Shown here: piece by piece, positions 1 to 64,000 of the stretch | Numbering within the stretch: the first letter of the stretch is position 1 | Layout of the letters: each line of letters begins with the position of its first letter | Assembly: GCF_024706985.1 (NCBI RefSeq) | Contig: NZ_JAMCCX010000016.1 | Location: forward strand, 1 to 64,000 | DNA: 64,000 bases | From: Alicyclobacillus sp. SP_1 | GTDB lineage: Bacteria; Bacillota; Bacilli; Alicyclobacillales; Alicyclobacillaceae | Direction of reading: 5' to 3' | Notes under the pieces: generated by a model | Told to the model about the DNA's origin: nothing | What the model saw: only the letters and a program-made list of their open reading frames with translations | Database searches by the model: none | Made by a program: the position numbers and the translations under genes

Positions 1-99
1 TCGTCACCTACCACGATACCAGGAGGTTTTTTAATCTAGCAAATCTTAAATTGCTTCATTACAGGACTGCTTAAGAACGCGAATTTTCACTTCCAATAA

Positions 100-128
100 T
101 TGATGGCATGAAAGCCCCATCGTATAGT
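100..128 (+). promoter_or_regulatory. Sigma-A type promoter for the small secreted peptide
   Basis: TTGATG (100-105) and TATAGT (123-128) are separated by exactly 17 bp. Transcription would start near 135, leaving a leader of about 65 nt before the start codon at 202. Bases 1-99 show no recognisable gene. Confidence 0.5.
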
Positions 129-201
129 CGAGGTGCCAGTTCAGAGATGGATACAGGACGACGACTGGCCGAAACAAGTACGCAGAGAGGAGAGTGACTT
201 T

Positions 202-402
202 ATGAAAAAATGGCTTGGCCTAACCACCGTAGCTTTCGCCCTTTTCGCACTCACCATGCCCATGCTGCACACGACTAGCCCGCAAGTCCACGAACCACCC
301 GACTACTACGACGCGACGAGCGCCGCCGTCACAAACGCTCCACAAATCCACGAACCGCCTGACTACTACGACGACGTGACCACTTCCGTCCAGCAACACT
401 AA
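202..402 (+). CDS. Small secreted peptide with duplicated HEPPDYYD motif
   Basis: A 66-residue protein of unknown function. The start is the ATG at 202 because GGAGAG lies 5-10 bases upstream; an in-frame ATG at 133 has no ribosome site and would add 23 unlikely residues in front of a good signal peptide. Residues 1-22 are a typical Sec signal (MKKW followed by a hydrophobic core). The mature part is little more than two copies of PQ-V/I-HEPPDYYD (about residues 27-37 and 48-58) joined by a short Ala/Thr/Val linker, ending in VQQH. The mature peptide is acidic, tyrosine- and proline-rich and has no cysteine. It is probably exported. It may be a cell-surface or metal-binding peptide or a signalling pro-peptide; no family is recognised. 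It converges on the radical SAM gene at 435. Confidence 0.6.
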   Translation: MKKWLGLTTVAFALFALTMPMLHTTSPQVHEPPDYYDATSAAVTNAPQIHEPPDYYDDVTTSVQQH

Positions 403-434
403 GTCTTAACGGTAACGAGCAAGGAGCAAGACAG

Positions 435-1724
435 TCAATGGGCGTGCTGAGTTTGAACTCCGTTGTGTTGAACAGGCGGAACGTGCGTGTAAGAGCCAAT
501 TTCAAGGCCTGTGCACTCTGACTTCAGAACATCCATCATGTCGACCATACCAAGAATGTCCCCCTTCCGTTGGGGGACTATCCGCAGATAATACTCCGGG
601 TCGATGTTTAAATTCCGCATCTGGACTAGTTTGACCTTTGCCCGTCGCAAAAACGCAGCCATCGCCTCAACCTCTTCTTCGCGGTCTGAGACCCCCGGAA
701 ATACTAGATAATTAATGGACGTATAAACGCCGTGGTCGGCTGCATAAGCCAAGGAAGCTTCAACATCAGAAACCTTATACTGACGAGGTCGATAATACGC
801 ATCATAATGCTCAGGAATGGCGCTGATGGTGGAAACCCGCATCAAATTCAACCCTGCGTCGACAATGCGCTGAATTCCGCGGGTAAACCCCGCGTTCGTA
901 TTGATGTTCACGTATCCATCGGACGTACGCTCTCGCAAAGCGCGAATGGATTTGGCAATGTCCAGAAAACGCGTTGATGGCTCACCCTCACAGCCCTGCC
1001 CAAAAGAAACAACTCCACGCGGATTCTGTTGAATATGCGCGTGCATCACCTCCACCATCTCCTCGACCGTCGGACGAAACGTCAGACGCGTCTGTGGAGC
1101 TGGGAACGGAGCACCCTCCGGTTGTTCTGAAATGCATCCGACACACGCGGCATTGCAGACATTGGATGCAGGAATCGCTCCTTCTTGACGGCCGAGAAAC
1201 GTGTTTCGCGCCGTCATACAACCATACACCAAGGCACAATGGGATAAATGCGCGAAGAGGCGGTTTTCCGGAAAGGTTTGCAGGACCCGCTGAACGGCGG
1301 CTTCTACGTCCGCCTCGGAGACAGTCTCTGGGTTCCATTCATCCGATGCATCCGTCGGATGAGCCGCAACGACAAACGCATCCTTGTGCCACCCAACGGC
1401 AGTATAACCAAACAGCGGGAGGGTCTCCTCTTCTTTTGCGCGTTTACTATAGCCCGGCAAGAACAACCGGGTGTAGCCTTGCGGCAAAAGAGCTCCAACC
1501 GCATAACAGGAGGTCGGCAGGGCTTCGAGTTGCCCATCTTCAGGACGAATGCCAATAGCGCGCGTTCCTGGCAGCCAGGTGAGCGTTGCTCCTTCCGGCA
1601 GCGGAATCCATTCATGAGGTTCGACATCAGTCAGATAATCGCCAGTTCGACCGGGGGCTAGATACCGCGGATGGTCCATGACTTCCCCTGCCGCATTGGC
1701 GTAGAGAAGTTTTGGGGTTTTCAC
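435..1724 (-). CDS. Radical SAM protein of unknown substrate
   Basis: A 429-residue protein. Start chosen: GTG at 1724, preceded at normal distance by AAGGAAGGG; an ATG at 1784 lacks a ribosome site. Residues 190-197 carry the CX3CX2C cluster motif (Cys190, Cys194, Cys197) that binds the SAM-cleaving 4Fe-4S centre. A glycine-rich SAM-binding segment (SFGQGCEGEPS) and a TIM-barrel-like C-terminal half follow (NINTNAG, RVSTIS, INYLVFPG). The N-terminal 180 residues form a separate domain that I do not recognise. There is no SPASM-type cysteine-rich tail. The gene lies downstream of rho on the same strand and convergent with the small secreted peptide. Radical SAM enzyme is secure; the reaction is unknown. 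Confidence 0.8.
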   Translation of the reverse strand: MKTPKLLYANAAGEVMDHPRYLAPGRTGDYLTDVEPHEWIPLPEGATLTWLPGTRAIGIRPEDGQLEALPTSCYAVGALLPQGYTRLFLPGYSKRAKEEETLPLFGYTAVGWHKDAFVVAAHPTDASDEWNPETVSEADVEAAVQRVLQTFPENRLFAHLSHCALVYGCMTARNTFLGRQEGAIPASNVCNAACVGCISEQPEGAPFPAPQTRLTFRPTVEEMVEVMHAHIQQNPRGVVSFGQGCEGEPSTRFLDIAKSIRALRERTSDGYVNINTNAGFTRGIQRIVDAGLNLMRVSTISAIPEHYDAYYRPRQYKVSDVEASLAYAADHGVYTSINYLVFPGVSDREEEVEAMAAFLRRAKVKLVQMRNLNIDPEYYLRIVPQRKGDILGMVDMMDVLKSECTGLEIGSYTHVPPVQHNGVQTQHAH

Positions 1725-1909
1725 ACAGTTCCCTTCCTTCTTTTGTGCCTGCTCGGCTGGCAGGGTGCACACAGCCTTATACATACATGGTCAAGCACTT
1801 CTCATGAGGGCACGGCCAAGCTACCGCCGCAAGCAACACAAGACTCTTATGGAATCTGTCGCCTGATAAAAACCACAAACTAGTCACAGTGTCGCCAATC
1901 GCTCGCGGT

Positions 1910-3214
1910 TTAGACGCTCGCTGGTACGGGGGCGGCAGAAGCAGGGTGAGGCGCGGATGGTGCTGGCTTTTTCTCGCGCTGCAATGACAACGAATCGAGA
2001 AACTCTGCATTGGTCTTGTAGTGGCGGAATTTGCGAAGAAACATCTCCGTGAAGTCCTGATTCTCACCCATCGACTTGCGAATGGCCCAGACTTTTTCTA
2101 ATTCATCGCGAGGCATGAGCATTTCTTCACGACGAGTGCCTGACCGGCGGATGTCGAGAGCTGGGAAGACTCGTTTCTCGGACAAACGGCGGTCCAAATG
2201 CAATTCCAAATTGCCAGTACCCTTAAACTCCTCGTAGATGACATCGTCCATGCGAGAACCCGTCTCCACCAAGGCGGTGGCCAAAATGGTCAAACTGCCA
2301 CCCTCCTCAACCTTCCGAGCAGCCCCAAAAAATCGCTTAGGACGGTGGAACGCTGCCGGGTCAATACCACCGGAAAGAGTTCTCCCACTCGGTGGTACCA
2401 CGAGGTTGTAAGCGCGGGCTAGCCGCGTGATGCTATCCAAGAGAATGACGACATCTTGCTTGTGCTCGACCAAGCGAATCGCCCGTTCAAGGACCAGTTC
2501 CGCGACTTTGATGTGATTTTCAGGGACTTCATCAAACGTGGACGCGACCACTTCGCCACGGACGGACCGCTGCATGTCGGTGACTTCCTCAGGCCGTTCG
2601 TCAATGAGTAGAACAAACAACTGGGCATTTGGATAATTGGTTGCAATGCTGTGTGCGATTTCTTTGAGGAGCACAGTTTTGCCAGCCTTCGGCGGGGCAA
2701 CGATGAGACCGCGCTGGCCGAAGCCAACCGGAGCGAATAGGTCGATAACACGCGTCGAGAGATGCTCAGGGGTTGTTTCCAACTGAATGCGCGAATTCGG
2801 GAAGAGAGGGGTTAGTGCCGGAAAGTGCAGGCGCTCTGCCGCGATTTCTGGGCTGTAGCCGTTGACCGCCTCCACGTGCAGTAATCCAAAGTATCGTTCG
2901 TTCTCCTTGGGCGCGCGAACCTTGCCCGAAACCAAGTCTCCTGTCCGCAAATCAAAGCGGCGAATTTGAGACGCGGCGACATAGATGTCTTCCGTGCTGG
3001 GCAGATATCCAATCGGCCGGAGAAATCCGAAGCCATCCTGCATAATTTCCAAAACGCCTTCCGCGAACATCAAGCCATCTTTCTCAGCCTGCGCCTTGAG
3101 AATGGCGAAAATCAGCTCGCGCTTCTTCATGTTTCCGTAGTATGGTATCTGAAATTCCTTAGCGAATTTGTAGAGCTCTGTCAATTTTTTCTCTTCTAGC
3201 TCTTTGATATCCAA
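1910..3214 (-). CDS. rho: Transcription termination factor Rho
   Basis: Hexameric RNA-dependent ATPase that terminates transcription. The sequence follows Bacillus Rho closely throughout: an N-terminal helical Rho_N domain ([19 protein letters not shown]), the cold-shock-like RNA-binding fold (FGFLRP, VSGKVR), Walker A (APPKAGKT), Walker B ([12 protein letters not shown]), the Q-loop ([13 protein letters not shown]) and the R-loop/Arg finger region ([19 protein letters not shown]). I place the start at a TTG (3212-3214) because GGGGGA sits 6 bases upstream and this matches the family N-terminus. An ATG at 3229 is the alternative. The C-terminus carries a short Pro/Ala-rich tail not seen in B. 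subtilis. It is followed by the radical SAM gene and preceded by glpX. Confidence 0.95.
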
Positions 3215-3403
3215 GTAAGTCCCCCACATTCTTCCCGTTTGAGCATTCCACGACTCTGTATGTGCGCCTTTCTGCCCATCTGTTCCCGTACTTCGGACAG
3301 AAGGGAATGCCATCTCTTTTACCCTACGTTACAACGACCATTCTATGCACTCGTCTATGCACACGCGCATTGGCGGATTGCGGCCAGAAGCCGCTCGCTG
3401 TAC

Positions 3404-4369
3404 TCAGTCGCCCATGGCTGGTTTCCGTGCTAGGTCATGCAGTGCGTCGACGAAGCGAACCGTGCCTGTCTTGGCACGCATGACAATCGAGTGGGTGCGC
3501 GCCTGGTTGCGTGTGAGGAAACGAACGCCGCGCAGCAGTTCGCCATCCGTAACACCCGATGCCGCAAAAATCGCGTCCTCGCCCCGGACGAGAGCGGACA
3601 ATTCGAGAACCTTCCCTACATCTTCAATGCCCATCGCACGGCAGCGCGCGCGTTGTTCATCATTTTCCGGGAGAAGTCGCCCCATGAAGTCCCCGCCGAG
3701 ACATTTGAGCGCCGCTGCCGCCAGCACACCTTCCGGGGCACCTCCCGCACCGAGCAACAAATCCACCCCAGTGTCGTCGAAGGCCGTGTTCAGTGCACCA
3801 GCAACATCCCCATCTTGAATCAATTTGATTCGCGCACCGGCACTGCGAACCTGCTCAATCAAATGCTCATGACGAGGTCGGTCCATGATGACCACGACGA
3901 CGTCTGAAATGGACTTTTCCGTGGCCTCGGCAACAGCTACCAAGTTTTCTCGGACAGTGGCGTCCAAATGGACACGACCACGCGCCTTGGGTCCCACCGC
4001 AATCTTGTCCATATACATGTCCGGAGCATGCAACAAGGTGCCACGCGGGGCGACCGCGACCACCGCCATCGCATTCCACTGCCCTTTGGCGACAATGTTC
4101 GTGCCCTCCAGTGGGTCGACCGCAACGTCCAACTGTGGACCTGTGCCTGTCCCTAGCCGTTCGCCGATGTAAAGCATGGGGGCTTCGTCCATTTCACCTT
4201 CACCAATCACCACGGTTCCATCCATATGAACGGTGTCAAACATCATCCGCATGGCGTTGGTGGCAGCACCATCGGCCTCGTTTTTCTGTCCAAGCCCCAT
4301 CCAACGGGCGCTCTTCAGTGCGGCCATTTCCGTTACTCGGACAATTTCCAAAGCCAATTCTCGTTCCAT
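3404..4369 (-). CDS. glpX: Class II fructose-1,6-bisphosphatase GlpX
   Basis: A 321-residue enzyme that hydrolyses fructose-1,6-bisphosphate to fructose-6-phosphate in gluconeogenesis. Class II signatures are present in order: the N-terminal helix ending in [12 protein letters not shown], the metal-binding [22 protein letters not shown], and the glycine-rich [16 protein letters not shown]. Length is normal for the family. The start ATG has GAGGAG upstream. The gene sits between dapL and rho, as in the conserved Firmicute glpX-rho order. It follows a promoter at 4741-4770 and a long untranslated leader. Confidence 0.95.
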
Positions 4370-4734
4370 GGCGCGGAAAACACTCCTCTTGTGAAAGATG
4401 ACTAGTTGCTCTGCTCCGCAACCGACAAATTCGGTTGAGATGACATGAGAGTTCCTCGGATGGCATTAGAACATTGACGCACTTTTCACAAACGAGCATG
4501 TCTCGCATGAGTGGTAGGGTGCTGCCATCTTATAGATTCCACGCCTCATGACGATAGAGCTGGACGAGACCTGTCCTTGCAAACATACGTAAACCGGGAA
4601 AGTACCAGAACTTCCGCCCCGTGGATGGTTTCCTCGCGACAAGCGAGGTTACTCACTGAATTTAGAAGAAGAGGAAGGATGAATTGATTGTTCCGAAACA
4701 AGGGGTAAAGTCCGAAGGATTCGGACTCACTCAT
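4370..4734 (-). other. Long structured leader or short ORF upstream of glpX
   Basis: No conserved gene is seen in the 434 bp between dapL and glpX. Downstream of the promoter at 4741-4770, the first transcribed bases form a hairpin (AGTCCGAA with TTCGGACT, 4709-4727). A second hairpin follows (CCTCGC with GCGAGG, 4632-4648). A 62-codon reading frame opens with an ATG at 4734, exactly where transcription should begin, so it would be leaderless; it has no recognised homology and may be chance. No T-box or known riboswitch motif was found. Confidence 0.3.
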
Positions 4735-4740
4735 ATGCTC

Positions 4741-4770
4741 AGTATAGTGACAAACCCCTCAGCCTGTCAA
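4741..4770 (-). promoter_or_regulatory. Sigma-A promoter for glpX-rho
   Basis: On the minus strand TTGACA (4765-4770) and TATACT (4741-4746) are separated by 18 bp, close to the consensus. A short stem (GGCAAA/TTTGCC) just upstream, followed by ATTTTG, could terminate dapL transcription. Confidence 0.7.
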
Positions 4771-4803
4771 AATGGCAAATATATCATTTTGCCGCAACCC
4801 AGA

Positions 4804-6042
4804 CTAAAAAACAAACCGAGCACGCGACAGACGTCTTTTTAATTCCTCCATGACGACATCTTCATCTGCTTCACCATCTGCTTCATAGGTGACAGAGAAG
4901 CGGACAAAATGCCCCGCATCATCCCAAGGCACAGTTGAAATGGAGAATTCCTGGATGAGATACTCGGAAAACTCGGCGGCATTTTCAAACGATGGGCCAC
5001 CTTCCGCAGCACGCGGAGCTTGCACGTACAGAAAAAACGACGCTTTCGGCTTAATGGCCGGGAAACCGCAGGACTGAAGCACGTCGACCAACTTGTTGTG
5101 GCGCCGCGAGTATTTCGCTGCCGTTTCCACCGTCCACTCTGGATGCGCCAATGCTTCGGCGGATGCAATCTGAATCGCCCGAAACTGACCCGAATCCTGA
5201 TTGTCTTTCACGGTCGCGAACGCTTTGACCACTTGTTCATTGCCGGCGACAAAACCGAGACGCCAGCCCGTCATATTGAATGCTTTCGACATGGAATGAA
5301 TTTCTACACCGACATCCACAGCACCGGGAACAGACAAGAACGAAAACGGTGCATGCCCATCGAAGGTGAGGGCACCGTAGGCGTTGTCGTGTACGACGAG
5401 AATGTGATGTTGGCGTGCAAAATCGACCAACTTTTCAAAGAAAGAAGGAGGTGCAACCGCTCCCGTTGGGTTGTTCGGATAGTTCAAATAGAATAACTTC
5501 GCGCGTCGGCACACTTCATCCGGAATAGAGGACAAATCCGGCAAATAGTCATTCCCCGGATAAATCGGAAGATTGTAAGCCGAACCGCCGAGCCACGTGG
5601 AGAGGGTCGCCAACACTGGATATCCTGGAACCGTCTGCAGCACCACATCCCCCGGATTGACAAACGCAAACGGAAGAGCGGCTAGTGCTGGCTTAGACCC
5701 AATGCTGTGATTGATTTGCGTCTCGGGATTCAACCCATGAACGCCGTAGACTTCAGACAGGTAGCGCGCCGCAGCCACTTTGTAAGCATGAATGCCGTTG
5801 TCCGCATAAAAGCGATTCTCCGGTTGAAGAGCGGCATGATACAGTGCGTCTGCCACCTCTTTACGAGCTGGCTCATCCGGTTCGCCCACCCCCATGTCGA
5901 TGATGGTCCGCTCTGGATGAGCAGCCAGCGCTGCCGCTTTGGCTCGCTTAATCCGCTCGAATTTATAAATCACCGTATCCAATCCAAAATTGCTTCCACC
6001 AATTCGTTCTGCAAACAAGTCCCGAATCCATGCCTCTGACAT
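4804..6042 (-). CDS. dapL: LL-diaminopimelate aminotransferase (DapL-like)
   Basis: A 412-residue PLP enzyme of fold type I. DapL makes LL-2,6-diaminopimelate directly from tetrahydrodipicolinate for lysine and peptidoglycan synthesis. Family marks include the N-terminal AERIGGSNFGLDTVIYKFERIK, IDMGVGEPDEPA, YPNNPTGA, the VVHDNAYGALTFDG segment and the PLP-lysine motif SMSKAFNMTGWRLGF. The start has AGGGGTAG upstream. In many Firmicutes murA occupies this position between tal and glpX. A related aminotransferase with different substrate preference is possible, since DapL and aspartate or alanine aminotransferases are hard to separate by eye. Confidence 0.8.
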   Translation of the reverse strand: MSEAWIRDLFAERIGGSNFGLDTVIYKFERIKRAKAAALAAHPERTIIDMGVGEPDEPARKEVADALYHAALQPENRFYADNGIHAYKVAAARYLSEVYGVHGLNPETQINHSIGSKPALAALPFAFVNPGDVVLQTVPGYPVLATLSTWLGGSAYNLPIYPGNDYLPDLSSIPDEVCRRAKLFYLNYPNNPTGAVAPPSFFEKLVDFARQHHILVVHDNAYGALTFDGHAPFSFLSVPGAVDVGVEIHSMSKAFNMTGWRLGFVAGNEQVVKAFATVKDNQDSGQFRAIQIASAEALAHPEWTVETAAKYSRRHNKLVDVLQSCGFPAIKPKASFFLYVQAPRAAEGGPSFENAAEFSEYLIQEFSISTVPWDDAGHFVRFSVTYEADGEADEDVVMEELKRRLSRARFVF

Positions 6043-6099
6043 GCGCTACCCCTCCCAGCTCCCTATTTTTAGTTCTGGTCAAAACTTTTCCCGCTCCGG

Positions 6100-6816
6100 T
6101 TACTCCTCATTGGGTGAATGCGCTTCATCCGCTACTTCTATCCCTACACGCGTCCAACCTTGGTCCACGCTCGGCTTGTGCAAAGTGCTCCACTCCATTA
6201 AATCTCGCTCAATTTCCAAGTCCGTCAACGGATGCCGAATCATGGCATCCATGACGTCTAACGAACAGACTGCACCATGCGCACCCGCGCGCGCTGCCTG
6301 CAGAACATGCAGCGGATGGCGAAGGCTCGTGGCCAGTACTTTCGTCGGAAGAGCGTAGTTGCGGTAAATACCCACCATCTCTCTCATGAGGCTCGCTCCG
6401 TCTTCTGAAATGTCCTCGTTTCGTCCGAGAAAAGGACAAATGTAGGCACATCCCGCTTGAGCCGCGAGCAAAGCTTGAGGCACCGTGTAGACGAGCGTCG
6501 CCGCCGCTTTTCCACCCCGCTGCGAAATCTCGTGGATGGCACGCAGACCCTCTGCGGTCAGAGGGACATTGAGGACGACTTTCTCGCTCACTTGCCGCAA
6601 CACTTCCGCTTCCGCAACAATGCCGACCGCATCCAACTTGTTGGTGGCGGCAAAGATAGGCCCATCGACGAACTCCGCGAATACACTCACCGCTTCTTCG
6701 GTCGGAAGTCCGTGTTGATGCAACGCCAGTGGGTTCAGCGTCACCCCGCGAAGAACGCCCCAAGAGGCGACCAATTTCGCCTCTCGAATGTCGACGGAAT
6801 CGAGCAAGAATTCCAT
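6100..6816 (-). CDS. Transaldolase/FSA-family protein lacking the catalytic lysine
   Basis: A 238-residue TIM-barrel protein of the small transaldolase/fructose-6-phosphate aldolase family. It aligns end to end with Bacillus YwjH (LLDSVDI at the start, GVTLNP, QALLAAQAG, CPFLGR, ATSLRHPLHV, HPLTD). The Schiff-base lysine lies in VKIPMT in the family. Here the matching segment is VVLNVPLT and position 83 is asparagine (codon AAT). Asp6 and Asn28 are kept. Without the lysine the usual aldol chemistry should not work, so this is probably a pseudo-enzyme or an enzyme with altered function. The start at 6816 has GGAGAGGAG in front; an upstream start at 6843 is less likely. It follows kce by 13 bp. 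Confidence 0.8.
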   Translation of the reverse strand: MEFLLDSVDIREAKLVASWGVLRGVTLNPLALHQHGLPTEEAVSVFAEFVDGPIFAATNKLDAVGIVAEAEVLRQVSEKVVLNVPLTAEGLRAIHEISQRGGKAAATLVYTVPQALLAAQAGCAYICPFLGRNEDISEDGASLMREMVGIYRNYALPTKVLATSLRHPLHVLQAARAGAHGAVCSLDVMDAMIRHPLTDLEIERDLMEWSTLHKPSVDQGWTRVGIEVADEAHSPNEE

Positions 6817-6829
6817 GAGTGCTCCTCTC

Positions 6830-7648
6830 CTACGAACGCACAATGCCGAGCATCTTGCGCGCCTCGTCTGGCGTGGCCACGGGGCGCTCTAACTCGTCTG
6901 CCAAGCGCTTCATTCGCGCGACCAATTGAGCGTTGCTGTCCGCCAGAACTCCTTTGCGGTAGTAGATATTGTCTTCAAATCCCACCCGCACGTGTCCACC
7001 CATCACAATAGAGAGAGTGCCCAGCGTCAGTTGATGCCGACCCATTCCGGCAACGCTGTACGTTGCACCTTCGGGCAGCGAATCCACCAAGAATTGAAGA
7101 TTTTTAGGCGTAGCTGGCAAGGCACCTGGCACTCCGAGCACAAAGTCAAAGTGATAAGGCGGCGTGACCAAGCCGAGCTTGGCTAAGTGCAAGGCATTCG
7201 CTATCATTCCTGCGTCAAAAATCTCAAATTCGGGGCGCACACCGTGACGTTGCAAGGTTTCTGCAAAACGACGCAAGTCCGATGGAGAATTCATGAAGAC
7301 GTCGTCACTGAAATTAACCGTCCCACATGTCAGCGTTGCCATTTCGGGACGAAGAAAAACAGGCTGAAGGCGCTCTTCTGCCGACATTCCAACGGCGCCA
7401 CCCGTAGACACTTGCACGATGGCATCTGTTCGAGAGCGAATTTCTGCAATCGCTTCGGCAAAGATGTCCTTATCTTGAGTAGGGCGTCCATCGGCGGTGC
7501 GCACGTGGAGATGGATGATACTCGCTCCTGCAGCCGCACACTCCGCCGCGGCTACGCCAATTTCTTTGGGAGTGATGGGTAGATGCGGCTGTTGTTCACG
7601 TGTCACTTCCGCACCCACCATGGCCGCTGTAATCATAAGTGGCTCCAT
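6830..7648 (-). CDS. kce: 3-keto-5-aminohexanoate cleavage enzyme (Kce, BKACE family)
   Basis: Zinc enzyme of lysine fermentation: 3-keto-5-aminohexanoate plus acetyl-CoA gives 3-aminobutyryl-CoA plus acetoacetate. The BKACE fold is evident from ITAAMVGAEVTREQQPHLP, the zinc-binding HLHVR, QVSTGGAVGMS, the EFEIFDAGM segment, VAGMGRHQL and GGHVRVGFEDN, whose Glu-Asp pair is catalytic or metal-binding in the family. The substrate is inferred from adjacency to kal and the kam operon elsewhere in the window; BKACE enzymes act on several beta-keto acids. The ATG at 7648 sits at good distance from GGGGGAG. A GTG at 7654 that overlaps the kal stop is the alternative. Confidence 0.85.
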   Translation of the reverse strand: MEPLMITAAMVGAEVTREQQPHLPITPKEIGVAAAECAAAGASIIHLHVRTADGRPTQDKDIFAEAIAEIRSRTDAIVQVSTGGAVGMSAEERLQPVFLRPEMATLTCGTVNFSDDVFMNSPSDLRRFAETLQRHGVRPEFEIFDAGMIANALHLAKLGLVTPPYHFDFVLGVPGALPATPKNLQFLVDSLPEGATYSVAGMGRHQLTLGTLSIVMGGHVRVGFEDNIYYRKGVLADSNAQLVARMKRLADELERPVATPDEARKMLGIVRS

Positions 7649-7650
7649 GC

Positions 7651-8103
7651 TCACTCCCCCTTGGAAGACTCTTCTATGCCTTCAGAGGTTCCGCGCTGAT
7701 GTCGTTGCAATGCCAACGGTACAACGCAAGTACCCGTGGCATACGTCACCACTTGCGGCGGGTCAAGCGCGCGCGCTGCCGAGGGAACGTCTGGCAAAAT
7801 ATTCGCTTCAACGACCTTGTAGGCTGTAAACTCCATGGCCCGCGACGTCTTTCCGACTCGGGTGATACGGCCGCGCGCCTCGATATAATCGCCAGCATAT
7901 ACAGGCGCCCGGAATTCTACCTTGTCATAGGCGACAAACAGACCCTCGTCGCCATCGAGGCGGATGAGCAATTCCGTCGCCACGTCGCCGAACAACCCGA
8001 GCATCCTCGCGCCGTCTACCAGTTGCCCCCCATAGTGCGCATCGTGATGGCTCATGCGCAGTCGGATGACACACTCTTCTAGACCCGCTTCCTGTTCAAT
8101 CAA
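7651..8103 (-). CDS. kal: 3-aminobutyryl-CoA ammonia-lyase (Kal)
   Basis: Hot-dog fold enzyme that removes ammonia from 3-aminobutyryl-CoA to give crotonyl-CoA, the step after Kce. The Kal signature [25 protein letters not shown] is nearly unbroken, followed by the hot-dog core [22 protein letters not shown] and [13 protein letters not shown] chose a TTG start at 8103, with GAGGTG 6 bases upstream, giving 150 residues and an 8-base overlap with the end of spo0F; the longer open frame to 8157 has no ribosome site. The overlaps suggest translation coupled from spo0F through kal to kce. Confidence 0.85.
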
Positions 8104-8470
8104 TCGCGTCACCTCGCAGTTGTTCGTGGACTGCTTCGCGCAGTTCATCAATGTCAAATGGCTTCGTGAAATGAGAGAGTGCCCCCATTTGCATGGCCTC
8201 TTGAATCAAGTCGAGCTCCCCGTAAGCCGTCATCATAATCACTCGCGTCGTTTGATTCAACTTGCGCAAATTCCTTAAAATTTCCAAACCGTCCATGCCC
8301 GGGATTTTCATATCCAGCAAGACCAAATCGGGCGACTCCCGCTCAAAAAGTTCCAGCGCGGTGGCGCCATTTGCCGCCAAAAACGTGTGATACCCCTCTC
8401 GCTCCAACACTTCTTGCAAGAGGATTCGAATACCAAACTGGTCATCCACGACTAAAATTTTATGCGACAT
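8096..8470 (-). CDS. spo0F: Sporulation phosphorelay response regulator Spo0F
   Basis: A 124-residue single-domain receiver. In the sporulation phosphorelay it takes phosphate from sensor kinases and passes it to Spo0B. Receiver marks are the acidic pair in KILVVDDQ, the phosphorylated Asp in [13 protein letters not shown], the Thr of VIMMTAYGE and the Lys of HFTKPFD. There is no output domain. The open frame continues 75 codons upstream, but [10 protein letters not shown] is the family start and has AAGGGAG in front. It lies directly downstream of pyrG, as in Bacillus, but its downstream neighbour is kal rather than fba. Confidence 0.95.
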
Positions 8471-8547
8471 ATTGGTTGCACTCCCTTGACTGGTCCCATT
8501 CCAGTACCACTCCACTCTGCTCGACTCCCCAGACCCCGCAAAGAACT

Positions 8548-10326
<1,779 letters not shown>

Positions 10327-10344
10327 TCAGAGCCCTGAGGCAAA

Positions 10345-10881
10345 TCAGTCCTCGTCTTCTTCTTCGTCGTCTTCCTCGTCCTCTTCGAGCAGAGGCTCTT
10401 CGGTGAATTCTTCCTCGGCATCGTCGCCATCGGCGTCTTCTAAATCGTCTTCGTCCGCCAAGTCGTCTGCAGTTTCTAAGACATCGGCAAATGCATCAAC
10501 TTCTGCATCCGCGTCTTCTTCTGGCACGGCATCCTCTTCAAAGGCGTCTTCTTCATCCTCTTCGCTGAATGCATCCCCGGAACGCCGAATGAATTTTTTC
10601 CCGACCCCACTGTGACTGGTTTTATCGACTGGGTACCAACGAATCAATCCCCAGACATTTTGCCCCACACAGGTAAACCGCCCATCCACGTTAACCTCGG
10701 TGTAGAGGCGTGCGATGACATCCTGCACCTCGCTGTCGCTCATCGAGCGCAACGTCTGAATCTCCCGCATAATATCGCGGAAATAGAGTGGCTCCCGTTT
10801 GGTTTTGAGGATTTCGTACACTAATTCCACGAGCGGCATTTGCCGAATCTCGTCGCTGCTCTTTTTCAGTGCAACCGCCAT
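10345..10881 (-). CDS. rpoE: DNA-directed RNA polymerase delta subunit RpoE
   Basis: A 178-residue Gram-positive-specific RNA polymerase subunit that increases transcription specificity and recycling. The N-terminal half (residues 1-90) is the folded HARE-HTH-like domain (MPLVELVYEILKTKREPLYFRDIM, VNVDGRFTCVGQNVWGLIRWYPVD). The C-terminal half is an unstructured, almost wholly Asp/Glu tail, typical of delta. The start has GGAGGAG in front. Its placement upstream of pyrG is conserved in Bacillales. Confidence 0.93.
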   Translation of the reverse strand: MAVALKKSSDEIRQMPLVELVYEILKTKREPLYFRDIMREIQTLRSMSDSEVQDVIARLYTEVNVDGRFTCVGQNVWGLIRWYPVDKTSHSGVGKKFIRRSGDAFSEEDEEDAFEEDAVPEEDADAEVDAFADVLETADDLADEDDLEDADGDDAEEEFTEEPLLEEDEEDDEEEDED

Positions 10882-11008
10882 TCACAACTCCTCCTCAAGG
10901 CAAAGAGGCACACCCGGCTGGCGTACCTGGAAACGGGACTGGTGAAAACGACCCAGTGACGGCTTGCCAGGGAGTCTGCCTCGGTATCCACTCACTCCAA
11001 ATGTGTGG

Positions 11009-11020
11009 ATTATATCATAA
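11009..11020 (-). promoter_or_regulatory. Extended -10 promoter for rpoE
   Basis: On the minus strand TGATATAAT matches the extended -10 form (TG-N-TATAAT), with TATAAT at 11009-11014, about 125 bp upstream of rpoE. A weak TTGTGA lies 19 bp further upstream. Confidence 0.5.
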
Positions 11021-11033
11021 GACGGGAACAGAA

Positions 11034-11978
11034 TCACAAGGTCATCCATGGAAATAAAACCATCAAATCGTCAGCAATTTTTTGCGGATCCCGCTCGTCA
11101 CTCGCCCACACCTGCTTCCACTCCTCGCTTTCGCGCACGGAAGTGGCAAAGTGGCGGCGAAAACGCGCCACCAGCGCTCGCTCCACATCGGCCTCAAGCC
11201 GCCGTCTCCGACGTGCCTCCCAGTACCCACTCTCGCGAAGATGGTCGCGGTGGGCCTCCATGGCTGCAACCAGTGCTTCCAACCCCACCCCTTCGGCCCC
11301 ACGCGTACGGACAATCGGCGGCTTCCACTCTTCTCGGTAGCTGCGCTTGTCGTGCAACATCAACTGAATTTCGCGCACCAACGCATCACTGCCGGGAAGG
11401 TCATCTTTGTTGACGACAAAGATGTCGGCAATTTCCATAATACCCGCCTTTGCGGTCTGAATGCTGTCGCCCGAGCCGGGGGTGAGCACAAGCACGACGG
11501 TGTCCGCGACAGTCAGCACATCCAATTCAGACTGTCCAACCCCCACCGTCTCGAGTAGAATCACATCGCAACCGTACGCTTCGAGGACATGAAGCATATC
11601 CTCCGTGGACGCCGCCAAACCACCGAGACCTCCGCGCGTGCCAATGCTCCGAATGAACACCCCAGGGTCGGCGCTGTGTGCCGTCATTCGAACGCGATCG
11701 CCCAAAAGCGCCCCACCCGTAAACGGACTGGACGGGTCCACCGCGAGCACACCAACGCGCAGGTCCTGCTTGCGCAGATGGCGCAGCAAGACATCGACCA
11801 ACGTGCTCTTGCCCGCACCAGGCGACCCGGTCAGGCCCACCACGTGCGACCGACCTGCGAACGGATAGAGGTCGTGCAAGACCTCACGCCGCTCTGGCGA
11901 CTCCCCTTCGACGACGGACAGCGCCTTTGCGACCGCCCGCACGTCACCCTGAAGAATGCGCGAAACGAGTGGATGCAC
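11034..11978 (-). CDS. meaB: MeaB/ArgK-family GTPase, B12-mutase chaperone
   Basis: A 314-residue SIMIBI-class G protein. MeaB proteins protect and reload adenosylcobalamin-dependent acyl-CoA mutases. Seen in order: Walker A GLTGSPGAGKSTL (about residue 50), DPSSPFTGGALLGDR, the switch-like ETVGVGQSE, and the guanine-specificity NKDD. No mutase gene lies in this window, so the client is either elsewhere or is another B12 enzyme. It follows the acyl-CoA dehydrogenase at 11993 by 14 bp and closes the acyl-CoA cluster. Confidence 0.9.
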   Translation of the reverse strand: MHPLVSRILQGDVRAVAKALSVVEGESPERREVLHDLYPFAGRSHVVGLTGSPGAGKSTLVDVLLRHLRKQDLRVGVLAVDPSSPFTGGALLGDRVRMTAHSADPGVFIRSIGTRGGLGGLAASTEDMLHVLEAYGCDVILLETVGVGQSELDVLTVADTVVLVLTPGSGDSIQTAKAGIMEIADIFVVNKDDLPGSDALVREIQLMLHDKRSYREEWKPPIVRTRGAEGVGLEALVAAMEAHRDHLRESGYWEARRRRRLEADVERALVARFRRHFATSVRESEEWKQVWASDERDPQKIADDLMVLFPWMTL

Positions 11979-11992
11979 CAGCTCTCTCTCCT

Positions 11993-13132
11993 CTATTTCA
12001 ACAGATTGCGGGCGATGACCAGGCGTTGGATTTCGTTGGTCCCCTCATAAATTTGCGTGATTTTGGCATCCCGCATCATGCGCTCCACTGGATACTCGCG
12101 GATGAACCCGTACCCACCAAACACCTGCACCGCTTCGGTCGTCACCTGCATGGCGATGTCGGACGCGAACACCTTGCTCATGGCTGACGCCTGTCCGTAT
12201 GGCAATCCCTCCGACTCAAGCCAAGCCGCCTGATAAGTGAGCAAGCGAGCCGCTTCGATTTTCGTCGCCATGTCCGCGAGTTTGAACTGTATCGCCTGCA
12301 GGTCGGCAATCGGTGCGCCAAACTGCTCACGCGTCTTGGCGTAATCCCGCGCCGCTTCAAATGCCCCTTGGGCAATCCCAACCGCCTGCGCGGCAATGCC
12401 GTTGCGCCCACCATCGAGCGTCATCATGGCAATCTTGAAGCCAAAGCCCTCCTCGCCGAGGCGATTCTCGACCGGCACGCGGCAGTCCTCAAAAATGAGT
12501 TCGACCGTGGTCGACCCACGGATGCCCATTTTCTTCTCATGCTTGCCAATGCGAAATCCCGGCATTCCTTTCTCCACAATAAACGCCGTCACCCCGCGCG
12601 TCTTCTTGCTGCGGTCGGTCGCCGCAAAGACGACATACGTCTCGGCTGCGTCACCGTTGGTGATGAACACTTTATTGCCACTGAGCACATAGCTGTCCCC
12701 GTCTAGGCGAGCGGTCGTGCGCATACCTCCCGCGTCCGATCCGCTACCGGGCTCGGTCAACCCATACGCCCCGAGGGTTTTACCTTCGGCCATCGGCTTC
12801 AAGTACTTCTGCTTTTGCGCCTCGGTTCCAAATTTGTAAAGCGGCCAGCCAGCCAAGCTCGTGTGAGCCGACAGCACCACGCCCGTCGACGCACAAACGC
12901 GAGACAGTTCCTCCACCGCAATCACATAGCCGAGAAAGTCCATACCCGCTCCGCCGTATTCCTCCGGCCAAGGAATGCCGGTTATACCGAGTTCGCCCAT
13001 CTTGTCAAAAAGACTGCGGTCAAAGTACTCTTTCTCATCGCGATCCGCCGCTCCCGGCGCCACTTCTTTCTCCGCAAACGACCTCACCAACTCGCGCAGT
13101 TGCTGATGCTCTTTATCCAATGTGAATTTCAC
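11993..13132 (-). CDS. Acyl-CoA dehydrogenase (short-chain/butyryl type)
   Basis: A 379-residue flavoprotein that oxidises acyl-CoA to enoyl-CoA and passes electrons to ETF. Family marks: [15 protein letters not shown], the FAD and substrate loop [68 protein letters not shown], and [11 protein letters not shown] with the catalytic glutamate in YEGT. This places it with short-chain (butyryl-CoA) dehydrogenases. It lies 101 bp downstream of a second acyl-CoA dehydrogenase in the same cluster as crotonase, hydroxybutyryl-CoA dehydrogenase and thiolase. Confidence 0.92.
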
Positions 13133-13233
13133 AGAAAATCCGCTCCCTTAGTCAATTCGCACGTCTGCAAGCTTAGCCTGTACAATCATCAACCATGGCC
13201 CAGAGGCCGGTCAACGACGGTCGGTTCTGACCG

Positions 13234-14367
13234 TTAAATGTGTCTGGAAATGACAATCCGCTGAATTTGATTGCTACCTTCATAAATTTGTGTGACTTTC
13301 GCGTCGCGCATGAATCGCTCCACATGATAATCCGCCATGTACCCGTATCCACCAAACAACTGCACAGCATCCGTCGTAATCTGCATCGCCGCATCCGATG
13401 CGAACAATTTGGCCATCGATGCCTCTTTGGCGCATGGCAGGTCACGCATCTTCCGAAATGCCGCGTTATAAATCAGCCAGTGCGAGGCTTCAATCTTCGT
13501 CGCCATGTCAGCGAGCGTGAACTGAACCGACTGAAACTGGAAGAGATCTTTGCCAAACTGCCTGCGATTGCGCACATAGCGATTGGCCGCATCAAACGCC
13601 GCGCGCATAATCCCCTGCGCCTGCGCCGCGATACCAATACGCCCCGTGTCAAGCATGCGCATGGCGATGGTAAAGCCTTCTCCTTCAGCGCCCAGTCGAT
13701 TGTCCATGGGGATGCGCGCGTCCTCAAACAGCAGTTCTGCGGTCGACGACCCATGCAGCCCCATTTTCCGCTCCTTGCGGCCAATTTGAAAGCCTGGCGT
13801 ATCGCGATCCACCAAAAAGGCAGTCACCCCATGACTTCCTTCGGCTGGATTGGTGACGGCGAACACGCAGTAGACATCGGCCTCACCACCGTTTGTGATG
13901 AACACTTTGCTCCCGTTCAACACGTACGTGTCTCCGTCCCGGACGGCGCGCGTGCGAATGGACGATGCGTCCGATCCAGCCCCGGGCTCGGTCAATGCAA
14001 ACGCTCCGAGGAACTCGCCGCTGGCGAGTTTGGGCACATACTTGCGTTTTTGCTCCTCACTGCCAAAGTAGAGGATGGGGAACGTGCCGACCGACGTGTG
14101 CACGGCAAGTACCACCCCGAGGGCCGCTGAAGCGTAGGAAATTTCTTCAATGGCGAGAATGTACGACACGAAATCTGCGCCTACGCCACCCCACGCCTCC
14201 GGGATGGGTAAACCGAGAATGCCAAGTTTGGCCATCTCCTTCACGATATCGCGCGGAAATTCGTCCCGCTCATCAATCTCGGCGGCGCGTGGGACAATCA
14301 CGTCCCGGGCAAACTGCCGCACCAACTGCTGCATATCGCGCTGTTCCGCTGTGAATTCGAAGTCCAT
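13234..14367 (-). CDS. Acyl-CoA dehydrogenase
   Basis: A 377-residue paralogue of the neighbouring dehydrogenase. It keeps the FAD-binding ALTEPGAGSDASS, FITNGGEADVYCVFA, RRQFGKDLFQFQSVQFTLADM and the catalytic glutamate in QIYEGSNQIQR. The two differ throughout, so this is an old duplication with probably different chain-length or branched-chain preference. It starts 9 bp after the crotonase stop codon and is translated from an ATG with GGAGAG upstream. Confidence 0.9.
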   Translation of the reverse strand: MDFEFTAEQRDMQQLVRQFARDVIVPRAAEIDERDEFPRDIVKEMAKLGILGLPIPEAWGGVGADFVSYILAIEEISYASAALGVVLAVHTSVGTFPILYFGSEEQKRKYVPKLASGEFLGAFALTEPGAGSDASSIRTRAVRDGDTYVLNGSKVFITNGGEADVYCVFAVTNPAEGSHGVTAFLVDRDTPGFQIGRKERKMGLHGSSTAELLFEDARIPMDNRLGAEGEGFTIAMRMLDTGRIGIAAQAQGIMRAAFDAANRYVRNRRQFGKDLFQFQSVQFTLADMATKIEASHWLIYNAAFRKMRDLPCAKEASMAKLFASDAAMQITTDAVQLFGGYGYMADYHVERFMRDAKVTQIYEGSNQIQRIVISRHI

Positions 14368-14376
14368 CGGTCTCGC

Positions 14377-15159
14377 TCACTCTCCTCGGAACTCGGGTTT
14401 ACGCCGCTCGACAAAAGCACGCATGCCTTCCTGCCTGTCGGCGGTTGAAAAGGCAAGACCAAACAAGGCCGCCTCGTGAGCCGCACCATGCCTTAAATCC
14501 ATGGAATCCCCTTCATAGACGGCTCGTTTGACCAGAGCCAACGCCGATTTTGGCAACGCGCCGAACTTTTCAGCGAGCGTTCGCCCTGCCGCCTCCAGCT
14601 CCGCTTCCGGCACAACTTGTGTCACGAGCCCGTAAGATAGTGCTGTCGCCGCGTCAATCGTATCGCCCGTGAGCAGCAGGTGCAGTGCCCGCCCTTGGCC
14701 AATCAAGCGGGGCAGGCGCTGACTGCCAGCAAAGCCGGGGAGAACGCCAATCGTCACTTCCGGTTGTCCAAACTTCGCTCCTTCTGCGGCAATTCGCAGG
14801 TCACACGCCATAGCGAGTTCCAATCCACCGCCGAGCGCATAGCCTTGAATCAGTGCGATGGTCGGTTGCGGCAAGGCCTCGAATTCGGCAAATACGTCTT
14901 GGCCTTGGCGCGAGAAGTACTCAGCCTCTGTAACGCGCAAATCGACCATCTCCGCAATGTCCGCTCCGGCCGCAAAAGCCCGCCCTTCACCACGGAGGAT
15001 GACGGTTCTGATATCCGGATGGCTGGAGATGACCGCGAGATGCTCGTGTAATTCCTCCATCACGCGGTGGTTCAATGCGTTCAGTTGCTTCGCGCGCGTC
15101 AGAGTCAACCAGCCAATAGGGCCTTCCACGTTCAGTGTTGTGAATTGAAAATCCGTCAT
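14377..15159 (-). CDS. Enoyl-CoA hydratase/isomerase (crotonase type)
   Basis: A 260-residue crotonase-fold enzyme that hydrates enoyl-CoA such as crotonyl-CoA to 3-hydroxyacyl-CoA. The oxyanion-hole segments are AFAAGADIAEM and QGYALGGGLELAMACDLRIAAEGAKFGQPEVTIGVLPGFAGSQRLPRLIG. Both catalytic glutamates expected of a hydratase are in place: one in GGGLELAMACD and one in FGQPEVTIGVLPG. The start has GAGGAGG. It follows hbd and precedes the acyl-CoA dehydrogenase by 9 bp. It could accept the crotonyl-CoA made by Kal. Confidence 0.9.
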   Translation of the reverse strand: MTDFQFTTLNVEGPIGWLTLTRAKQLNALNHRVMEELHEHLAVISSHPDIRTVILRGEGRAFAAGADIAEMVDLRVTEAEYFSRQGQDVFAEFEALPQPTIALIQGYALGGGLELAMACDLRIAAEGAKFGQPEVTIGVLPGFAGSQRLPRLIGQGRALHLLLTGDTIDAATALSYGLVTQVVPEAELEAAGRTLAEKFGALPKSALALVKRAVYEGDSMDLRHGAAHEAALFGLAFSTADRQEGMRAFVERRKPEFRGE

Positions 15160-15175
15160 GCGAATCCTCCTCTAA

Positions 15176-15201
15176 CTCCCTGCTTCTAGCTCCCTGCTTC
15201 T
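15176..15201. repeat. Short direct repeat between crotonase and hbd genes
   Basis: CTCCCTGCTTCT occurs twice with a 14-bp period (15176-15187 and 15190-15201), just upstream of the crotonase ribosome site on the minus strand. It is probably a small local duplication. Confidence 0.6.
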
Positions 15202-15229
15202 CAGATTCTCTCGAAAAAGGTGGGCAGAT

Positions 15230-16084
15230 TCACTCGTAGACATAAAAGCCGCGACCGGATTTCTTGCCGAGCCAACCCGCTTTCACATATTTGCGCAGGA
15301 GCGGACAGGGGCGATACTTGCTGTCACGAAATCCTTCGTACAACACTTCCATGATGGCCAAGCACGTGTCGAGTCCGATGAAGTCCGCCAAGGTCAGCGG
15401 ACCCATGGGATGGTTCATGCCCAGTTTCATGACCTCATCAATCGCTTCCGGGGTGGCTACTCCTTCGTAGACACAATAGATAGCTTCGTTAATCATCGGC
15501 AGCAAGATGCGATTCGACACAAAGCCAGGAAAATCTTGCACTTCGACCGCTGTCTTGCCCATCTTTTCGGCCAGTGCATGAACGGTCTGATAGACTTCAT
15601 CGCTGGTAGCGAGTCCGCGGATGACCTCGACCAGCTTCATCACAGGCACCGGATTCATGAAATGCATCCCGATGACATCATTTGGCCGCTTGGTCACGGC
15701 AGCAATTTCTGTAATCGGCAAAGACGACGTATTCGAAGCGAGAATTCCGCCTTCCGGAAGTGCCTCGTCCAGTTGGCGGAAAATATTGCGCTTAATCTCC
15801 ATGTTCTCGGTGGCCGCTTCAATCGCCATATCTACTCGCTTCGCGTCCGCGAGTGTTGTGGATGTGCGAATGCGGGCGAGAATCTCGTTCGCTTCGGCTT
15901 CCGTCTTTTTGCCCTTCTCCACGTTGCGCGCGAGGTTCGTGCGAATGACGCGAAGTCCGCGCTCCACGAAGTCCTCCTGAATATCATTCAAAAGGACGTC
16001 AAGCCCCGCTTCTGCTGCCACCTGGGCAATGCCACTGCCCATTTGACCCGCACCGACGACCATCACCGACTGTATCTGTTTCAC
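15230..16084 (-). CDS. hbd: 3-hydroxybutyryl-CoA dehydrogenase
   Basis: A 284-residue NAD-dependent enzyme interconverting 3-hydroxybutyryl-CoA and acetoacetyl-CoA. The Rossmann motif [15 protein letters not shown] opens the protein; the acyl-CoA site includes [14 protein letters not shown], the catalytic His in [17 protein letters not shown], and [14 protein letters not shown] with [16 protein letters not shown] in the C-terminal helical domain. Start: GTG at 16084, with AAGGAG upstream, which matches the usual 282-residue length; an ATG at 16141 would add 19 atypical residues. Confidence 0.92.
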
Positions 16085-16188
16085 CCAGCATCCCGCTCCT
16101 TCCGACCAACCCTTCGGCGGTCGATGATTCTGCAAAACCATTCATGACCATTCATAGACGCACCTACTCGCACGCACGAGGAACGAAC

Positions 16189-17370
16189 TCAAGCTGGCAC
16201 TTCCACCAGAACGGCATCGCCCTGCGCCGCGCCGCTGCAGATGGCGGCAATGCCGAGACCGCCTCCGCGCCGCCGCAATTCATAGATGAGCGTAGTCAAA
16301 ATCCGAGCCCCACTCGCACCAATCGGATGCCCCAGAGCAACGGCGCCACCATTGACATTGACACGTTCTAAATCAAGGTTCAACCGCTGTGCTGTCGTCA
16401 AAGCCACGGCCGCAAATGCTTCGTTCACTTCAAACAGGTCGATATCCGACACGGTGTGCCCCGTCTGTGCCAGCAACTTTTGGATGGCTAAAGAAGGCGT
16501 CAGCGCAATGTACTTCGCTTCCGCTCCAACTTGGGCTGTGCCACGAAGATAGGCGAGTGGCACCTTGCCTTCTGCCACACTGCGGCTCTCGGCCATGACA
16601 ACCAACGCGGCTGATCCGTCATTGACACCGGGCGCATTTCCGGCTGTCACCGTGCCGTCTTTCGCAAACACGGGAGAAAGTCTAGCCAGTTGCTCCAGCG
16701 AAGTGTCCCGGCGCGGTCCTTCGTCCACCGCTACGAGCGTATCGCCCTTACGCGTGGCAACCGTCACTGGCACAATCTCGTCCGCCATCCGCCCGGAGTC
16801 AATAGCCGATACAGCACGGCGATGACTTAGGACGGAAAATTCATCTTGTGCTTCCCGGGTAATCCCGTATTCCGCGGCGACCTCACTACCCAATACGGCC
16901 ATATGGACATTGTGGAACGCGCATGTCAGTCCATCATGAACCATCAGGTCGACGAGTGCAGCATCGCCCATGCGCTGTCCCGTACGAGCGGTCGGTAGAG
17001 CATAAGGGGCATTCGACATACTTTCCATGCCTCCCGCAACGATGGCCGTCGCCTCACCGGCGCGTATCATTGCCCGGGCCAACGTCACCGCCCGCAACCC
17101 GGACGCGCAGACTTTGTTGATGGTGAGACTGGGTGTCTCCCAAGGTATTCCCGCCAACCGCGCCGCTTGACGGGCAGGAATCTGACCTGTTCCCGCTTGC
17201 AGCACCATGCCCATCATGACTTCATCGATGTCTCCCGGCTCCATGTTGGCCCGCTGCAGCGCCTCTGCAATAGCCACACCACCCAGTTGAACCGCTTTCA
17301 TTGGGGCCAGCCCACCTTGAAATTTTCCGAACGGCGTGCGCGCCGCGCTGACAATCACTGCATCCTCCAT
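16189..17370 (-). CDS. Acetyl-CoA C-acetyltransferase (thiolase)
   Basis: A 393-residue thiolase that splits acetoacetyl-CoA into two acetyl-CoA or runs in reverse. The acyl-carrying cysteine is in [11 protein letters not shown], the catalytic His in [20 protein letters not shown], and the second cysteine in [17 protein letters not shown]. Length is standard. The start has GGAGAGGAG. It lies upstream of hbd (104 bp) and downstream of fadF, separated from fadF by a strong hairpin at 17437-17467, so it may have its own promoter. Confidence 0.94.
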
Positions 17371-17436
17371 GACTGCGACACTCCTCTCCTATGATAACAA
17401 AGTTCGAATCGCAAAGTTCACCGCTCAATCATCGCA

Positions 17437-17467
17437 GCAAAGAAGGGCTGAAACAGCCCTTCTTTGC
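17437..17467 (-). terminator. Perfect 14-bp hairpin between fadF and thiolase
   Basis: GCAAAGAAGGGCTG is separated by AAA from its exact inverse complement CAGCCCTTCTTTGC. There is no long U run on either strand, so termination is likely but may be partial, allowing some read-through from fadF into the thiolase gene. Confidence 0.55.
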
Positions 17468-17513
17468 TCCTCAAAGATGCGAAACTCCCCGGTTACACGC
17501 TACAACGAAACCT

Positions 17514-19493
17514 TTAGGCAATCGATTGAGACAACAACTCAATGACGTCAAACGTCTCAAGACGCTCTTCGGCACCATTCGCCTTCGTGCCGTCAATCAA
17601 CATCGTCATGCAGTACGGACAAGCCGTTCCTACAATCTCGGCGCCGGTCTGCAGCGCCTGCTCGGCGCGCATCACGTTGATGCGAGCTGCGCCGCCTTCT
17701 TCCTTGAACATCCCGCCGCCGCCAGCGCCGCAACACATGCTCTTGTTGCGGCTGCGCTCCATCTCCACCAAACGCACGCCAGGTATGGATTCCAGGATGA
17801 ACCGCGGCGGATCGTACACATCATTATACCGCCCCAGATAGCAGGAGTCATGATAGGTGATGGTCTTCTCAATGCGCTTTTGCGGCTTCAGCTTGCCTTC
17901 AGAAATAAGCTTAGCGGCAAATTGAGTGCTGTGGTAGACCTCTGCGGTAAAGCCGAAATCCGGGTATTCGTTTTTGAACGTATTAAAGGCGTGCGGGTCT
18001 GTCGTGATGATTTTTTTCACGCCGTACTCTTGAAACACCTCAATGTTTTTCTGCACAAATTCCTGATAGAGAAATTCATTTCCCAGTCTCCGCGCTGAGT
18101 CGCCATCGCTCTCCTCTTCTGTGCCGAGAATGGCAAAATCCACACCCGCGGCAAGCAGAACTTTGGCGAAGGCTTGAGCAATTTTCTGACTGCGCTGATC
18201 GTAAGACGCAGCAGTTCCCACAAAGTACAGATACTCCACTTTGCCCTCGACTTCAGCCATCGTGCGCACTGGTAAATCGCCTACCCAGGCTGCGCGCTCG
18301 CGGCGATGGATACCCCACTCGTTCGACTGCCGCTCCAAATTACTAAAGACTTTCGTAACTTCCGGTGAAGTCTTACCTTCCGTGAGAACAAGATGCCGAC
18401 GCAGGTCGATGATGTCCTGCACGTGTTCATTCGCTACCGGACAAGCCTCTTCACAGGCTCGGCAGGTAGTACACGCCCACACCTCATCCTCCGTGAATAC
18501 GCCCTCAAAGACTGGAGCGGACGTGATGTTCTCGGCGCCGGCTGCCATCTGCGCGAGCATACCCGGTCCCTCAGCCACGATGGCTTCCTTCATCTTCAAA
18601 ATCAAGTGTTTTGGGGACAAGGATTTTCCTGACAAGGTCGCAGGACAACTGACATGACAACGACCGCACTCGGTACAAGCGTAGCCGTCCAACAACTGTT
18701 TCCACGTAAACTGTTGAATTTGACCCACGCCAAACTCTTCAATGGACTCGTCCTCCAAGTCCAGCTTCCGAAGCTTGCCAACTGGCTCATAGCGGCGGAA
18801 ATACCAGTTGAACATAGCTCCAATCATGTGCACGTGCTTGGAGCGCGGAATGAAATAAAGGAACGTCGAGATAGCCAAAATGTGAATCCAAAAGCAAATA
18901 TCACTGATGGCGAGGAGCCCTGGTTTAGAGACATTGTGAAACCAGCGAGCAATCAGGGAAACAATCGGCGAATACCAACCTCCTGTGCTGCCTGCGTAGG
19001 CCATATCCGCACCTGTGGCGAAAAAGTAGGTCAGGACGATGGTGCCAATCAAACCAAGAATCAGTCCCGCCTCAAACGTTTGCTCTACGCGCATGGGTTT
19101 TAGGATGTAGCGGCGAATCAGCCCAACTACAATCGCAACCAACACAAACCAGGAGAACATCTCCTCAATGAACAGGTAGACTGGCGAAGTAGCCCAAGGA
19201 AAACTCCAATGGAACAAGTGAAACGAGATAAAATCGAGATCTCCAAAAACGAGAAATAAAAATCCCCAGAAGATAAAGAAGTGCCCAAGCCCCGATGGTT
19301 CGGCCAAGACTTTTCGCTGGCCCAACACATTCACGACGAAGCTACGAAAGCGTTTGCCCGGGTTTTCAAAACGGGTAGGGTCTGGTGCGGCCAACTTCAA
19401 AAACCGGTACCGCTCAAAGACGGCCGAAAAGAATAGGTAGAGCGCCGTCCCAAACACGAGAACAAATGCGATATCCTGAATGATGTAACCCAT
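17514..19493 (-). CDS. fadF: FadF-like membrane Fe-S oxidoreductase (ETF:quinone type)
   Basis: A 659-residue membrane iron-sulfur protein related to B. subtilis FadF and heterodisulfide reductase subunits. The first 270 residues hold about six membrane helices of NarI type with probable haem histidines. Two 4Fe-4S motifs follow (CTECGRCHVSCP and CTTCRACEEACP). Then come two CCG domains (YHDSCYLGRYND, MCCGAGGGGMF, CPYCMTM). The likely role is to pass electrons from acyl-CoA dehydrogenases, via ETF, to menaquinone. The start at 19493 follows AAGGAGGGCG; a start at 19532 has no ribosome site. It leads the acyl-CoA cluster and has a promoter with an overlapping TetR-type palindrome. Confidence 0.88.
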   Translation of the reverse strand: MGYIIQDIAFVLVFGTALYLFFSAVFERYRFLKLAAPDPTRFENPGKRFRSFVVNVLGQRKVLAEPSGLGHFFIFWGFLFLVFGDLDFISFHLFHWSFPWATSPVYLFIEEMFSWFVLVAIVVGLIRRYILKPMRVEQTFEAGLILGLIGTIVLTYFFATGADMAYAGSTGGWYSPIVSLIARWFHNVSKPGLLAISDICFWIHILAISTFLYFIPRSKHVHMIGAMFNWYFRRYEPVGKLRKLDLEDESIEEFGVGQIQQFTWKQLLDGYACTECGRCHVSCPATLSGKSLSPKHLILKMKEAIVAEGPGMLAQMAAGAENITSAPVFEGVFTEDEVWACTTCRACEEACPVANEHVQDIIDLRRHLVLTEGKTSPEVTKVFSNLERQSNEWGIHRRERAAWVGDLPVRTMAEVEGKVEYLYFVGTAASYDQRSQKIAQAFAKVLLAAGVDFAILGTEEESDGDSARRLGNEFLYQEFVQKNIEVFQEYGVKKIITTDPHAFNTFKNEYPDFGFTAEVYHSTQFAAKLISEGKLKPQKRIEKTITYHDSCYLGRYNDVYDPPRFILESIPGVRLVEMERSRNKSMCCGAGGGGMFKEEGGAARINVMRAEQALQTGAEIVGTACPYCMTMLIDGTKANGAEERLETFDVIELLSQSIA

Positions 19494-19607
19494 GAATGCG
19501 CCCTCCTTGCAGGATGCCCTGAAATAATACATGCCCTGACAGTATACCGAACACGCCGCCGAGAATGATAGTCATCATGATGGACAATCGTGATTCGTCC
19601 AATGACA

Positions 19608-19647
19608 GCCATTTCGTTGACGGCCATTTCGTTGATGGCCATTCTGG
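19608..19647. repeat. 15-bp tandem repeat in the fadF leader
   Basis: GCCATTTCGTTGACG (19608-19622) is followed by GCCATTTCGTTGATG (19623-19637) and a third partial copy GCCATT. It lies in the untranslated leader of fadF. Confidence 0.7.
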
Positions 19648-19686
19648 TGCGGCAAGAGACATGAGACGTCGATGGCGTAGGTTCAT

Positions 19687-19714
19687 TATACCTACCGACC
19701 GTTCGGTCTGTATA
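19687..19714. promoter_or_regulatory. TetR-type operator palindrome upstream of fadF
   Basis: The half sites TATACCTACCGACC and GTTCGGTCTGTATA form a 28-bp inverted repeat in which 11 of 14 pairs match. An ACCGACC/GGTCGGT core is typical of TetR/AcrR/FadR-family operators. It overlaps the -10 box and start point of the fadF promoter, so a bound repressor would block transcription. No TetR-family gene is in the window. Confidence 0.6.
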
Positions 19715-19738
19715 GAAGCAATTGTGACAAGTTGTCAA
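19709..19738 (-). promoter_or_regulatory. Sigma-A promoter for fadF
   Basis: On the minus strand TTGACA (19733-19738) and TATACA (19709-19714) have 18 bp between them. The -35 region is itself part of a TGACAA-C-TTGTCA inverted repeat. Confidence 0.65.
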
Positions 19739-19865
19739 AGAAATGGAGACCCGTGATGTTGGCACGTCAACCGCTGCGGGTAGCCGTAAGGTTCAATCCG
19801 ATGACGCCGAAGATCATCAAGGCGAGCGAAACTACCTTGACCGAAATCAGTGCGAATACGGCGCC

Positions 19866-21032
19866 TCACCAACTGCGGCCGCGGAGGTTGCTCGGAGCTT
19901 TCGTCAACTCAGGGAACTCCGGCTTGAACCCGCGACGAATGTATCCTAGAATCACCGCCAACAGCGGCATGACCACGAGTAACAACCATCCGCTCGGAAC
20001 CAGAAAAGTACGGAGATGCAAAAATGCGACTTCCTCATTGGGGTAAAGTACGGCGACGGTTGCAATAGCGGCGGCTACGGGAAACAGAAACAAGTAATTC
20101 TTTTGTTCTGGCTGCCGGCAGACTCTCGTCAAGAGGGTTGCTAGGCCCCAGATGTGATTGCTGAGAAAGACCGTTGTGAACGTGGTTGCAAAAATGACCA
20201 CAAAAATCCCAAACCGTTCAATAATCCACCCGCGTAAACGCATGAGTTGAAGGATGACTTGAATCGGAAAGCCGAGGTCCTGCATGGCACGTACGCCAAA
20301 AAGCAACTGTACTGCCGCAAAGATAATCCACATGACCACGCCGCCAATCATGACGGCAATCAAAGGATACCACCAGCGGCGTGGGGCTGTTGTATAAAAT
20401 GGGCTGAGCATTCCCGTGATGTTAAAGCCCATAAACAGCGGGATGAGCATGTAAATGCCTTTGCCAACTGAAGACAAGTGATACACACGATGGACAAACC
20501 AGTGATGTGGAGACTGAAAAATAATAAAAACAAATGTAAAGACGACAAAGATTGCCGTCAGCGGATAGACCACGCTCGCGGTGCGCGCCAGAGTCTCCAC
20601 TCCCTTATATGCACCAAACGAAGCGACCACGACCATCCCGAGGAGCATCGCAAGTCGAGGGGTATTCGGAAAGTACATCCGCAACGTATAGGCGAATAAA
20701 GTGAGACTGAGGCTGACGAACCAAATATAAAGTAAGAGTGTGGTGGCTGCAACAACCCAACCAACGGCTTTACCAAACGCCGCCATCAACAAATCTGCCC
20801 CCGCGACATCCGGAAACAGGCGGTTGGTCTCCGCATGAAGCCATCCAATCACCATGCCGACCGGAAGCAACAGCAGGACAGACCACTGCGCATCAAACCC
20901 GGCCGCGTCTACCGCAATTCGAGGAAACACCCAGAAATAGAGCGGCAAGAAACTGGACGCGATAAAGCAAGTGACTTGAAAACCGGACAAAACGATGGGA
21001 GTGATTTGAGACGTGTTTGAACGAGAAGTCAT
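19866..21032 (-). CDS. gerAB: Spore germination receptor permease-like subunit (GerAB family)
   Basis: A 388-residue integral membrane protein with about ten hydrophobic helices, of the APC-like spore germination permease family. It forms the ligand-sensing B subunit of nutrient germination receptors in the spore inner membrane. The start ATG at 21032 overlaps the stop of the preceding gerAC by four bases (ATGA), giving MTSRSNTSQITPIVLSGFQ, a normal family N-terminus; the open frame upstream to 21107 runs inside gerAC and is ignored. It is the third gene of a gerAA-gerAC-gerAB operon. The ligand cannot be told from sequence. Confidence 0.88.
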   Translation of the reverse strand: MTSRSNTSQITPIVLSGFQVTCFIASSFLPLYFWVFPRIAVDAAGFDAQWSVLLLLPVGMVIGWLHAETNRLFPDVAGADLLMAAFGKAVGWVVAATTLLLYIWFVSLSLTLFAYTLRMYFPNTPRLAMLLGMVVVASFGAYKGVETLARTASVVYPLTAIFVVFTFVFIIFQSPHHWFVHRVYHLSSVGKGIYMLIPLFMGFNITGMLSPFYTTAPRRWWYPLIAVMIGGVVMWIIFAAVQLLFGVRAMQDLGFPIQVILQLMRLRGWIIERFGIFVVIFATTFTTVFLSNHIWGLATLLTRVCRQPEQKNYLFLFPVAAAIATVAVLYPNEEVAFLHLRTFLVPSGWLLLVVMPLLAVILGYIRRGFKPEFPELTKAPSNLRGRSW

Positions 21033-22186
21033 ACCAACGTCCCTTTCTGCGTAATTTTCACGCGCACTCGAATATCCCTTTTGGCCTTCTCGTACAAGAT
21101 GGGCCATTTCACGCGAATCAACCCCTCCAACTCCGGATGGTCATCTACTAGCCATTCACCAAATCCATAGGGGTCCGAACCAATCCTTTGAGTTTGCTCC
21201 ATGGTGTCCGCAAGTTGTTGTTGAAAATAGGCACTTGCTGTATTTTGAAGTCTAGCAAGGTCTGCGGCTGTTAAACTTTCTTCCCGTCCCCCAGGACTTC
21301 GGTCGAGTTTGCCTTTGATTTCGACGCGCGCGTGCAGCGTGGCCTGTCCGCCTTTCAGGGTGGTCCAATGTCTCCCGCTTGTCGCGATATTCCCTAAAAT
21401 GAACGAATGCGGTTTGGAGGGGATGGGAACGCCGACATGGTTGACGCCGATGGTCAGCATATTGAAGTACAGGGACTCACTCGGTGGAATTTGTAGTTTA
21501 GGCACACCAAAGCGGTACAGCATCATCCCACCAATGCGGTAGCCGTTCGGTACTTTGTGCACGACTTCAGTGTGGGCGTCGATGCCTGGCGTGCGCAGGT
21601 CACGCCAAAACTGCCATAGGTGGACGCGAGGCGAATAGGCAACTTGCCGCATGGTCCCGCCGAGCCAATGCTCCATCTCATCGGCAGGCGCTTTGTCTCC
21701 GTCTCCACCTTGAAACATCTCGTAGGCAGGGCAGGTCGTCACTGCAAAGAAGGCCTCTTTATCGAGCGCCGGGATGCGCATGCATTCAGCTACGAGCGTC
21801 CGAACTGCCTCCCGACCAAGTTTCTCCGGAACGAGGATGATTTCCACGTCACTCAAATAAAACATCTTGTCATTTTCCAATTGCACTTTGGACAAAGCAT
21901 CGATAAGCCCATCCGCCTCCGTCGTGTAATTTTGGAATTTCGGACTGCGCCCTGCATCGGATGGACCGGATCCAGCTTGGCTCGGCTCACTCGTGTCTCC
22001 GCTCCCAAATTTGGGGATTTGGAAAGTGTAGCGAAAGCGGTCGGCGGAGCCTGCAGCGGGATCGACCGCAATGCCAATGACCTGTGCCCGCTCATTGATT
22101 TTCTCGTAATCCCAACAACCAGGAAGAGTGAGGACGAGCAAGGTGCAACCGACCAGTTGGAGGCAACGAAGAAGCTTTTGTTTCAT
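21029..22186 (-). CDS. gerAC: Spore germination lipoprotein, Ger(x)C family (GerAC)
   Basis: A 385-residue C subunit of a germination receptor. The signal peptide ends in a lipobox (LPGCWDYEKINERAQVIGIAVD), predicting a diacylated cysteine near residue 24 and anchoring in the spore inner membrane. GCWDxxEIxxxxxVxGIGID-like starts are diagnostic of Ger(x)C. The C-terminal third contains the characteristic alternating helix-strand domain (ARVEIKGKLDR, YGFGEWLVDDHPE). It overlaps gerAA upstream and gerAB downstream by four bases each, so translation is probably coupled. Confidence 0.88.
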   Translation of the reverse strand: MKQKLLRCLQLVGCTLLVLTLPGCWDYEKINERAQVIGIAVDPAAGSADRFRYTFQIPKFGSGDTSEPSQAGSGPSDAGRSPKFQNYTTEADGLIDALSKVQLENDKMFYLSDVEIILVPEKLGREAVRTLVAECMRIPALDKEAFFAVTTCPAYEMFQGGDGDKAPADEMEHWLGGTMRQVAYSPRVHLWQFWRDLRTPGIDAHTEVVHKVPNGYRIGGMMLYRFGVPKLQIPPSESLYFNMLTIGVNHVGVPIPSKPHSFILGNIATSGRHWTTLKGGQATLHARVEIKGKLDRSPGGREESLTAADLARLQNTASAYFQQQLADTMEQTQRIGSDPYGFGEWLVDDHPELEGLIRVKWPILYEKAKRDIRVRVKITQKGTLV

Positions 22187-23952
22187 GAAGAGGAGCCTCG
22201 GCGCCGCCGCTGCCTTCGGCTTTTCTCCAATTGTGGATACGGGTCTGGCAGTGGGCTACTTTGTTCGCCATTGGCGTCCAGTGGATGCAGATAACTGGCC
22301 CGTCGCTTGGCAAAGATGACCGGGATGCGGATGATGCCGTCAATGAACGCATCGCGCAAATTTTCGCCGTTGTACGGTGCCATGTAAGACACGCCAAACG
22401 ACTTGAGCGAGGCGATTTCGTACAGATAGATAATCGTCACGAGCACAATCCCATACAGTCCGAAAACGGTGGCGCCGAGAATCATCGGCCACGACATAAG
22501 TCGAATGGTGGTCGAAAATTCGTAACTAGGAGTGACAAAGACGCTAATGGCAGACAGAGCGATAACGACAATCAAAATATTGCTGACTATTCCCGCTTGA
22601 ACGGTGGCTTCGCCGACCACCAGACCGCCGACAATGCCGAGGGTCTGACCCATTTGTTTGGGCATTCGAAGCGTCGCTTCGCGCAAAATCTCGACAAATA
22701 TCTCCATCGTCACAACTTCAACGACAGCTGGAAACGGCACCGACTCGCGAGATTTGGCAATTTGAAAGCCGAGCAACTTAGGCAGTAATTCTGGATTGAA
22801 ATCGACAAATGCAATGTAGAGGGAAGGCAAGTACAAGGCAAAAACAAACGCAATGATGCGCAGAAAGCGAATGAATGTCGCCTCCCACGTAGTGTGGGCA
22901 TAGTCCTCTTCCGTCTGAAAGAAGTCGTGGATGGTGGATGGGAACAACATGGAGGTCGGGTCTCCATCCACCATCAGCACGACTTTCCCTTGATTGACTT
23001 CTCGGATGACATTGTCCACGCGGGTGCTGGTTCGCGTCAGCGGAAACAGCGTCCATGTGTCTCCAACAATCCGATTTTCGACCGCAGAGCCTTGACTGAT
23101 AAGGTCGATGTTGATGGATTGGAGGCGGTCGGACATGGTTTGGATGAGCGTCGGATTCGCCACATCTTCTAAGTAAATGACGGCCACATCCCGCTGCGAC
23201 CGTGTGCCGAGCGTCACCCGGCGAACGCGAAGTTGACCGTTTGACAGCAGTTCGCGAACCAGCGCAATGTTCAGGTCGAGCGACTCCACAAAGCTGATTT
23301 GCGAGCCCCGCGACGAACTCTCCATCATTGGGGGCTCCGGGGAGCGATGCTCGACACTTTTGGCCGGAAAGGCAATGACATCAGGACAGCCTTCGATGGC
23401 AATGACGACATATCCTTTGAGGAGAGCCATCTCCACATCTTGCAAGTCGTGCATGGACATAGCTTCAGACACAGACAAGACCCGTTCCACCAGATAGTCG
23501 GTCATTTGGCGCAAGCTCTTGCGTGGATAGGCGTGCTGTTGGAGCTGCAATATATTGCGCTCGAGAAGCGGTTTGTCGATAAGCGTACGGAGAAAATAGC
23601 AGGCCGCCCGGTACCGGCCAATGACGAGTTTGCGCTCGACAAAGTCGGCATCACTGCCTAGGCGGGACTGCAACCAGTCACTAGAGACCTGTAGATGACC
23701 GTTCAACTTGGGTACACGCGCACTCTTCAGCAAGTCTGCTTTCGTGGCTGCGCGTCCTTTCTCTGTACCTCGGCTCTGCAAAGCAGACGGATTGTTCTCC
23801 CCCCGCCAGTGGTCGTTTCGCGCATCGCGCGCTTCAGACGAACCGCTCCTCTGACCAGGTTGAGCCGAATCACCTTTCGACTCATCGCGACTCGAGACCG
23901 GATGGGTCGGTCGTGTCTTTCTGGTCTTGCTCGACGAAAAGAACTTTGGCAT
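22183..23952 (-). CDS. gerAA: Spore germination receptor subunit GerAA
   Basis: A 589-residue A subunit of a GerA-type nutrient receptor. A long hydrophilic, basic, Ser-rich N-terminal stretch (first 80 residues) precedes the conserved soluble domain (DFVERKLVIGRYRAACYFL, EGCPDVIAFPAKSVEHRSPEPPMMESSSRGSQISFVESL, the RVRRVTLGTRSQRDVAVIYLED segment, NPGKVVL-like QGKVVLMVDGDP). Four or five membrane helices follow, with the conserved PFPAVVEVVTMEIFVEILREATLRMPKQMGQTLGIVGGLVVGEA segment and an Arg/Lys-rich tail. It is the first gene of the operon, behind a sigma-G-like promoter. Confidence 0.92.
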   Translation of the reverse strand: MPKFFSSSKTRKTRPTHPVSSRDESKGDSAQPGQRSGSSEARDARNDHWRGENNPSALQSRGTEKGRAATKADLLKSARVPKLNGHLQVSSDWLQSRLGSDADFVERKLVIGRYRAACYFLRTLIDKPLLERNILQLQQHAYPRKSLRQMTDYLVERVLSVSEAMSMHDLQDVEMALLKGYVVIAIEGCPDVIAFPAKSVEHRSPEPPMMESSSRGSQISFVESLDLNIALVRELLSNGQLRVRRVTLGTRSQRDVAVIYLEDVANPTLIQTMSDRLQSINIDLISQGSAVENRIVGDTWTLFPLTRTSTRVDNVIREVNQGKVVLMVDGDPTSMLFPSTIHDFFQTEEDYAHTTWEATFIRFLRIIAFVFALYLPSLYIAFVDFNPELLPKLLGFQIAKSRESVPFPAVVEVVTMEIFVEILREATLRMPKQMGQTLGIVGGLVVGEATVQAGIVSNILIVVIALSAISVFVTPSYEFSTTIRLMSWPMILGATVFGLYGIVLVTIIYLYEIASLKSFGVSYMAPYNGENLRDAFIDGIIRIPVIFAKRRASYLHPLDANGEQSSPLPDPYPQLEKSRRQRRRRGSSS

Positions 23953-23985
23953 ATAAACTCATCCTATCCAAAATGCAGATGAGCT

Positions 23986-24014
23986 TAGAATGCACGTCCT
24001 TGGTCGATTCATGC
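23986..24014 (-). promoter_or_regulatory. Sigma-G-like forespore promoter for the gerA operon
   Basis: On the minus strand GCATG (24010-24014) and CATTCTA (23986-23992) are 17 bp apart. They match the sigma-G pattern GHATR and CATHHTA, which in B. subtilis has 17-18 bp spacing. The -10 box is 34 bp upstream of gerAA, as expected for a forespore-expressed germination receptor. Confidence 0.5.
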
Positions 24015-24125
24015 ACAGATGGGAAAGAGACGAATTCTCGAGGGAAAACAGACCGCGATGTTGTTATGGAATCAACCCCGAAACAGACTCAACCGAGAAA
24101 CGTTGTCAAGTCAAGGCCAGAGCAT

Positions 24126-25262
24126 TTATAAAATGTATCGGACGTCTCCCTTGGTTTGAAGAAAATAGCGGATAAACGACTCTTTCATGAACTTGGCTGT
24201 CGATCCGGTGACGGGCACGCGACTACGCTGCCCACCCCATTCTGTATCCGCCTCAATGTACGCTGCATCCCTTCCGCCCATATCCATGACGCAGACGACC
24301 TCTGGATGAAACGACTTCCGATAGGTTGTAAGCCCGATATCATAGCACAGATTGTGCGCAACCACTTTTGCGCCGAGCATGGCGTTATGAGCCATCTTTG
24401 GGCCTTTCCAGTCAATGGCGTCCCCGACTGCGTAAATATTGGAGAAGAATCGAGAGCGAAGACCGTGATCGACCGCAATATACCCTTGCGCACCGCCCAA
24501 GCCGCTGTTCGCAATCCACTGCGGCGCCTCATAAGGTGGAAGTACCAATACAAAATCAGCCGGTATCTGGAGCCCGTTGTCAAACAGCGCAACATGATGT
24601 CTCAATTCCTGCAACTGGACGCCCGCGTGGGTGTGAATGCCTCTGTCCTTCATTTGGTTTTGAACGTACGCTTGAGCAGTGGGTCCGCCCGGTTGGAATA
24701 TCTCAGATTTGTCGGTGAAGAAGTGTATCTCTGACCGAGACAGCACATGTCGTCGTTTCAAAGCGTGATGCAGTTTGAAGGTCATTTCAAATCCAGGACC
24801 CTCACAGGAATTCTCTAAGGCGCCAATCAGTAGGCGCCCTCCCTCCCAGCGGCGAATCGACTGCTGAAGATGAAGCAGTTGCTCAGGAGTTTTGACGGAC
24901 TGCCCATAACGGTCAAAACCGGGAATTCTTTCAAACGCATAGCGAACACCCACGGCTAAAACCAGATAATCGTATGGATACACTCCACGCTCCGTGATGA
25001 CTCTGCTCCCGTCTGCGTCGACGTGCGTGACACGGCCAAGGATGATTTGAGCTCGCGACCGATGAAACACCTCGCCTACGGACAGAGCAACATCTTCTAA
25101 ACGCAATTCTCCCAATGCGATCATCGGATAGGCTGCTTTCATATAAAACGGCTTATTCTCAGTGATTAAAAGAATCTCATGGTGGCCTGGAAGTTTACGG
25201 AGCAGAGAGTGACATGCTACCATCCCGCCAAACCCGGCACCCACAAGAACGATTCTCGACAT
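24126..25262 (-). CDS. FAD-dependent pyridine nucleotide-disulfide family oxidoreductase (SQR-like)
   Basis: A 378-residue flavoprotein. The N-terminal FAD-binding Rossmann motif is RIVLVGAGFGGMVAC. A second dinucleotide-binding region and the FAD-end motif NIYAVGDAIDWKGPKMAHNA follow, then an amphipathic tail (FMKESFIRYFLQT) of the kind that seats NDH-2 and SQR enzymes on the membrane. Two cysteines stand where sulfide:quinone oxidoreductases have redox cysteines (ENSCEGPGFE and PEVVCVMDMGG), favouring an SQR-like enzyme over a type II NADH dehydrogenase. Start at 25262 with AAGGTG upstream; the open frame extending to 25586 is not used. The electron donor is inference. Confidence 0.75.
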   Translation of the reverse strand: MSRIVLVGAGFGGMVACHSLLRKLPGHHEILLITENKPFYMKAAYPMIALGELRLEDVALSVGEVFHRSRAQIILGRVTHVDADGSRVITERGVYPYDYLVLAVGVRYAFERIPGFDRYGQSVKTPEQLLHLQQSIRRWEGGRLLIGALENSCEGPGFEMTFKLHHALKRRHVLSRSEIHFFTDKSEIFQPGGPTAQAYVQNQMKDRGIHTHAGVQLQELRHHVALFDNGLQIPADFVLVLPPYEAPQWIANSGLGGAQGYIAVDHGLRSRFFSNIYAVGDAIDWKGPKMAHNAMLGAKVVAHNLCYDIGLTTYRKSFHPEVVCVMDMGGRDAAYIEADTEWGGQRSRVPVTGSTAKFMKESFIRYFLQTKGDVRYIL

Positions 25263-25466
25263 TCGCAGCACCTTCTGTCCCATTCTTGGGCATCCCCTGG
25301 TTGCACACAAGCTGCCCAGTAGCAGTCTATGCGTCTCAAGCTCACGCGTGCCACGCAGACGGAAGGGGCGAAAATTGTGCTCCCGTTGACGGGACAGACA
25401 CCGCGCCGTCTGGACTCCTACCCCACATAAAGTAGGGCATGTCGCAGATGAGAGGAGTGACCTTAG

Positions 25467-25571
25467 ATGGGAGAATGTTTTGGTGGTTACACGCGTTGGG
25501 CGGTAGTCTTCCTGATTATTTTTGTCCTCTTCATCCTGATTGTCCCGAATTATGGGGCTGCTGCGTATTGA
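25467..25571 (+). CDS. YjcZ-type tiny transmembrane sporulation protein
   Basis: A 34-residue protein, MGECFGGYTRW followed by a single hydrophobic helix (VVFLIIFVLFILIVP) and a short NYGAAAY tail. A Gly/Tyr/Cys-rich head and one helix rich in V, F, L and I are the signature of the YjcZ/tiny-TM Bacillus sporulation family. The start at 25467 has GAGGAGTGA at good distance. The gene is divergent from the SQR-like gene. It is probably expressed during sporulation; function is unknown even in Bacillus. Confidence 0.75.
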   Translation: MGECFGGYTRWAVVFLIIFVLFILIVPNYGAAAY

Positions 25572-25588
25572 GGAACGGCATACCAACG

Positions 25589-25606
25589 GGCGCGCCTTGG
25601 CGCGCC
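25589..25606. repeat. GGCGCGCC repeated palindrome
   Basis: GGCGCGCC-TT-GGCGCGCC lies 18 bp after the YjcZ-like stop codon. It can fold as a 7-bp GC hairpin. There is no U run downstream, so it is a weak terminator candidate at best. Confidence 0.5.
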
Positions 25607-25696
25607 TCTGTCGCTGAGGGCGAGGGAGTATCTTTTCAGGAGCACTTTTGACTTATCAACCAGCGGGGATGGATGCGAAGTATGCTGCGCTAGTTT

Positions 25697-26155
25697 CTAA
25701 ATCGCTGAAGCGGAAGAACTTGCGGACAGATGCTCACTCCACCAGATGGCCAGTTGGTTGTTGTTGAACGTGGCGATGGGAATGCGGTGCACGGTTGTCG
25801 GAGCACTTTCAAAAACCTCAAACGTGATGCCTCCGACATTCGTCACGTCGAACGGCGCGTGCCCCTGGTACGTGACAACGACCGAATCATTGGTCAATCC
25901 GCCGGCGCTCTCGCCGGTCCCTACGGGTGGCTGCAACTGGACTGCTGCGAGGAGTTTCTGCAGTGAAGGCAAATGGGTCGCTGCGAGCGCTTGTCCGCGA
26001 TAGCTGGCACGGGCCAGATGCCCCTGCTGCATCTCGGCCTGTATCGTCTGGGCCACTTTGCTGAGATGGGGGCGAGAGGTGAAATGAACCGTCACAACCG
26101 CTACAACGACAACAAGTAGTGCGATGAACACCACCCAGCCAGTACGTCGCTTCAT
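25697..26155 (-). CDS. Membrane-anchored hypothetical protein
   Basis: A 152-residue protein with one N-terminal hydrophobic helix (VVFIALLVVVVAVVTVHF, about residues 8-25) after MKRRTG, so it is a secreted or membrane-anchored protein with its body outside. The exterior has a short helical part (KVAQTIQAEMQQGHLARASYRGQALAATHLPSL region) and then a strand-rich domain ending in a Ser/Ala tail. I do not recognise the family. The ribosome site GGAGGTG serves either GTG at 26158 or ATG at 26155. It lies 45 bp downstream of kamE on the same strand with no clear terminator between, so it may be the last gene of the kam transcript. Confidence 0.65.
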   Translation of the reverse strand: MKRRTGWVVFIALLVVVVAVVTVHFTSRPHLSKVAQTIQAEMQQGHLARASYRGQALAATHLPSLQKLLAAVQLQPPVGTGESAGGLTNDSVVVTYQGHAPFDVTNVGGITFEVFESAPTTVHRIPIATFNNNQLAIWWSEHLSASSSASAI

Positions 26156-26199
26156 CACCTACTCCCCACCTCCTCTCGCCACACCGCGTTCGACACGCG

Positions 26200-27051
26200 T
26201 TATACCAATCCGCGTTGGACAATCTCCTGAACCACAAAAGAAGCCACATCCGGCGCCAACGTGCCGGGACCAAAACCTGCATCATAGCCGAGTTCGAGAG
26301 CCAATTCATGCGTGATGCGCGGGCCCCCCGCCACAAGCACCAGTTTGTCGCGCAACCCTTCTGCTTCGAGTAGGTCGACAAGAGCGCTGAGATTGTGGAG
26401 GTGAACATCCTTCTGAGTCACCACTTGGGAGACCAGCAACGCATCAGCTTTCAGCGCGATGGCTTGCTTCACCAACTCTTCATTCTCGACTTGGCTGCCG
26501 AGATTGATGGCGTTCATTTCTGGATATCGCTCCAGCCCATATTCGCCATTATAGCCCTTCATATTCATGATGGCATCAATGCCGACCGTGTGCGCATCGG
26601 TTCCTGTACAGGCACCAAGAATCGTCACTTTGCGGCCAATGTGTGTCCGAATGTACTCGTTCACCTCATAGAAACTGAGGACACTCGTCTCCACTTTGGG
26701 AACCTGAATGTGCGCATAGTCGACCGCATACTGGCAATTCCCGTAGAGCACAAAAAAAGTGAAGTTCTCGCCAATGTCTTCGTGGTGCACGACACTCGGA
26801 TTGGCAAGTCCCATTTTTGCGGCCAATTGCCGAGCCGCTTCCACAGCCTCTGGACCATCCGAAACGGGCAGGCTGAAGCTGAGTTGAACTTTCCCATCGT
26901 CCATCGTGTCGCCGTACGGGCGCAGGTTGGTCAAATCCGCTTTGGCAATCCGGCTCTTGTACGACAAATCCGCCTGCTGCGAATTCAGGATTTGCTGCCG
27001 ATTGGCTTCGTCCCTACCGCCCGGTAGACTCGTCTGTGACAGACTACTCAT
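26200..27051 (-). CDS. kamE: Lysine 5,6-aminomutase beta subunit (KamE)
   Basis: A 283-residue subunit carrying cobalamin and PLP. The enzyme moves the terminal amino group of beta-lysine (or D-lysine) from C6 to C5 using adenosylcobalamin. The base-off B12 motif is present as TDAHTVGIDAI with His154. Eleven residues later Lys165 in NMKGYNGEYGLERYP corresponds to the PLP Schiff-base lysine of the clostridial enzyme (His133/Lys144). The Rossmann-like B12 domain ends with GLRDKLVLVAGGPRIT and DAGFGPGT. The ATG overlaps the kamD stop by four bases, fitting a 1:1 complex. Confidence 0.95.
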   Translation of the reverse strand: MSSLSQTSLPGGRDEANRQQILNSQQADLSYKSRIAKADLTNLRPYGDTMDDGKVQLSFSLPVSDGPEAVEAARQLAAKMGLANPSVVHHEDIGENFTFFVLYGNCQYAVDYAHIQVPKVETSVLSFYEVNEYIRTHIGRKVTILGACTGTDAHTVGIDAIMNMKGYNGEYGLERYPEMNAINLGSQVENEELVKQAIALKADALLVSQVVTQKDVHLHNLSALVDLLEAEGLRDKLVLVAGGPRITHELALELGYDAGFGPGTLAPDVASFVVQEIVQRGLV

Positions 27052-28685
27052 GCTTGCTTCACCCCCGTCGTCTGACTTGCCAAGTCCGCTTTGTTCGCGC
27101 CAGCGGCGGTGTCAGCTCCGGCCTCAGTCAGTCCAAGCTGCTCGCGCAGACTCTGTTCAAAGGGATTAAAATAGTGAGTCCCGCGGATAATCACGCCACC
27201 GAGTCCTTTCCCACCTGTCACAGACCGTTTTACATCGGCAAACAAGCCCGCTGCGAGCGACTCAAAGAGTCCGAGATGAACCATGTTCTCCAGGAGTTCC
27301 ACCGATTCGTGCAGCACTTGATGTGCGCGTTGAACAATCCGTCCATTCTCGCGAAACTCCAGCTCTTCCCCGAGATGGCGCGCGTTGTTAAAAATGTACT
27401 TGGCGTTCTCAATCGCCAGATGGCGGTCGTAGATAAGTGGGGTGTGAATCTGCTCCGTCATCATTCCGAGCAGCTGAATGCCTTGATTCGTCATGATACC
27501 CACCATGTTGAACAAGGCGTCCTGAATGTGTCCGCGAAAGATATTTCCCGTCATGTGCTTTGTGGGCGGCATGTACTTGAGCGGAGCCTCCGGAAAGATT
27601 TCGCGCGCCATTTGGGCTTGCGCCAACTCGTAGAGAAATCCATCTTCAAGCATAGGGTTCATCTCAAACGCATGCCCGAGTCCCATCTGGGCTGGTGGCA
27701 GACCCGACTTCAGTGCCAACTGTTCGTTAATAAACTGCGAGGCAAGCACCGTATGAGCCGCTTCGACCGCATCTGCTGTGGTCAGATAGTTGTCTTCTCC
27801 CGTATTGATGATAACCCCTGCAAACGCGTTGATCATGCGCGAAAAAGACTGGTCAACCAGCGTCCGCTGCATGTTGATATCGCGAAAGAGAATGCCGTAG
27901 AGCGCGTCATTGAGCATGACATCGAGCCGCTCTAGCGCCCCCATGGCGGCAATTTCGGGCATGCAAAGCCCCGAGCAGTAGTTGCAGAGGCGAATGTAGC
28001 GCCCGACCTCTTCCCCCACTTCATCCAACGCTTCGCGCATGATGCGGAAGTTCTCTTGAGTGGCATACGTTCCACCAAAACCTTCCGTCGTTGCCCCATA
28101 CGGCACGTAATCAATCAAACTCTGTCCAGTGCTGCGAATGACGGCAATGATGTCTGCACCCTGGCGCGCCGCCGCGCGCGCTTGAACCACGTCTTCGTAG
28201 ATGTTGCCCGTGGCCACAATCACGTAGACGTAAGGCTTGGCACCTTCCCCGAGTCGCTCCAAGTAATCGTCGCGCTTCGCGCGGTTCGCCGCAATTCCGG
28301 CAAGCGCCGCCGTCGCCAAACGCTTGGCGTGCGCTTCAATCTCGGCGCGAGGGGGCATGTCGATGGCCGCGAGATCGACCTGACCAGCGGCAATCTGCAT
28401 AGCCACGTCCATCACGGATTGGCCCGTGGACAGCACCGCCCCCACAAACGGATAGGTGATGCCGTTCGCGAGGAGATCCCGTTCGAGAGCGTGATCGACC
28501 ACAACATTCGGAAGCGGCACATACTCCTCATTGACTCCGTCCACGCCAAACAGGCGCAGTACGGTGCGCTCGACGGCGACTGTGGTCCGCTGGCGGATAT
28601 ACTGGTCGACCTGGTCCGCGATGGTGCGGGCGGCAGTCCGGGCACGAGCAATCTCGTTTGGGTCCAAGTGTAATTTGTCAGTCAT
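27048..28685 (-). CDS. kamD: Lysine 5,6-aminomutase alpha subunit (KamD)
   Basis: A 545-residue TIM-barrel subunit that forms the radical active site with KamE. The N-terminus (KLHLDPNEIARARTAARTIADQVDQYI, TTVAVERTVLRLFGVDG) and the segments GNIYEDVVQARAAARQGADIIAVIRSTGQSLIDYVPYG and YCSGLCMPEIAAMGALERLDVMLNDALYGILFRDINMQRTLVDQ are hallmark KamD sequence. The start at 28685 overlaps the kamC stop (ATGA); the open frame to 28946 lies within kamC and is ignored. The C-terminus is slightly longer than in clostridial homologues. Confidence 0.95.
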   Translation of the reverse strand: MTDKLHLDPNEIARARTAARTIADQVDQYIRQRTTVAVERTVLRLFGVDGVNEEYVPLPNVVVDHALERDLLANGITYPFVGAVLSTGQSVMDVAMQIAAGQVDLAAIDMPPRAEIEAHAKRLATAALAGIAANRAKRDDYLERLGEGAKPYVYVIVATGNIYEDVVQARAAARQGADIIAVIRSTGQSLIDYVPYGATTEGFGGTYATQENFRIMREALDEVGEEVGRYIRLCNYCSGLCMPEIAAMGALERLDVMLNDALYGILFRDINMQRTLVDQSFSRMINAFAGVIINTGEDNYLTTADAVEAAHTVLASQFINEQLALKSGLPPAQMGLGHAFEMNPMLEDGFLYELAQAQMAREIFPEAPLKYMPPTKHMTGNIFRGHIQDALFNMVGIMTNQGIQLLGMMTEQIHTPLIYDRHLAIENAKYIFNNARHLGEELEFRENGRIVQRAHQVLHESVELLENMVHLGLFESLAAGLFADVKRSVTGGKGLGGVIIRGTHYFNPFEQSLREQLGLTEAGADTAAGANKADLASQTTGVKQA

Positions 28686-30400
28686 CTGTGCGTCCCTTCT
28701 TCCCCATTGGAATGACTGGAGAGGTACTCTTCGGTGTACTCCAAAATCACATCTGGCAATCCGAGCAGACGGGCGATGGGAACAGCCTCGGCACGCCACT
28801 CGCCCGGCTGGCTTCGTTTCAAACGGTAATCCATCCACTGTTCTAAGAGGGCCATTCGCGCCTCGTCCTCGGTCTCGGACAAAGCTGCTTGCTCGTTCCT
28901 CGCTGGCATCTCGTCTGTGCGAGCGCGCAATCCTTGGACGCGCCAATGGGCGATGTCTTCGCGCAAAGTGGGTTGTGCAAAGTGAGTGGCAAAGAGGACC
29001 ATGCGCCCATCCTCGGCGGACTGCGCGGCGGACAACAAGCCCATGACCAGAGCTTCGCCTTCGCGCGGATTGGTGCTTCGCCCTGGTTCGTCGAATGCCA
29101 TCAGTGCAGGCGCATAGCTTGTGGCATCGCGCCAGACCGCGCGCAGACGCACGATTTCCTGACCAAACGAGGACAGGCCGTGGCGGATATCCGTATCAGG
29201 CGGAGCCGCGAAACGAACGCAACCAAACAGCCGAGACGAAAACGCCTTCGCCGGAACGGGCAGAGCATACTGAAAAAAGATTTGTGCGAGCAACAGGACA
29301 GACATGGCAACGGTCTTTCCACCCATATTCGAGCCTGCAATGGCATGCACCCGGGCTCCATCGCTGTCGAAATCGATGGGCACAAAGCACTGCTTTTGCC
29401 GCTGTTGCCAGAAGCGCTGGCGAATCTGTGGATGGACGCCAGCAACCACGTGAAGGTCTGCTTCTCCCAGTTCCGGAACGCACCCGTCCCAGGCATGCAG
29501 AAGGACCACTTTTGATAGGCGTGCGTCCATTGCGGTCACTGCAAGGACCAGGCGCTGCCAAATCAGAAGGTCGCGGCGTAGCTGCGCTGCCAGTGCTTGC
29601 AAAAGTCGCTCTCCTTCGGCCTCCAGCTGCCCCTCATACGCCTCGAACCTGCGACTGACCTCCACGAGGTGTGGTCCAGGAATCGAATCGTAGCGGACCG
29701 CGACCGGCGTCTCGCTCTGTTTGACAAGGTCTGTCCGCACTTCCAGTTCCGGCACAACAGCCCGACCCTCCGGCAGAGAGAGCACTACTTCCCCGCTCGC
29801 CAGCATGCGCAGTGCCGGGTGAATGGCCGCGAATTTTTGAGACTCTGCCTGCAGCGCCTGCCACCTCGCTCGCCTCGCCTCGGCAAGTCGCTCGGCTGCT
29901 TGGCGATAGGCTGCGTCGGCAAGATGCGCCACAGAAAAACCAGGCTCCTCGGTCTCGCGAAATGGATGAAGAACGGCCGCGACATCATCCACTGAAATAT
30001 CCCAGAGTGAACTATCGCAGAGGTTCTGCGACTGCTGCAGTCCGTGGCGCAAATGCAACGCGAACTGTTTGAGCAGAAGCGCTTCTTTACTGGAGACTGA
30101 GTTACATCCGGCTGCCAGGGAGCTTAGCACTGGATGAATGTCCACCAAGCCTGCCAACCACTCGCGATGTCTATCTGCAGTTGCCTCTGAGATGGACTGT
30201 GCATCGCGGCGCAGTTGGCCCAGTTCTGCCGTGAGATGCGCCTCCTGTCCCGGCAGATACGGACGCAAATGTTGTTTCCAGCGGTGTCCGTAAGCCGTGA
30301 CTGGCTGTAGATTCTCCCACAGGTCCGGCAACTGAAGTGCCGCCACCGTCGCCGCATCCAAAAATGGCGCACCGTTCGAGTGTGTTCCAGCCGTATTCAC
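28682..30400 (-). CDS. kamC: MutS-related ATPase, aminomutase reactivase component (KamC)
   Basis: A 572-residue protein with a MutS-type ATPase at the C-terminus: Walker A in HAIAGSNMGGKTVAM, Walker B in LMAFDEPGRSTNP, and the LFATHF sensor. It has no mismatch-recognition domain. The N-terminal 300 residues are helical and clamp-like. KamB and KamC are thought to remove damaged cobalamin from lysine 5,6-aminomutase. Start is a GTG at 30400 behind GGAGG. It overlaps kamD by four bases and follows kamB by 6 bp. The family name rests on gene order plus the MutS fold. Confidence 0.88.
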   Translation of the reverse strand: MNTAGTHSNGAPFLDAATVAALQLPDLWENLQPVTAYGHRWKQHLRPYLPGQEAHLTAELGQLRRDAQSISEATADRHREWLAGLVDIHPVLSSLAAGCNSVSSKEALLLKQFALHLRHGLQQSQNLCDSSLWDISVDDVAAVLHPFRETEEPGFSVAHLADAAYRQAAERLAEARRARWQALQAESQKFAAIHPALRMLASGEVVLSLPEGRAVVPELEVRTDLVKQSETPVAVRYDSIPGPHLVEVSRRFEAYEGQLEAEGERLLQALAAQLRRDLLIWQRLVLAVTAMDARLSKVVLLHAWDGCVPELGEADLHVVAGVHPQIRQRFWQQRQKQCFVPIDFDSDGARVHAIAGSNMGGKTVAMSVLLLAQIFFQYALPVPAKAFSSRLFGCVRFAAPPDTDIRHGLSSFGQEIVRLRAVWRDATSYAPALMAFDEPGRSTNPREGEALVMGLLSAAQSAEDGRMVLFATHFAQPTLREDIAHWRVQGLRARTDEMPARNEQAALSETEDEARMALLEQWMDYRLKRSQPGEWRAEAVPIARLLGLPDVILEYTEEYLSSHSNGEEGTHR

Positions 30401-30406
30401 AACGGA

Positions 30407-31531
30407 TCATCCCTCCAGAGCATCGTACACAGCCACGTTCGGAAACGCGGCTGACATCTCCCGCAGCAACTCACCGCGGTCGAGCGCGTGCCCGAGAATG
30501 TGCACTGGATTGGCCGCGATGGCGAGAAGCGGAAGCGGCGTCCAGACCACCAAGGTGTGACCTTTTTGCCAGTAGCTGCTGAGTGCTTTTTCTTCGGCCA
30601 AGAGTTGGGCCGGATGCGCCACAACGACGGTGACTGGACGTTCACTGGAAACGGCCGCCTGAAGAAGGCGGTCTCCCACCGCGCCGGGCACATAGACGGC
30701 TGTCACTGCACTCCCATCCGCCTCATTCGCGGCAAACAGGCCATGCGCGAATTCGGCACTTTGTTCGCGCGGGAAGAGCCTTGTGACGCCTGAAGCATAG
30801 GCAATGCCGATGTGGTCGGAAGCGACCGCATCGGCAAAGAGAGCGCGCACCTCGGGAGATGCGGGCGGCAGCAGAAAGCGCTGACTGACGTAGGCTGCAT
30901 GGCGGACAACCTCTGACACAGTGCGACCGGAGACCGCTCCAACCGCCAGCACCACCGCGTCCACCAGGCCAGGGGCAGCGGCGGCAACGCGATCGAACGC
31001 ACCATCGACCAAGACATAGTCTGCGCCAAAGCGCCTCAGCGCCTCCATCACAGTAGCTACGTGCTGCCGACTGCGCACACCTGCGAGGAGGACGTTCGTG
31101 GACTCGGTGGCCCGCACCACGACCACTTCACCGAGCGGCGAGTGAATGCCCGTGGCAAAGAGCCACTCGAGTGGAGCAGAAGCGGCCGCAATGGCTCGTT
31201 CCGCCGTCGCCACAAGCGTGCCTGCAGCCACCTCGACGGGAGGTTTGGCGAGTCCGAGGATGGCGTCCAAACGCTCGCCGTCGAGGCCAATACTGCAGAT
31301 GCCGACGGTCGGTCTCACAATGTCACTGGCGGATCCGCCACGAAAGGGTTGCACCGACGGCGACTCGAAACCGTGCGCCTGCGTTGACGTGGGCGACCGT
31401 TGCGACTCTGACGAGGCGGCAAACTCGCGGAGAAAAGCGTTCATCGCCGTCGTTTTCCCCGCATGCTTCGTGGCCCCGACAAACGCGATGCGGCGCAGAC
31501 CGCGCTCTTCGCAAAGTGGAAGAAGTTTCAT
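30407..31531 (-). CDS. kamB: Aminomutase reactivase subunit (KamB)
   Basis: A 374-residue protein with an N-terminal P-loop (RRIAFVGATKHAGKTTAMNAF) and a SIMIBI-like core. The middle carries Ala/Val-rich strands (GADYVLVDGAFDRVAAAAPGLVDAVVLAVGAVSGRT). The region around residues 40-70 is a Ser/Pro-rich loop that looks disordered. It matches the KamB slot in the kamA-kamB-kamC-kamD-kamE order, 10 bp after kamA. The role is inferred from operon position and from known partnership with KamC. Confidence 0.82.
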   Translation of the reverse strand: MKLLPLCEERGLRRIAFVGATKHAGKTTAMNAFLREFAASSESQRSPTSTQAHGFESPSVQPFRGGSASDIVRPTVGICSIGLDGERLDAILGLAKPPVEVAAGTLVATAERAIAAASAPLEWLFATGIHSPLGEVVVVRATESTNVLLAGVRSRQHVATVMEALRRFGADYVLVDGAFDRVAAAAPGLVDAVVLAVGAVSGRTVSEVVRHAAYVSQRFLLPPASPEVRALFADAVASDHIGIAYASGVTRLFPREQSAEFAHGLFAANEADGSAVTAVYVPGAVGDRLLQAAVSSERPVTVVVAHPAQLLAEEKALSSYWQKGHTLVVWTPLPLLAIAANPVHILGHALDRGELLREMSAAFPNVAVYDALEG

Positions 31532-31541
31532 TGGACCACCG

Positions 31542-32843
31542 TCAGTGATGATTGCGCTCGGCTCGCTCCAAGCCTTTCGGCTCCAGGGACAGCTGAACGT
31601 CGTTCAGCAACCGAGCCACGCCAATCAACTCATCTTTGTCTTTCGAGTGGTCGTGAGTGCACGTAGGCGGGCAACCCGTATCTTCATAGACTGGCTCATG
31701 GTAGGTGGTGATAACGCCTTCAAAGTTGCGCAGAATAATTTTTCCATGACCTTGAGAGATGATGTACTGAGGCTGAACGGGAATCTTTCCGCCTCCACCC
31801 GGCGCATCAACCACGTACGTGGGAATGGCGTACCCAGACGTGTGTCCGCGCAACTGCTCCATAATCTCAATACCTTTGGCGACCGTCGTGCGGAAGTGAG
31901 CAATCCCTTCAGACAGGTCACACTGATAGAGATAGTAGGGACGAACGCGGATTTTCACGAGGTCGTGCAACAGTTGCTTCATCACGTGCACGCAGTCATT
32001 GACGCCGCGCATGAGTACCGACTGATTGCCAACCGGCACGCCAGCATCCGCCAGTTTCATGCAAGCCTCGGCAGCCTCGGGCGTGATTTCATCCGGATGA
32101 TTGAAATGGGTGTTCACCCAAACCGGGTGGTATTTGCGCAAAATGTTACAGAGATTGTCGGTGATCCGCTGCGGAAACACGACCGGAGCGCGCGTACCAA
32201 TGCGGATGATCTCCACATGAGGAATGTCCCGCAAGCTGGAAATGATGTACTCGAGAATGCGGTCATTGACGAGCAATCCGTCGCCGCCGGACAGAAGCAC
32301 GTCACGCACGGTCGGGGTTTTGCGAATGTAGTCGAGCGCTGCATCCAACTGTGGCTTTGGCACGGCGTGGCCGACAGCACCGGAGAAACGGCGGCGTGTG
32401 CAATGACGGCAGTACATCGAGCATTGATTCGTGATGAGGAAGAGCACGCGGTCCGGGTAGCGGTGCGTGAGCCCAAGCACTGGTGCGTCGGTGTCTTCAT
32501 CAAGCGGATCTTCCATATCCCACGGTGACCGTTGCATCTCATTGGACAGCGGCACGGCTTGAAGGCGGACCGGGCAATTTGGGTCGTCCGGGTCCATCAT
32601 CATCGCGTAGTACGGGGTGATGCGGAGCGGAATGGACTCTTTCACATGCTTGACGCCTTCCATTTCGTCATCCGTCAGGTTCACGACTTTAGCAAGATCT
32701 TCCATCGTGTTGACAGTATGCGTCAGCTGCCATTTCCAGTCATTCCACTGCTCTTCCGTAACATCCTTCCAAAGCTCGACTTCCTTGTAGTGGCGCTGTT
32801 TTTTTCCATAGCGATACTTGGCTTCTGGCTCCATGATGCTCAT
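31542..32843 (-). CDS. kamA: L-lysine 2,3-aminomutase (KamA)
   Basis: A 433-residue radical SAM/PLP enzyme converting L-lysine to L-beta-lysine, the entry step of lysine fermentation. CX3CX2C is in TNQCSMYCRHCTRRR (Cys141, 145, 148); the PLP lysine is in VDAPGGGGKIPV; the zinc-binding cysteines are YQCDLSEG and DTGCPPTCTHDH. SGGDGLLV replaces the SGGDPL SAM-binding motif common in clostridial enzymes, but is acceptable. Start at 32843 behind GGGAGG. Homology to GlmA-type glutamate mutases is excluded by the full KamA context. Confidence 0.95.
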   Translation of the reverse strand: MSIMEPEAKYRYGKKQRHYKEVELWKDVTEEQWNDWKWQLTHTVNTMEDLAKVVNLTDDEMEGVKHVKESIPLRITPYYAMMMDPDDPNCPVRLQAVPLSNEMQRSPWDMEDPLDEDTDAPVLGLTHRYPDRVLFLITNQCSMYCRHCTRRRFSGAVGHAVPKPQLDAALDYIRKTPTVRDVLLSGGDGLLVNDRILEYIISSLRDIPHVEIIRIGTRAPVVFPQRITDNLCNILRKYHPVWVNTHFNHPDEITPEAAEACMKLADAGVPVGNQSVLMRGVNDCVHVMKQLLHDLVKIRVRPYYLYQCDLSEGIAHFRTTVAKGIEIMEQLRGHTSGYAIPTYVVDAPGGGGKIPVQPQYIISQGHGKIILRNFEGVITTYHEPVYEDTGCPPTCTHDHSKDKDELIGVARLLNDVQLSLEPKGLERAERNHH

Positions 32844-32907
32844 GCGATAACCTCCCATAAATGTATGTTCTCATGATTGCGCGATGGCCTTTTGCAGTCT
32901 TGGGATG

Positions 32908-33960
32908 TCAAGCAAACTTCTGCCGGAACAACGCAAGCAATTTGGGTTCTTCTCGCAACAATTGAAGTGCATGGTCAGCGTGGCCCTTGCAATATCCATT
33001 GCCGATGACCATTTCAATGTCTTTGCCTACACCCTCCGCGCCGAGCGCAGCAGCCGTGAACGAGGTCGCCATCGAAAAGAAGTAGACTACGCCACGGTCG
33101 CGACAACAGAGAATGCATGCCATCTCGGTCTTGGGCACGTTGACGCAGTTGATGACCACGTGCGCCCCCTCTGCATGCGCTGGTCCGAGAGCCTCCCGAA
33201 CAGCCTCGTACGCCGCTACCGGCTGCGTGGCATCCAGCGACAAAACCACGTCTGCCATGCCCAGTTCGCGCACTCGTTGGCACGCTTCTTCGCCATACTC
33301 CACAGCCACAATCCGTCCCGTCGGCGACGACCGCCTAGCTTGTGCAAGCACGGTCAGCCCCGACTTGCCACCCGCGCCGAAGAGGACTACCGACTGTCCG
33401 GGATGCACGAGCCGAGCGGTTTGCGCCGGAGCTCCACAGACGTCGAAGACGGCGAGCGCAATGTTCTCCTCAAGGTCAGTTGGCATTTTTGCAAAAATGC
33501 CACTTGCAAAGAGAATCGCCTGCCCTTTCACTCGCACTTGACCATTCTTGACGTCCACGTGCACAATTTCATCCAGCAGAAGGGGTGTGAGCGACAGCGA
33601 AACGAGCGTCGCCACGCGGTCTCCTACTTGCGCCTCGGTCTTCCCGACGAGGGCCGCGCCGACCTCTGCCACACGGCCAATCAACATTCCGCCCGATCCG
33701 GTGACTGGATTATGGTGCTTTCCACGCTCTGCGACAATCTCCAACATGCGCCGGGCAATCGCATCAGCAGCCTCCCCAACCTCTTCCTTTATCTGCCGAA
33801 ACGAGGCCGAGTCGATATTGAGTGTCTCCACGTCCAGCAACAACTCTTCTGGGCCACAGACCATCGTATTGTCAATCTTCCAAGCGGACTGTGGCATAGC
33901 GCCCGCTGGTTCGAGAACGCGGCGAAGTCCGAACCCATCGGAATTGGATGAATGAACCAA
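32908..33960 (-). CDS. kdd: L-erythro-3,5-diaminohexanoate dehydrogenase (Kdd)
   Basis: A 350-residue NAD(P)-dependent dehydrogenase. It oxidatively deaminates 3,5-diaminohexanoate to 3-keto-5-aminohexanoate, the substrate of Kce. Kdd marks are GLRRVLEPAGAMPQSAWKIDN near the N-terminus, HNPVTGSGGMLIGRV, the Rossmann motif VVLFGAGGKSGL, and NVPKTEMACILCCRDRGVVYFFSMATSF. I place the start at TTG 33960, with AGGGGGTG five bases upstream; a GTG at 33999 has no ribosome site. It is the first gene after the sigma-54 promoter, followed by kamA at 64 bp. Confidence 0.93.
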   Translation of the reverse strand: MVHSSNSDGFGLRRVLEPAGAMPQSAWKIDNTMVCGPEELLLDVETLNIDSASFRQIKEEVGEAADAIARRMLEIVAERGKHHNPVTGSGGMLIGRVAEVGAALVGKTEAQVGDRVATLVSLSLTPLLLDEIVHVDVKNGQVRVKGQAILFASGIFAKMPTDLEENIALAVFDVCGAPAQTARLVHPGQSVVLFGAGGKSGLTVLAQARRSSPTGRIVAVEYGEEACQRVRELGMADVVLSLDATQPVAAYEAVREALGPAHAEGAHVVINCVNVPKTEMACILCCRDRGVVYFFSMATSFTAAALGAEGVGKDIEMVIGNGYCKGHADHALQLLREEPKLLALFRQKFA

Positions 33961-34024
33961 ATCAGCACCCCCTTTTGGCGGCAAACCTTTCAGAGCCACC
34001 GAAAGCGGCCTCTATTACGATATA

Positions 34025-34042
34025 CAGCAATTTTCATGCCAA
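34025..34042 (-). promoter_or_regulatory. Sigma-54 (-24/-12) promoter of the kdd-kam operon
   Basis: On the minus strand the sequence reads TTGGCATGAAAATTGCTG. The invariant GG and GC are 10 bases apart, matching the TTGGCAC-N5-TTGC consensus at all but one position. It is 65 bp upstream of the kdd start and directly downstream of a sigma-54 activator gene. Confidence 0.85.
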
Positions 34043-34080
34043 CTTTTCAAGTGTTAGCTCGATGGCGTCTAGACAGGACA

Positions 34081-34091
34081 GTTACTGTAAC
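34081..34091. promoter_or_regulatory. Candidate activator binding site upstream of the sigma-54 promoter
   Basis: GTTAC-T-GTAAC is a perfect palindrome 39 bp upstream of the -24 element. It sits where an enhancer-binding protein could bind between the regulator gene and kdd. Only one copy was seen. Confidence 0.35.
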
Positions 34092-34121
34092 CGTGTACGC
34101 CATGGCTCGCGGATAAATCCT

Positions 34122-35789
34122 CTACAATTTGCGACCGCTACTCCTCTGTCCGCCGCCTGTCCGTGTTTCTTTACGGGCCAGTCGATACTGCAATGTCTGA
34201 CGCGGCAATCCCAGTCTGCGTGCGGCTAATTGAACGTTGTGGCCTGTCTTTTCAAGGGCTTTCTGCAAAATAGCTTGCTCGACCTTCTCGAGAACGTCCG
34301 GCAGCGTTGGACAGAGTGGGGCTCCAAGTTCCCCAGATGCGTCGCCTTCACGCCCGTCTTCCGGCAACCCTCTAGACAAAGCTGTCTCCTCGTGCTCTCC
34401 ACTCTCTAAACGTGGATCGAGGTGACTCCACAGTTGTTGTAAGCCCGTTTTTTGTAGGAGTGCACTCCACACGGTCTCAACTTCATCCACCTCATGTGCC
34501 CACAATTGAGCATTCGCCGATTTTTCAGCACTTCGCATTGCCGAATTATCGGCAGAGCGTTGCTGCGTTTCTTGCCTTGTTGCCGCTTCCTGCAGCGAGC
34601 GCGGCAAGTCGGAAATCTGCAGCGTACCGCTCTCGAGGAGATTCAGTGCAGCCTCAATGCAATTTTCAAGCTCTCGAACATTTCCCGGCCACGGGTAGCG
34701 ACGGAACAGGGAAAGCACCTGTGGGTGCACGCTCTCCACATGCGTTCCGAGTCGTTGATTCCATTTGTCGATAAAATGGTGAACTAAGAGGTCTATGTCT
34801 GCGCCGCGTTCGCGCAGCGGGGGTATGTCAATGCGCACCACGTTGAGGCGATAGTAGACGTCGGCACGGAGAGTGCCTGACGCTAGCGCGGCTTCCGGAG
34901 GGACATTCATGGCCGCGACGACACGTGCTCCAGTCTGTCGCAGTTTTGCTTCGCCAAGGCGCGTAAACTCCCCAGACTGGAGGACGCGCAGAAGTTTCGC
35001 CTGGACTTCAAGAGGAAGCGACTGAACCTCGTCTAAAAACAGAGTGCCTGTATCGGCAAGTTCAAACCACCCAGCGCGCGTCTCCGCACCAGTAAAAGAA
35101 CCTTTGATGGTGCCAAACAGCAGTCCTTCCAAAATGGAGGCCGGCAATGCGGCGCAATTGATGGCCATGAACGGTCCAGCCTTGCGAGGACTGGCATTGT
35201 GAATGGACTGGACAAGCAACTCCTTACCCGTTCCCGTCTCTCCGTAGACCAAAATCGGCGAGTCCGTGCGCGCCGCGCGCCGCGCTCTCGCGATGGCACT
35301 TTGCATCCCGTCGCTACCGCTGACAATTTGTTCAAACGTACATGCGGCCACTGGCTGCGCCTTGTTTTTGCGCGCACCAACCATTCGCGTTTGAAGTTCG
35401 GACAGTTGGTCGGCCAATTCCTTCACGTGCGTAAAATCTTTGCTGATTTCGAGCGCACCGACGACTTTAGACTGCCTCCGAATAGGCAACGTCGTATTCA
35501 CGGTGTGGACTTGCATGCCCTTGATGTTGGTGAACGTCTGGGCGCGGTGATGAATGGCCTGGCCGGTGAACAGAACCTGCAAGAGCGTACTCGTCTCTTC
35601 ACCGAGTGATGGAAAAGCCTCAAGGACATGCCGACCAATGACGTCGCGCGGATCGACACCATCGAGCATACTGGCGGCACGGTTATAGACCACTGTAACC
35701 CCATGGGCGTCGACCACGTGAATCCCTTCGTCCATAGTGTCGAGGATGGCGGGAAACCACTCTGAAGGATTGGTCAGCATCCAGGACAC
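34122..35789 (-). CDS. Sigma-54-dependent activator, RocR-like (PAS-AAA+-Fis HTH)
   Basis: A 555-residue enhancer-binding protein. An N-terminal PAS domain (EGIHVVDAHGVTVVYNRAAS, EISKDFTHVKELADQL) closely resembles RocR, the arginine-catabolism activator. The AAA+ domain has Walker A GETGTGKE (183-190), the sigma-54 contact loop GSFTGA (230-235), Walker B TLFLDEVQ and the RYPWPGNVREL sensor. A 90-residue low-complexity linker (ETQQRSADNSAMRSAEKSA) precedes the Fis-type helix-turn-helix (ALEKTGHNVQLAARRLGLPRQTLQYRL). It is immediately upstream of the sigma-54 promoter of kdd-kam and almost certainly drives that operon, perhaps sensing lysine or an intermediate. Confidence 0.93.
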   Translation of the reverse strand: MSWMLTNPSEWFPAILDTMDEGIHVVDAHGVTVVYNRAASMLDGVDPRDVIGRHVLEAFPSLGEETSTLLQVLFTGQAIHHRAQTFTNIKGMQVHTVNTTLPIRRQSKVVGALEISKDFTHVKELADQLSELQTRMVGARKNKAQPVAACTFEQIVSGSDGMQSAIARARRAARTDSPILVYGETGTGKELLVQSIHNASPRKAGPFMAINCAALPASILEGLLFGTIKGSFTGAETRAGWFELADTGTLFLDEVQSLPLEVQAKLLRVLQSGEFTRLGEAKLRQTGARVVAAMNVPPEAALASGTLRADVYYRLNVVRIDIPPLRERGADIDLLVHHFIDKWNQRLGTHVESVHPQVLSLFRRYPWPGNVRELENCIEAALNLLESGTLQISDLPRSLQEAATRQETQQRSADNSAMRSAEKSANAQLWAHEVDEVETVWSALLQKTGLQQLWSHLDPRLESGEHEETALSRGLPEDGREGDASGELGAPLCPTLPDVLEKVEQAILQKALEKTGHNVQLAARRLGLPRQTLQYRLARKETRTGGGQRSSGRKL

Positions 35790-35808
35790 CCCCCGCTCTT
35801 AGCACATC

Positions 35809-36264
35809 TTAGGTACTCTGACCGACAAAGTTGCCAAACATCACAATCACCAGAACCTCTTGCTGAACCTCTTCGAAGTCCGCGTTCAGCCACAGCCGAT
35901 AGGAGAGAGCCAATCGTCCTCCCTCTTGGTTGACCTCTGCCTCAAAAGATTTCGTCTGCACGCGAACCCCAAACACCAGCCCATGGGCATGCATCGTGGA
36001 GGCCGTCTCGTGACCGGGACGAAAGGCGCAATTCCATGTGACTTCTCCATGGCGAACGAGGGTCAATTCTTGGCGGTCAACACAAAGCGTGGTGAACGTG
36101 CCACCCTCCGCTTCTTCATAGCGCAAATAGTGCCGACCCTGTTTGACTGTCCAGGTAGCAGCTTCCACGCAGTCGACGTTGTGCTGCACAGTTCGGCTGT
36201 CCGTAAACTCGCGCCGCTCCCATCGAAGCGGCACACGCTTTGCATCCGTCACGGTCGCACACAA
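35809..36264 (-). CDS. ywiB: DUF1934 beta-barrel protein (YwiB-like)
   Basis: A 151-residue protein matching the DUF1934/YwiB calycin-like family: strand-rich, with HYLRYEEAEGGTFTTLCVDRQELTLVRHGEVTWNCAFRPGH and LSYRLWLNADF. Function is unknown. The start is probably a TTG at 36264, which overlaps the end of speB by 16 bp and has GAGGCG upstream; a GTG at 36252 is an alternative. B. subtilis ywiB lies in the same general chromosomal neighbourhood as rpoE. Confidence 0.75.
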   Translation of the reverse strand: MCATVTDAKRVPLRWERREFTDSRTVQHNVDCVEAATWTVKQGRHYLRYEEAEGGTFTTLCVDRQELTLVRHGEVTWNCAFRPGHETASTMHAHGLVFGVRVQTKSFEAEVNQEGGRLALSYRLWLNADFEEVQQEVLVIVMFGNFVGQST

Positions 36265-37136
36265 GCCAAAAGCGCCTCGCGCACCAATTTGGCGGCAAGA
36301 ATTTGCGTCTGCTCACTGGAATCCATAGGCGGAGCCACTTCCATCAAGTCAAAGCCGACCACGCGCAACTTGGAGAGCAGCGAAAACACTTGAAATGCCT
36401 CGCGCGGTGCAATGCCTCCATGTTCCGCCGTTCCAGTTCCTGGTGCATAAGCGGGATCGAACACATCAATATCCCACGTGACGTAAACCGGATGGTCGGC
36501 GAGTTCCTGAAGAACGGTGGACATTGGCTCGTACACGTCAAACGGAAAGAAATGTGTGTGCTGGCGAGCAAATTCGAACTCGGCACGAGTGCCTGAGCGA
36601 ATGCCAAACTGGTAAACGCGGTCCGGACCGATGAGGTCGCAGACCTTTTTCAAGACGGTTGCGTGCGAGTAGGACTCCCCTTCGTAGTCATCGCGAAGGT
36701 CTGTGTGCGCGTCCAGATGAATGACGCGCAGGTCTGGATACGCCTCTGCCGCAGCGCGGATGCAACCCCATGTGGCGAGGTGCTCACCGCCCAACCCGAG
36801 CGGAAACTTGCCTGCGGCATACACTTCGCGCACGTAGTGGTAAATCACATCCACACTTTTCGGTGCATTTCCGAATGGGAGCGCAATGTCTCCTGCGTCG
36901 TAATACTCGATGTCCGCCAAATCGCGGTCCAGATATGGACTGTACTCTTCGAGACCAAGCGATACTTCGCGAATGCGCGCCGGGCCGAGACGCGTGCCGC
37001 TTCGAAAGGAAACCGTCCAATCCATCGGCATGCCGTAGAGGACGGCTTTGGCTTTGCGAATATCTTGGGTCGATCCGATGAATACATTCCCGCTATAGGC
37101 GGGCTCACACGGATGTTGGAGGTTTCTCGATGTCAT
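36249..37136 (-). CDS. speB: Agmatinase (SpeB)
   Basis: A 295-residue ureohydrolase that converts agmatine to putrescine and urea. The binuclear manganese site is spelled by [22 protein letters not shown] and [24 protein letters not shown]. The C-terminal [16 protein letters not shown] is typical. The start ATG at 37136 overlaps the speE stop by four bases; the upstream extension to 37280 runs inside speE. speE-speB is a conserved polyamine operon in Bacillales, making putrescine for spermidine. Confidence 0.93.
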
Positions 37137-37969
37137 TGTCCACTCACCAACTTCGCAACGAACGGCGGAAGTGCGAAAGCCGCTTTGTGTACCTCTGTCG
37201 TATAGTATTTCGTGTCTTCTACTCGGCAGGCAACGGGCTCCAATGGATTGTAGCGCTTGCTGCCCATGGTGAAGCTCCACATCCCCGTCGGATACGTGGG
37301 CACAAAGGCGAGATAAAGGTGCGTATGCGGAAAGATAGAGCGGACGTCCTGGTGGACGTTTCGAATCAAATCGGCGTTGGCAAACGGAGACTCTGTCTGC
37401 GCCACAAACAGCCCATCCGGTTTAAGCGCGTTGTATACCGCTTGATAGAAGTCTCTGGCAAAGAGACCGACGGCTGGGCCAATTGGGTCGGTTGAGTCAA
37501 TATAGATGACGTCATATTCTCCAGGATGTTCTTGTACATGTCGAATTCCATCGGCAACCTGAACATCAACGCGTGGGTCAGACAGTCCCTTGGAAATGGC
37601 CGGAAAGTACTCTTTAGAGATGTCGATGACGCGACCATCGATTTCTGCTAAGACCGCCTTTTCGACCGACGGGTGACGAATAATTTCACGAATGACTCCG
37701 CCATCACCACCACCAACCACCAGCACTTTTTTTGGATTAGGATGGGTATGTAAACCCACGTGTGCGAGCATTTCGTGATATACAAACTCGTCTTTGTCCG
37801 TCGTCATGACACAACCATCGAGAACGAGCATGCGTCCGTATTGGGCTGTCTCGACGACATCGAGCCCTTGAAAATCGGTCTCCTCACTATGTATGGTCTC
37901 TGTCACCCGAAGTCCCAGGGACATATCCGCACTCTGCCTCTCCGTAAACCACAAGTCCATCTTCGCCAA
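37133..37969 (-). CDS. speE: Spermidine synthase (SpeE)
   Basis: A 278-residue aminopropyltransferase that makes spermidine from putrescine and decarboxylated SAM. Motifs: [55 protein letters not shown], the nucleotide-binding [15 protein letters not shown], and [11 protein letters not shown] with the catalytic Asp. Start: TTG at 37969, with GAGGAGTG upstream, giving MAKMDLWFT; the internal ATG at 37960 is too far from that site but cannot be ruled out. The open frame to 38212 runs through the tRNA gene and is spurious. Confidence 0.94.
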
Positions 37970-37997
37970 TGTGTGTGCACTCCTCTCCTGCGACCGT

Positions 37998-38006
37998 ATT
38001 ATATCA
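37998..38006 (-). promoter_or_regulatory. Extended -10 promoter for speE inside the tRNA terminator tail
   Basis: TGATATAAT on the minus strand (TATAAT at 37998-38003) abuts the U run of the tRNA-fMet terminator. The -35 region would fall inside the terminator hairpin, and only a poor TTGCGG is seen there. Confidence 0.5.
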
Positions 38007-38033
38007 AAAAACACCTCTCCGCAAGGAGAGGTG
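38005..38033 (-). terminator. Intrinsic terminator of tRNA-fMet
   Basis: CACCTCTCC and GGAGAGGTG pair perfectly over 9 bp with a 4-base loop. On the minus strand the stem is followed by TTTTTTGA. It lies 42 bp downstream of the tRNA gene. Confidence 0.9.
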
Positions 38034-38074
38034 CCACGTGGTTGAGGAGGAGAACATTCCCTCCACTGAGCGTT

Positions 38075-38150
38075 TGGTTGCGGAGGCAGGACTCGAACCT
38101 GCGACCTTCGGGTTATGAGCCCGACGAGCTGCCAACTGCTCCACCCCGCG
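38075..38150 (-). tRNA. Initiator tRNA-fMet (CAT)
   Basis: A complete 76-base cloverleaf with CCA encoded. The anticodon loop CTCATAA gives anticodon CAT. Initiator features are explicit: an unpaired C1-A72 at the acceptor end and three consecutive G-C pairs (GGG/CCC) in the anticodon stem. The acceptor stem has one G-U pair. The D arm is GAGC-loop-GCTC, and the T arm is GCAGG-TTCGAGT-CCTGC. Confidence 0.97.
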
Positions 38151-38183
38151 TCGACCTTCGTATTGTATCCACCACGCCCTGTC

Positions 38184-38212
38184 ACTATACATGGATTTGC
38201 CCGAAGATGCAA
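38184..38212 (-). promoter_or_regulatory. Promoter of the tRNA-fMet gene
   Basis: TTGCAT (38207-38212) and TATAGT (38184-38189) on the minus strand have a 17-bp spacer. The -10 box is 34 bp upstream of the mature tRNA 5' end. Confidence 0.55.
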
Positions 38213-38224
38213 AGACCGAACAGC

Positions 38225-39640
38225 TCAAGAATAGCGAACCGAGCGTTTTTCGGCCGTCGCTGCCAGCGAGTCGCTGACTTCTTCATTCTCTTCAAGAGAG
38301 CGCTGTTTCATTTCCGGCAATGTGAGCAACGTCAAGGCAATACCGAGCAGCGACACGCCCGCCAGCAAGCCCATCGTATTGCCGAGTCCGGCAGATTTGA
38401 GAATGAGCGGAAGGAGAAACGCCCCTAAGAATCCGCCGATTTTTCCGCCAGCAGCCGAAATCCCGTGTCCTGTACCGCGCAAACTGGTCGGGAAAACTTC
38501 CGACGGAAACAAAAAGGTGGTCGTATTCGGGCCAAATTCAATGAAGAAATAACTGACTCCGTAAATGATGAGGAACAAAATGGGCAATTTGATGACTCCA
38601 GGGACCAGCAGCAGTGCCAAGTAAGCGAGCGCCATGACACCAAATCCAATCACTTGAATCGTCTTACGTCCCAAACTATCCATGAACTTTGCTGCCACAT
38701 AGTATCCAGGAAGCGCCGCCACGAGAAAGATGGCTGCAGCCACCAAGGTCGTAGTGATAAGCGCAGCATGGGGTAATAGAGCCTTCAAAACCAACTGCGA
38801 GGAGACACTGTTCCCGTAAAACGCAACGTCAATGAGGAACCAACTTCCCGCCGTGCCGAGAAGACGAATGAGATTTTTGCGCGTCCACAAAGAATGTTTC
38901 ACGGCTGGAGCTGTTACACGAGCAGCAGCCGGGGCTGGCGCCTTCGCTGCAACATCCGCTCCAGTCAAGTCCGACACGACCTCAGCGGCTTTTGCTCCAT
39001 CTTGCTTGACTGTCAATAAATAGCGTGGTGTCTCCGCCATCTTTCGCCGCAGATAGATGACCGAAGCAGCGGGAATCGCCCCCAAGCCAAGCATCAATCG
39101 CCACGCCAGTGCATGCGGCATGCCAGAGCCGAGAAGAAGCGCAGCAACCAGCGGTCCAGCGAGCAACCCTAAACCCTGCATCGAAAATACCAGCGTCACC
39201 AGTAGGCCGCGGTTTTTGCGATTCGAATATTCACTCATGATGACCGAACTCGTGGGATAATCTCCCCCCACACCAAGACCTACCAAGAAGCGGAAGAACA
39301 AGAGCCATCCAAAGGAGGGAGCCAACGCGCAGAGAATGGCACCGACTGTCAACAGAAATACCTCTGCACCATACATCGCCTTGCGACCCACGATATCCAT
39401 TAAGCGCCCAAAAAAAAGCGCCCCGATGGCTGCCGCTGCCAGCGAAGTACTGTTTAACAGAGCCAACTCGCCCGTGGAAAGATGCCAAATAGGCGTGAGG
39501 ATAGCCGTAACGGTACCGATGATGAACAGATCATAAGCATCCGTGAAAAATCCCATACCAGCAGTAAACATGGTCTTCCAATGGAATTTCTGTAATCCAC
39601 TTTCATCGAATGCTTCCAAGACCCCTGAGTTCGATGACAC
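38225..39640 (-). CDS. MFS transporter, phosphate:H+ symporter-like
   Basis: A 471-residue permease with twelve predicted membrane helices. GLGVGGDYPTSSVIMSEYSNRKNRG is the signature of the phosphate:H+ symporter/Pht1 branch of the major facilitator superfamily; GRLMDIVGRK is the loop 2-3 motif, and FLFPSEVFPTSLRGTGHGISAAGGKIG is the second-half signature. A central Ala/Pro-rich cytoplasmic loop (residues 225-250) divides the halves. Start is GTG at 39640 with AAAGGAGAG upstream. PhoP-box-like repeats upstream support phosphate as the substrate; sugar or organic acid transport is the alternative. Confidence 0.8.
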   Translation of the reverse strand: MSSNSGVLEAFDESGLQKFHWKTMFTAGMGFFTDAYDLFIIGTVTAILTPIWHLSTGELALLNSTSLAAAAIGALFFGRLMDIVGRKAMYGAEVFLLTVGAILCALAPSFGWLLFFRFLVGLGVGGDYPTSSVIMSEYSNRKNRGLLVTLVFSMQGLGLLAGPLVAALLLGSGMPHALAWRLMLGLGAIPAASVIYLRRKMAETPRYLLTVKQDGAKAAEVVSDLTGADVAAKAPAPAAARVTAPAVKHSLWTRKNLIRLLGTAGSWFLIDVAFYGNSVSSQLVLKALLPHAALITTTLVAAAIFLVAALPGYYVAAKFMDSLGRKTIQVIGFGVMALAYLALLLVPGVIKLPILFLIIYGVSYFFIEFGPNTTTFLFPSEVFPTSLRGTGHGISAAGGKIGGFLGAFLLPLILKSAGLGNTMGLLAGVSLLGIALTLLTLPEMKQRSLEENEEVSDSLAATAEKRSVRYS

Positions 39641-39750
39641 TGGGTGTTCTCTCCTTTGGTTTGGCAGAGTTCGATTGACTGTCTTTCGACAAGGAATTCA
39701 ATCTCAATTCAAGTACCTGAAGTCATCCTAGAATTCATTTATTAAGATTC

Positions 39751-39778
39751 GATGTAGTTTGTGTAAACGTTTTGTAAA
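39751..39778 (-). promoter_or_regulatory. PhoP-box-like tandem repeats upstream of the MFS gene
   Basis: On the minus strand TTTACA (39773-39778), TTTACA (39762-39767) and the weaker TACATC (39751-39756) are each separated by exactly 5 bp. This is the 11-bp-phased TTHACA direct repeat of the Bacillus PhoP box. TTAATA at a suitable distance downstream could be the -10 box. Confidence 0.6.
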
Positions 39779-39920
39779 GAACAGCAAAGATCGACACAAT
39801 TCGAAACTTGCGTGACAAACTCCTTCGGACAAGCCTGGAAGAGCATGTACAGCTACACATAAGAATGGACAGAATGGGCACACTACCCATCATTGTTCGA
39901 GTGCGGACGGAGGTGACGCT

Positions 39921-42005
39921 GTGTTCCATTCGTTGTTGTGGCGGAGACAGAGCCGCCACGAAACGTCATCCAATTCACCAGACAACTCACCAAAGTATTC
40001 TTCCGAAGACAGGGCTGGACTGTCCATTTGGATTCACTTGACGGTATGGCCACTGCTCGCAAGCTTTACTGGCGTCACGCTCCTCTTGTTTGGGCTTCGC
40101 GCTGCACCGCTACCCGAAGAGAGCCTGTCCAATCCGACAGACATTGAGTCGAGCGACGGGGCGCGCATCGCAACGTGGTCGATTGCTGGTTCTGGCACGC
40201 ATCACGTGACAGCGAAGGATGTCCCGGAGCGATTGGAGCAAGCAACCATCGCCGTAGAGGATGCCAACTTCTATCGCCATCGCGCCTTCAGTATCCCTTC
40301 TATGGTGCGCGCGACGCTCGTCGATATGCGGCATGGAAAGGTGGTAGAAGGTGGGTCAACGATTACCCAGCAGCTCGCCAAGAACTTGTTCTTGTCGCAA
40401 CATCGCACACTTGCACGCAAACTTCGCGAAGCACTGTACGCCATTCAACTCGAAATCCACGAATCAAAAGACACCATCCTTCTGCAGTATTTGAACGTGG
40501 TCTACTATGGCCAGGGGGCTTACGGGGTTGGTTCTGCATCGGAAATCTATTTCGGAAAACCCGTTCACGAGTTAGACCTCGCCGAGTGCGCCATGCTCGC
40601 TGGATTGACGAAAGGTCCGAGTCTGTATTCGCCGTTGACTCACTACCGTCTCGCCAAGGAGCGCCAGCAGATTGTTCTTGACCGCATGGTGCAATGCGGC
40701 TACATTTCGCGAACAGAAGCAGATGCCGCTTACCAAGAACCGCTGCACTTTGTGAAAAACCATCCACCGCTCGAAGTGGCGCCCTACTTCACTTCGACGG
40801 TCATGGATGAATTGTCCCGACGCTACCATCTGCACAGCGAAGAATTGCTGCAAGGTGGCGCGACGGTCGTAACCACCTTAGACAACCTTTTGCAAAATGC
40901 GGCGGAGCGGGCCATTGCCAGCACCTTGCCGAGCAGCAGCCACATTCAAGCCGCATTGATCGCCATCGATCCGAAGACAGGCGCCATTCGCGCCATGGTC
41001 GGAGGCCGGAACTTTCAGCGCAGCCCGTACAATCGAGTGTTGGCAGAGCGCCAACCGGGATCGACCTTCAAAGCATTGCTATACACATCAGCTCTTCTGC
41101 ACCACTGGTCGCCCGCGCGTGAAGTGAACAGTCAGTTGACCACCTTCGTCCGCGGCGATAGTAGCCAAAGAAACCTCTACACCGTCCACGACTACGGTGA
41201 TTTCTATGCAGGTCGGCCGATTACGCTGCGCGAAGCTATCGCCCGCAGCGACAACGTCTACGCAGTCACCACCAATGTCCAGGTCGGTCCAAAAGCCGTA
41301 GCTGAAACGGCGCACGCGATGGGCATTACGTCACCACTCGAGGCTTATCCATCGCTCGCTCTCGGCGTCTCGCCCACAAGCCCACTGCAAATGGCCACGG
41401 CCTACGCCACGCTCGCAAACGGCGGCATTCGCGTGACGCCATACACAGTCGAGGAAATCCGTTCGGAGTGGCGGCAGCAGGATGTTCACGCAGAACACAT
41501 TAGCGCGCCAGTTCTGTCACCGCAGGTCGCTTTTCAGGTGACCGACTTGCTGCGCAGTGTGCTCGAGCCGCACGGCACAGGATACGGCGTGCACAACTAC
41601 CTGCACACCATGGCAGCGGCGAAGACGGGGACCACTGACACAGACGCTTGGATGGTCGGCTACACGCCGAGCCTCGTGTGTGCGGTCTGGGTAGGGTACG
41701 ACAACAACCAGCCCCTCACCGTCTCGGAGTCGCACTTAGCAGCGCCAATTTGGGCGAAATTCATGGGCACCGCGCAAGACCACCTGCCCACACCATGGTA
41801 TAGGCCGCCATCCGGACTCGTGCAACGCACGGTCGATCCGCTCACGGGCGCGCTCGCCACGAACCTCTGCCGCACCACGGAGACGGACTACTTCCAGCCG
41901 GGTAGCGAACCGGTTGAATCGTGCCCACTCCATCAACCAGCGCCAGGGCCGATACACCGTCTAAACGGCCTCTGGCCCTGGGTTCGCCATCTCTTTGGCG
42001 GTTGA
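39921..42005 (+). CDS. Class A penicillin-binding protein (glycosyltransferase/transpeptidase)
   Basis: A 694-residue bifunctional peptidoglycan synthase, PBP1A/2C type. One N-terminal membrane helix (about residues 38-60) anchors it. The GT51 domain shows IAVEDANFYRHRAFS, GGSTITQQLAKNLFLS and KLREALYAIQLE. The transpeptidase domain has the serine SxxK in QPGSTFKALL, SxN in ARSDNVYAV and KTG in AAAKTGTTDTDAW. The tail holds two cysteines (LCRTTETDYF, SCPLHQ). Start is GTG at 39921 behind GGAGGTGA. It stands alone, divergent from the MFS gene. Confidence 0.93.
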   Translation: MFHSLLWRRQSRHETSSNSPDNSPKYSSEDRAGLSIWIHLTVWPLLASFTGVTLLLFGLRAAPLPEESLSNPTDIESSDGARIATWSIAGSGTHHVTAKDVPERLEQATIAVEDANFYRHRAFSIPSMVRATLVDMRHGKVVEGGSTITQQLAKNLFLSQHRTLARKLREALYAIQLEIHESKDTILLQYLNVVYYGQGAYGVGSASEIYFGKPVHELDLAECAMLAGLTKGPSLYSPLTHYRLAKERQQIVLDRMVQCGYISRTEADAAYQEPLHFVKNHPPLEVAPYFTSTVMDELSRRYHLHSEELLQGGATVVTTLDNLLQNAAERAIASTLPSSSHIQAALIAIDPKTGAIRAMVGGRNFQRSPYNRVLAERQPGSTFKALLYTSALLHHWSPAREVNSQLTTFVRGDSSQRNLYTVHDYGDFYAGRPITLREAIARSDNVYAVTTNVQVGPKAVAETAHAMGITSPLEAYPSLALGVSPTSPLQMATAYATLANGGIRVTPYTVEEIRSEWRQQDVHAEHISAPVLSPQVAFQVTDLLRSVLEPHGTGYGVHNYLHTMAAAKTGTTDTDAWMVGYTPSLVCAVWVGYDNNQPLTVSESHLAAPIWAKFMGTAQDHLPTPWYRPPSGLVQRTVDPLTGALATNLCRTTETDYFQPGSEPVESCPLHQPAPGPIHRLNGLWPWVRHLFGG

Positions 42006-42131
42006 TGCGGCCCATCGCCTTAGCCCCCGCGAAGGCGCTCACAGAATCGTGGAAAGATGCGGAAAGCGTGGCGCCAAGCAGCGCAGGATATGTGGTAAAA
42101 TGACGGCAATCTCGAGAGAGGAGCCTGCCCT

Positions 42132-43322
42132 GTGGTCCAACGTCTTTCCCAACGCGTACAGCAAATCGCTCCATCGGCGACCATGAGTGTGGACGCCAAA
42201 ACGAAGGCGCTTCTGCAGGCAGGCCAACCGGTCGTCAACATGAGTGTCGGTGAACCGGACTTCGACACGCCGGTGGCCGCTGCGTTCGCTGGAGTTCAGG
42301 CCATCGTCAACGGCAACACGCGCTACACGGCAGCCGCCGGAACGGTGGAACTGCGTCGAGCCATCGCCGAAAAGCTCGCACGAGAAAATGGACTGGCCTA
42401 CACACCGAATCAAATTGTCGTCTCGTCTGGAGCCAAACACACACTGTACAACATCTTTATGAGCATCCTTGACCCGGGTGACGAAGTTATTGTTCCTGCG
42501 CCGTACTGGGTGTCCTACCCAGAGCAAATTCGCCTGGCTGGCGGAGTCCCCGTGGTGGTCGAGAGCGATGAATCGACGGGCTTCAAGATGACCCCTGAAC
42601 GCTTGGCCGCCGCCCTCACGAAAAAGACCAAGGCAGTCTTGCTGAACTCCCCCAACAACCCCACAGGGGCGGTCTATAACGCGTCCGAATTGCGCGCTTT
42701 GGGGGATGTCTTACAAAACCACGACTGTCTGATTGTGACCGACGAAATTTACGAAAAATTGGTGTACGGCGTAGAATATACGTCTTTTGCCGCTGCGTGT
42801 CCTGACCTCATGGACCGCACTCTGCTCGTCAATGGATTTTCGAAAGCATTTGCCATGACGGGCTGGCGCCTCGGTTACGTTGCCTGTGCGGAGGATTTGG
42901 CGACTGCGATGGCTTCGTTACAGAGTCACGGCACAGGAAGTCCTTCGACCATGTCTCAAGCGGCGGGACTGGCTGCATTTGCTGCGTTTAACTCAGATGT
43001 CGTCTCGGCTTTCTGGCGTCGACGCGACGTCTTGGTCGCTGGCCTGCGCAACATTGCTGGCATTGAGTGCGAACTGCCAGACGGGGCGTTCTACGTGTTC
43101 CCCAACGTGCGGGCCGCATTTGGGCGTGCCTACGAAGGTCGAGTCATCGGCAATGCCTTGGACTATGCTGAAGTTTTATTAGAAAAGCATTGGGTGGCGA
43201 CTGTGCCCGGAGACGCTTTTGGCGCTCCAAACAACATTCGACTGTCCTACGCTACATCGCTGCAAAATGTCGAGGAAGCGTTGCGCCGCATTCAAGACTT
43301 TCATCGGGTGCTCGGCTTCTGA
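42132..43322 (+). CDS. Class I aspartate aminotransferase family enzyme
   Basis: A 396-residue PLP enzyme of the aspartate aminotransferase Ib subgroup. Marks: ATMSVDAKTKALLQAGQPVVNMSVGEPDFDTP, NTRYTAAAGTVELRRAIAEKL, the substrate loop LNSPNNPTGAVY, ivTDEIYEKLVYG and the PLP lysine in NGFSKAFAMTGWRLGY; the carboxylate-binding Arg is in RLSYATS. Start is GTG at 42132 with GAGGAG upstream. It differs from the DapL-like gene at 4804. It probably interconverts aspartate and oxaloacetate; related prephenate or alanine specificity is not excluded. Confidence 0.9.
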   Translation: MVQRLSQRVQQIAPSATMSVDAKTKALLQAGQPVVNMSVGEPDFDTPVAAAFAGVQAIVNGNTRYTAAAGTVELRRAIAEKLARENGLAYTPNQIVVSSGAKHTLYNIFMSILDPGDEVIVPAPYWVSYPEQIRLAGGVPVVVESDESTGFKMTPERLAAALTKKTKAVLLNSPNNPTGAVYNASELRALGDVLQNHDCLIVTDEIYEKLVYGVEYTSFAAACPDLMDRTLLVNGFSKAFAMTGWRLGYVACAEDLATAMASLQSHGTGSPSTMSQAAGLAAFAAFNSDVVSAFWRRRDVLVAGLRNIAGIECELPDGAFYVFPNVRAAFGRAYEGRVIGNALDYAEVLLEKHWVATVPGDAFGAPNNIRLSYATSLQNVEEALRRIQDFHRVLGF

Positions 43323-43416
43323 CCGAGCGCTCCGCTGCACATCTGAAGGCCTGCTTCGCCATCGCCACTCCTTGGCACACGGACGACTGCCAATCCATAC
43401 ATTAATGGAAGGAACC

Positions 43417-44160
43417 ATGTCGAGACCGACACCATGGCCCCAGCGTTTCGGGGAGGCGATAGGATTGGCAGGAAACAGTAAGTCGACCAGTTCAACACCG
43501 AGATCGACCTCAACGCGCCGCGGCAACTCGGCGGCTCGAAAAAATGCAGGAAAACGCCGCAAACCAACCGTCAAGCCAGCAAGTTCTAGCAATGCAAAGG
43601 CGGACGGCGGTTCGGCACCAAAAAAACCAGGGACACTCTCTCAGTTATTGACTCCAAAAAATTTGCAGCAGTCGGTCAAAGCGGTCGGCAACGTGCGTTC
43701 CACCGTAAAAAATTGGCTAGGCTATCTGCAGCAGGCGGATGTCTGGCTGGACAGTGTGTACAGTACAACCAATTCTTTAAAAGAAGCGGGCATCTTGGAC
43801 CGGTTGGCGAAGTCGAAGGGACGGAAGTTATCCACGGAAGACTTCACCACGATTCTGTCGTCCATTCTCAACACCCCTCTCGGTGACCGAATGATGAAAG
43901 GTCTCGGAGGCGGCGCAGACGATGCACCCGCAGATGCGGCCACCGCCGCTTCCGGCACCAAAGACGAAGGAGTAGCCAGCGGCACCGCCCGCCCTCAGGC
44001 GCCACCTGGGCCTGGTCCCGGAGTGGAACCTGGCGTGAGCAGGCCGGGCAGTGCGGCGGCGCCAACAGCGCCACCCGGAGTGGCCCGACCACAGACCCCA
44101 CCACCAGGGGCGCCACTTCCCCCTCCCCCGCAGCAACCTCCCTATCCAGGCGCATTCTAA
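43417..44160 (+). CDS. Hypothetical protein with basic and proline-rich low-complexity ends
   Basis: A 247-residue protein that I do not recognise. Residues 20-70 are Ser/Thr/Lys/Arg-rich and probably disordered. Residues 75-165 form the only folded-looking segment (LTPKNLQQSVKAVGNVRSTVKNW, ADVWLDSVYSTTNSLKEAG, LSTEDFTTILSSILNTPLGDRMM), largely helical. The last 80 residues are a Pro/Gly/Ala-rich tail with PPG and PP runs. Such architecture resembles spore-coat or coat-morphogenesis proteins of Bacillales, but that is only analogy. Starts at ATG 43417 or 43405. It is convergent with another small protein at 44315. Confidence 0.65.
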   Translation: MSRPTPWPQRFGEAIGLAGNSKSTSSTPRSTSTRRGNSAARKNAGKRRKPTVKPASSSNAKADGGSAPKKPGTLSQLLTPKNLQQSVKAVGNVRSTVKNWLGYLQQADVWLDSVYSTTNSLKEAGILDRLAKSKGRKLSTEDFTTILSSILNTPLGDRMMKGLGGGADDAPADAATAASGTKDEGVASGTARPQAPPGPGPGVEPGVSRPGSAAAPTAPPGVARPQTPPPGAPLPPPPQQPPYPGAF

Positions 44161-44177
44161 CGAGAATGCGCCATTTT
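44149..44177 (+). terminator. Terminator overlapping the end of the proline-rich gene
   Basis: GGCGCATTCT and AGAATGCGCC pair over 10 bp around a 4-base loop that contains the stop codon region, followed by ATTTTAGT. Confidence 0.75.
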
Positions 44178-44260
44178 AGTGTGCAGCTTGTCTCGGCCCC
44201 GTGCCTCGCGAGATATCTGAGCGATGGCGATGCGACTGGGTGGAAGCGCCGGATGCGCAG

Positions 44261-44297
44261 TAGAAAATGCCTCCAGACGGATGGCGCCTGGAGGCAT
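44261..44297 (-). terminator. Terminator after the small gene at 44315
   Basis: ATGCCTCCAG and CTGGAGGCAT form a 10-bp stem. On the minus strand it is followed by TTTTCTA, 18 bp after the stop codon. Confidence 0.75.
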
Positions 44298-44314
44298 GGT
44301 GCAGATGCCCGATG

Positions 44315-44776
44315 TCAGTTCTTCGATTTGGGAACGAATTTCTTGATTTCTTTCAGCGTCTGCTCATCGACATTTTTGCCGTATTTCTTCACCAAATCGT
44401 CGACGCTCGCATTCGGTCCATCTTTCGTGGCGTCCGTATACGCGTGAAGAAATTGCTTCAGGCGCTGCTCAGGTACGGGCAGACCCAACTTATCGGCAAA
44501 CGATTTGGCCAGCGACTCGACTTCCTGCGGGTCCTTCCACTGCTCAGGCTTCACTTTTTTCACGTCGTCGAGAATTTGAAAGATGGCTTTGCGCTTTCCC
44601 GACAAATTGGACTTCAACGTATTTAACGGCGCCCCCGTCTGTTGGCGAGTTTGTTCTTGCTGCAACTCCGGTTGCACAGAGCTCTCTGCCACTGGGGGGG
44701 TAGCCGGACTGCGGCGACGCGGCGCGGCAGCCCGTGGCCGCTTCCCTGCATTTCCACGCCCAACTCGATTCGGCAC
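44315..44776 (-). CDS. Hypothetical small protein with disordered N-terminus and helical C-terminus
   Basis: A 153-residue protein. Start is GTG at 44776, which has a perfect AGGAGG upstream; the longer open frame to 45262 lies inside moaA. Residues 1-50 are Arg/Ala/Pro/Gln-rich and disordered. Residues 58-153 look folded and helical (KRKAIFQILDDVKKVKPEQW, DPQEVESLAKSFADKLGL, RLKQFLHAYTDATKDG, DDLVKKYGKNVDEQTLKEIKKFVPK). Its style recalls small Bacillales sporulation proteins such as stage VI SpoVIF, but I cannot assign it. It lies 160 bp downstream of moaA. Confidence 0.7.
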   Translation of the reverse strand: MPNRVGRGNAGKRPRAAAPRRRSPATPPVAESSVQPELQQEQTRQQTGAPLNTLKSNLSGKRKAIFQILDDVKKVKPEQWKDPQEVESLAKSFADKLGLPVPEQRLKQFLHAYTDATKDGPNASVDDLVKKYGKNVDEQTLKEIKKFVPKSKN

Positions 44777-44936
44777 GATAGTTCCTCCTCTGCCTTGATA
44801 TCTCCTGGCGGAGTCTCTCCCTAACGTATGCCGAGACGGACGTTGGGCGTGCACAATGTGTCCCAACAGAAGACAAAACAGGCGCTCACCCACGAGAGGG
44901 GCCGAGCCGCCCGCCTGGAAGAAAGCCCATAGAGCC

Positions 44937-45959
44937 TTATCCGCCGATCTTTGACATCTCCACCTTGGGCAGCCCCCCCGTCGCCTTCGTACGCAGCTCT
45001 GAGTATCGGTCGTCCCGGCGCCTCCACACCGTTTCCAAAGAGGTGAGAATCGTATCGTCATCCGCACCGGATCGGACCAACTGCCGGAGGTCAAACCCAT
45101 CGGAGCCGAACAGGCAGGTAAAGAGTTTCCCATCGGACGAAAGTCGGGCTCTCGTACAACCGCGACAGAACGGCTGCGTGACGGACGTGATGAGGCCAAA
45201 TTCGCCAGCGCCGTCGTCGTAGGCATACCGTTTTGCCACCTCGCCCGAGTAGTGGGCGTCAAGAGCGTGTAATGGCCACCGCGACGACAAGAGCGCCAAA
45301 ATATCTTTCGCTGGCACGACGTCGTCTAATCGCCAGCCATTGGTGTTGCCTACATCCATGTATTCAATGAAGCGCAGTATGTGGGGAGTTCCTCGAAAGT
45401 GTTCCGCCATCTCGAGAACTGCAGAGTCGTTTTTGCCCCGCTGAACGACCATATTTACCTTGACAGGGCCAAGCCCGGCTGCCTCGGCCGCCTCAATTCC
45501 GGCGAGAACGCGGCGCACCGGGAAGTGGACGTCGTTTAACTTCCCGAACACTTCGTCGGACAATGCATCGAGGGATACGGTGACGCGCCGCAGTCCGGCG
45601 TTCTTCAAGGCCACGGCACGGCTCGGGGTGAGGAGCGAGCCATTGGTCGTCAGCGCGATGTCAAGAACACCCGGAATGGTGGCGAGCAATTCCACCAAAT
45701 GTTCCAAGTTTCGACGCAGCAGCGGTTCTCCTCCAGTGATGCGCAGTTTGACCACCCCGAGTTGCACGAAGAGGCGGGTGAGTCGAGCAGTCTCCTCGAA
45801 AGTGAGCAACTGCGACTGCGGGAGAAAGACAAAGTCTGGCCCAAAGACTTCCTTCGGCATGCAGTAGGTACAGCGAAAATTGCATCGATCCGTGACGGAA
45901 ATCCGCAAATCATGCAAGGCACGGCCACGCACATCGACGAGCGGCTCCTTTGATTCCAT
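44937..45959 (-). CDS. moaA: GTP 3',8-cyclase MoaA
   Basis: A 340-residue radical SAM enzyme that starts molybdenum cofactor synthesis by converting GTP to 3',8-cyclo-GTP. The N-terminal cluster motif is ISVTDRCNFRCTYCMP; RITGGEPLLRRNLEHLV follows. The second cluster, which binds GTP, uses the cysteines of PFCRGCTRARLSSDGKLFTCLF. The C-terminus ends in the GG tail (SKIGG) required for MoaA activity. No other moa or moe gene lies in the window. Confidence 0.95.
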   Translation of the reverse strand: MESKEPLVDVRGRALHDLRISVTDRCNFRCTYCMPKEVFGPDFVFLPQSQLLTFEETARLTRLFVQLGVVKLRITGGEPLLRRNLEHLVELLATIPGVLDIALTTNGSLLTPSRAVALKNAGLRRVTVSLDALSDEVFGKLNDVHFPVRRVLAGIEAAEAAGLGPVKVNMVVQRGKNDSAVLEMAEHFRGTPHILRFIEYMDVGNTNGWRLDDVVPAKDILALLSSRWPLHALDAHYSGEVAKRYAYDDGAGEFGLITSVTQPFCRGCTRARLSSDGKLFTCLFGSDGFDLRQLVRSGADDDTILTSLETVWRRRDDRYSELRTKATGGLPKVEMSKIGG

Positions 45960-46258
45960 TCTGACACCCCCAACTCGTGTTATTTCCCGAGAAATATGTC
46001 GATCACGCTCGAAAATTCCTCACTTTATCTGCGACTCCGCACCTCGGAGCAGGTTCCGGGAAAGGATTCGCCCGCGTTAGACACTTCATCAACAAGCATA
46101 CCACAGGGGGTAAAAGGCCAACCGCGGACTTCGTGTACAACCATTATACGTGACTGAATTCGTCAACACATCGTCACCCCCAACCACAGGCACAACCCAA
46201 TCGCGTCACACGACTTCTTGGTGGCCCGAAAGAACACGAAGAGGGGAAGAAAGCGCTG
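45960..46258. other. Divergent intergenic region between moaA and mgsA
   Basis: About 300 bp with no gene. A small stem (CTCCG/CGGAG) lies in the moaA leader, but I could not match it to the molybdenum-cofactor riboswitch. No clear sigma-A boxes were seen for either gene. Confidence 0.4.
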
Positions 46259-46324
46259 ATGTATGGTATCTTTAGCTTACTACCGATGGTGCTCCAAATC
46301 GGCTTGGGGATGGTGTTGGCGTGA
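46259..46324 (+). CDS. Possible 21-residue hydrophobic leader peptide before mgsA
   Basis: ATG at 46259 opens a 21-codon frame (starting [13 protein letters not shown] and continuing with IGLGMVLA). It is almost entirely hydrophobic, long enough for one membrane helix. Its TGA stop overlaps the GTG start of mgsA (GTGA), suggesting coupled translation. A purine-rich AGAGGGGAAG lies upstream, somewhat far from the ATG. It may be a real small membrane protein, a leader peptide, or chance. Confidence 0.35.
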
Positions 46325-46743
46325 ACATTGCCTTGATTTCGCACGATAACCTGAAAGAGTGGATGGTCAATTTCGCCATTGCTTACGAGGGGATTCTCAG
46401 CCAAGCGGAACTGTATGCCACTGGAACGACGGGCGCCCGCATCATGGCTGCAACGTCTCTGAAAGTTCACCGCCTGCAGTCCGGACCATACGGCGGAGAC
46501 CAACAAATTGGGGCGTTGATTGCGCAGGACCTGATAAACCTCGTGATTTTTTTGCGCGATCCGCTGACCGCACAACCGCACGAACCGGACATCACGGCTT
46601 TGCTGCGCCTGTGCGACGTTCACAACGTTCCTGTAGCAACCAATTTGGCGACAGCTGAGGTGCTCATCCGCTCGGTGCAACGAGGTTATTTGCCGTCTAC
46701 GCCCAAGCCGCTCTTCACGACGCCATCAGAATGGAAGGTGTGA
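46321..46743 (+). CDS. mgsA: Methylglyoxal synthase MgsA
   Basis: A 140-residue cytosolic enzyme that converts dihydroxyacetone phosphate to methylglyoxal and phosphate, relieving sugar-phosphate stress. Family marks are the N-terminal [14 protein letters not shown] with the catalytic His, ATGTTG, the catalytic Asp in [14 protein letters not shown], and [38 protein letters not shown]. Start is GTG at 46321. It has a stop-start overlap with a tiny upstream ORF and is followed after 4 bp by the M24 peptidase gene. Confidence 0.93.
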
Positions 46744-46747
46744 GCAG

Positions 46748-47995
46748 ATGGGACATTGCGAGGATAGAGTTGCTCGCCGAGCCAATTTAGCGGATCAAAT
46801 GGTCGATGGAAGTCTTGCGATTTTTTTTGCTGGAGAAGCTCCGCCGAAGTCGGAAGACCATGCATACGATTTTTCGGTGAATCGCAACTTTTTCTATTTG
46901 ACAGGCATTGACCGGGAAAGTGCTTGCTTAGTGATGAGTAAGCGAAATGGCCAGGTCTCGGAAATCTTGTTCATCGAACGGCCTAATCCAGACATGGAGA
47001 AGTGGACTGGAAGGCGAATGACGGTGGAAGAGGCAAAGGTACATAGCGGACTGGAGACCGTCCTCTATACCGAGGCATTTGAGGGATGGTTTGGCCGGGC
47101 CATGAGTTGGCAGAATCTACAAACTCTCTATTTGGATTTTGACCAGCACAGTTTCGGTCAGCCTACGCTGCAGTCGGCGCACCGATTTGCGCACCAGATT
47201 CAGCAAAAATACCCTGGTTTACGCGTGATGAATTTTCACTATGCACTTGGACAAATGCGTCTTTACAAATCTTCTTCTGAGATTGAGGAGACTCGGAAAG
47301 CGATTGACATCACCGATGCAGGGATTCGAAATGTGTTGGCGCACAGTAAGGCTGGCATGATGGAGTACGAGTTGGAAGCTCACTTCAACTTCACTCTCTG
47401 TAGCCGCGGGGTGCGCGAGCATGCGTTTCCGCCCATCGTCGCTGGCGGCGAGCGGGCTACCATTCTTCACTATGTGACTAACAGCGAGGCTACCAAGGAT
47501 GGAGACTTGGTCTTGCTCGATTTAGGCGCTGCCTGCCGGTACTACTCGGCGGACATTTCCAGAACATTTCCGGTCAATGGAAAATTCTCAGCGCTCCAGA
47601 AACAGTACTATCAGTTGGTCTTGGACACGGAAGAAGCAGTCATCGCGGCTGTTCGTCCTGGGGTAACGTGGAAGGAACTGAATGACATTGCGAAGAGCTC
47701 GCTCGCAAAAGGGATGATGAAGCTCGGCAAGATTCAACAGGAAAGTGAGCTCGACCGATATTACTATCACAGTGTTGGACATCCACTCGGCTTAGATACG
47801 CATGATGTCGGAGACCGGGACGCAGTATTAGCACCTGGTATGATTGTGACCATTGAACCGGGTATCTACGTTGCTGAGGATAGTATCGGCATTCGGATTG
47901 AAGACGACATTCTCGTGACCGAGACAGGCCACGAAAACCTCTCACGGCAAATCCCGAAAACCATTGCAGAAATCGAGCGTTGCATGGCGCACTGA
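46748..47995 (+). CDS. M24 family Xaa-Pro aminopeptidase
   Basis: A 415-residue metallopeptidase of the aminopeptidase P type, removing N-terminal residues before proline. The N-terminal creatinase-like domain (VDGSLAIFFAGEAPPKSEDHAYDFSVNRNFFYLTGI) is followed by the pita-bread catalytic domain with metal ligands in LLDLGAACRYYSADISRTFP (two Asp), HSVGHPLGLDTHD (His), MIVTIEPGIYV (Glu) and GIRIEDDILVTE (Glu). All five ligands are present. It begins 4 bp after mgsA and probably shares its transcript. Confidence 0.92.
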   Translation: MGHCEDRVARRANLADQMVDGSLAIFFAGEAPPKSEDHAYDFSVNRNFFYLTGIDRESACLVMSKRNGQVSEILFIERPNPDMEKWTGRRMTVEEAKVHSGLETVLYTEAFEGWFGRAMSWQNLQTLYLDFDQHSFGQPTLQSAHRFAHQIQQKYPGLRVMNFHYALGQMRLYKSSSEIEETRKAIDITDAGIRNVLAHSKAGMMEYELEAHFNFTLCSRGVREHAFPPIVAGGERATILHYVTNSEATKDGDLVLLDLGAACRYYSADISRTFPVNGKFSALQKQYYQLVLDTEEAVIAAVRPGVTWKELNDIAKSSLAKGMMKLGKIQQESELDRYYYHSVGHPLGLDTHDVGDRDAVLAPGMIVTIEPGIYVAEDSIGIRIEDDILVTETGHENLSRQIPKTIAEIERCMAH

Positions 47996-48056
47996 CGCTG
48001 CGGTTTCAAGAAGAGTCGATACTCTGTAACTAATAAAAGAGACGGGCCTTTGTGAA

Positions 48057-48087
48057 GGGCGGGTGACATCGGTCGATGCACCCGCCC
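48057..48087 (+). terminator. Hairpin after the M24 peptidase gene
   Basis: GGGCGGGTG and CACCCGCCC pair over 9 bp with a 13-base loop, lying between two convergent genes. There is no long U run on the plus strand, so termination strength is uncertain. Confidence 0.45.
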
Positions 48088-48166
48088 GCGCTGTCTTCTT
48101 CCAAAGGAGATGTTTCATTCTCAACTCGCCGTTGGCCCGTCCTGCGGTGCGTGCGGCCTTCTGACC

Positions 48167-49861
48167 TTAAAATTTCGTATCGTCGACCGACTCGAGCCAC
48201 TGTGCCAGTGGTTCCACCACGCTGGCCACACATCCATCGTCAAAGGGAGATTGCAGATTCGCTTCCTGAACGAGTTCAAGAAACGACTTACTCCCCCCTA
48301 AGCGGCAGAGATGCAAGTAGTCCCGCCATGCATCCGTTCGGTTCCTCTCGGCTTTCAGCCAGAACTGAAAGGCACAAATTTGCGCCAGCGTGTAGTCGAT
48401 GTAATAGAAAGGTTCCATATAGATGTGCGTCTGAATTTGCCAGTAGCCGCCCTCTTCCAGGAACTCGTTGTCCTCATACTTCCGAAGTGGCAAATATTTT
48501 TCCTCTATTTCCCGCCACTTCGCTTTGCGCTCTGCGGGCGTCAAATCCGGATGAGCATAGATAGCATGCTGAAACTCATCCACTGCAACCCCATATGGAA
48601 TGAACTGCAGAGCTCCAGAGACGTGCATGAATCGGAACTTTTCAGCATCCTCTTGAAAGAAACGGTCCATCCACGGCCATGTCAGAAACTCCATGCTCAT
48701 CGAGTGAATCTCGCAGGCTTCCAGTGTTGGGAAATAGTACTCTGGGACTGGGTATTTCCGGCTCATGTAGCTTTGAAACGCGTGACCAGCTTCATGTGTC
48801 AAAACCGTGACGTCATCATAGGTGCCGTTGAAGTTTGCAAAGATGTAGGGAGCTTCATATTTCGGGATATTGGTGCAATAGCCGCCGACGGCTTTCCCTT
48901 TTTTACTGAGCAAATCCAGCAGTTCATCGCGGACCATGGTCTGGAAAAACTCGTCCGTTTCCGGAGACAACTCCCGGTACATCTCCACCCCATTCTCTAG
49001 AATCCACTGCGGATCCCCTTTTGGAGCCGGATTTCCGGAGAGAAACGTGAGACTCTCATCGTAATAGAGCAGAGTGTCGAGATGAAGCCGCTCTCTCTGG
49101 CGCTCCTTCAACCGCACCGACAAAGGTACCAGATGTTGAGCCACTTGGCGCCGAAAATTCGCAACCATCGACGCGTCATAATCGGTCCGATTCAAGCGGG
49201 CATAAGCTAATTCAGTAAAGTTTGAAAAGCCAAGTTCCCTGGCAATCTGAGCGCGAAGATGCACTAATTCGTCATACAAACGGTCATATTCTTCGGCGTT
49301 TTGCTGAAAGTAGGCCCACAGTTTTTGTTGGGCCTCTTTGCGTACTTCGCGAGTAACAGACTGCAAGTAAGGTCCCATTTGGGAGAGATTGAGTTTGTCT
49401 CCCTGCCAATCGATTTCTGCAGATGCCATCAGCTTTTGATAGGCACTGACCAAGGCGTTCTCTTTTTGGAGAAGTGGTAAGACGGATGGGTCGAACGTCT
49501 TGAGAGTGGTCTCTGCCAGTCGAAACAACTGACGACCCCACTTGGCCTCCAAAGTCTTCCGAAACGGAGACTCGACCAAGACCCGGTAGAACTCGGTCGT
49601 CAGTCCCTGCATCCGCGGCGAGTTTTCGTCAAAAAAATCTTGCTCTGTTGCGTAAAACTCGTCTCTCGTATCGACGGTGTGGCGAATCGATGCAATCGAC
49701 TGCATGGAATTAAACTCCATCCGCTGACGATTAATATCTGCCATCAGTTGGTCCTGTTCGTCCGCAGTAGCGGCTGCCGAAAACTGCTCCAAAGCAGCTC
49801 GAAACCGCTGTTCCAATTCGTCCATATCTGGACGAACGTAAGGGTATTCAGAAAACTTCAC
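48167..49861 (-). CDS. M3 family oligoendopeptidase
   Basis: A 564-residue cytosolic zinc peptidase of the M3 (PepF-like) family that degrades oligopeptides. The zinc site is VTVLTHEAGHAFQSYMSRKYP (HEXXH), with the third ligand in EACEIHSMSMEFLTWPW. The N-terminal helical domain and the AYYIDYTLAQICAFQFW-like segment near the C-terminus fit the clade annotated as M3 oligoendopeptidase. The start has GAGGGG upstream. It is convergent with the M24 peptidase gene. Confidence 0.93.
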   Translation of the reverse strand: MKFSEYPYVRPDMDELEQRFRAALEQFSAAATADEQDQLMADINRQRMEFNSMQSIASIRHTVDTRDEFYATEQDFFDENSPRMQGLTTEFYRVLVESPFRKTLEAKWGRQLFRLAETTLKTFDPSVLPLLQKENALVSAYQKLMASAEIDWQGDKLNLSQMGPYLQSVTREVRKEAQQKLWAYFQQNAEEYDRLYDELVHLRAQIARELGFSNFTELAYARLNRTDYDASMVANFRRQVAQHLVPLSVRLKERQRERLHLDTLLYYDESLTFLSGNPAPKGDPQWILENGVEMYRELSPETDEFFQTMVRDELLDLLSKKGKAVGGYCTNIPKYEAPYIFANFNGTYDDVTVLTHEAGHAFQSYMSRKYPVPEYYFPTLEACEIHSMSMEFLTWPWMDRFFQEDAEKFRFMHVSGALQFIPYGVAVDEFQHAIYAHPDLTPAERKAKWREIEEKYLPLRKYEDNEFLEEGGYWQIQTHIYMEPFYYIDYTLAQICAFQFWLKAERNRTDAWRDYLHLCRLGGSKSFLELVQEANLQSPFDDGCVASVVEPLAQWLESVDDTKF

Positions 49862-49907
49862 GCGTCATTCCCCTCTCATCGTTCTCAATTCGCGAAGCCG
49901 CTTACGG

Positions 49908-50360
49908 TTAAGTATCTTGAGTTTTGTTGACCCACGCTTTTCGCTGTCTGCGCAGTACTTCGACCGGATTCGGAGCAGTCGTGGACGCGGACGTGGGGAG
50001 CGTATGGGTGCCAGAGGACGACTCTGACTCCTCTATGGGATTCACCTGTACGCCCATCTCTCGGTTGGCATCGCCAGGGAGAGGCCGCGAAGCAAGCGGA
50101 TCAGCCGACTCGCGCCGTGACCTGTCGCGGGCGCTCGACTCACTGATGTTCGTGCCCTCGTCTGCCAGCTGACCCGTGCGCCGCAGAAAGTCCTCAACCA
50201 TGCGCAGAATCTCAAAACTGAAGTCGCCGCGCTGCTTCAATGCGGTCAAATAGTCGCAAACCGCCGGTGGTGTGTCGCTCGCTACATAGATGTGGATGAC
50301 ATCTCCGTGGTGCACCGCTTTGTCCTTAGAGCGCCGGATTCGGCTCCGCTCAGTAGCCAT
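49908..50360 (-). CDS. ParR-like putative DNA-binding adaptor (ribbon-helix-helix layout)
   Basis: A 150-residue protein encoded directly after, and overlapping, the actin-like gene (TGATG). Residues 19-62 have the layout of a ribbon-helix-helix domain: a short strand (DVIHIYVAS), a helix (PPAVCDYLTALKQRG), a tight turn and a second helix (SFEILRMVEDFLRRTG). The N-terminus is basic (TERSRIRRSKDK). The C-terminal 85 residues are Ser/Glu/Arg-rich and disordered except for a final basic helix (PVEVLRRQRKAWVNK), a plausible actin-filament contact. This is the organisation of ParR adaptors of type II plasmid partition. The assignment rests on topology and gene position, not on recognised homology. 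Confidence 0.6.
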   Translation of the reverse strand: MATERSRIRRSKDKAVHHGDVIHIYVASDTPPAVCDYLTALKQRGDFSFEILRMVEDFLRRTGQLADEGTNISESSARDRSRRESADPLASRPLPGDANREMGVQVNPIEESESSSGTHTLPTSASTTAPNPVEVLRRQRKAWVNKTQDT

Positions 50361-51517
50361 CAGTCAGCCTCCGTGGCCGCCACCTCCGCGCCCGTCTGTA
50401 GAGCAGCTATCAAGGAGCGATAGGTGCCGCGAACATTTCGCAGTTGTGCCAGTTCTGGGCGGTCGAAGCGAAGCGGGTGCCCTTGCCTATCCAATTCTTT
50501 TAAATACGACGATAAGATGACCGACCCGCCGCCGATAAACAAAAACTCCTCAGCCTCCGGAGCTGCTGCCCAGGCATCAAACACACGCTCTAGCACATCC
50601 CTCGCGAGCTCTGTCAGATGCAAGTTGGCGATGTCTGAGATGTTCCCTTTAACGAGCCCTTGCCAGCGCACCTCGTACTCTTTATGCACGAGCCGGTCTA
50701 CGACATTCACGTCGCTCGTCAGATACTCCTGCCCGACGGAGGCGTTGAAGTCTTTGCGAATGCGCGACACGATGTCGTTCAAGTTAATGCGAAAGCCGGT
50801 GGACGTATAGTCATCGAGCTCCAGCCCTGGCTTGAAAAAGGCGATATCTAAGTCAATGCCACCCAAGTCGGCAACGCCAAAAGATTTGTCCGCGAGAGTG
50901 CTTTTCGGGTCACTCGCGAGATCGATAATGCCAGCCACATTGTCGACATTGACCCCATCAGGAAGAGACACGCTTAGTTCTACCGATACCCCTTCGAGCC
51001 CTGGCGTAGATTTGAACACCACCGTATGAACTCCGCTCGTGAGTCTTGCTTCCAAAACAGCCGCCTCGGCCACCTCGGCGATAGGCAGTCCAATGCCGAG
51101 TTGTACATCGGCGCGCAAGCGACGGACACCAGCGCTAATAGCCTGTTGGTTTTTCATAGCCGTCGCAAAAGCCAGCATCGTCAGTGTCGTAATCATCGTC
51201 TCCGTCCGTTGCGACTTCATCTGGGCTGCCCGGTGACCGAGAATGGACTGCGCCCTAGCGTTTCGGGAAGCGAGGATACCCACGTGGAAATTGCGGCCGA
51301 CCCCTTCGGGTAGAGCTGGAGAGACAATCTCGATGTCCAAATTGTCAATAGGAGTACCTTGGTTGAGAATAACTTTTCTCTTCATCTCTGAAGGAACAAT
51401 GACATTCGGAATCATCAGTATGTTGTCCAGTTGATCGAAGGCAGCCTTTACAAAACTGTTCCCATTGTCGATGGCAATCACCATCGACGTATCTTTAACG
51501 CCCGCTTCCTTTGGCAT
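50360..51517 (-). CDS. ParM/StbA-like bacterial actin
   Basis: A 385-residue protein of the actin/Hsp70 ATPase superfamily, ParM/StbA group. Phosphate-1 is VIAIDNGNSFVKAAF, phosphate-2 is FGVADLGGIDLDIAFF, and the adenosine-binding turn is EFLFIGGGSVILSSYL. Between them lie the conserved RRLRADVQLGIGLPI and NLNDIVSRIRKDFNASVG. ParM proteins polymerise with ATP and push apart DNA molecules bound through ParR. Start: ATG at 51517 with GGAGCG upstream; a GTG at 51538 is possible. A good sigma-A promoter and an array of degenerate octamers lie directly upstream, and the ParR-like gene overlaps its end. Confidence 0.85.
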   Translation of the reverse strand: MPKEAGVKDTSMVIAIDNGNSFVKAAFDQLDNILMIPNVIVPSEMKRKVILNQGTPIDNLDIEIVSPALPEGVGRNFHVGILASRNARAQSILGHRAAQMKSQRTETMITTLTMLAFATAMKNQQAISAGVRRLRADVQLGIGLPIAEVAEAAVLEARLTSGVHTVVFKSTPGLEGVSVELSVSLPDGVNVDNVAGIIDLASDPKSTLADKSFGVADLGGIDLDIAFFKPGLELDDYTSTGFRINLNDIVSRIRKDFNASVGQEYLTSDVNVVDRLVHKEYEVRWQGLVKGNISDIANLHLTELARDVLERVFDAWAAAPEAEEFLFIGGGSVILSSYLKELDRQGHPLRFDRPELAQLRNVRGTYRSLIAALQTGAEVAATEAD

Positions 51518-51551
51518 GGAGTTCGCTCCGTTCTGCACATATTTGTCTACT

Positions 51552-51581
51552 AGTATAGGTTGGAGTAGAGAGGATAGTCAA
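51552..51581 (-). promoter_or_regulatory. Sigma-A promoter of the parM-like operon
   Basis: TTGACT (51576-51581) and TATACT (51552-51557) on the minus strand, spacer 18 bp. Transcription would begin about 28 nt before the ATG at 51517. Confidence 0.7.
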
Positions 51582-51610
51582 TGGACTTCATGAGATAACT
51601 ACTTCATCAC

Positions 51611-51666
51611 TTGATTGATTAATTGATTAAGTGCTTTAGTACATAATTAGTTAACTAGTTAATGCA
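51611..51666. repeat. Seven degenerate 8-bp tandem repeats, candidate parC-like site
   Basis: Read in steps of eight from 51611 the units are TTGATTGA, TTAATTGA, TTAAGTGC, TTTAGTAC, ATAATTAG, TTAACTAG and TTAATGCA. The consensus is about TTAATTGA. The stretch is very AT-rich against its surroundings and includes the palindrome TTAACTAGTTAA (51651-51662). It lies 30 bp upstream of the -35 box of the parM-like operon, where ParR-binding iterons are found in plasmid par loci. A heptamer ACTTCAT also occurs twice just beside it. Confidence 0.5.
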
Positions 51667-51723
51667 GGAGATGAACGCGCGTTTGGTCCGGCGCGAATTC
51701 CCACGCCCTCACGCGTTATCAAC

Positions 51724-51751
51724 TCAAAATGCCGGGTCCAACGGCCCCGGC
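51724..51751 (-). terminator. Terminator after the MaoC gene pair
   Basis: GCCGGG (51731-51736) and CCCGGC (51746-51751) form a GC stem. On the minus strand it is followed by ATTTTGAG. It insulates the par-like operon from maoC transcription. Confidence 0.6.
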
Positions 51752-51790
51752 CTTCGCCACCGATTCGGAAGCAACCTCATTCGGAACTGC

Positions 51791-52198
51791 TCACTTAAGC
51801 ATACGAAACGTCGCCGTACCAGACACTGCCTTGACTCCCTTTTGTGTCAGAGCCACCACATCACATTCCACCACATGACCGTCCGCCTCTTCACGCACGC
51901 CAGTAATCGTACCACTGCAGGTCAACACGTCCCCAGGACGAACCATCTCTTGAAACCGAACGCCCCACTCCTGCAAACGGCCGCGTGGACCCATCGCCTC
52001 TTTCAACATCTGGCCGACAAACGCCATGCTCAACATGCCGTGTGCAATGGTCCCCCCAAGTCCAACCTGCTCTGCATAGGCTTCCACCGTATGAATCGGA
52101 TTGAAGTCCCCCGAGGCCCCGGAGTACATCACCAATTGCGTCTGTGTAATTGCCGGCTTCACTAATTCTGGTAGTTTTTCGCCAACTTCCAGCTTCAT
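51791..52198 (-). CDS. MaoC-like hydratase/dehydratase, hot-dog subunit
   Basis: A 135-residue hot-dog protein with the hydratase-2 motif YSGASGDFNPIHT, which supplies the catalytic Asp and His, followed by GTIAHGMLSMAFVGQML and RFQEMVRPGDVLTCSGTIT. It acts on CoA- or ACP-bound 3-hydroxyacyl/enoyl chains. It is the second gene of a pair; together they resemble the HadA-HadB heterodimers of actinobacteria. The start is either ATG at 52198, with GGGGGAG upstream, or GTG at 52207, which overlaps the stop of the partner gene. Confidence 0.85.
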   Translation of the reverse strand: MKLEVGEKLPELVKPAITQTQLVMYSGASGDFNPIHTVEAYAEQVGLGGTIAHGMLSMAFVGQMLKEAMGPRGRLQEWGVRFQEMVRPGDVLTCSGTITGVREEADGHVVECDVVALTQKGVKAVSGTATFRMLK

Positions 52199-52203
52199 CT
52201 CAC

Positions 52204-52644
52204 TCACTCCCCCGCTCCCATTTGGATGACCGTTGAATTCTCCACCAACAAAACTTCACCGCTGCCACTCTTGACGACACCTTCAAACATAAAGAACGTC
52301 ATCTTTCCCATGCGGCCCGACGTCGGACGCACACGAAGCAGAGAACGCGAACAGTACACCACATCTCCTGCACAAATGGGTTCGTTATATTTGAACCGTT
52401 GCTCCCCATGAATCAAACCGTTCGTCGGAAGAACCAGACCTTCAATAACGCCAAAATCAAACGTCCGGCTAAACGTCGGGGGGATGGGGATGCCTCGATA
52501 ACCAGCCGCCTTTGCCACCTCAACCTCTCTGTAAATTCTGTCGTCATCGCCAATCGCATCCGCGAACTTACGAATCGCACCCTTCTCTACCTCATTGGGG
52601 ACCGTATTCGACACCACACCCACAAAATCTTCATAGCCACTCAT
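52204..52644 (-). CDS. MaoC-like N-terminal dehydratase partner (FAS1/HadA-like)
   Basis: A 146-residue hot-dog protein of the FAS1-like dehydratase group: VVSNTVPNEVEKGAIRKFADAIGDDDRIYREVEVAKAAGYRGIPIPPTFSRTF and LIHGEQRFKYNEPICAGDVVYC are typical of HadA-type subunits that lack the catalytic Asp/His pair and form the non-catalytic half. The overlap with the MaoC gene implies a stoichiometric complex. The physiological substrate is unknown; no fatty acid synthesis genes are adjacent. Confidence 0.82.
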   Translation of the reverse strand: MSGYEDFVGVVSNTVPNEVEKGAIRKFADAIGDDDRIYREVEVAKAAGYRGIPIPPTFSRTFDFGVIEGLVLPTNGLIHGEQRFKYNEPICAGDVVYCSRSLLRVRPTSGRMGKMTFFMFEGVVKSGSGEVLLVENSTVIQMGAGE

Positions 52645-52869
52645 AGCAAAACCTCCCCAGTCTACAACTCACTTCATTCTAACCTGCTGCAAACAGACCG
52701 CCAAACTAGCCAAAAAAATCGCCAAAGTCATGTCGAATCTACGAGGATTTGTGAAAAGATTGTCGAATATGCATTCGGACTCCGCCAAAATCTTCGGTTC
52801 GCGAAAGCAGTATCGCACCCCACCATCGCTCAGTAACATCATACTCTTTGCCTAAAGGAGCACGCACTC

Positions 52870-54594
52870 ATGGGTATCATCCGCTCTATTCGTTCGAAAT
52901 TCATTGTTAAAGTGACACTTTCTCTCTCTCTGATTCTCGTCTTGATCGCCGGGATGGTGCTCACAGCCATCCTTACATCCCGCAATGTCAACCAGGATGC
53001 AGCCACCATCTCGGCTCGTGACCTCCCCTTTGAAAACGACGCTACCCAAGCCTATCTAGGATTCCTCAACATGGACGACCAATCGAACATGTGGGTCGGA
53101 CTCAAAAGTTTCGGCAATCATTCGCTGAATCAAGCAACTTATCAACAAATCATACAAGGCGAACAGCAACTGAACGCTTCTCTCGCCAAATTACAAAAAC
53201 TAGCTACCACTCCCCGGCTCCAAAAGCTCATGAAGCAGACACTCTCCGATGCTGCAGACTATGAAGGCTATTTTCAACAGGTTCGAACCGATTACAAAAC
53301 CAACTATAAACTCGCGGAAGAGACCATGTATGTCTCGAACTCGAATGCATCGAACAACTTGACCAATGACCTGACGGAACTCGTCGCATACGGCCAAAAC
53401 ATGACCGTCAAGCGAGCGGCCAATACGAGCGACATGGCTAAGGCCGACGAAATTCAATTTCCGCTCTATGGACTTATTCTGTTCGTAGCCTGTCTTCTGC
53501 TTTCCTTCTACGTACGACGTTCTATCAGGCCCGTTCCGGACGTAGCCAAGCGTCTCGAAGCGATGGCCTCCGGCAATTTGCAAATCGAAGACATGTCTGT
53601 GCGCACCTCGGATGAAATCGGACGCTTGGCCACCGCTTTCAACCAAATGAAGCAAAATCTCCGTCAACTCGTCGGGAAGACCCGCGACAATTCCAACGCC
53701 GTGGCTCACGCCGCTTCCGCACTGCAGGCTGGCGCCGAAGAGACGACCAAAGCCGTACAGAGTGTGGCCGAGGCATTACAAAACATCACCCACCAGATGG
53801 AAGAACAGAATCGCGGCTTCCGCGAGACCATGCTGGCAACGGAAGAAATGTCGTCGGGCGTACAGGTCACCGCCGAAGCCGCATCCGAGGTCACGAGCAA
53901 AGTTCAGAGCTTGGCAGATAGTGCATCGTCCGGCAACGACGTGATGCAAGAGACGGCCAACATGATGAACAGCATCGCGACCGCAGCCGCACTCTCCCAA
54001 AACCAGATTCAGTCACTTGCCGACCGTTCCACGCAAATTGAGGAAATTATTCGCACGATTACCGAGATCGCCAAAAAGACAAACCTTCTAGCCTTAAACG
54101 CCGCCATCGAGGCGGCACGGGCTGGAGAAAGCGGGCGAGGTTTTGCCGTCGTCGCCAACGAAGTGCGCAATCTTGCGACGGAGGCCACTAAATCGGCTGA
54201 GGGGATTTCCGAACTCATACGGGGCATCCAACTCGATGTGGCCGAGTCTGTAGAAAAGATATCTACCATGACGAGTTCAGTCGCCCATGGGTCAGACATG
54301 ATGCGCCAATCGGCCACCCTCTTCTCCCATGTCGAGACGACCAGCAGCGAAATCGCAGCGGCCATCGAAGGTATCTCGGCTGCAACGGAAGAAATGTCCG
54401 CCAATGCAGAGGAAATCAGCGCAGCCGTCCAGAGAATGGCCGCCTCTACAGATGAGTCCGCTCTACATGTAGAGAATGTCTCGGCTGCCACCGAAGAGCA
54501 GATGGCATCCATGGAAGAAGTCGCGGCTTCCGCAACGGAGCTTCATTCCCTCGCCGCGTCCTTGCAAGAATCGCTGACACAATTCCAGGTTTAA
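52870..54594 (+). CDS. Methyl-accepting chemotaxis protein
   Basis: A 574-residue chemoreceptor. Two membrane helices (about residues 12-36 and 196-215) bracket a 160-residue extracytoplasmic helical sensor of four-helix-bundle type ([37 protein letters not shown]). A HAMP domain follows ([34 protein letters not shown]), then the long coiled coil with the signalling tip [36 protein letters not shown] that contacts CheA/CheW. No other chemotaxis gene is nearby. The start has AAAGGAG upstream. The ligand is unknown. Confidence 0.93.
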
Positions 54595-54696
54595 AAAATC
54601 CCTTGCGGACCCGTACACCACGGAGTCAGCAAAGCACCCTTTACAGCCACTGACACATTCAAAGTGCCATGACCTATGACAATACCACCTTATAGA

Positions 54697-54721
54697 TGGC
54701 TTTGGGCTAGACCCAAAGCCA
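54697..54721. terminator. Hairpin between the chemoreceptor and the lipoprotein gene
   Basis: TGGCTTTGGG and CCCAAAGCCA pair perfectly over 10 bp around a 5-base loop. It lies between convergent genes and probably serves both. Neither side has a strong U run. Confidence 0.5.
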
Positions 54722-54725
54722 TTCA

Positions 54726-55334
54726 TCATGATCCCTCAAAGGAATTCGCAATCTTGACCAGCATTCCCTTACTCAACTCTCCAGTAGAGGTCCGAGATTT
54801 GACGTCGATTTTAGCAGCGGAGAGGTCATATGCCACATGGCGCTCATACCAACTCAAGGTCGTACCATTGGGTCCATGAGCGTCAAAATACGCAGTCACG
54901 TCATGGTTTAACACTACCTTCTCTCCATTCGCACTGTTAAAAGGATTCTTCTGCAGATACGATTCTTGAACATTGATATCCTGCTGCTCATTGTTTCGAA
55001 TCGGACTAAAAAAATCCACCATGAAGAACGTGTACGCTGTCGAGTTGGGCGAACTTCCTTTCCCAGCACTATCCACTTGGCGCGAAGTAAACGGGTGATA
55101 CGATGGAAGAGTGAAATGAAACGAAACCTTATTCAATGTGACTTCAAGACTCTGTTTGACTGCGTTCGGTAACTGATCCACTAGAGGATTTTGCAGTGTC
55201 TGGGGGCGCGGAATCGTCTCCTTCGAGGTGGTGTCCTGTGTGACGCTGGTTGGATGGGCTACGCCGTTGGTGGAACACCCTGTTAATGTCAAAACACAGA
55301 CACCAACCGCTCCGACGAGCCGTAAGCTTTTCAT
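54726..55334 (-). CDS. Lipoprotein of unknown function
   Basis: A 202-residue protein with a lipoprotein signal peptide and lipobox LTGCSTNG, predicting attachment to the outer face of the membrane at a cysteine near residue 20. A Thr/Ser-rich linker leads to a strand-rich domain (VTLNKVSFHFTLPSYHPFTS, YTFFMVDFFSPIRNNEQQDINVQESYL, ATYF-like DVTAYFDAHGPNGTTLSWYERHVAYDL). This layout resembles DUF4367-type or anti-sigma-like exterior domains, without firm assignment. Confidence 0.75.
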   Translation of the reverse strand: MKSLRLVGAVGVCVLTLTGCSTNGVAHPTSVTQDTTSKETIPRPQTLQNPLVDQLPNAVKQSLEVTLNKVSFHFTLPSYHPFTSRQVDSAGKGSSPNSTAYTFFMVDFFSPIRNNEQQDINVQESYLQKNPFNSANGEKVVLNHDVTAYFDAHGPNGTTLSWYERHVAYDLSAAKIDVKSRTSTGELSKGMLVKIANSFEGS

Positions 55335-55403
55335 TTCATCTCTCCTTCAACGCCTGTCGCCTTCAACACCGCGCTACTTTACATAAGTGTATATATTTTC
55401 CTT

Positions 55404-55431
55404 AGTATAGCATAAATAGAATTTCATGTAA
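55404..55431 (-). promoter_or_regulatory. Promoter of the lipoprotein gene at 54726
   Basis: On the minus strand TGCTATACT is an extended -10 (TATACT at 55404-55409), with TTACAT (55426-55431) 16 bp upstream. Confidence 0.5.
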
Positions 55432-55458
55432 GATACGCATTCTCAGTAGAGATTCTCG

Positions 55459-56055
55459 CTACGCACGAGGTGGCGTATCTTCGTCCTCTTCTAAATACCA
55501 TTTTCCTCCTGGATGCTTTTGTACAACCACAAACTCCCGATACTGGGTATACTCAAGTGCTGGAACGAGATTAGGATGGTGCACTTTCATCTGCATCACT
55601 GCGTAGTATACTTTTACGCGATACCATGAAAGGTCGTTCTTGCTGAGCGAGCCCGACAGACCTGGCGTCGACGAAATATCTTGAAACTTGTCGAATTTTA
55701 CATGGTATATATTTTTTAAATATTTAATCCATCTTGGCTCTACTTCGAATTTCAAATCTGGTGCGAGGAGCTTTCCTGCTGCGCTGTAATTACCCTTTAC
55801 AACGTCTTTGTAGAAGCGAATAGGCACTTGCGCGGCTACCGAATTATTCTTAATTTCAATAGGATTGGTCGATGTATTACTGTTAGATGTCGCTTTTGTC
55901 GGTGGCAATCTGTCTGGCGACGTTGCATGTGCCGCTGGACTGACGGACGATACATCAGGTAGCGTTGGATGAGCTTCACGCACTCCACAGCCAATTACGC
56001 CTCCTAACGCGACTAATGCTGCGACAATCCAAAGGCCTTTCTTGATAGTGTCCAA
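55459..56055 (-). CDS. Lipoprotein-like secreted protein of unknown function
   Basis: A 198-residue protein. I place the start at TTG 56055 because GGGGGA lies 6 bases upstream and a promoter at 56077-56106 would begin transcription downstream of the alternative ATG at 56076. Residues 5-22 are hydrophobic and end in GVIGCGVRE, an acceptable lipobox. A Ser/Thr/Asn/Pro linker follows, then a domain (VPIRFYKDVVKGNYSAAGKLL, KVYYAVMQMKVHHPNL, YREFVVVQKHPGGKWYLEED) that looks like an NTF2-type or DUF4829-like fold. No function assigned. It is separate from the next lipoprotein gene, which has its own promoter. Confidence 0.7.
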   Translation of the reverse strand: MDTIKKGLWIVAALVALGGVIGCGVREAHPTLPDVSSVSPAAHATSPDRLPPTKATSNSNTSTNPIEIKNNSVAAQVPIRFYKDVVKGNYSAAGKLLAPDLKFEVEPRWIKYLKNIYHVKFDKFQDISSTPGLSGSLSKNDLSWYRVKVYYAVMQMKVHHPNLVPALEYTQYREFVVVQKHPGGKWYLEEDEDTPPRA

Positions 56056-56076
56056 CTGAAGTCCCCCTGTCTCCAT

Positions 56077-56106
56077 AATCTATGAATAGACGGGCTATTG
56101 TGTCAA
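56077..56106 (-). promoter_or_regulatory. Promoter of the lipoprotein gene at 55459
   Basis: TTGACA (56101-56106) and TAGATT (56077-56082) on the minus strand with an 18-bp spacer. The start point would fall just upstream of the chosen TTG start. Confidence 0.45.
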
Positions 56107-56264
56107 TACCTCGCTTTTTTGTAACTCTTTTCACCATTGACAACTTCCTGTTTTACAGTCGCTATGTCACTACTTCCTTCCTGCTTCGGTCACAGCATGT
56201 AGGCGCACGTAACTGTATAGGACTACATGCCATAGGTCAGTCCCATGCAGTCTGCTTTACAATG

Positions 56265-56295
56265 AAAAAACAGGGTCGTCTCGCGACGAGCCCTG
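56265..56295 (-). terminator. Intrinsic terminator of the YbjQ-family gene
   Basis: CAGGG-C-TCGTC and GACGA-CCCTG form a 10-bp stem with one bulge and a GCGA loop. On the minus strand it is followed by TTTTTT. Confidence 0.85.
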
Positions 56296-56328
56296 GCTTC
56301 CCATGCAGTCCAGACCACCCACCCGGAG

Positions 56329-56775
56329 TTAAACTGGCAAAACCACTTGGGCCGCGGAACCCGACTTTGCCGCCTCTGGGTCTTTGCGTACCGCAGTCCC
56401 GGTGGCTGTCACCTCCATAATGTCTCCGTGATGGCTAATTTCTAAGTTGACCCCAACAATCCCGTCTGCGCCTAAGTTTTCTGCTTCCCGTTTCATTCGC
56501 GCTAATGCCAGCTCTCTCGCATCGTACATCAACTGAGTGTACTCCTTCAGTTCCCCACGTGCGAGCCCCCGCAGCGCAGTTGCAATTCCACCACTGACCC
56601 CCATCGAAAACACACTGTTGCCTAGGACAAAGCCTACCGGTACGTAACCCCGGTCCATCACCAGCCAGAACTCTTGACCCGTCAAGTCGGACGTAAACGG
56701 CCCGCCATGACGATTCGATTCAATTTCACGCTCCACGTCTCGTAAATCGCTCACTTTTGGTCCCGCCACACGCAT
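56329..56775 (-). CDS. YbjQ/UPF0145-like heavy-metal-binding domain protein
   Basis: A 148-residue cytosolic protein resembling the YbjQ family: GNSVFSMGVSGGIATALRGLARGELKEYTQLMYDARELALARMKREAENLGADGIVGVNLEI is its typical core, where members form pentamers. Function in bacteria is unsettled. The usual N-terminal TT-pGyeI segment is replaced by DLTGQEFWLVMDRGYVPVGFVLG, so it is a divergent member. It is a single-gene unit with its own terminator. Confidence 0.75.
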   Translation of the reverse strand: MRVAGPKVSDLRDVEREIESNRHGGPFTSDLTGQEFWLVMDRGYVPVGFVLGNSVFSMGVSGGIATALRGLARGELKEYTQLMYDARELALARMKREAENLGADGIVGVNLEISHHGDIMEVTATGTAVRKDPEAAKSGSAAQVVLPV

Positions 56776-56937
56776 TCTCCCCTCATGCTAAGGAAATGTG
56801 AACTTTACTCTCTCATTGTATCCCAATTCGGAAACGCACACTGCACTAACGCACCGCACCCCGCGCAGGTGACACCCGTCACGCCATCCGATAGAATGAG
56901 TCGGAAGCGCGAAAATCCCTGTGGAAAGGTGTCCCCG

Positions 56938-58494
56938 ATGAGTATCCTAAGCGTTCAGCATCTCTCTCACAGTTTTGGAAATCGGATCATCTTCCAAGAT
57001 GTCTCTTTCCGCATTTTGAAAGGCGAGCACATTGGCTTAATAGGCGCCAACGGAGAGGGAAAGTCCACATTTCTTCAAATTGTCACTCAAACTCTGCAAC
57101 CCGATGAAGGGACCGTGGAGTGGGCTAAAAACGTCCGCGTCGGATACCTCGACCAGCACACATCACTCACTCCCGGAAGCACGCTTCAAGACGTGTTACG
57201 AAGCGCCTTTCAACCGCTCTTCGCTCTGGAGACCCAATTGAACGACTTGTATCTGCAGATGACCGACGCGTCCCCCGCGCTCTTGGACCGACTTCTCGAA
57301 GAAGTTGGGCAAATACAAGAGACGCTTGACGCGCACGATTTTTATCTCATCGACACAAAAGTCGATGAAATTGCCAACGGCCTCGGCCTACGGGCCATAG
57401 GCCTCCATCGCGATGTCACCGAATTGAGCGGCGGCCAGCGAACAAAATTGCTGTTGGCCAAACTTCTGCTGGAAAAACCCGATATTCTTTTGCTTGATGA
57501 GCCCACAAACTATCTGGACGCGCCCCACATAGAATGGCTGCAGCGATATTTACTGGGTTACGACAATGCCTTCGTGCTCATATCGCACGATATGCCGTTT
57601 CTAAATAGCGTGATCGGACTGATTTATCATGTAGAAAACGCCCAGTTGACCCGCTACGTTGGAAATTACGACGACTTCTTGCGCGTTTACGAAGAACAGA
57701 AACAACAAAAAGTGGCCGCATACAAACGACAACAGCAGGAAATTTCTCAGCTTCAAGACTTCGTTGCCCGAAATAAAGCCCGTGTCTCCACTCGCAACAT
57801 GGCCATGTCCCGGCAAAAGCGCCTCGACAAAATGGACGTCTTGGAACTCGCCAAGGACAAGCCCAAACCCAGCTTTCATTTTGTCGAAGCAAAAACGCCT
57901 AGCAAAGTGATTTTTTCCTTGGACAAGCTCGTAATCGGCTATGACACGCCTCTGTCTCAGCCGCTGACGCTCTCTCTATTGCGTGGACAAAAAGTTGCGC
58001 TGATTGGCGCCAATGGGATTGGCAAAACAACGCTTCTACGCAGTCTTCTTGGTCTCAATCCTCCGCTCCTTGGCACCGTCGAAACGGGAGACGGGCTCGA
58101 AATTGGTTACTTCGAACAAGAAGTCAAGGCCTCGCCAGACCTTACCTGCATCGATGCCATGTGGAATGAGTACCCCCATCTCGCTCAGCGCGACGTCCGA
58201 GCGGCGCTTGCAAAGTGCGGGCTGACCACGCAACACATCGAGAGCAAAATGGTCGTCTTAAGTGGTGGCGAACAGGCGAAAGTAAGACTCTGCACACTTC
58301 AAAATCGAGCGACTAATGTGCTCATTCTGGACGAGCCCACCAACCATCTCGACGTCGATGCCAAGGAGGAATTGCAACGGGCACTCGCCGCCTATCACGG
58401 GACCATCTTGCTCATCAGTCACGAGCCTGAATTCTACACTCCATTCGTCACCGATATCTGGAACTGTGAGTCCTGGACTACAAAAGTCTTGTAA
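56938..58494 (+). CDS. ABC-F family ribosome-associated ATPase
   Basis: A 518-residue protein with two fused ABC domains and no membrane segment, so an ABC-F protein acting on ribosomes rather than a transporter. First domain: Walker A GANGEGKST, signature LSGGQRTKLLLAKLLLEKPDILLLDEPTNYLDAPHIEWL. Second domain: Walker A GANGIGKTT, signature LSGGEQAKVRLC, Walker B LILDEPTNHLD. The Lys/Gln-rich interdomain linker (YEEQKQQKVAAYKRQQQEI, RNKARVSTRNMAMSRQKRLDKM) is of the kind that reaches the peptidyl-transferase centre. Start at 56938 with AAAGGTG. The C-terminus lies 4 bp from the convergent dehydrogenase gene. It may be of YdiF/EttA or resistance type. Confidence 0.93.
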   Translation: MSILSVQHLSHSFGNRIIFQDVSFRILKGEHIGLIGANGEGKSTFLQIVTQTLQPDEGTVEWAKNVRVGYLDQHTSLTPGSTLQDVLRSAFQPLFALETQLNDLYLQMTDASPALLDRLLEEVGQIQETLDAHDFYLIDTKVDEIANGLGLRAIGLHRDVTELSGGQRTKLLLAKLLLEKPDILLLDEPTNYLDAPHIEWLQRYLLGYDNAFVLISHDMPFLNSVIGLIYHVENAQLTRYVGNYDDFLRVYEEQKQQKVAAYKRQQQEISQLQDFVARNKARVSTRNMAMSRQKRLDKMDVLELAKDKPKPSFHFVEAKTPSKVIFSLDKLVIGYDTPLSQPLTLSLLRGQKVALIGANGIGKTTLLRSLLGLNPPLLGTVETGDGLEIGYFEQEVKASPDLTCIDAMWNEYPHLAQRDVRAALAKCGLTTQHIESKMVVLSGGEQAKVRLCTLQNRATNVLILDEPTNHLDVDAKEELQRALAAYHGTILLISHEPEFYTPFVTDIWNCESWTTKVL

Positions 58495-58496
58495 TC

Positions 58497-58540
58497 CGTC
58501 AAACGGATAGGTGACGCCCGTCAAACGAATAGGTGACGCC
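58497..58540. repeat. 22-bp tandem duplication at the end of the dehydrogenase gene
   Basis: Two 22-bp copies (58497-58518 and 58519-58540) differ at one base; a third partial copy CGTCA follows. The period is not a multiple of three, so the duplication shifts the reading frame at the end of the minus-strand dehydrogenase gene and supplies its stop codon. Confidence 0.85.
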
Positions 58541-59449
58541 CGTCAGCCGCTCCGATATTTCCCACAGCCGCTCTGCATCTTCTTGACTCCGAGAAGCCTT
58601 GCTCGAGACCGCGACCGCCGGGTATCCACGCATGCCCGTGCGGCTCGCCGGTCCGACGTATTCCCCTCCATGCAACGCATCCTCTGTGGCGGCCATCAAC
58701 GTGGGCAACGCCCCCATGGCGGCACTTTGAGCCATGGCATTCGCCACTCCTCCGACAAACTTACCGACCCACGGACGTCTACCGCCAAATCCGGTCGACG
58801 TCAGATTGGTAGCCGCGAAACCAGGATGACAAGCCATGCAACGGACGGTCGAACCCGATGCCTCCAAACGGCGCTGGAACTCATAGGCAAAGAGCAGGTT
58901 TGCCAGCTTACTCTGGCCATAGGCGCCAAAGCGACGATAGCCTTTCGACCCATCCAGATTGTCAAAGTCCATCTTTCCACTCTGATGCGCCATACTGCTG
59001 ACCACCACCACGCGCGCCTCTGGAGTCTTGAGCAGTGCCGGTAACAGTCGACCCGTCAACGCAAAGTGGCCCAAGTGGTTCGTTCCAAATTGCATTTCAA
59101 ACCCGTCTACCGTGCGAGCATATGGCACCGCCATGACTCCGGCATTGTTGATGAGCACCGAAAGCCTTCGGCCACTCCCCAATAAGTTCTCTGCAAACTC
59201 CTTGACACTTCCTAGGTCAGCCAAATCCAATTTAGAAACCGAGACCATGGCACCCGGAGACTCCTCCAGAATGCTCCGCTTCGCCTGCTCCCCCTTCTCC
59301 ACATTGCGAACCGCCAGCGTGACCTCCGCCCCCCGGCTCGCCAAGACTTTCGCTGCCTCCAAGCCAATACCACTGTTCGATCCGGTGATAACTACCGTCT
59401 TCCCATCCATTCTCGGTACTTTATTCACATCCCAACGACTGGTTGACAT
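58499..59449 (-). CDS. Short-chain dehydrogenase/reductase (retinol dehydrogenase-like)
   Basis: A 316-residue NAD(P)-dependent SDR. The cofactor motif is TGSNSGIG, the NNAG segment is VLINNAGVMAVPYARTVDGFEMQFGTNHLGHFALT, the catalytic Ser is in VVSSMAHQSG, and the YxxxK pair is in RFGAYGQSKLANLLFAYEF. The pattern fits the retinol-dehydrogenase/WWOX-like subgroup; the substrate is unknown. Start at 59449 with GGAAGGG upstream; the open frame to 59734 is not used. The last six residues (GRHLSV) come from the frame-shifted 22-bp duplication. Confidence 0.9.
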   Translation of the reverse strand: MSTSRWDVNKVPRMDGKTVVITGSNSGIGLEAAKVLASRGAEVTLAVRNVEKGEQAKRSILEESPGAMVSVSKLDLADLGSVKEFAENLLGSGRRLSVLINNAGVMAVPYARTVDGFEMQFGTNHLGHFALTGRLLPALLKTPEARVVVVSSMAHQSGKMDFDNLDGSKGYRRFGAYGQSKLANLLFAYEFQRRLEASGSTVRCMACHPGFAATNLTSTGFGGRRPWVGKFVGGVANAMAQSAAMGALPTLMAATEDALHGGEYVGPASRTGMRGYPAVAVSSKASRSQEDAERLWEISERLTGVTYSFDGRHLSV

Positions 59450-59707
59450 CTGCCGCCCTTCCTCTCTACCTAGCCGACCCCTCGCGCCGCGAGCTCCTGT
59501 GCCCAATTTTTGCACACCTGCAAGAAAAAGTGCTAGACTGCGCGTCCCACTCCATAAAAATAGACTAACTCGCGGGTCACCGTTCGACAGCATGTGACGA
59601 TAGGCACATGTTACACTACCGCACGACTGGAGCACAGCGTACTTCCACGTTGCGGTAGAAAACTCGGCGTCCGCGGGAATCTCAGGGCTCGTCTGACAGG
59701 ATGGTGG

Positions 59708-60766
59708 ATGATTGTGCAATGGATTCGTTTTCAAAGAAGTGTTTTGGCGGCCGCCTCAAGTCTGTTTTTACTTCTTACGGGATGCGCTACCGCTCCGACA
59801 CATCACGCTGTGACCGCCGGAACCACATCCACACCCTTACCAGCACCCACCAAAACCGTCGATCCACTGCCTGTTCCCACGGTGACCGTCAGTATCCAAA
59901 AGTCATTGCCCCCGGTCAAAAAGCCAGCAATTCCACTCATATCCCAGGGAGACCATGGAAAATACGCACTTTGGCTGAACGAAGCGCTGGCCGAACTCGG
60001 CTATTTGCCACTCTCTTTCCTGTCCGCCGGCAGTCCCTCGTCCAATACCGTACCGGCCAATGCGCCCCCCACCAATACGATGAACGCCGTCTACGGTAGC
60101 CGCTCTGCAAATTCCAGTAAAATATCGGGTGGCTCCACAAGGATCTCTTTAGACAACCTGTTTGCACGGCAGTTGCAGTCCCATGAACTTAATCCCCAAA
60201 GCGGTACGTTCGTGTGGAAATACGACTTCCCGAAAAGTTTGACCGAGCTGTGGAATCCGGAGGTCGATACCGTGATCACCAAAGGCGCTGTCATGTCCTT
60301 TGAGCGCATGCACGGGCTTGCCGTCGACGGGATTGCAGGGCCGGAAGTTCGAGCAGCCATGGAAAAGGCGCTTCAGGTCGATGAATTGGACCCGCGGCCT
60401 TACGTGTACGTCGATGTCACAAAATCCAAACCAGAACTCCTTCACCTCTGGGAAAACGGAAAAATCATCTATACCACGCTTTGTAACACAGGCATCGCTC
60501 AGAGTCCTACACCCAACGGCACCTGGCCTATCTATTTACGATACCGCTCACAGACCATGAAGGGCGTAAACCCGTGGGGAACTCCTTATGACGATCCCGG
60601 TGTCCCCTATGTCAACTACTTCTACGAGGGTTGCGCAGTGCACGGTTTTCCTCGTGCGTCTTACGGCTTCCCGCAAAGTCTCGGTTGTGTAGAACTACCC
60701 ATTTCGCATGCGGCGTACGTTTGGACCATTCTTCACTATGGGACACTCGTGACCGTTCAAGCGTAA
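59708..60766 (+). CDS. L,D-transpeptidase with peptidoglycan-binding domain
   Basis: A 352-residue cell-wall protein. The signal peptide ends in LLTGCATAP, a lipobox. A Pro/Thr-rich linker leads to a peptidoglycan-binding-1 type domain split by an insertion rich in Ser, Asn and Pro (LWLNEALAELGYLPL; AVMSFERMHGLAVDGIAGPEVRAAM). The C-terminal YkuD domain has the catalytic His in GCAVHGF and the nucleophile in SLGCVEL. It would make 3-3 cross-links or act on spore cortex. Start at ATG 59708 with AGGATGGTGG; an ATG at 59594 lacks a ribosome site and would bury the signal peptide. Confidence 0.88.
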   Translation: MIVQWIRFQRSVLAAASSLFLLLTGCATAPTHHAVTAGTTSTPLPAPTKTVDPLPVPTVTVSIQKSLPPVKKPAIPLISQGDHGKYALWLNEALAELGYLPLSFLSAGSPSSNTVPANAPPTNTMNAVYGSRSANSSKISGGSTRISLDNLFARQLQSHELNPQSGTFVWKYDFPKSLTELWNPEVDTVITKGAVMSFERMHGLAVDGIAGPEVRAAMEKALQVDELDPRPYVYVDVTKSKPELLHLWENGKIIYTTLCNTGIAQSPTPNGTWPIYLRYRSQTMKGVNPWGTPYDDPGVPYVNYFYEGCAVHGFPRASYGFPQSLGCVELPISHAAYVWTILHYGTLVTVQA

Positions 60767-60817
60767 CGCGACACGCAGTTACCCGAGACGTAACCTTCGC
60801 AAAAAAGTGACGGCAGC

Positions 60818-61411
60818 CTAGAGTGTAGGTGAGACAGAGACCGCAATGGGCGTACAGTGAAAGCCATTGCACGCGCTTTCTGAGCACGGGCACGCGGACA
60901 CCGCGACAATCAAATCGACCTCGGCGCGAACTACCACAAAATCCCCGCGGCGTGAACGTGGCCTTTCCACGGTCAAAGACCCATGACTTCCTACAACTGT
61001 GTTCATGAAAACGTTCCATGGATAGTGCTGATGAGGTGCAGGAATACCGAAAGGGCGGAGAGCTTCGTTCAGATTTTCGAAGCAACTACGATGCAAAGGC
61101 TCCCCGTAGAGAAATTCGTACATCTCGGGACGGCAGGCAGAGTTGAGCAAATCGTGTTGTTCGACGGTGTCTTCGACGACCGTCGCTAACGGACGATAGA
61201 TGTTCGAATAGAGAATGGACCCTTTTCCTGTGGCATACGAGTGAGAGGCGTCCATAGTCACAGTCGGATCGAACCGCTCCTCTTTGTCCGCTGCCGTGTA
61301 AAAAACCACATCGGCCACCTGCTCCCCTTCAACATCTTTGATGAACATAAAATCGCCCTTTTGAACCGTAAACCCACATCCGGTTCCCGCCTCGAGAAAA
61401 TAATCCGACAC
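60818..61411 (-). CDS. ycgI: DUF1989 urea carboxylase-associated family protein (YcgI-like)
   Basis: A 197-residue protein of the DUF1989 family, related to the urea-carboxylase-associated proteins and B. subtilis YcgI. Conserved features: KGDFMFIKDVEGEQVADVVFY, SILYSNIYRPLATVVEDTVEQHDLLNSACRPEMYE with the CxxxxY pattern, and HQHYPWNVFMNTVV. ACPCSESACNG near the C-terminus supplies further cysteines that could bind metal. Start is GTG with GGGGGAA upstream. It is divergent from the permease gene with a shared 154-bp promoter region. Molecular function is not established. Confidence 0.8.
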   Translation of the reverse strand: MSDYFLEAGTGCGFTVQKGDFMFIKDVEGEQVADVVFYTAADKEERFDPTVTMDASHSYATGKGSILYSNIYRPLATVVEDTVEQHDLLNSACRPEMYEFLYGEPLHRSCFENLNEALRPFGIPAPHQHYPWNVFMNTVVGSHGSLTVERPRSRRGDFVVVRAEVDLIVAVSACPCSESACNGFHCTPIAVSVSPTL

Positions 61412-61565
61412 TCAAATTCCCCCGTTCCACGTTTCTCCACTGTTTCGAGTATGTCATCGGTTTGGAGACCGCATACCTGCGAGAGCCGCCATGCGTCAGA
61501 TTCCGCTCTATACATAAATGCCATTCTCCTTTCGCAGAATGAGGTAAGGACAGAGGAGGGCATGC

Positions 61566-62984
61566 ATGCACAATTCACGGCAAGCATCCGAGCGTGCACC
61601 TTCACACTTGGACAAAAATCTGACTGGCTGGCAACTGACGTTACTGGGTGTGGGATTTACGACTGGAACGGGGTACTTTTTAGCCTCTGCCCTCGCGATA
61701 CGGATGGCAGGCTGGTGGGTACTGCTGACATTCTCGTTGGCGGCCATCGCATCGTACTTCGTCTTGGAAGCACTATCTTTGTTGGTATCCGAGAATCCAC
61801 AACAAGGTTCATTTCGGACCTATGCAAAACTCGCATTTGGTCCCTGGGCCGGGTTTGGAAACGGTTGGCTCTATTGGACCTCAGAATGCCTCGTTCTCGG
61901 TAGCACATTGACTGCTCTCGGATTGTTTACACAATATTGGCTTCCGCACATGCCGCTCTGGGAATTGACGGGCGCTTATGCCTGCCTCGGCGTGCTCATC
62001 GTGGCGTGGGGAACAAGAGCGTTTGAACGCACAGAAAACGTTCTTGCATTGGTGAAAATTGCGGCCATCGTTGGCTTCCTAGTGGTCGTTTCGGTTGCCG
62101 CTGCACGACTCTGGCAACAGCGTGGGGATGCGTCGGGGGTTTTTCACATCGTGTCCAAGCTCGTGGCCTCGAGCGCTCCGTTTGACATCGTGCAAAAGAA
62201 GGCCCCGTCTCTCCCTGTTCGAGACGTTTGGACCAGTTTCATATTCGCCTTTTACGCCTTCGGGGGGATTGAAGTCATGGGACTGATGGCCGTCCAATTG
62301 AAGCAGCCGAAATCGGCGCCAAAATCAGGCTTAGCGATGATGATCACGGTAACCACTCTCTACCTAGCTTCCATGATGCTCATTCTTGGAAGTGTTGACT
62401 ATCGGCACATATCCGTCTCGCAAAGCCCGTTCCTTTCCACCCTGCAATTCTATCGATTGAGCGTTCTCGCCCACCTATTCAACGGAATTTTCATCGTAGC
62501 CGCTTTTTCTGTTCTCGTGGCCTCGATTTATGCGGTCACGAGCATGGTAGTGACGCTGTCCAAGGATGGAGATGCCCCCGCGTGGATTCAACTGGGGCAA
62601 CAAAACGCACAGCAAGGCCGCCTACCTTGGCCGGCTCTCGCACTCACTGCCAGTTTTCTCATTCTCTCTGTTCTCCTTTCACTGCTGCTCCCTAAGCAAT
62701 TGTATGAACATATCGCCACAGCGGCAGGTCTCTTGTTGATGTATACATGGATGTTCATCGTAGCCGCGTTTTGGAAATTGTACAAAGCAAACTGGGCACA
62801 GAGAATAAAGTCGTCCCTCGCCGTCATGCTCATCTTCGTGGCAGTATTGGGGACGTCACTGCACCCCACGACAAGGCCGGGATTTTTCATCAGCCTCTTG
62901 CTGCTTGGGGGCATTGCAGCTCTGTCCATTCTCATCAAGTCTCCCCAATTCCGATGGGCGCGTCGTAAACTCCGACACAAGTGA
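61566..62984 (+). CDS. ycgH: APC-superfamily amino acid permease (YcgH-like)
   Basis: A 472-residue transporter with twelve predicted helices. The N-terminal GVGFTTGTGYFLASALAIRMAGWW corresponds to the substrate-binding GxG loop of APC permeases. SENPQQGSFRTYAKLAFGPWAGFGNGWLYWTSECLVLGS is the family signature in helices 2-3. It resembles the AAT-type and B. subtilis YcgH branch. GAGGAGGGC precedes the start. Its last 129 bp overlap the end of the YqcI/YcgG gene on the opposite strand. Amino acid uptake is the likely role, specificity unknown. Confidence 0.85.
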   Translation: MHNSRQASERAPSHLDKNLTGWQLTLLGVGFTTGTGYFLASALAIRMAGWWVLLTFSLAAIASYFVLEALSLLVSENPQQGSFRTYAKLAFGPWAGFGNGWLYWTSECLVLGSTLTALGLFTQYWLPHMPLWELTGAYACLGVLIVAWGTRAFERTENVLALVKIAAIVGFLVVVSVAAARLWQQRGDASGVFHIVSKLVASSAPFDIVQKKAPSLPVRDVWTSFIFAFYAFGGIEVMGLMAVQLKQPKSAPKSGLAMMITVTTLYLASMMLILGSVDYRHISVSQSPFLSTLQFYRLSVLAHLFNGIFIVAAFSVLVASIYAVTSMVVTLSKDGDAPAWIQLGQQNAQQGRLPWPALALTASFLILSVLLSLLLPKQLYEHIATAAGLLLMYTWMFIVAAFWKLYKANWAQRIKSSLAVMLIFVAVLGTSLHPTTRPGFFISLLLLGGIAALSILIKSPQFRWARRKLRHK

Positions 62985-63734
62985 TTTATTCATTGCGCCT
63001 GCGTGAAAGGGACAATGCGTCGCAACGCGTTCATCGTCCGGCAAAAAGTACTGCTTCCACTCGCGATTGTCCGGTTGTCCATACCATCTCAATGCGGGAT
63101 GGATGGCAGCTTCGTCGTACTCGATGAGTCGTTCTCGTATGCGTTCTTTCATTTTCCGGCCAAACACGGTTTGGTCGTGAATCTTTTCAAAGACAAACCG
63201 TGGTTGAAACGCCACATAAAAGTACGGGAACTCGCGGCTCTTTCGACGATGGTGCGCGGGAGTAGCACACAAGACAAAATAGGGCTCACCCCCGAAACAA
63301 AATTCCCACAGAGTTTGGTCCACATCCTGCGGCACATCGACTGGCCAACTCTGTTCATCGAGTTCGTGAATATCCTGCAGAAGAGACCAAAATACCTGCT
63401 CGAAATCCTCCACACCGTAACTCGAACGAAGACTGCAAGGCGTGTCAAAAAAAGCCACAAACGATGTGTACTGTCCGCACGTGCGCGCTTGTTGGCCGTA
63501 TTCTGCTAACGCCTTTGCCAACTCCTCGCGGCTCTTACAGGAGCGGAAATCGCTCAGAAAAGCAAAGCGAAGTTGGTTCGCACGAAATCCTTTTTGACCT
63601 AAAATGCAAGGAAATTGTATTTCCAAATCCAACATTCGGTCCCGAAACTCTCCATAGGCTTCACTGGGCCACTCCCCTAACTCCATCACCCGTTCGTCCA
63701 ACCAGTCCTTGGTATACAGTGTCAAAGCCCACAC
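62856..63734 (-). CDS. ycgG: YqcI/YcgG family protein with an extended C-terminus
   Basis: A 292-residue member of the YqcI/YcgG family. Family marks: FPCILGQKGFRANQLRFAFL, the AEYGQQARTCGQYTSFVAFFD segment, FWSLLQDIHELDEQSWP, and PAHHRRKSREFPYFYVAFQPRFVFEKI. A family member, GntA, is a haem-dependent N-hydroxylase of a guanidino compound, so an N-oxygenase role is possible. Start is GTG with AGGGGAAGG upstream. Bacillus members are about 250 residues; here about 40 extra polar residues read into the opposite-strand permease gene. Confidence 0.85.
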   Translation of the reverse strand: MWALTLYTKDWLDERVMELGEWPSEAYGEFRDRMLDLEIQFPCILGQKGFRANQLRFAFLSDFRSCKSREELAKALAEYGQQARTCGQYTSFVAFFDTPCSLRSSYGVEDFEQVFWSLLQDIHELDEQSWPVDVPQDVDQTLWEFCFGGEPYFVLCATPAHHRRKSREFPYFYVAFQPRFVFEKIHDQTVFGRKMKERIRERLIEYDEAAIHPALRWYGQPDNREWKQYFLPDDERVATHCPFHAGAMNKSLVSEFTTRPSELGRLDENGQSCNAPKQQEADEKSRPCRGVQ

Positions 63735-63782
63735 CTTCCCCTCATCGTCATCGCATGTTTATGCGTTTCGGGGAAGCGAGGT

Positions 63783-64000
63783 TCAGGCGAGTGATAGCGC
63801 TGGTGAAAAGATTTGCCGATGAGCCTGGAAAGCAAAATACAGGCCAAATGCAATCAGTGCGGCGCCAGCCGCGACAGACACGATGCGCATTACTTGTGGA
63901 CTAGCCCATTTTCGAAACGAGCTCGCCAGAACGGCCATCCAAAGGTCCCAAGTCGCCAATCCCACAAAAATGCCCAATGTCTCCATGAAACTTTGGGCGC
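63783..64000 (-). CDS. ycgF: LysE family amino acid exporter, C-terminal part (cut by window edge)
   Basis: The last 72 codons or so of a LysE/RhtB-type exporter. The visible end has one complete helix (GIFVGLATWDLWMAVLASSF), a basic loop (RKWASPQ) and a final helix (RIVSVAAGAALIAFGLYFAF), the normal end of the family. The frame is open to the window edge, so the ATG at 63986 is internal rather than a start. It lies upstream of the YcgG-like gene on the same strand, as ycgF and ycgG are neighbours in B. subtilis. Confidence 0.75.
   Translation of the reverse strand, partial: AQSFMETLGIFVGLATWDLWMAVLASSFRKWASPQVMRIVSVAAGAALIAFGLYFAFQAHRQIFSPALSLA

Follow-up and report, generated by a model that had tools for sequence, protein, structure and literature searches.

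An actin-type partition cassette near the chromosome origin of Alicyclobacillaceae: a possible second system acting on the origin region

What does a plasmid-type arrangement of repeat array, actin gene and adaptor gene do in a bacterial chromosome? This question is raised by a locus in contig 16 of a 3.4-Mb draft genome. The stretch of DNA analysed, referred to here as the window, is 64 kb long. An initial annotation had read the locus as a ParM/StbA-type actin gene, a small ribbon-helix-helix gene and an upstream repeat array, and had proposed either a domesticated plasmid remnant or a filament system with a chromosomal role. Our analysis favours the second of these two readings. The locus has four features:

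50360..51517, minus strand: ParM/Alp-type actin ATPase gene, 385 aa (Pfam, PHROG, invariant nucleotide-site residues)
49908..50360, minus strand: ParR-like adaptor gene, 150 aa (profile pairing with the actin, AlphaFold2 layout, C-terminal motif)
51585..51664, minus strand: parC-like array of ten degenerate octamers in register, candidate ParR binding site (shuffle test, period scan, Tandem Repeats Finder)
51552..51581, minus strand: promoter-like site of the sigma-A type (TTGACT-18-TATACT), lying downstream of the array, 3 bp from its last octamer

The actin start was taken as the ATG at 51517; the ORF list extends the frame to 51538 via an upstream GTG. The protein matched Pfam families ALP_N (2.7e-8) and Alp7A_like_C (7e-9), both over the cut-off, and PHROG 691 "partition protein" (1.8e-18), in agreement with the earlier call of a ParM/StbA-type actin. 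Its NCBIfam ParM score was far under the cut-off (16 of 417 bits). The residues of D-N-G, D-x-G-G and G-G-G, which we take to be the three nucleotide-site motifs, were invariant in 17/17 actin orthologs. An AlphaFold2 model built from five sequences was poor (pLDDT 50) and was set aside. The nearest named relative found by the actin protein was A. montanus (74%). These sequence matches support assignment of the gene product to the ParM/Alp group of the actin superfamily.

The adaptor ORF overlaps the actin stop by one base in the window. Relative to the actin stop, the adaptor start lies at -4 in 15 of the 17 orthologous pairs, at -1 in one (the window) and at +2 in one (G009). The adaptor has a ribbon-helix-helix-like N-terminal domain (~residues 18-67), a disordered linker and a conserved C-terminal helix (132-149); the AlphaFold2 model shows an extended N-terminus, helices at 32-44 and 49-67, a disordered middle and the C-terminal helix. 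Because confidence of this five-sequence model is modest (mean pLDDT 58) and Foldseek gave no PDB match, the annotated ribbon-helix-helix fold is only probable, although the predicted layout fits it. Searches of Pfam, NCBIfam and PDB sequences gave no meaningful match for the adaptor. Whole adaptor orthologs range from 127 to 390 aa, with a variable linker and a conserved N-terminal domain. The 390-aa adaptor of A. tolerans BL-1 (L052:7173-8345) carries a GGFEQ-like linker repeat and keeps both conserved ends. The C-terminal motif is conserved, yet differs between the two ortholog clades (A and B, defined below). By analogy with known adaptors, helix 132-149 is a candidate tail for the ParM filament end.

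Many units of the upstream array are of types NNTTAANT and NNTGAAGT. In the window, a simple lag count gave too much noise (z 3.9 at lag 12 and z 3.5 at lag 8); therefore, a unit-information test with shuffles was used. The best fit was period 8 with 10 units (z = 12), and 0/200 dinucleotide shuffles of the intergenic DNA reached this score when all periods from 6 to 12 were allowed. The array was the strongest period-8 site in the 64-kb window (0.86 vs. 0.31 for the runner-up; mean -0.012, SD 0.079), and its G+C content was the 15th lowest among 63,921 stretches of 80 bp. Tandem Repeats Finder detected two short 8-bp rows inside it, at 51614-51630 and 51644-51662. Rfam gave no match in 47000-54000. 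The octamers annotated at 51611-51666 are real and in register; however, there are ten units rather than seven, and they span 51585-51664. A gap of 30 bp between repeats and promoter holds for the shorter span only, because in the full array only 3 bp separate the last octamer from the -35 box downstream of it. The annotated sigma-A promoter was found again as a promoter-like site, TTGACT-18-TATACT at 51581-51552, but this call is weak on its own because two such sites occurred in the region vs. 1.4 expected. The array would be a parC-like centromere and putative ParR binding site, and array, actin and adaptor stand in the annotated order parC-parM-parR.

Close orthologs of the actin (profile, E <= 1e-60) were present in 17/41 family genomes, belonging to 7/16 genera. 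A profile of the adaptor N-terminal domain, built from nine sequences, matched the same 17 genomes only, once each, adjoining the actin. The actin was absent from 24/41 family genomes; relatives therefore live without the cassette. Among 398 genomes drawn evenly from the class, orthologs (E <= 1e-40) were found in 11, all of them in Alicyclobacillaceae. PF22128 was found in 5/398 genomes of the phylum-wide draw, including that of the window, which is too sparse to place other chromosomal Alps relative to oriC.

In the actin tree, the 17 orthologs formed one branch (100/100) with a long stem from 14 other family and order homologs; these others include two carried by known plasmids and two from large chromosomal contigs of G008 and G011. 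The tree omits L017 (internal stop) and L022 (weak match) from 30 loci; two further actin matches had no locus. The branch divides into clade A (the window, G001, G009, G035, G036, G063, G064, G065) and clade B (G003, G004, G014, G018, G019, G021, G023, G024, G025). A tree built from 13 core proteins of nine genomes, seven of which carry the actin in the origin region, likewise gave this split 100% support. The actin A/B split agrees with the species tree.

The array period followed the same division. The best period was 8 in 8/8 clade A loci and 7 in 8/9 clade B loci (0/200 shuffles each). In G003, the remaining clade B genome, no array was seen at the place tested, where 161/200 shuffles reached the best score. 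The expectation that the gene pair and the repeat block recur in related chromosomes, with the array kept upstream of orthologous operons, was borne out: arrays were present at 16/17 loci, with diverged units and a 7-bp step in one clade. The units diverge between species and the step is conserved, as expected for binding sites changing with their protein. Measured from the window, actin identity between clades was only 43-44%, vs. 69-74% within clade A; core proteins were 67-70% identical across the split. Because of this difference between actin and core, the actin evidently evolved at an unusually high rate along the branch that also saw the change of array step. The cassette may have been replaced by a related one on this branch.

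Other repeats were seen in some origin regions. G003 contig 1 holds a heptamer block of the same style at ~3,980,300-3,980,700 (L109), on the other side of dnaA and ~55 kb away from it; it is possibly a moved centromere. The origin regions of genus g3 (L082-L091 in G024; L102-L111 in G003) and of G021 (L101) contain near-perfect 7-/8-bp tandem arrays and other simple repeats. The top peaks in G004, G023, G001 and G065 included no such repeats. Apart from the one G003 heptamer block, the other period-7/-8 peaks printed for the g3 and G021 origin regions were rejected as ordinary short tandem repeats.

The position of the cassette relative to oriC was determined from dnaA, which was located in 21 genomes. 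Actin and dnaA were on one contig in 13 carriers, and in 12 of these the distance was 31-105 kb: 31 kb in G019 and G025, 35 kb in G004, 37 kb in G001 and G024, 39 kb in G023, 61 kb in G009, 62 kb in G064, 71 kb in G065, 77 kb in G003, 93 kb in G063 and 105 kb in G021. The exception was G036 (A. acidoterrestris), in which the actin is 548 kb from dnaA. The A. acidoterrestris genome is described as rich in mobile elements (PMC9713406). In G000, G014, G018 and G035, the two genes fall on separate contigs. Draft contigs bias such measurements towards short distances, whereas contigs over 4 Mb constitute a subset free of this bias; in seven genomes the actin and dnaA share a contig of 4.2-6.0 Mb, and in 6/7 the actin was origin-near. 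By synteny with G001, the predicted distance from the actin to dnaA in the window genome is ~44 kb. The initial annotation missed the origin linkage because dnaA lies outside the window. Its statement that no replication, integrase or phage gene is nearby is true of the flanks that we looked at, but has to be read with the predicted position of dnaA.

The genes around the cassette differ between genera. In the window, the cassette is flanked by two genes of the MaoC/FAS1-dehydratase type and by an M3 peptidase gene (Pfam); flanks in other genera include PrkA, FolD, universal stress, NlpC/P60 and similar proteins (ten scanned). No phage or transfer gene was recognised among the scanned flanking genes. 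The FolD copy beside the actin in genus g5 had no counterpart within ~1 Mb of dnaA in G003, G024 and G021. In G003 and G024, the PrkA gene adjoining the actin is an additional copy, and G021, G036, G063, G064 and G065 had no PrkA copy nearer dnaA than ~470 kb. In G032, which lacks the cassette, flank genes FolD and aminotransferase lie together ~123 kb from dnaA (L152, C1:2990001-3010000); this place marks a lost or never-gained cassette site. As controls for position, the neighbouring genes give a mixed picture: FolD and PrkA do not share the origin linkage of the actin, but the M3 peptidase in part does (see below).

We compared origin regions of nine genomes. A block from about -31 to +27 kb around dnaA was largely collinear in the compared genomes, and genes turn over beyond it. 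Two genomes without actin within 100 kb of dnaA (G036 and G032) were not used as references, and only 8-9 kb to the right of dnaA was available in G001, G004 and G023. Beyond ±32 kb of dnaA, the actin was the only ORF with reciprocal best matches in all five other genera for 6/7 references, i.e., 1 of 123, 111, 128, 116, 37 and 31 ORFs in the respective origin zones; an ORF may fail this recurrence test through loss as well as through a move. In the seventh reference (G023), 4/68 ORFs recurred, and the other three were at 33-35 kb, which is the core edge elsewhere. Otherwise, the best of the remaining zone ORFs, a single one located at -33 kb in G003, recurred in 4/5 genera; the usual value was three or fewer.

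These results bear on the possibility that origin proximity is inertia only, i.e., that the cassette was inserted at the edge of a rearrangement-resistant oriC core and that its site has no function. A working cassette is compatible with this explanation. In G001, G004 and G023, the actin sits just outside the collinear core, within ~3-10 kb of its left end, and its distance from dnaA is similar in G019 and G025; G036 tolerates a distance of 548 kb. The M3 peptidase, found in 8/15 genomes, is often origin-near too (about 40, 58, 66, 90, 166 and 173 kb), although it is ~520 kb from dnaA in G032, and the better-matching of the two A. fastidiosus copies is at 738 kb, the second being at 58 kb. 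Because this flanking gene is also fairly origin-near in several genomes, inertia may explain part of the origin linkage. However, other ORFs of the same zone fail to recur in all genera, and in genus g3 the actin switched to the other arm (+37 and +77 kb) yet remained close to oriC. We consider inertia as the whole explanation a serious possibility, but a doubtful one.

A ParB_N search revealed an origin-near pair of ParB-type genes in 9/9 genomes, one of them a non-carrier. The pair is read as Spo0J and Noc, and a Soj-like ORF was recognised by eye between or beside the two genes. The actin cassette would therefore be an addition to ParABS and not a replacement of it. The reading that we prefer, with a probability of roughly 0.55, is that the cassette is a working ParCMR system that would act on the origin region beside Soj/Spo0J and has been kept for a chromosomal job near oriC. 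In this view, the origin of the chromosome may be moved or held with the aid of an actin filament. Points that weigh against this reading are the 548-kb distance in G036, the origin-near M3 peptidase, the 24 family genomes that lack the actin, the missing array at the G003 promoter and the low confidence of both structure models.

The events envisaged under this preferred reading are as follows. An intact type II (actin) partition cassette, parC-parM-parR, would have settled in the chromosome of an ancestor of the Alicyclobacillaceae lineage and been kept for a chromosomal role close to oriC. ParR dimers, of predicted ribbon-helix-helix fold, would line up on the 8-bp units beside the promoter and thereby presumably switch the operon down (autoregulation). 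In the parC-ParR complex, a ParM filament would be captured at its end by the C-terminal helices of ParR. Once the origin region has been copied, ParM filaments would grow between, or away from, the two parC copies, and would push the sister copies of the origin region apart or keep them in position. All of this would occur in addition to the action of Soj/Spo0J (ParABS), also encoded in these genomes. A more specific version is put forward tentatively, at somewhat less than even odds: the cassette would be a second actin-powered machine for origin segregation or positioning, with parC as an origin-proximal centromere beside Soj/Spo0J, and ParR and the array would have changed step together at the split of two lineages of the family, from 8 to 7 bp or the reverse.

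A chromosomal actin need not push sister origins. It could serve static anchoring, or form an autoregulated cytoskeletal filament, for example one that keeps the origin at the pole during spore formation. Alicyclobacillaceae are sporeformers, which counts for such a role; on the other hand, the one promoter-like site found is of the housekeeping (sigma-A) type. Cb-cParR can be a depolymerising factor, and systems of this kind therefore need not push (PMC12270681). We regard static anchoring as unlikely.

Still less likely, in our estimation, is a role in trans, in which the filament system stabilises plasmids, or excludes them through incompatibility via the chromosomal parC, and does not serve the chromosome. 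Besides the cassette actin, 6/17 carriers encode another ParM-type actin that is clearly divergent and is followed by a small ORF of its own: on contig 2 of G036 and contig 2 of G021, both known plasmids, and in G009 (C135), G019 (C37), G035 (C251) and G004 (C14). Two actin partition systems therefore coexist in these genomes, which counts for a role in trans, and help to plasmids is left as a possibility by Ali et al. 2025 (PMC12270681). A further, weak ParM-type match is present in G025. However, members of the clade were absent from plasmid records: in a search of 72,556 records, the 13 matches included no relative above 29.1% identity. Phage records gave no match to the actin. A role in trans would moreover leave the origin linkage unexplained.

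A winged-helix gene (HTH_36), similar to phage and plasmid replication initiators, adjoins parR in G024 (L043:8440-8901), G018 and G003. The same gene is present in G023 ~1 kb from parR, behind one other gene; the three further loci are L042:8401-8859, L041:11195-11647 and L039:7215-7679. The gene may reflect plasmid ancestry, or it may act as a third component of the cassette.

Strong purifying selection acts on the actin. In four close actin pairs, dN was 0.001-0.019 and dS 0.20-1.13, giving dN/dS of about 0.005-0.05; in a fifth pair (the window vs. G001), dS was saturated and dN was 0.186. From the plasmid-typical cassette and from the initiator-like gene beside or near parR, one might suspect that an integrated plasmid or phage is decaying here and that its remains have been kept by chance, but these selection data largely refute this idea, and together with the motifs intact in all orthologs, the strict actin-adaptor pairing, the array kept while its units diverge, and vertical inheritance, they make the remnant proposed in the initial annotation very improbable.

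The cassette can be compared with several known systems. With plasmid ParMRC (R1, pSK41, pB171) and Bacillota Alp7A/AlfA it shares the order centromere-actin-adaptor, upstream iterons at the promoter, and, as far as predicted, an adaptor layout with a putative N-terminal DNA-binding part and a conserved C-terminal tail (PMC5016525). The repeat unit of 8 or 7 bp is shorter than the 10-bp parC repeats of plasmid ParMRC (PMC5016525). The present cassette differs also in being chromosomal and in the long, variable, disordered linker of its adaptor. Of the features that characterise type II partition, tandem iterons at the operon promoter are present as putative sites (ten octamers; arrays at 16/17 loci); low-copy plasmid carriage is replaced here by chromosomal contigs, with no close plasmid relative.

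The ribbon-helix-helix ParB protein omega of pSM19035 binds 7-10 consecutive 7-bp repeats that overlap promoters, and the clade B heptamer arrays are close to these heptad parS arrays (PMC9499535). The partner of omega is a Walker ParA ATPase, whereas the partner here is an actin. The met boxes of MetJ, which are 8 bp long, are a parallel to the octamer arrays. ParABS (Soj/Spo0J) likewise differs in its motor, a Walker ATPase that works with ParB on parS. In AlpAC of the Corynebacterium glutamicum CGP3 prophage, an actin and a DNA-binding adaptor are encoded on a chromosome-borne element, as here (PMC5539076); the context of AlpAC is a prophage, whereas the flanking genes scanned here included no recognisable phage gene.

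The closest comparison is with the chromosome-encoded ParMR cassettes (cParCMR) described in 2025 for Desulfitobacterium, Clostridium, Moorella and others (Ali et al., PMC12270681). Both have a ParM-type actin and an adjacent ParR on the chromosome, conserved between related species, and in both ParA and ParB are also encoded in the same or related genomes (PMC12270681). Cb-cparC repeats lie directly upstream, as does the present array, and a putative replication initiation factor in the Clostridium neighbourhood is a further likeness (PMC12270681). Our assignment of the cassette to this kind is by description, as a chromosomal pair in 17/41 genomes and 7/16 genera. The array is a tandem one of 8- or 7-bp units, whereas cParCMR has three palindromic repeats, and it was found in 16/17 relatives, whereas no conserved cparC was identified among Clostridium strains (PMC12270681). 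The lineage differs as well: the main text of that paper does not name Alicyclobacillus, nor does it discuss origin position, "oriC" appearing only in a reference title (PMC12270681). Where the A. acidoterrestris genome paper deals with ParM, it mentions it only for the plasmid (PMC9713406). Literature searches on ParM in Alicyclobacillus, on chromosomal ParM and on origin-near ParM, ParR or parC gave no report of the cassette or its origin linkage among the matches listed. Actin-driven DNA segregation is established for plasmids, and a chromosomal role has not yet been demonstrated (PMC12270681). A cassette near oriC across genera, under strong selection and with a docking array at its own promoter makes the question of a chromosomal role directly testable, and the 8- and 7-bp array steps are a natural pair for studying the joint change of adaptor and centromere. 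Chromosomal ParMR as such has precedents; what is new is its origin-linked form, in which the array switches from an 8-bp to a 7-bp step.
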